A stretch of 6,922 bases of DNA from JBDRGX01 sp043817485 [NCBI: bacterium] (GTDB lineage: Bacteria; JBDRGX01), in the NCBI GenBank assembly GCA_043817485.1, contig JBDRGX010000061.1, positions 1 through 6,922 of the forward strand. Reading direction: 5' to 3'. Positions 1 to 6,922 of the stretch are shown piece after piece (within the stretch, counting starts at the first letter, position 1; each line of letters starts with the position of its first letter). The notes under the pieces were generated by a model. That model searched no databases and was not told the origin of the DNA. It saw only the letters and a list, made by a program, of their open reading frames with translations. The position numbers and the translations under genes are program-made.

Positions 1-1197
1 TTTTTTTCTTAAACAATATTTGACAATTTCCCCACATATTTGATAACTTTTTCTAAAAGGAACTCCTTTTTTTGTTAAATAATCAGAAATTTCTGAAGAT
101 GTAGAAAATCCTTTTTTTAACATTTGTTCCATATTAAAAGAGTTAATTTTCATTGTTTCAAAAATTTTTGAATAAATTAATAAAGAGTTTTTAGTAATAT
201 CAATGGTATCAAATAAAGGAATTTTATCTTCTTGTAAATCCCTATTATAACTCGAAGGCAAACCTTTCAATAAAGTCAATAAAGATATAAGATTTCCATA
301 AACTCTACCAGTTTTTCCTCTTATAAGTTCTAAAATATCAGGATTTTTTTTATGAGGCATAATACTACTGCCAGTACAAAAAGAATCATCTAATTCAATA
401 AAATTAAATTCTATAGTTGACCAAATAATAAGATCTTCAGAAAAACGAGAAAGATGCATCATTATAATTGCGCAAGTATTTAAAAATTCTATCATAAAAT
501 CACGATCTGATACTGTATCTAAACTATTTTCAGAAATTGCTGAAAAATTCAATTCTTTTGCTACAAAATTTCTATCAATAGAAAAAGATGTCCCTGCTAA
601 AGCACAAACACCCAATGGTAAAATATTTGTTCTTTTATATACTTCTTTTAATCTTTCTGTATCTCTTTCAAAAGAAGTGATATGAGACAACCAATAATGA
701 GCAAGTGAAATTGGTTGTGCATGTTGAAGATGTGTGTATCCCGGCATAATAACATTTATATCTTTTTGAGCACGAGATAATAAAGTATCTTGTATCTTTT
801 GAATTAATTCTACTATGTTTTTAATTTCATCCTTTAAAAATAAACGAATATCTAACACTACTTGATCATTTCTACTACGAGCAGTATGAAGTTTTTTTCC
901 TACTTCTCCAATTTTTTCAATTAACTTAATTTCAATATTAGAATGTATATCTTCATTTTCTAAACTAAATTTAAAGATACCTTTTTCAATTTCTTTTTCA
1001 ATTTCTTTTAAGCCCTTAATAATTTGATTACATTCTTTTTGTAAAATAATTTTACATTTAGCCAACATTTTAGTATGAGCAATACTTCCTATAATATCAT
1101 ATTTATACAATCTTGCATCAAAAGAAATGGATGCTGTAAATTCTTCTACTAATTTATCTACATCTTTAGAAAACCTTGCTTGCCAAACTTTTTTCAT
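1..1197 (-). CDS. argH: Argininosuccinate lyase, C-terminus cut by window edge
   Basis: Cleaves argininosuccinate to arginine and fumarate, the last step of arginine synthesis, as a cytosolic homotetramer of the fumarase/aspartase superfamily. The frame is open for 399 codons from ATG at 1197 to the window edge. Since the family is usually about 455-465 residues, roughly 60 C-terminal residues are missing. Visible signatures are the N-terminal KVWQARFS, TARSRNDQV (about 105-113), GYTHLQHAQP (153-162, containing the conserved Thr-His pair) and the superfamily signature GSSIMPHKKNPD (276-287), which holds the catalytic serine. The start is supported by AGGAG at 1208-1212, ten bases upstream, and by the ATGA overlap with the argG stop, which suggests translational coupling. 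No internal stop or missing catalytic motif is seen. The identification is firm; only the C-terminus cannot be judged. Confidence 0.96.
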   Translation of the reverse strand, partial: MKKVWQARFSKDVDKLVEEFTASISFDARLYKYDIIGSIAHTKMLAKCKIILQKECNQIIKGLKEIEKEIEKGIFKFSLENEDIHSNIEIKLIEKIGEVGKKLHTARSRNDQVVLDIRLFLKDEIKNIVELIQKIQDTLLSRAQKDINVIMPGYTHLQHAQPISLAHYWLSHITSFERDTERLKEVYKRTNILPLGVCALAGTSFSIDRNFVAKELNFSAISENSLDTVSDRDFMIEFLNTCAIIMMHLSRFSEDLIIWSTIEFNFIELDDSFCTGSSIMPHKKNPDILELIRGKTGRVYGNLISLLTLLKGLPSSYNRDLQEDKIPLFDTIDITKNSLLIYSKIFETMKINSFNMEQMLKKGFSTSSEISDYLTKKGVPFRKSYQICGEIVKYCLRKK

Positions 1198-2399
1198 TTT
1201 TTCTTTTCTCCTAATGTTTTCAAACTCATTCCCCATAATTCAATAAAGCCCTTAGCTAATTTTTGATCAAAAACATCTTCTTTTCCATAAGTAGCTAATT
1301 GATGTCTATACAAAGAATAATCTGATTTTCTTCCAACAACACAACAATTTCCTTTATATAATTTTATTCTAATAACACCCGTTGTCCGAATATGAAGTTT
1401 ATTCATAAACTCATCGATAGCTTCTCTTAAAGGAGAACACCAAAGTCCATAATATACTAAATCTGCATATTTTAAACTTAAAAGTTGTTTATAATGCAAG
1501 GTTTCTCTATCTAAAACAAGTGTTTCTAAATCAGATAAAGCAGTATATAAAATAGTTCCTGCTGGAGATTCATATATTTCTCGAGTTTTAATTCCAACAA
1601 GCCGACTTTCAATCATATCCACTCTTCCAATACCATACTTACCACCTATTTCATTTAATTTTTGAATTAAATTTACACCATCATATTTTTTATCATCTAT
1701 TTTTACTGGAATACCGTTTTCAAAAGAAATTTCTAAATACTTTGAATTAGATGGAGTTTTATTAAGAGAAGTAGTTAATTGATAAATATCTTCTTGTGGT
1801 TCTTTTTCTAAATTTTCTAAATCTCCACTTTCTATTGCTAAATGCCAAAGATTTTTATCTAAACTATAAGGAGATTTTTTAGTTGCTTCAATTGGAATAT
1901 TATATTTTTGAGCATATTCTATTTCCATTTCTCTTGTTTTTAATTCCCATTCTCTTAAAGGAGCAAGAATTGTTAAAGTTGGATCTAAATAAGAAATAGT
2001 AAGTTCAAGCCGTACTTGATCATTACCTTTTCCAGTACAACCATGAACAACAATATTTGCTTTTTCTTGATGTGCAATTTCTACTATTTTTTGAGCAATT
2101 AAAGGACGAGATAAAGCAGTTCCTAAAAGATATTGTTTTTCATAAATAGCTCCAGCTTTTAAACTTGGCCAAATATAATTTTCTACAAATTCTTTTTTTA
2201 AATCTAAAATATAAATTTTACTTGCACCAGATGCTTTAGCTTTTTTGGTTAAAAAATCAGCATCTATTCCTTGTCCAACATCAGCAACTACAGCTATTAT
2301 TTCAGCTTTATATTTTTTTTTAAGCCAATGAAGCATTACTGAAGTATCTAATCCTCCAGAATAAGCTAAAACAATTTTTTCTATTTTCTTAGAAGCCAT
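1194..2399 (-). CDS. argG: Argininosuccinate synthase
   Basis: Joins citrulline and aspartate using ATP to give argininosuccinate, the second-last step of arginine synthesis, in the cytosol. The 401 residues match the family's usual 395-410. The N-type ATP pyrophosphatase loop AYSGGLDTSV lies at 12-21, VADVGQG at 38-44, HGCTGKGNDQVR at 119-130 (nucleotide and substrate contacts), the KSPYS-DKNLW segment at 175-185, SGDLE at 191-195, and a C-terminal GRVDMIESRLVGIK block typical of the family. ATG at 2399 has a strong AAGGAG at 2407-2412 with a 7-base gap; this site lies inside the end of argF, whose coding region overlaps argG by 19 bases. The TGA stop overlaps the argH ATG. It is intact and should be co-transcribed with argF and argH. 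No anomaly seen. Confidence 0.97.
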   Translation of the reverse strand: MASKKIEKIVLAYSGGLDTSVMLHWLKKKYKAEIIAVVADVGQGIDADFLTKKAKASGASKIYILDLKKEFVENYIWPSLKAGAIYEKQYLLGTALSRPLIAQKIVEIAHQEKANIVVHGCTGKGNDQVRLELTISYLDPTLTILAPLREWELKTREMEIEYAQKYNIPIEATKKSPYSLDKNLWHLAIESGDLENLEKEPQEDIYQLTTSLNKTPSNSKYLEISFENGIPVKIDDKKYDGVNLIQKLNEIGGKYGIGRVDMIESRLVGIKTREIYESPAGTILYTALSDLETLVLDRETLHYKQLLSLKYADLVYYGLWCSPLREAIDEFMNKLHIRTTGVIRIKLYKGNCCVVGRKSDYSLYRHQLATYGKEDVFDQKLAKGFIELWGMSLKTLGEKKK

Positions 2400-3067
2400 G
2401 TTAAAACTCCTTTTTGTAAATGAAGTCTATTTTCTGCTTGATCAAAAACACAAGAATTTTCTCCTTCTAATACTTCTTCTGTAATTTCTTCTCCTCTATG
2501 TGCTGGAAGACAATGCATTACTAAACAATCTTTTTTAGCACTCAAAAGAAGTTTTTTATTTACTTGATATTTTTTAAATATTTTTTTTCTTGTAATATTT
2601 TCTTTTTCATATCCCATACTTGTCCAAACATCAGTATAAATTATATCTGCTCCAGATACTGCTTCTTGAGGATCTCGAGTTAATACAATCTCACATTTAT
2701 TTTTTAAAGCCTCATCTTTTGCTTTATTTAAAAGATCTGTATCTACATCAAATCCTTCTGGAATGGCTAAATATAAATTTAATTTTACTTTTGGACTAAT
2801 AGCAATAAAAGAACGACAAACATTATTTCCATCTCCAATCCATGCTAATTTAAGTCCTGCTAATCGGTTTTTTTTTCTTAAAATAGTATAAATATCTGCT
2901 AATACTTGACAAGGATGTTCATAATTAGAAAGAGCATTAATAACTGGAATACTGCTTTCTTTTGCCAATTCTACAATAGTTTCATGTTGAAAAGTTCGAA
3001 TAACAATACCATTCAAATATCGAGATAAAATTTTAGATATATCTTTAATCAATTCTCTTTGTCCCAT
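2381..3067 (-). CDS. C-terminal fragment of ornithine carbamoyltransferase
   Basis: This is the 228-residue frame that continues directly after the TAA, opening with ATG in the junction TAAATG. It holds the rest of the carbamoyl-phosphate domain (HPCQ at its residues 51-54) and the whole ornithine domain (DVWTSMG 146-152, HCLPAHRGEE 185-194), and ends in TAG inside argG. The ATG aligns with an internal Leu/Met position of normal family members, not with a family start. No convincing Shine-Dalgarno precedes it; only a weak GAAG lies upstream. Reinitiation after the adjacent stop is possible in principle. Alone it would lack the phosphate loop SLRTK. Best read as the 3' part of argF. Confidence 0.6.
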   Translation of the reverse strand: MGQRELIKDISKILSRYLNGIVIRTFQHETIVELAKESSIPVINALSNYEHPCQVLADIYTILRKKNRLAGLKLAWIGDGNNVCRSFIAISPKVKLNLYLAIPEGFDVDTDLLNKAKDEALKNKCEIVLTRDPQEAVSGADIIYTDVWTSMGYEKENITRKKIFKKYQVNKKLLLSAKKDCLVMHCLPAHRGEEITEEVLEGENSCVFDQAENRLHLQKGVLTWLLRK

Positions 3068-3292
3068 TTAAAAATCTTCAAAAGGTAAACAAAAACTTTG
3101 TCCTCCTAATTGATAAATTCCTACTTCAAAAGAAACTTTGGTTCTCAAAGAAGGTAAATTAAAAATTAATCCAATTGATTTTCCTTCTAATGTTTTTGGA
3201 TGTTTTTCATGATGAATGCTTTCTGTAAGCATTAAAATTTCTTCTATTTCTTCTATACATAAATCATTAAGACTAATTAAATCTTTTTTCAT
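3068..3292 (-). CDS. N-terminal fragment of ornithine carbamoyltransferase
   Basis: This is the 74-residue product expected if the TAA at 3068-3070 terminates translation. It covers only the start of the carbamoyl-phosphate domain: the opening KDLISLNDL, the phosphate-binding loop PSLRTK at 47-52 and VSFEVGIYQLGG at 53-64. It ends just before the 80s-loop Gln and lacks the ornithine-binding half, so it cannot be an active enzyme alone. It is preceded by a good Shine-Dalgarno (AAGGA in AAGGAAATGAA) and is the first reading frame of the arginine operon. Best read as the 5' part of argF rather than a separate gene. Confidence 0.6.
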   Translation of the reverse strand: MKKDLISLNDLCIEEIEEILMLTESIHHEKHPKTLEGKSIGLIFNLPSLRTKVSFEVGIYQLGGQSFCLPFEDF

Positions 3293-3393
3293 TTCATTTC
3301 CTTAAATTTTCTAAAATGTTTTATAGTTATATTTATTACAAAATAACTTAATAAGATTATTATTGAATTTATTTTTATTTTAAAATTTTTCAA

Positions 3394-3411
3394 AATGAAT
3401 TTTTATTAATA
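3394..3411 (-). promoter_or_regulatory. Candidate ARG box (ArgR/AhrC operator)
   Basis: The minus-strand 18-mer TATTAATAAAAATTCATT agrees with the classic ARG box pattern WNTGNATWWWWATNCANW except at one of the specified bases. By my recollection of the Bacillus AhrC consensus it shares the core AATAAAAATTCA. It lies upstream of argF and overlaps the expected -10 region of the TTGACA promoter, where an arginine repressor would block transcription. In so AT-rich a genome such matches arise by chance, so this is a candidate only. No argR gene is in the window. Confidence 0.35.
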
Positions 3412-3423
3412 TTTGTCCATAAT

Positions 3424-3429
3424 TGTCAA
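3424..3429 (-). promoter_or_regulatory. Candidate -35 box of the arginine operon promoter
   Basis: A perfect TTGACA is read on the minus strand, about 130 bases upstream of the argF start. The -10 is not clean. The sequence 12-17 bases downstream is TATTAATAAAA, offering only partial matches to TATAAT at good spacing. The candidate ArgR operator overlaps this -10 zone. The assignment rests on the -35 match and position only. Confidence 0.35.
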
Positions 3430-3463
3430 TATTATTTTAAAAAATGTGATTACTAAATTAAAA

Positions 3464-3495
3464 ATGGGGATTGAATTTTAAAATTCAATCCCCAT
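3464..3495 (-). terminator. Rho-independent terminator after the TPR gene
   Basis: A perfect 32-bp palindrome: the left half ATGGGGATTGAATTTT is followed by its exact reverse complement. Read on the minus strand, it begins 20 bases after the TPR gene's stop, and the stem with its four G-C pairs at the base is followed by TTTTAATTT, as expected for a terminator. On the plus strand the stem is followed by AGGAGG rather than a T-tract, so it should act only on minus-strand transcription. It would separate the TPR gene from the arginine operon downstream. Confidence 0.75.
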
Positions 3496-3546
3496 AGGAG
3501 GAGAAAAATGAAAAATTACATTAAACTATTGATAAAATTTTTATAA
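3496..3546 (+). other. Strong Shine-Dalgarno followed by a 12-codon mini-ORF
   Basis: On the plus strand, immediately after the palindrome, AGGAGG (3496-3501) is followed six bases later by ATG (3508) and the short frame MKNYIKLLIKFL ending in TAA at 3544-3546. It lies antisense to the end of the TPR gene. No plus-strand promoter is evident, and on the minus strand the same bases are simply the short trailer before the terminator. Probably chance; recorded because the ribosome site is the best in the window. Confidence 0.2.
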
Positions 3547-4055
3547 ATCTCTTCTTGTTTAATTTCATTAAATTTAAACATATTATCCAAATAACTTACA
3601 AATGTATTTAAAGATTCTCCTTTTGTTTTCCATTGTTTTTTTAAATATTTTACTGTATAATTATATTTCCCTTGCATAGAATAACATTCAGCCATTTTTA
3701 TATATAAATCTTCTTTTATATATTTTGATTTTTCAACTTTTCTATATTCTTCAATTGCTTTTTTATACTCATTTGATAATTGATACAATTTTCCTAATTG
3801 TAAATGAATAAAAGGTTGTTTAGAATCTATTTCAAGTGCTCTTTTATAAGAAAGAATTGCTTCACCATATTTTTTTTCATTACAACATACTAAACCTAAG
3901 TTAGAATAATTTTCAAAAGATTGCTTTTTTATAACTGCTTTTTTACATTCCTGAAAAGTCATTTCGCCTTTTAAATCATTAGCTACAACCATATTACTAA
4001 TACTTAAAATAATTATACTTACTATTAATTTTATAATTTTATTTATTTTCTTCAT
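3516..4055 (-). CDS. Secreted tetratricopeptide-repeat protein, function unknown
   Basis: A 179-residue protein with an N-terminal Sec signal peptide: Lys-rich start (KKINK), hydrophobic core at about 8-20, and a likely signal peptidase I site after VVA (23-25), leaving a mature form beginning NDLKGEM. There is no lipobox. Residues about 49-150 form roughly three TPR units with the usual pattern of small and aromatic residues (NLGLVCC..KKYGEAILSYKRALEI, then LGKLYQL..EYKKAIEEYRK, then MAECYSMQGKYNYTVKYLKK). TPRs mediate protein-protein contacts; the partner is unknown and I do not recognise an orthologue. Mature-part cysteines are at 37, 57, 58 and 124. The C-terminal 30 residues are outside the repeats. 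The start is supported by AAAGG at 4060-4064 with a short gap. It is a monocistronic unit, divergent from corA, ended by the palindromic terminator. It probably acts in the periplasm or outside the cell. Confidence 0.8.
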   Translation of the reverse strand: MKKINKIIKLIVSIIILSISNMVVANDLKGEMTFQECKKAVIKKQSFENYSNLGLVCCNEKKYGEAILSYKRALEIDSKQPFIHLQLGKLYQLSNEYKKAIEEYRKVEKSKYIKEDLYIKMAECYSMQGKYNYTVKYLKKQWKTKGESLNTFVSYLDNMFKFNEIKQEEIYKNFINSLM

Positions 4056-4070
4056 AATGCCTTTAAATAT

Positions 4071-4088
4071 AGCAATTATTATGCCAAA
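4071..4088 (-). promoter_or_regulatory. Sigma-54-like -24/-12 motif before the TPR gene
   Basis: On the minus strand TTTGGCATAATAATTGCT matches the sigma-54 consensus TGGCAC-N5-TTGCW at all key positions except one (T for C), with the exact 12-base spacing between the GG and GC elements. The difficulty is position: transcription would begin near 4060, so the AAAGG ribosome site at 4060-4064 would be mostly excluded and the leader would be about five bases. It may therefore be a chance match or a site used with a leaderless start. Confidence 0.25.
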
Positions 4089-4151
4089 CTTATAAAATTA
4101 GTTATAGATTGGCACTATACTGCATTTTTAAACAATTTCATATTAAATCAA

Positions 4152-4188
4152 TATTTCACAATATCTCAAAATGTCTCATTGTGAAATA
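4152..4188. repeat. 11-bp perfect inverted repeat (hairpin)
   Basis: The arms TATTTCACAAT (4152-4162) and ATTGTGAAATA (4178-4188) are exact reverse complements around a 15-base centre. The centre contains two TCTCA motifs (4164, 4174) that are inverted copies of the TGAGA motifs that follow. There is no T-tract after the arms, so this is not an obvious terminator; an operator or RNA hairpin is more likely. Confidence 0.6.
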
Positions 4189-4250
4189 ATGATTTGAGAA
4201 TTTTTGAGACAATTTTGAGAAAATGAGACAAGGATGAGACAAATCTCAAA
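4163..4250. repeat. Cluster of TGAGA / TGAGACAA motifs at near-helical spacing
   Basis: TGAGA occurs at 4195, 4205, 4216, 4224 and 4235, and its reverse complement TCTCA at 4164, 4174 and 4244. Three of the direct copies are the longer word TGAGACAA (4205, 4224, 4235), and an inverted TGTCTCA lies at 4172-4178. Neighbouring copies are mostly 8-11 bases apart, close to one turn of DNA. The segment TGAGACAATTTTGAGA (4205-4220) is also nearly the reverse complement of 4164-4178, so alternative hairpins can form. The motif is far denser here than elsewhere in the window. It could be a cooperative regulator site; an iteron-like role cannot be excluded. Confidence 0.55.
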
Positions 4251-4297
4251 ATATTTATTTAAAAATTTTTTAAAAGAAAAATTAGATTAAAAATTCA

Positions 4298-4418
4298 TGA
4301 TGCCCCTACAAATAATTGCCACACACAGGCAAACAACCGTTCGCCTTTACACAAACCAATTATTTTAAATAATTTCCTTGATGATTTAATAAAGAATGGT
4401 TACCATGTGAGGGCATCA
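4298..4418. repeat. 121-bp element bounded by imperfect 13-bp inverted repeats
   Basis: The ends are TGATGCCCCTACA (4298-4310) and TGTGAGGGCATCA (4406-4418), reverse complements except for two adjacent bases. The interior holds further pairings: AGGCAAAC-AACC-GTTCGCCT (4327-4346, one G-U type mismatch), AATTATT-TTA-AATAATT (4358-4374) and ATGGT-T-ACCAT (4396-4406). By count its G+C is about 36 percent, well above its surroundings. The layout fits either a miniature inverted-repeat element, as the TGTAGGGGC-type end and the GGCGAAC hairpin resemble dispersed intergenic repeats known from other bacteria, or a structured small RNA closed by a terminal stem. No target-site duplication is clear and no transposase is present. 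It does not match tRNA, tmRNA, SRP RNA or 5S rRNA by eye. Confidence 0.45.
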
Positions 4419-4441
4419 ATCACACAAAAAACAAAAAAAAC

Positions 4442-4470
4442 TTGACAGAAAAATAGAAGGTTATAAAGTT
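4442..4470 (+). promoter_or_regulatory. Candidate promoter of the corA operon
   Basis: A perfect -35 box TTGACA (4442-4447) follows an A-rich tract (about 4425-4440) that could act as an UP element. The -10 is ambiguous: TAAAGT at 4464-4469 has a 16-base spacer and four of six matches, while better-looking TATAAA at 4462 is only 14 bases away. It is the only promoter-like sequence near the three-gene plus-strand unit. Confidence 0.4.
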
Positions 4471-4523
4471 ATATAAAAATAATTCATTTATTAATGCTTA
4501 CAAATATATTTTATGGACAAAAA

Positions 4524-5489
4524 ATGATAAAATCTTTTTTGATTGAACAAAATAATTTAAAATCAAATATAAGTGCAGAAGAAATTAGAGAAGTAATAAA
4601 AAATAAACCAAAAGATACTTATATTTGGGTTGATATAGAAGGTGATACAGATGAAGAAAATATTTTTATTTTAAGTGATGTTTTTGAATTTCATGCTTTA
4701 ACAATAGAAGAATGTATTTTCCCTTCTGATAATCCTAAAGTTAATAGATATGATTCATATTTATTTATTGTTATGCATGCTATTGGAATTATAAAAGAAG
4801 ATGAAATTGAAACTTTTGAATTAAATGTCTTTTTGGGAGAAAATTATTTAGTCACTTTTCATCCATTTCCCATTAAAAACATTTCAATATATCAACAAAA
4901 TAGCAAAAAAATTTTACAACAAAAAAGTCCAGATTTTTTATTATATTCTTTTACAAATGCTTTAATGGAAAATTACTCACCTTTAATTGCCCAAATAGAT
5001 AAACAATTAGACAAATTAGAAAATGAATTGTTGAAAGATCCAACTAATAAAAAATTAGAAGAAATTTTTGGTTTAAAAAAAAAAATATTACTTTTTATTA
5101 GAATTATTATTCCACAAAAAGAAACAATTGGAATACTTTCTCGAATGGAAACATCTTTTATAAAAAGTGATACAAAAATTTATTTTCGTGATGTTTATGA
5201 ACAATATATAAGAATTTCTGAAACTATAATTTCTTATCGTGATATGCTTACAAATACTTTAGATGCGTATACTTCAATGATTTCTAATCGATTAAATGAA
5301 GTCATGAAAGTATTAACTTCTATTTCTACTATTATTTTACCTTTAACTTTTATCGCAAGTTTATATGGAATGAATTTTAAATTTATGCCAGAAATTTATT
5401 GGAAATATGGTTATTTTGTTACTTTAGGTGTAATGGCTACAATTGTTGTTGTTTTACTTATATTTTTTAAAAAGAAAAAATGGTTCTAA
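4524..5489 (+). CDS. corA: CorA-type magnesium/divalent cation channel
   Basis: An inner-membrane pentameric channel for Mg2+ (Co2+ and Ni2+ also pass in the family). From the chosen start it has 321 residues, normal for CorA. A large N-terminal cytoplasmic domain (about 1-245) includes the long stalk helix rich in Lys, Glu and Leu. Two C-terminal membrane helices follow (about 265-281 and 295-315), separated by the hallmark YGMNF with GMN at 282-284, the selectivity loop. The acidic FMPE follows in the loop, and the protein ends in a cytoplasmic KKKKWF. The frame also has an ATG at 4494, but no ribosome site lies before it; the ATG at 4524 has GGA six bases upstream and gives the family-like opening MIKSFLIE, so it is preferred. 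First gene of a tight three-gene unit; its TAA lies 3 bases before the next ATG. No Mg2+-sensing leader is evident. Confidence 0.93.
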   Translation: MIKSFLIEQNNLKSNISAEEIREVIKNKPKDTYIWVDIEGDTDEENIFILSDVFEFHALTIEECIFPSDNPKVNRYDSYLFIVMHAIGIIKEDEIETFELNVFLGENYLVTFHPFPIKNISIYQQNSKKILQQKSPDFLLYSFTNALMENYSPLIAQIDKQLDKLENELLKDPTNKKLEEIFGLKKKILLFIRIIIPQKETIGILSRMETSFIKSDTKIYFRDVYEQYIRISETIISYRDMLTNTLDAYTSMISNRLNEVMKVLTSISTIILPLTFIASLYGMNFKFMPEIYWKYGYFVTLGVMATIVVVLLIFFKKKKWF

Positions 5490-5492
5490 AAA

Positions 5493-6509
5493 ATGAAATT
5501 TCCAGAATTAAGACAAGATATAACCAATCGTAGTTGGGTAATAATTGCTCCAAGTAGATCTAAAAAACCTTCTGATTTTGAGAAAAAAAATCAAATAAAG
5601 GAAAAAATCCAGCCTCAATATTCCTCAGATTGTCCTTTTTGTTTAGGAAATGAAAAACAAGATGAAAACAGAGAAGTTATTAGAATAGGTAATAAAAAAA
5701 ATTGGAAAATAAGAATTTTAAAAAATAAATTCCCAGCATTAGAAGAAAAAGGAAAACGAATTTGGAAAGTCAATGGAATAAAAAGACTAATGTTAGGAAT
5801 AGGAATACATGAAGTTATTGTTGAAACACCTTATCATAATTTAACGCTTGCTACTATGACTCAAAATCATGTAAAAGAAATTTTAAAAGCATATCTTTTA
5901 AGATCTTCTCAAATTGCTAAAGATAAAAGAATAGAACAAATCATTATTTTTAAAAATCATAAAGAAATGGCTGGTGCTTCTCTTATCCATTCTCATTCAC
6001 AAATAATTGCTACACCTATTATTCCTTTTCAAACAAAAATATATTTAGAAGAAAGCGCTCGTTATTTTGATAACACTGGAGAATGTATTTTTTGTAAAAT
6101 AATTAAAGATGAATTAAAAGAAAAAATTAGAATTGTTTTAGAAAACAAAAGTTTTGTATCTCTTGTCCCTTATGGAGCTTCTTCGCCTTTTCATCTTTGG
6201 ATTATTCCTAAAAAACATAATGCTTCTTTTTTAAAAATTACTTCCAATGAAATAAATGATTTATCTTCTATTTTAAAAAATACTTTGGCTAAATTATATT
6301 TTGGATTAAATGATCCAGCTTATAATTATGTTCTTTGTTCTTCTCCTATAGATATATTAAAAAGCGATTCATTGCATTGGTATATAAATATAGTAGCCCG
6401 AGTAACTAAAATTGCAGGATTTGAAATTGGTTCAGGAATGTTTATCAATCCAATACCTCCAGAAGAAAGTGCTGATTTTCTTCGTAAAGTAAAAATAGAT
6501 AAGGGATAA
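5493..6509 (+). CDS. galT: Galactose-1-phosphate uridylyltransferase family protein (ADP-glucose phosphorylase-like)
   Basis: A 338-residue cytosolic nucleotidyltransferase with two HIT-type halves. The zinc ligands CPFC (47, 50), His115 and His166 can be placed, as can the active site H166-S-H168-S-Q170, where His168 should be the covalently nucleotidylated residue. A second CxxC (198, 201) and the C-terminal LHWYINI / FEIGSGMFINP block (294-319) complete the fold. The active-site form HSHSQ rather than the HPHGQ of classical GalT, and the overall wording (RQDITNRSWVIIAPSR, GASLIHSHSQ, NYVLCSSP), recall the plant GalT-like ADP-glucose phosphorylase. The nucleotide used may therefore be ADP rather than UDP, with a role in glycogen or sugar-phosphate turnover. 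That is inference; no other Leloir gene is in the window. No Shine-Dalgarno precedes the ATG, which lies 3 bases after the corA stop, so translation is probably coupled. Confidence 0.88.
   Translation: MKFPELRQDITNRSWVIIAPSRSKKPSDFEKKNQIKEKIQPQYSSDCPFCLGNEKQDENREVIRIGNKKNWKIRILKNKFPALEEKGKRIWKVNGIKRLMLGIGIHEVIVETPYHNLTLATMTQNHVKEILKAYLLRSSQIAKDKRIEQIIIFKNHKEMAGASLIHSHSQIIATPIIPFQTKIYLEESARYFDNTGECIFCKIIKDELKEKIRIVLENKSFVSLVPYGASSPFHLWIIPKKHNASFLKITSNEINDLSSILKNTLAKLYFGLNDPAYNYVLCSSPIDILKSDSLHWYINIVARVTKIAGFEIGSGMFINPIPPEESADFLRKVKIDKG
6501..6506 (+). promoter_or_regulatory. Ribosome binding site that fixes a TTG start
   Basis: AAGGGA lies inside the last codons of the galT-like gene and ends five bases before TTG at 6512. 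No ATG or GTG lies upstream in that frame before the TAA at 6500-6502, and the protein homology begins directly after TTG. The TTG is therefore the likely start of the radical SAM gene. Confidence 0.65.
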
Positions 6510-6511
6510 TT

Positions 6512-6922
6512 TTGAATAAACCAGATTTAATTTTACTTCATCCTCCAAGTATTTATGATTTTAGAAAAAGAAATATTATGTTTGGGCCTATAAGTGATGT
6601 TGTTCCCTCAACTCCAATATTTGAAATGTATCCTTTGGGTTTTATGACCATTGTTTCTTATTTAAAAAAATATAATTTAGAAGTTCGTATTATAAATCTT
6701 GCTCTTAAAATGTTATTACAATCAAACCTAAATGTTGAAAATCTAATTAAAAAATTAAATCCTTTAGCATTTGGTTTATCTCTTCATTGGCTGCCTCATG
6801 TACATGGTTGTTTAAAAATAGCTCAATTAATAAAAAAATATCATCCTCAAACACCAATAATTGTTGGAGGAATTTCTGCTTCTTATTATCATCAAGAACT
6901 TATTTCTTTACCTTATATTGAT
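6512..6922 (+). CDS. B12-binding domain radical SAM protein, N-terminal part only
   Basis: The frame is open for 137 codons from TTG at 6512 to the window edge. The product begins NKPDLILLHPPSIYDFR and continues through FEMYPLGFMTIVSYLKK (about 40-56), LAFGLSLHWLPHVHG and the strand-turn IIVGGISASYY. This is the Rossmann-like cobalamin-binding domain that precedes a radical SAM domain in class B-type proteins. The order DLxLxHPPS, EMYPLGF, LHWLxHxHG, GGISAxYY recalls the Ta0216-type family, whose substrate is unknown. The CxxxCxxC cluster motif would lie beyond the edge, so the radical SAM domain is predicted, not seen. The classical cobalamin-binding DxHxxG is not apparent, as in many of these proteins. 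TTG is chosen because of AAGGGA five bases upstream. Two bases separate it from the galT-like gene, so it shares that transcript. Confidence 0.8.
   Translation, partial: MNKPDLILLHPPSIYDFRKRNIMFGPISDVVPSTPIFEMYPLGFMTIVSYLKKYNLEVRIINLALKMLLQSNLNVENLIKKLNPLAFGLSLHWLPHVHGCLKIAQLIKKYHPQTPIIVGGISASYYHQELISLPYID

Follow-up and report, generated by a model that had tools for sequence, protein, structure and literature searches.

In ornithine carbamoyltransferase, Gln82 of the neighbouring subunit is reported to be one of the residues stabilising the phosphonate moiety of carbamoyl phosphate (excerpt of PMC7004355). The residue that the adjacent subunit gives from its 80's loop varies even inside one enzyme family, being His in human and Gln in E. 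coli, and the Lys of the FxKxSxRT motif has been linked to ornithine binding via a water molecule (both statements from the excerpted text of PMC4581275). In-frame stops are described as widespread in bacterial genes, mostly short-lived and on the scale of population polymorphism, with artefacts to be expected among them (excerpt of PMC7918605). Stop codons are also known to be reassigned in bacteria, and the excerpt of PMC8629427 names UGA alone. Translation restart is efficient only where genes overlap or lie very close together, and in three pairs of E. coli genes a 2-nt spacing lowered it by 5, 20 and 70% (excerpt of PMC10666635). Our literature search on Omnitrophota with arginine biosynthesis found no paper, and that on split transcarbamoylases found papers on other subjects only.

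The window, by which we mean the whole stretch of DNA analysed, comprises 6,922 bases with a G+C content of 17-29% in 500-base steps. Its minus strand carries argH, argG, argF and a TPR gene, and its plus strand carries CorA, a GalT-like gene and a gene for a B12-binding-domain protein. The features of the arginine genes and their upstream flank are as follows.

1..1197, minus strand: argH (argininosuccinate lyase), intact to the window edge, with an ATGA overlap with the end of argG (Pfam, NCBIfam)
1194..2399, minus strand: argG (argininosuccinate synthase), intact, its start overlapping the end of argF by 19 bases (Pfam, NCBIfam)
2381..3067, minus strand: C-terminal part of argF, 228 residues, with the HPCQ, DVWTSMG and HCLP motifs (Pfam, NCBIfam, motifs)
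3065..3067, minus strand: codon 76, an ATG (Met) that adjoins the TAA and may serve for restart (sequence TAAATG)
3068..3070, minus strand: in-frame TAA, argF codon 75 (sequence; aligned with E. coli Gln82)
3068..3292, minus strand: N-terminal part of argF, 74 residues, covering the beginning of the carbamoyl-phosphate domain and including the SLRT motif (Pfam, motif)
3464..3495, minus strand: terminator-like site between the TPR gene and argF, a perfect inverted repeat with 16-base arms followed by a T run

Further stretches drew attention in their own right. In the intergenic region between the TPR gene and CorA, positions 4290-4425 of the plus strand fold at -31.6 kcal/mol, far better than shuffles (z -4.42; z -2.25 on the minus strand), into a structure closed by TGATGCCC/GGGCATCA arms. 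A search of Rfam gave no match to it at gathering score, and the structure could belong to a small mobile repeat or to an RNA. Upstream of it, at 4160-4255, TGAGACA / TCTCA motifs are repeated in both orientations. Within 3496-3546 of the plus strand, a strong AGGAGGAG site is followed by an ATG at 3508 and a frame of 12 codons (read by eye), part of which runs antisense to the TPR gene end; this arrangement may be due to chance.

The ornithine carbamoyltransferase gene argF runs from 3292 to 2381 of the minus strand as 303 codons and a terminal TAG, the latter falling within the start of argG. Its sole internal stop is the TAA at codon 75 (3070..3068, minus strand), and no frameshift is involved. 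The 74-residue part before this TAA matches positions 1-71 of 148 of the Pfam model OTCace_N, while in the 228-residue part after it OTCace_N is matched at 85-147 and OTCace at 2-157 of 157. When read through the TAA, the protein scores 372.6 bits against TIGR00658, the NCBIfam model of ornithine carbamoyltransferase (cut-off 280.85), and lies also above the ornithine carbamoyltransferase cut-off of NF001986. The motifs SLRT, HPCQ, DVWTSMG and HCLP stand at codons 48, 126, 221 and 260. The first-pass annotation had described a complete argF frame, unchanged in phase and broken by a single TAA, and these results bear it out. Membership in ArgF goes with one uninterrupted coding frame, and that frame is interrupted here at codon 75. 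Codon use is alike on both sides of the stop, with a third-position G+C of 0.068 before it and 0.070 after it (0.077 in argG). Because 95 sense codons of the 304 in argF (304 including both stops) are one substitution from TAA, the landing of the stop on such a codon is unremarkable in itself.

The argF alignment holds 190 relatives, 111 Omnitrophota rows and 79 others, which are what remained of 196 loci after removal of L081 (site uncovered) and of L082-L086 (repeats of earlier loci). The Omnitrophota rows, so called after the record title of L009, consist of L009 and the best 110 of 353 matches in a search of its phylum. The window groups with these 111 rows in the argF tree (support 0.73), and in a tree built from both argF and argG its sister is the set of 25 Omnitrophota loci used that carry the two genes (support 0.965). 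The best argF identity to any relative is 57%, among the matches listed in the part of public sequence searched. Searches of the orders of G283, G158, G319 and G148 (128 genomes each for G283 and G148, the two sets overlapping) yielded no argF closer than that. A scan of viral contigs gave one partial relative, which was left out of the analysis, and among the plasmids searched no record reached 60%. The tree placement and the best identity together indicate that the window belongs to a deep, unsampled lineage in or beside Omnitrophota. Since the nearest relative found is 57% identical, the intact form of codon 75 cannot be seen.

A comparison of argF in related genomes, one of the checks that the first-pass annotation had proposed, found an internal stop in 0 of the 190 aligned relatives; these are the best full-length matches, so that broken copies are under-sampled and the count is a biased one. 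The further argF searches, of the phylum and of the orders, showed no stop in any match listed. On the strength of both results, the argF stop appears not to be a trait that the group has inherited. In the argG search, 19 rows among the matches listed were flagged, with every stop confined to the first 3 codons of the match or to its last 6 and none internal to these 19 relatives. An argF match at 1e-60 was missing in 31 of 384 genomes, and when 20 of these were re-searched, argG was present in 9 and a carbamoyltransferase match at 1e-5, partial or weak, in 18. Four such cases were inspected: G133 has argF in two pieces around a run of N, which is an assembly gap; the contigs of G097 and G236 stop next to argG; and in G197 argG is preceded by 686 bases, reaching to the end of the contig, which are without argF. 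None of the four is a proven loss of argF.

Codon 75 aligns with residue 82 of E. coli ArgF (counted without Met), a Gln, and the first-pass annotation had taken the lost codon to be Gln within a family sequence D-[LI]-Q-L-G-R-G-E. The alignment does not establish this identity. Gln occupies the column in 68 of the 79 other relatives (Gly in 10, Glu in 1), but in only 4 of the 111 Omnitrophota rows, where Asn (62), Lys (24), Asp (10) and Ser (8) are more frequent and Gly, Glu and Arg occur once each. Nor is the surrounding motif secure, as the nearest relatives mostly read E-I-N-L-G-V-R-E. Seven later loci have Asn in four cases, Gln in two and Asp in one; L197, L198 and L199 among them are the same genes as L129, L142 and L146, so that only the four Asn are new. 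The argF tree sets the window beside the Gln-bearing rows L129, L142 and L186 with a support of only 0.18, and a former Gln at codon 75 is, from the sequences compared, possible. Given that the residue varies, both among the Omnitrophota and according to the excerpt of PMC4581275, an argument that runs through Gln is not supported. General knowledge of a family is thus an unsafe guide to the name of a lost residue where the nearest relatives rarely carry the residue expected.

We then asked how far the rest of argF departs from its relatives. Against 25 Omnitrophota, argF has a mean identity of 0.539 and argG one of 0.584; the difference of 0.045 compares with an average of 0.071 among those relatives themselves. 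Where these 25 are invariant, the window differs at 5 of 84 argF columns and at 10 of 130 argG columns. At argF columns conserved to at least 95% in Omnitrophota the window shows 8 departures against a median of 1, a number reached by 5 of the 111 rows; at these same columns the 79 non-Omnitrophota rows have a median of 7, which makes the 8 of the window ordinary for its distance. At argF columns conserved in both pools the window has 3 departures, as many as are reached by 3% of the 190 rows, and in a smaller set of such columns it departs at 3 of 52 in argF and at 1 of 67 in argG. The near-invariant columns that are altered are Lys46 to Leu, Asp123 to Asn and Ala295 to Gly. The first of these is the third position of FxKxSxRT (codon 46, 3155-3157, minus strand), which is Lys in 111 of 111 Omnitrophota and in 77 of 79 others. 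The N part of argF has a mean identity of 0.493 and the C part 0.534, and a larger shortfall occurs in 13% of the 111 rows. The departures at columns conserved in both pools could reflect some older relaxation. We considered an older decay of argF and did not find it clearly supported, since the 8 departures are ordinary, although the 3 at columns conserved in both pools are mildly contrary. Because argF contains no further stop, simple mutation models bound the neutral divergence since loss at less than about 0.052 substitutions per site (95% bound). The gene seems to show no clear relaxation, as would be expected if the loss were recent, and the first-pass view that decay must be recent if real agrees with this bound and with a divergence that fits that of argG.

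Recoding can be judged from the other genes of the window. The TPR, CorA and GalT genes all terminate in TAA, and the seven window genes (two of them cut by the window edge) contain, in 2,093 codons, TAA 4 times (three of them terminal), CAA 63 times and CAG twice. A second internal stop was not found in any of these 2,093 codons; a scan of this kind had been suggested together with the idea of a decoded stop, and the only internal TAA among the seven genes is that of argF. Reassignment of TAA should place the codon inside several conserved genes and never at their ends, whereas the window has one internal and three terminal cases. Genome-wide recoding of TAA, which we considered as a candidate, is rejected on the evidence of the three window genes that it terminates. 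The CorA frame would continue in frame into GalT if its TAA were read, a continuity that we take as chance because CorA is matched by TIGR00383 to position 320 of 320 and so ends with the family model. Genes for tRNA were not found within the window.

A narrower form of decoding would have the argF TAA read by a near-cognate or suppressor tRNA, yielding some full-length enzyme in a low-expression state. The overall divergence of argF, which has no excess over that of argG, would suit such a reading, as would the argument in the excerpt of PMC7918605 that bacterial in-frame stops often go with a dN/dS that stays below 1. Programmed readthrough, however, would be expected to leave a conserved stop and a stimulating structure. 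The stop is conserved in 0 of 190 relatives (none found above 57% identity), and the 101 bases starting at the stop itself fold at -11.2 kcal/mol (z +0.68), no better than shuffles. With three window genes ending in TAA, with Gln not the usual residue at the site within Omnitrophota, and with UGA the only reassigned bacterial stop named in the excerpt of PMC8629427, we regard readthrough as improbable. A different way of keeping the enzyme is suggested by the adjacency of TAA and ATG, which is absent from the first-pass annotation: a natural two-piece enzyme of 74 and 228 residues, made by stop and restart at TAA-ATG and broken in the 80's loop, whose parts would assemble together into the trimer while coupling keeps argG translated. 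A split gene should have its second start beside the first stop, and here the distance is 0 nt (TAAATG), well within the very short distances at which restart is efficient according to the excerpt of PMC10666635. Moreover, both parts retain their family matches, and the ATG lies right after the TAA even though few relatives have Met in that column (1 of the 111 Omnitrophota rows and 3 of the 79 others, 4 of 190 in all). The ribosome-binding site of the internal ATG is nevertheless weak, its Shine-Dalgarno pairing of -1.8 kcal/mol being near the background median of -1.6 (argF -7.0, argG -8.4). Considering also that the 190 relatives include no argF split by a stop and that the chain break takes out a loop residue that contacts the substrate, we hold a two-piece enzyme to be very improbable, and its co-assembly and coupling to argG equally so. 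Ribosomes restarting at the ATG could still keep argG translated, and restart could matter for argG, given its 19-base overlap with argF and the ATGA that it shares with argH.

An error of consensus or assembly, or a minority variant picked by the assembler, would leave the argF of the organism intact. The lesion is a lone one of substitution type in a gene that has no stop in any of the 190 aligned relatives, the window may derive from a metagenome assembly, argG and, within the window, argH are whole, and an assembly fault was met in the argF of the relative G133 (run of N). Against an error stand the absence of a second internal stop in the 2,093 codons of seven genes and the continuation of the frames through 17 coding-region A/T runs of 7-11 bases; owing to the latter, the consensus is not indel-noisy. 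The kept frames speak for a good consensus, to judge from the sequence itself, but one wrong base is compatible with them. We therefore place an error next in rank and consider it rather unlikely. The argF TAA is probably a recent single-base nonsense mutation, either fixed or present at the level of the strain. Among the explanations offered by the first-pass annotation, a recent nonsense change, a strain variant and a consensus error all fit the data; the decoded stop is not supported, in view of the three genes that TAA terminates, the 63 CAA codons, the relatives and the downstream RNA that folds no better than shuffles, nor is the argument through Gln. Under a recent nonsense mutation, ribosomes would stop at codon 75 and release a fragment of 74 residues without most of the enzyme, and little or no ornithine carbamoyltransferase would remain. 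A share of the ribosomes may restart at the adjoining ATG and translate on into the overlapping argG. Expression of argG and argH would then continue, the cell would need arginine or citrulline from outside, and the mutation would be too recent for decay to have accumulated in the remainder of argF.

If real, the stop would show the loss of an arginine pathway at the moment when that loss begins, in a deep-branching and very A+T-rich lineage, with argF broken while argG and argH are still whole as far as the window goes. Compared with anabolic ArgF (TIGR00658, Pfam PF02729 and PF00185), the window argF has in common the SxRT, HPxQ, DxxxSMG and HCLP motifs and the full-length frame, and it differs by the TAA at codon 75 and by Leu at the third position of FxKxSxRT, which is usually Lys. 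Its setting is shared as well: argF adjoins argG in the window and likewise in 29 of the 30 Omnitrophota loci L087-L116. The bacterial stop reassignments of PMC8629427 have a low G+C content in common with the window; those named in the excerpt concern UGA, whereas the stop here is UAA, which still terminates other genes of the window, and the argF stop gives no basis for a new genetic code. The in-frame stops surveyed by Belinky et al. 2021 (excerpt of PMC7918605) are the usual setting for a finding of this kind; the window argF shares with them a single stop and little sign of prior decay, and differs in being represented by one strain, whereas conservation of a stop and dN/dS are measured across strains.
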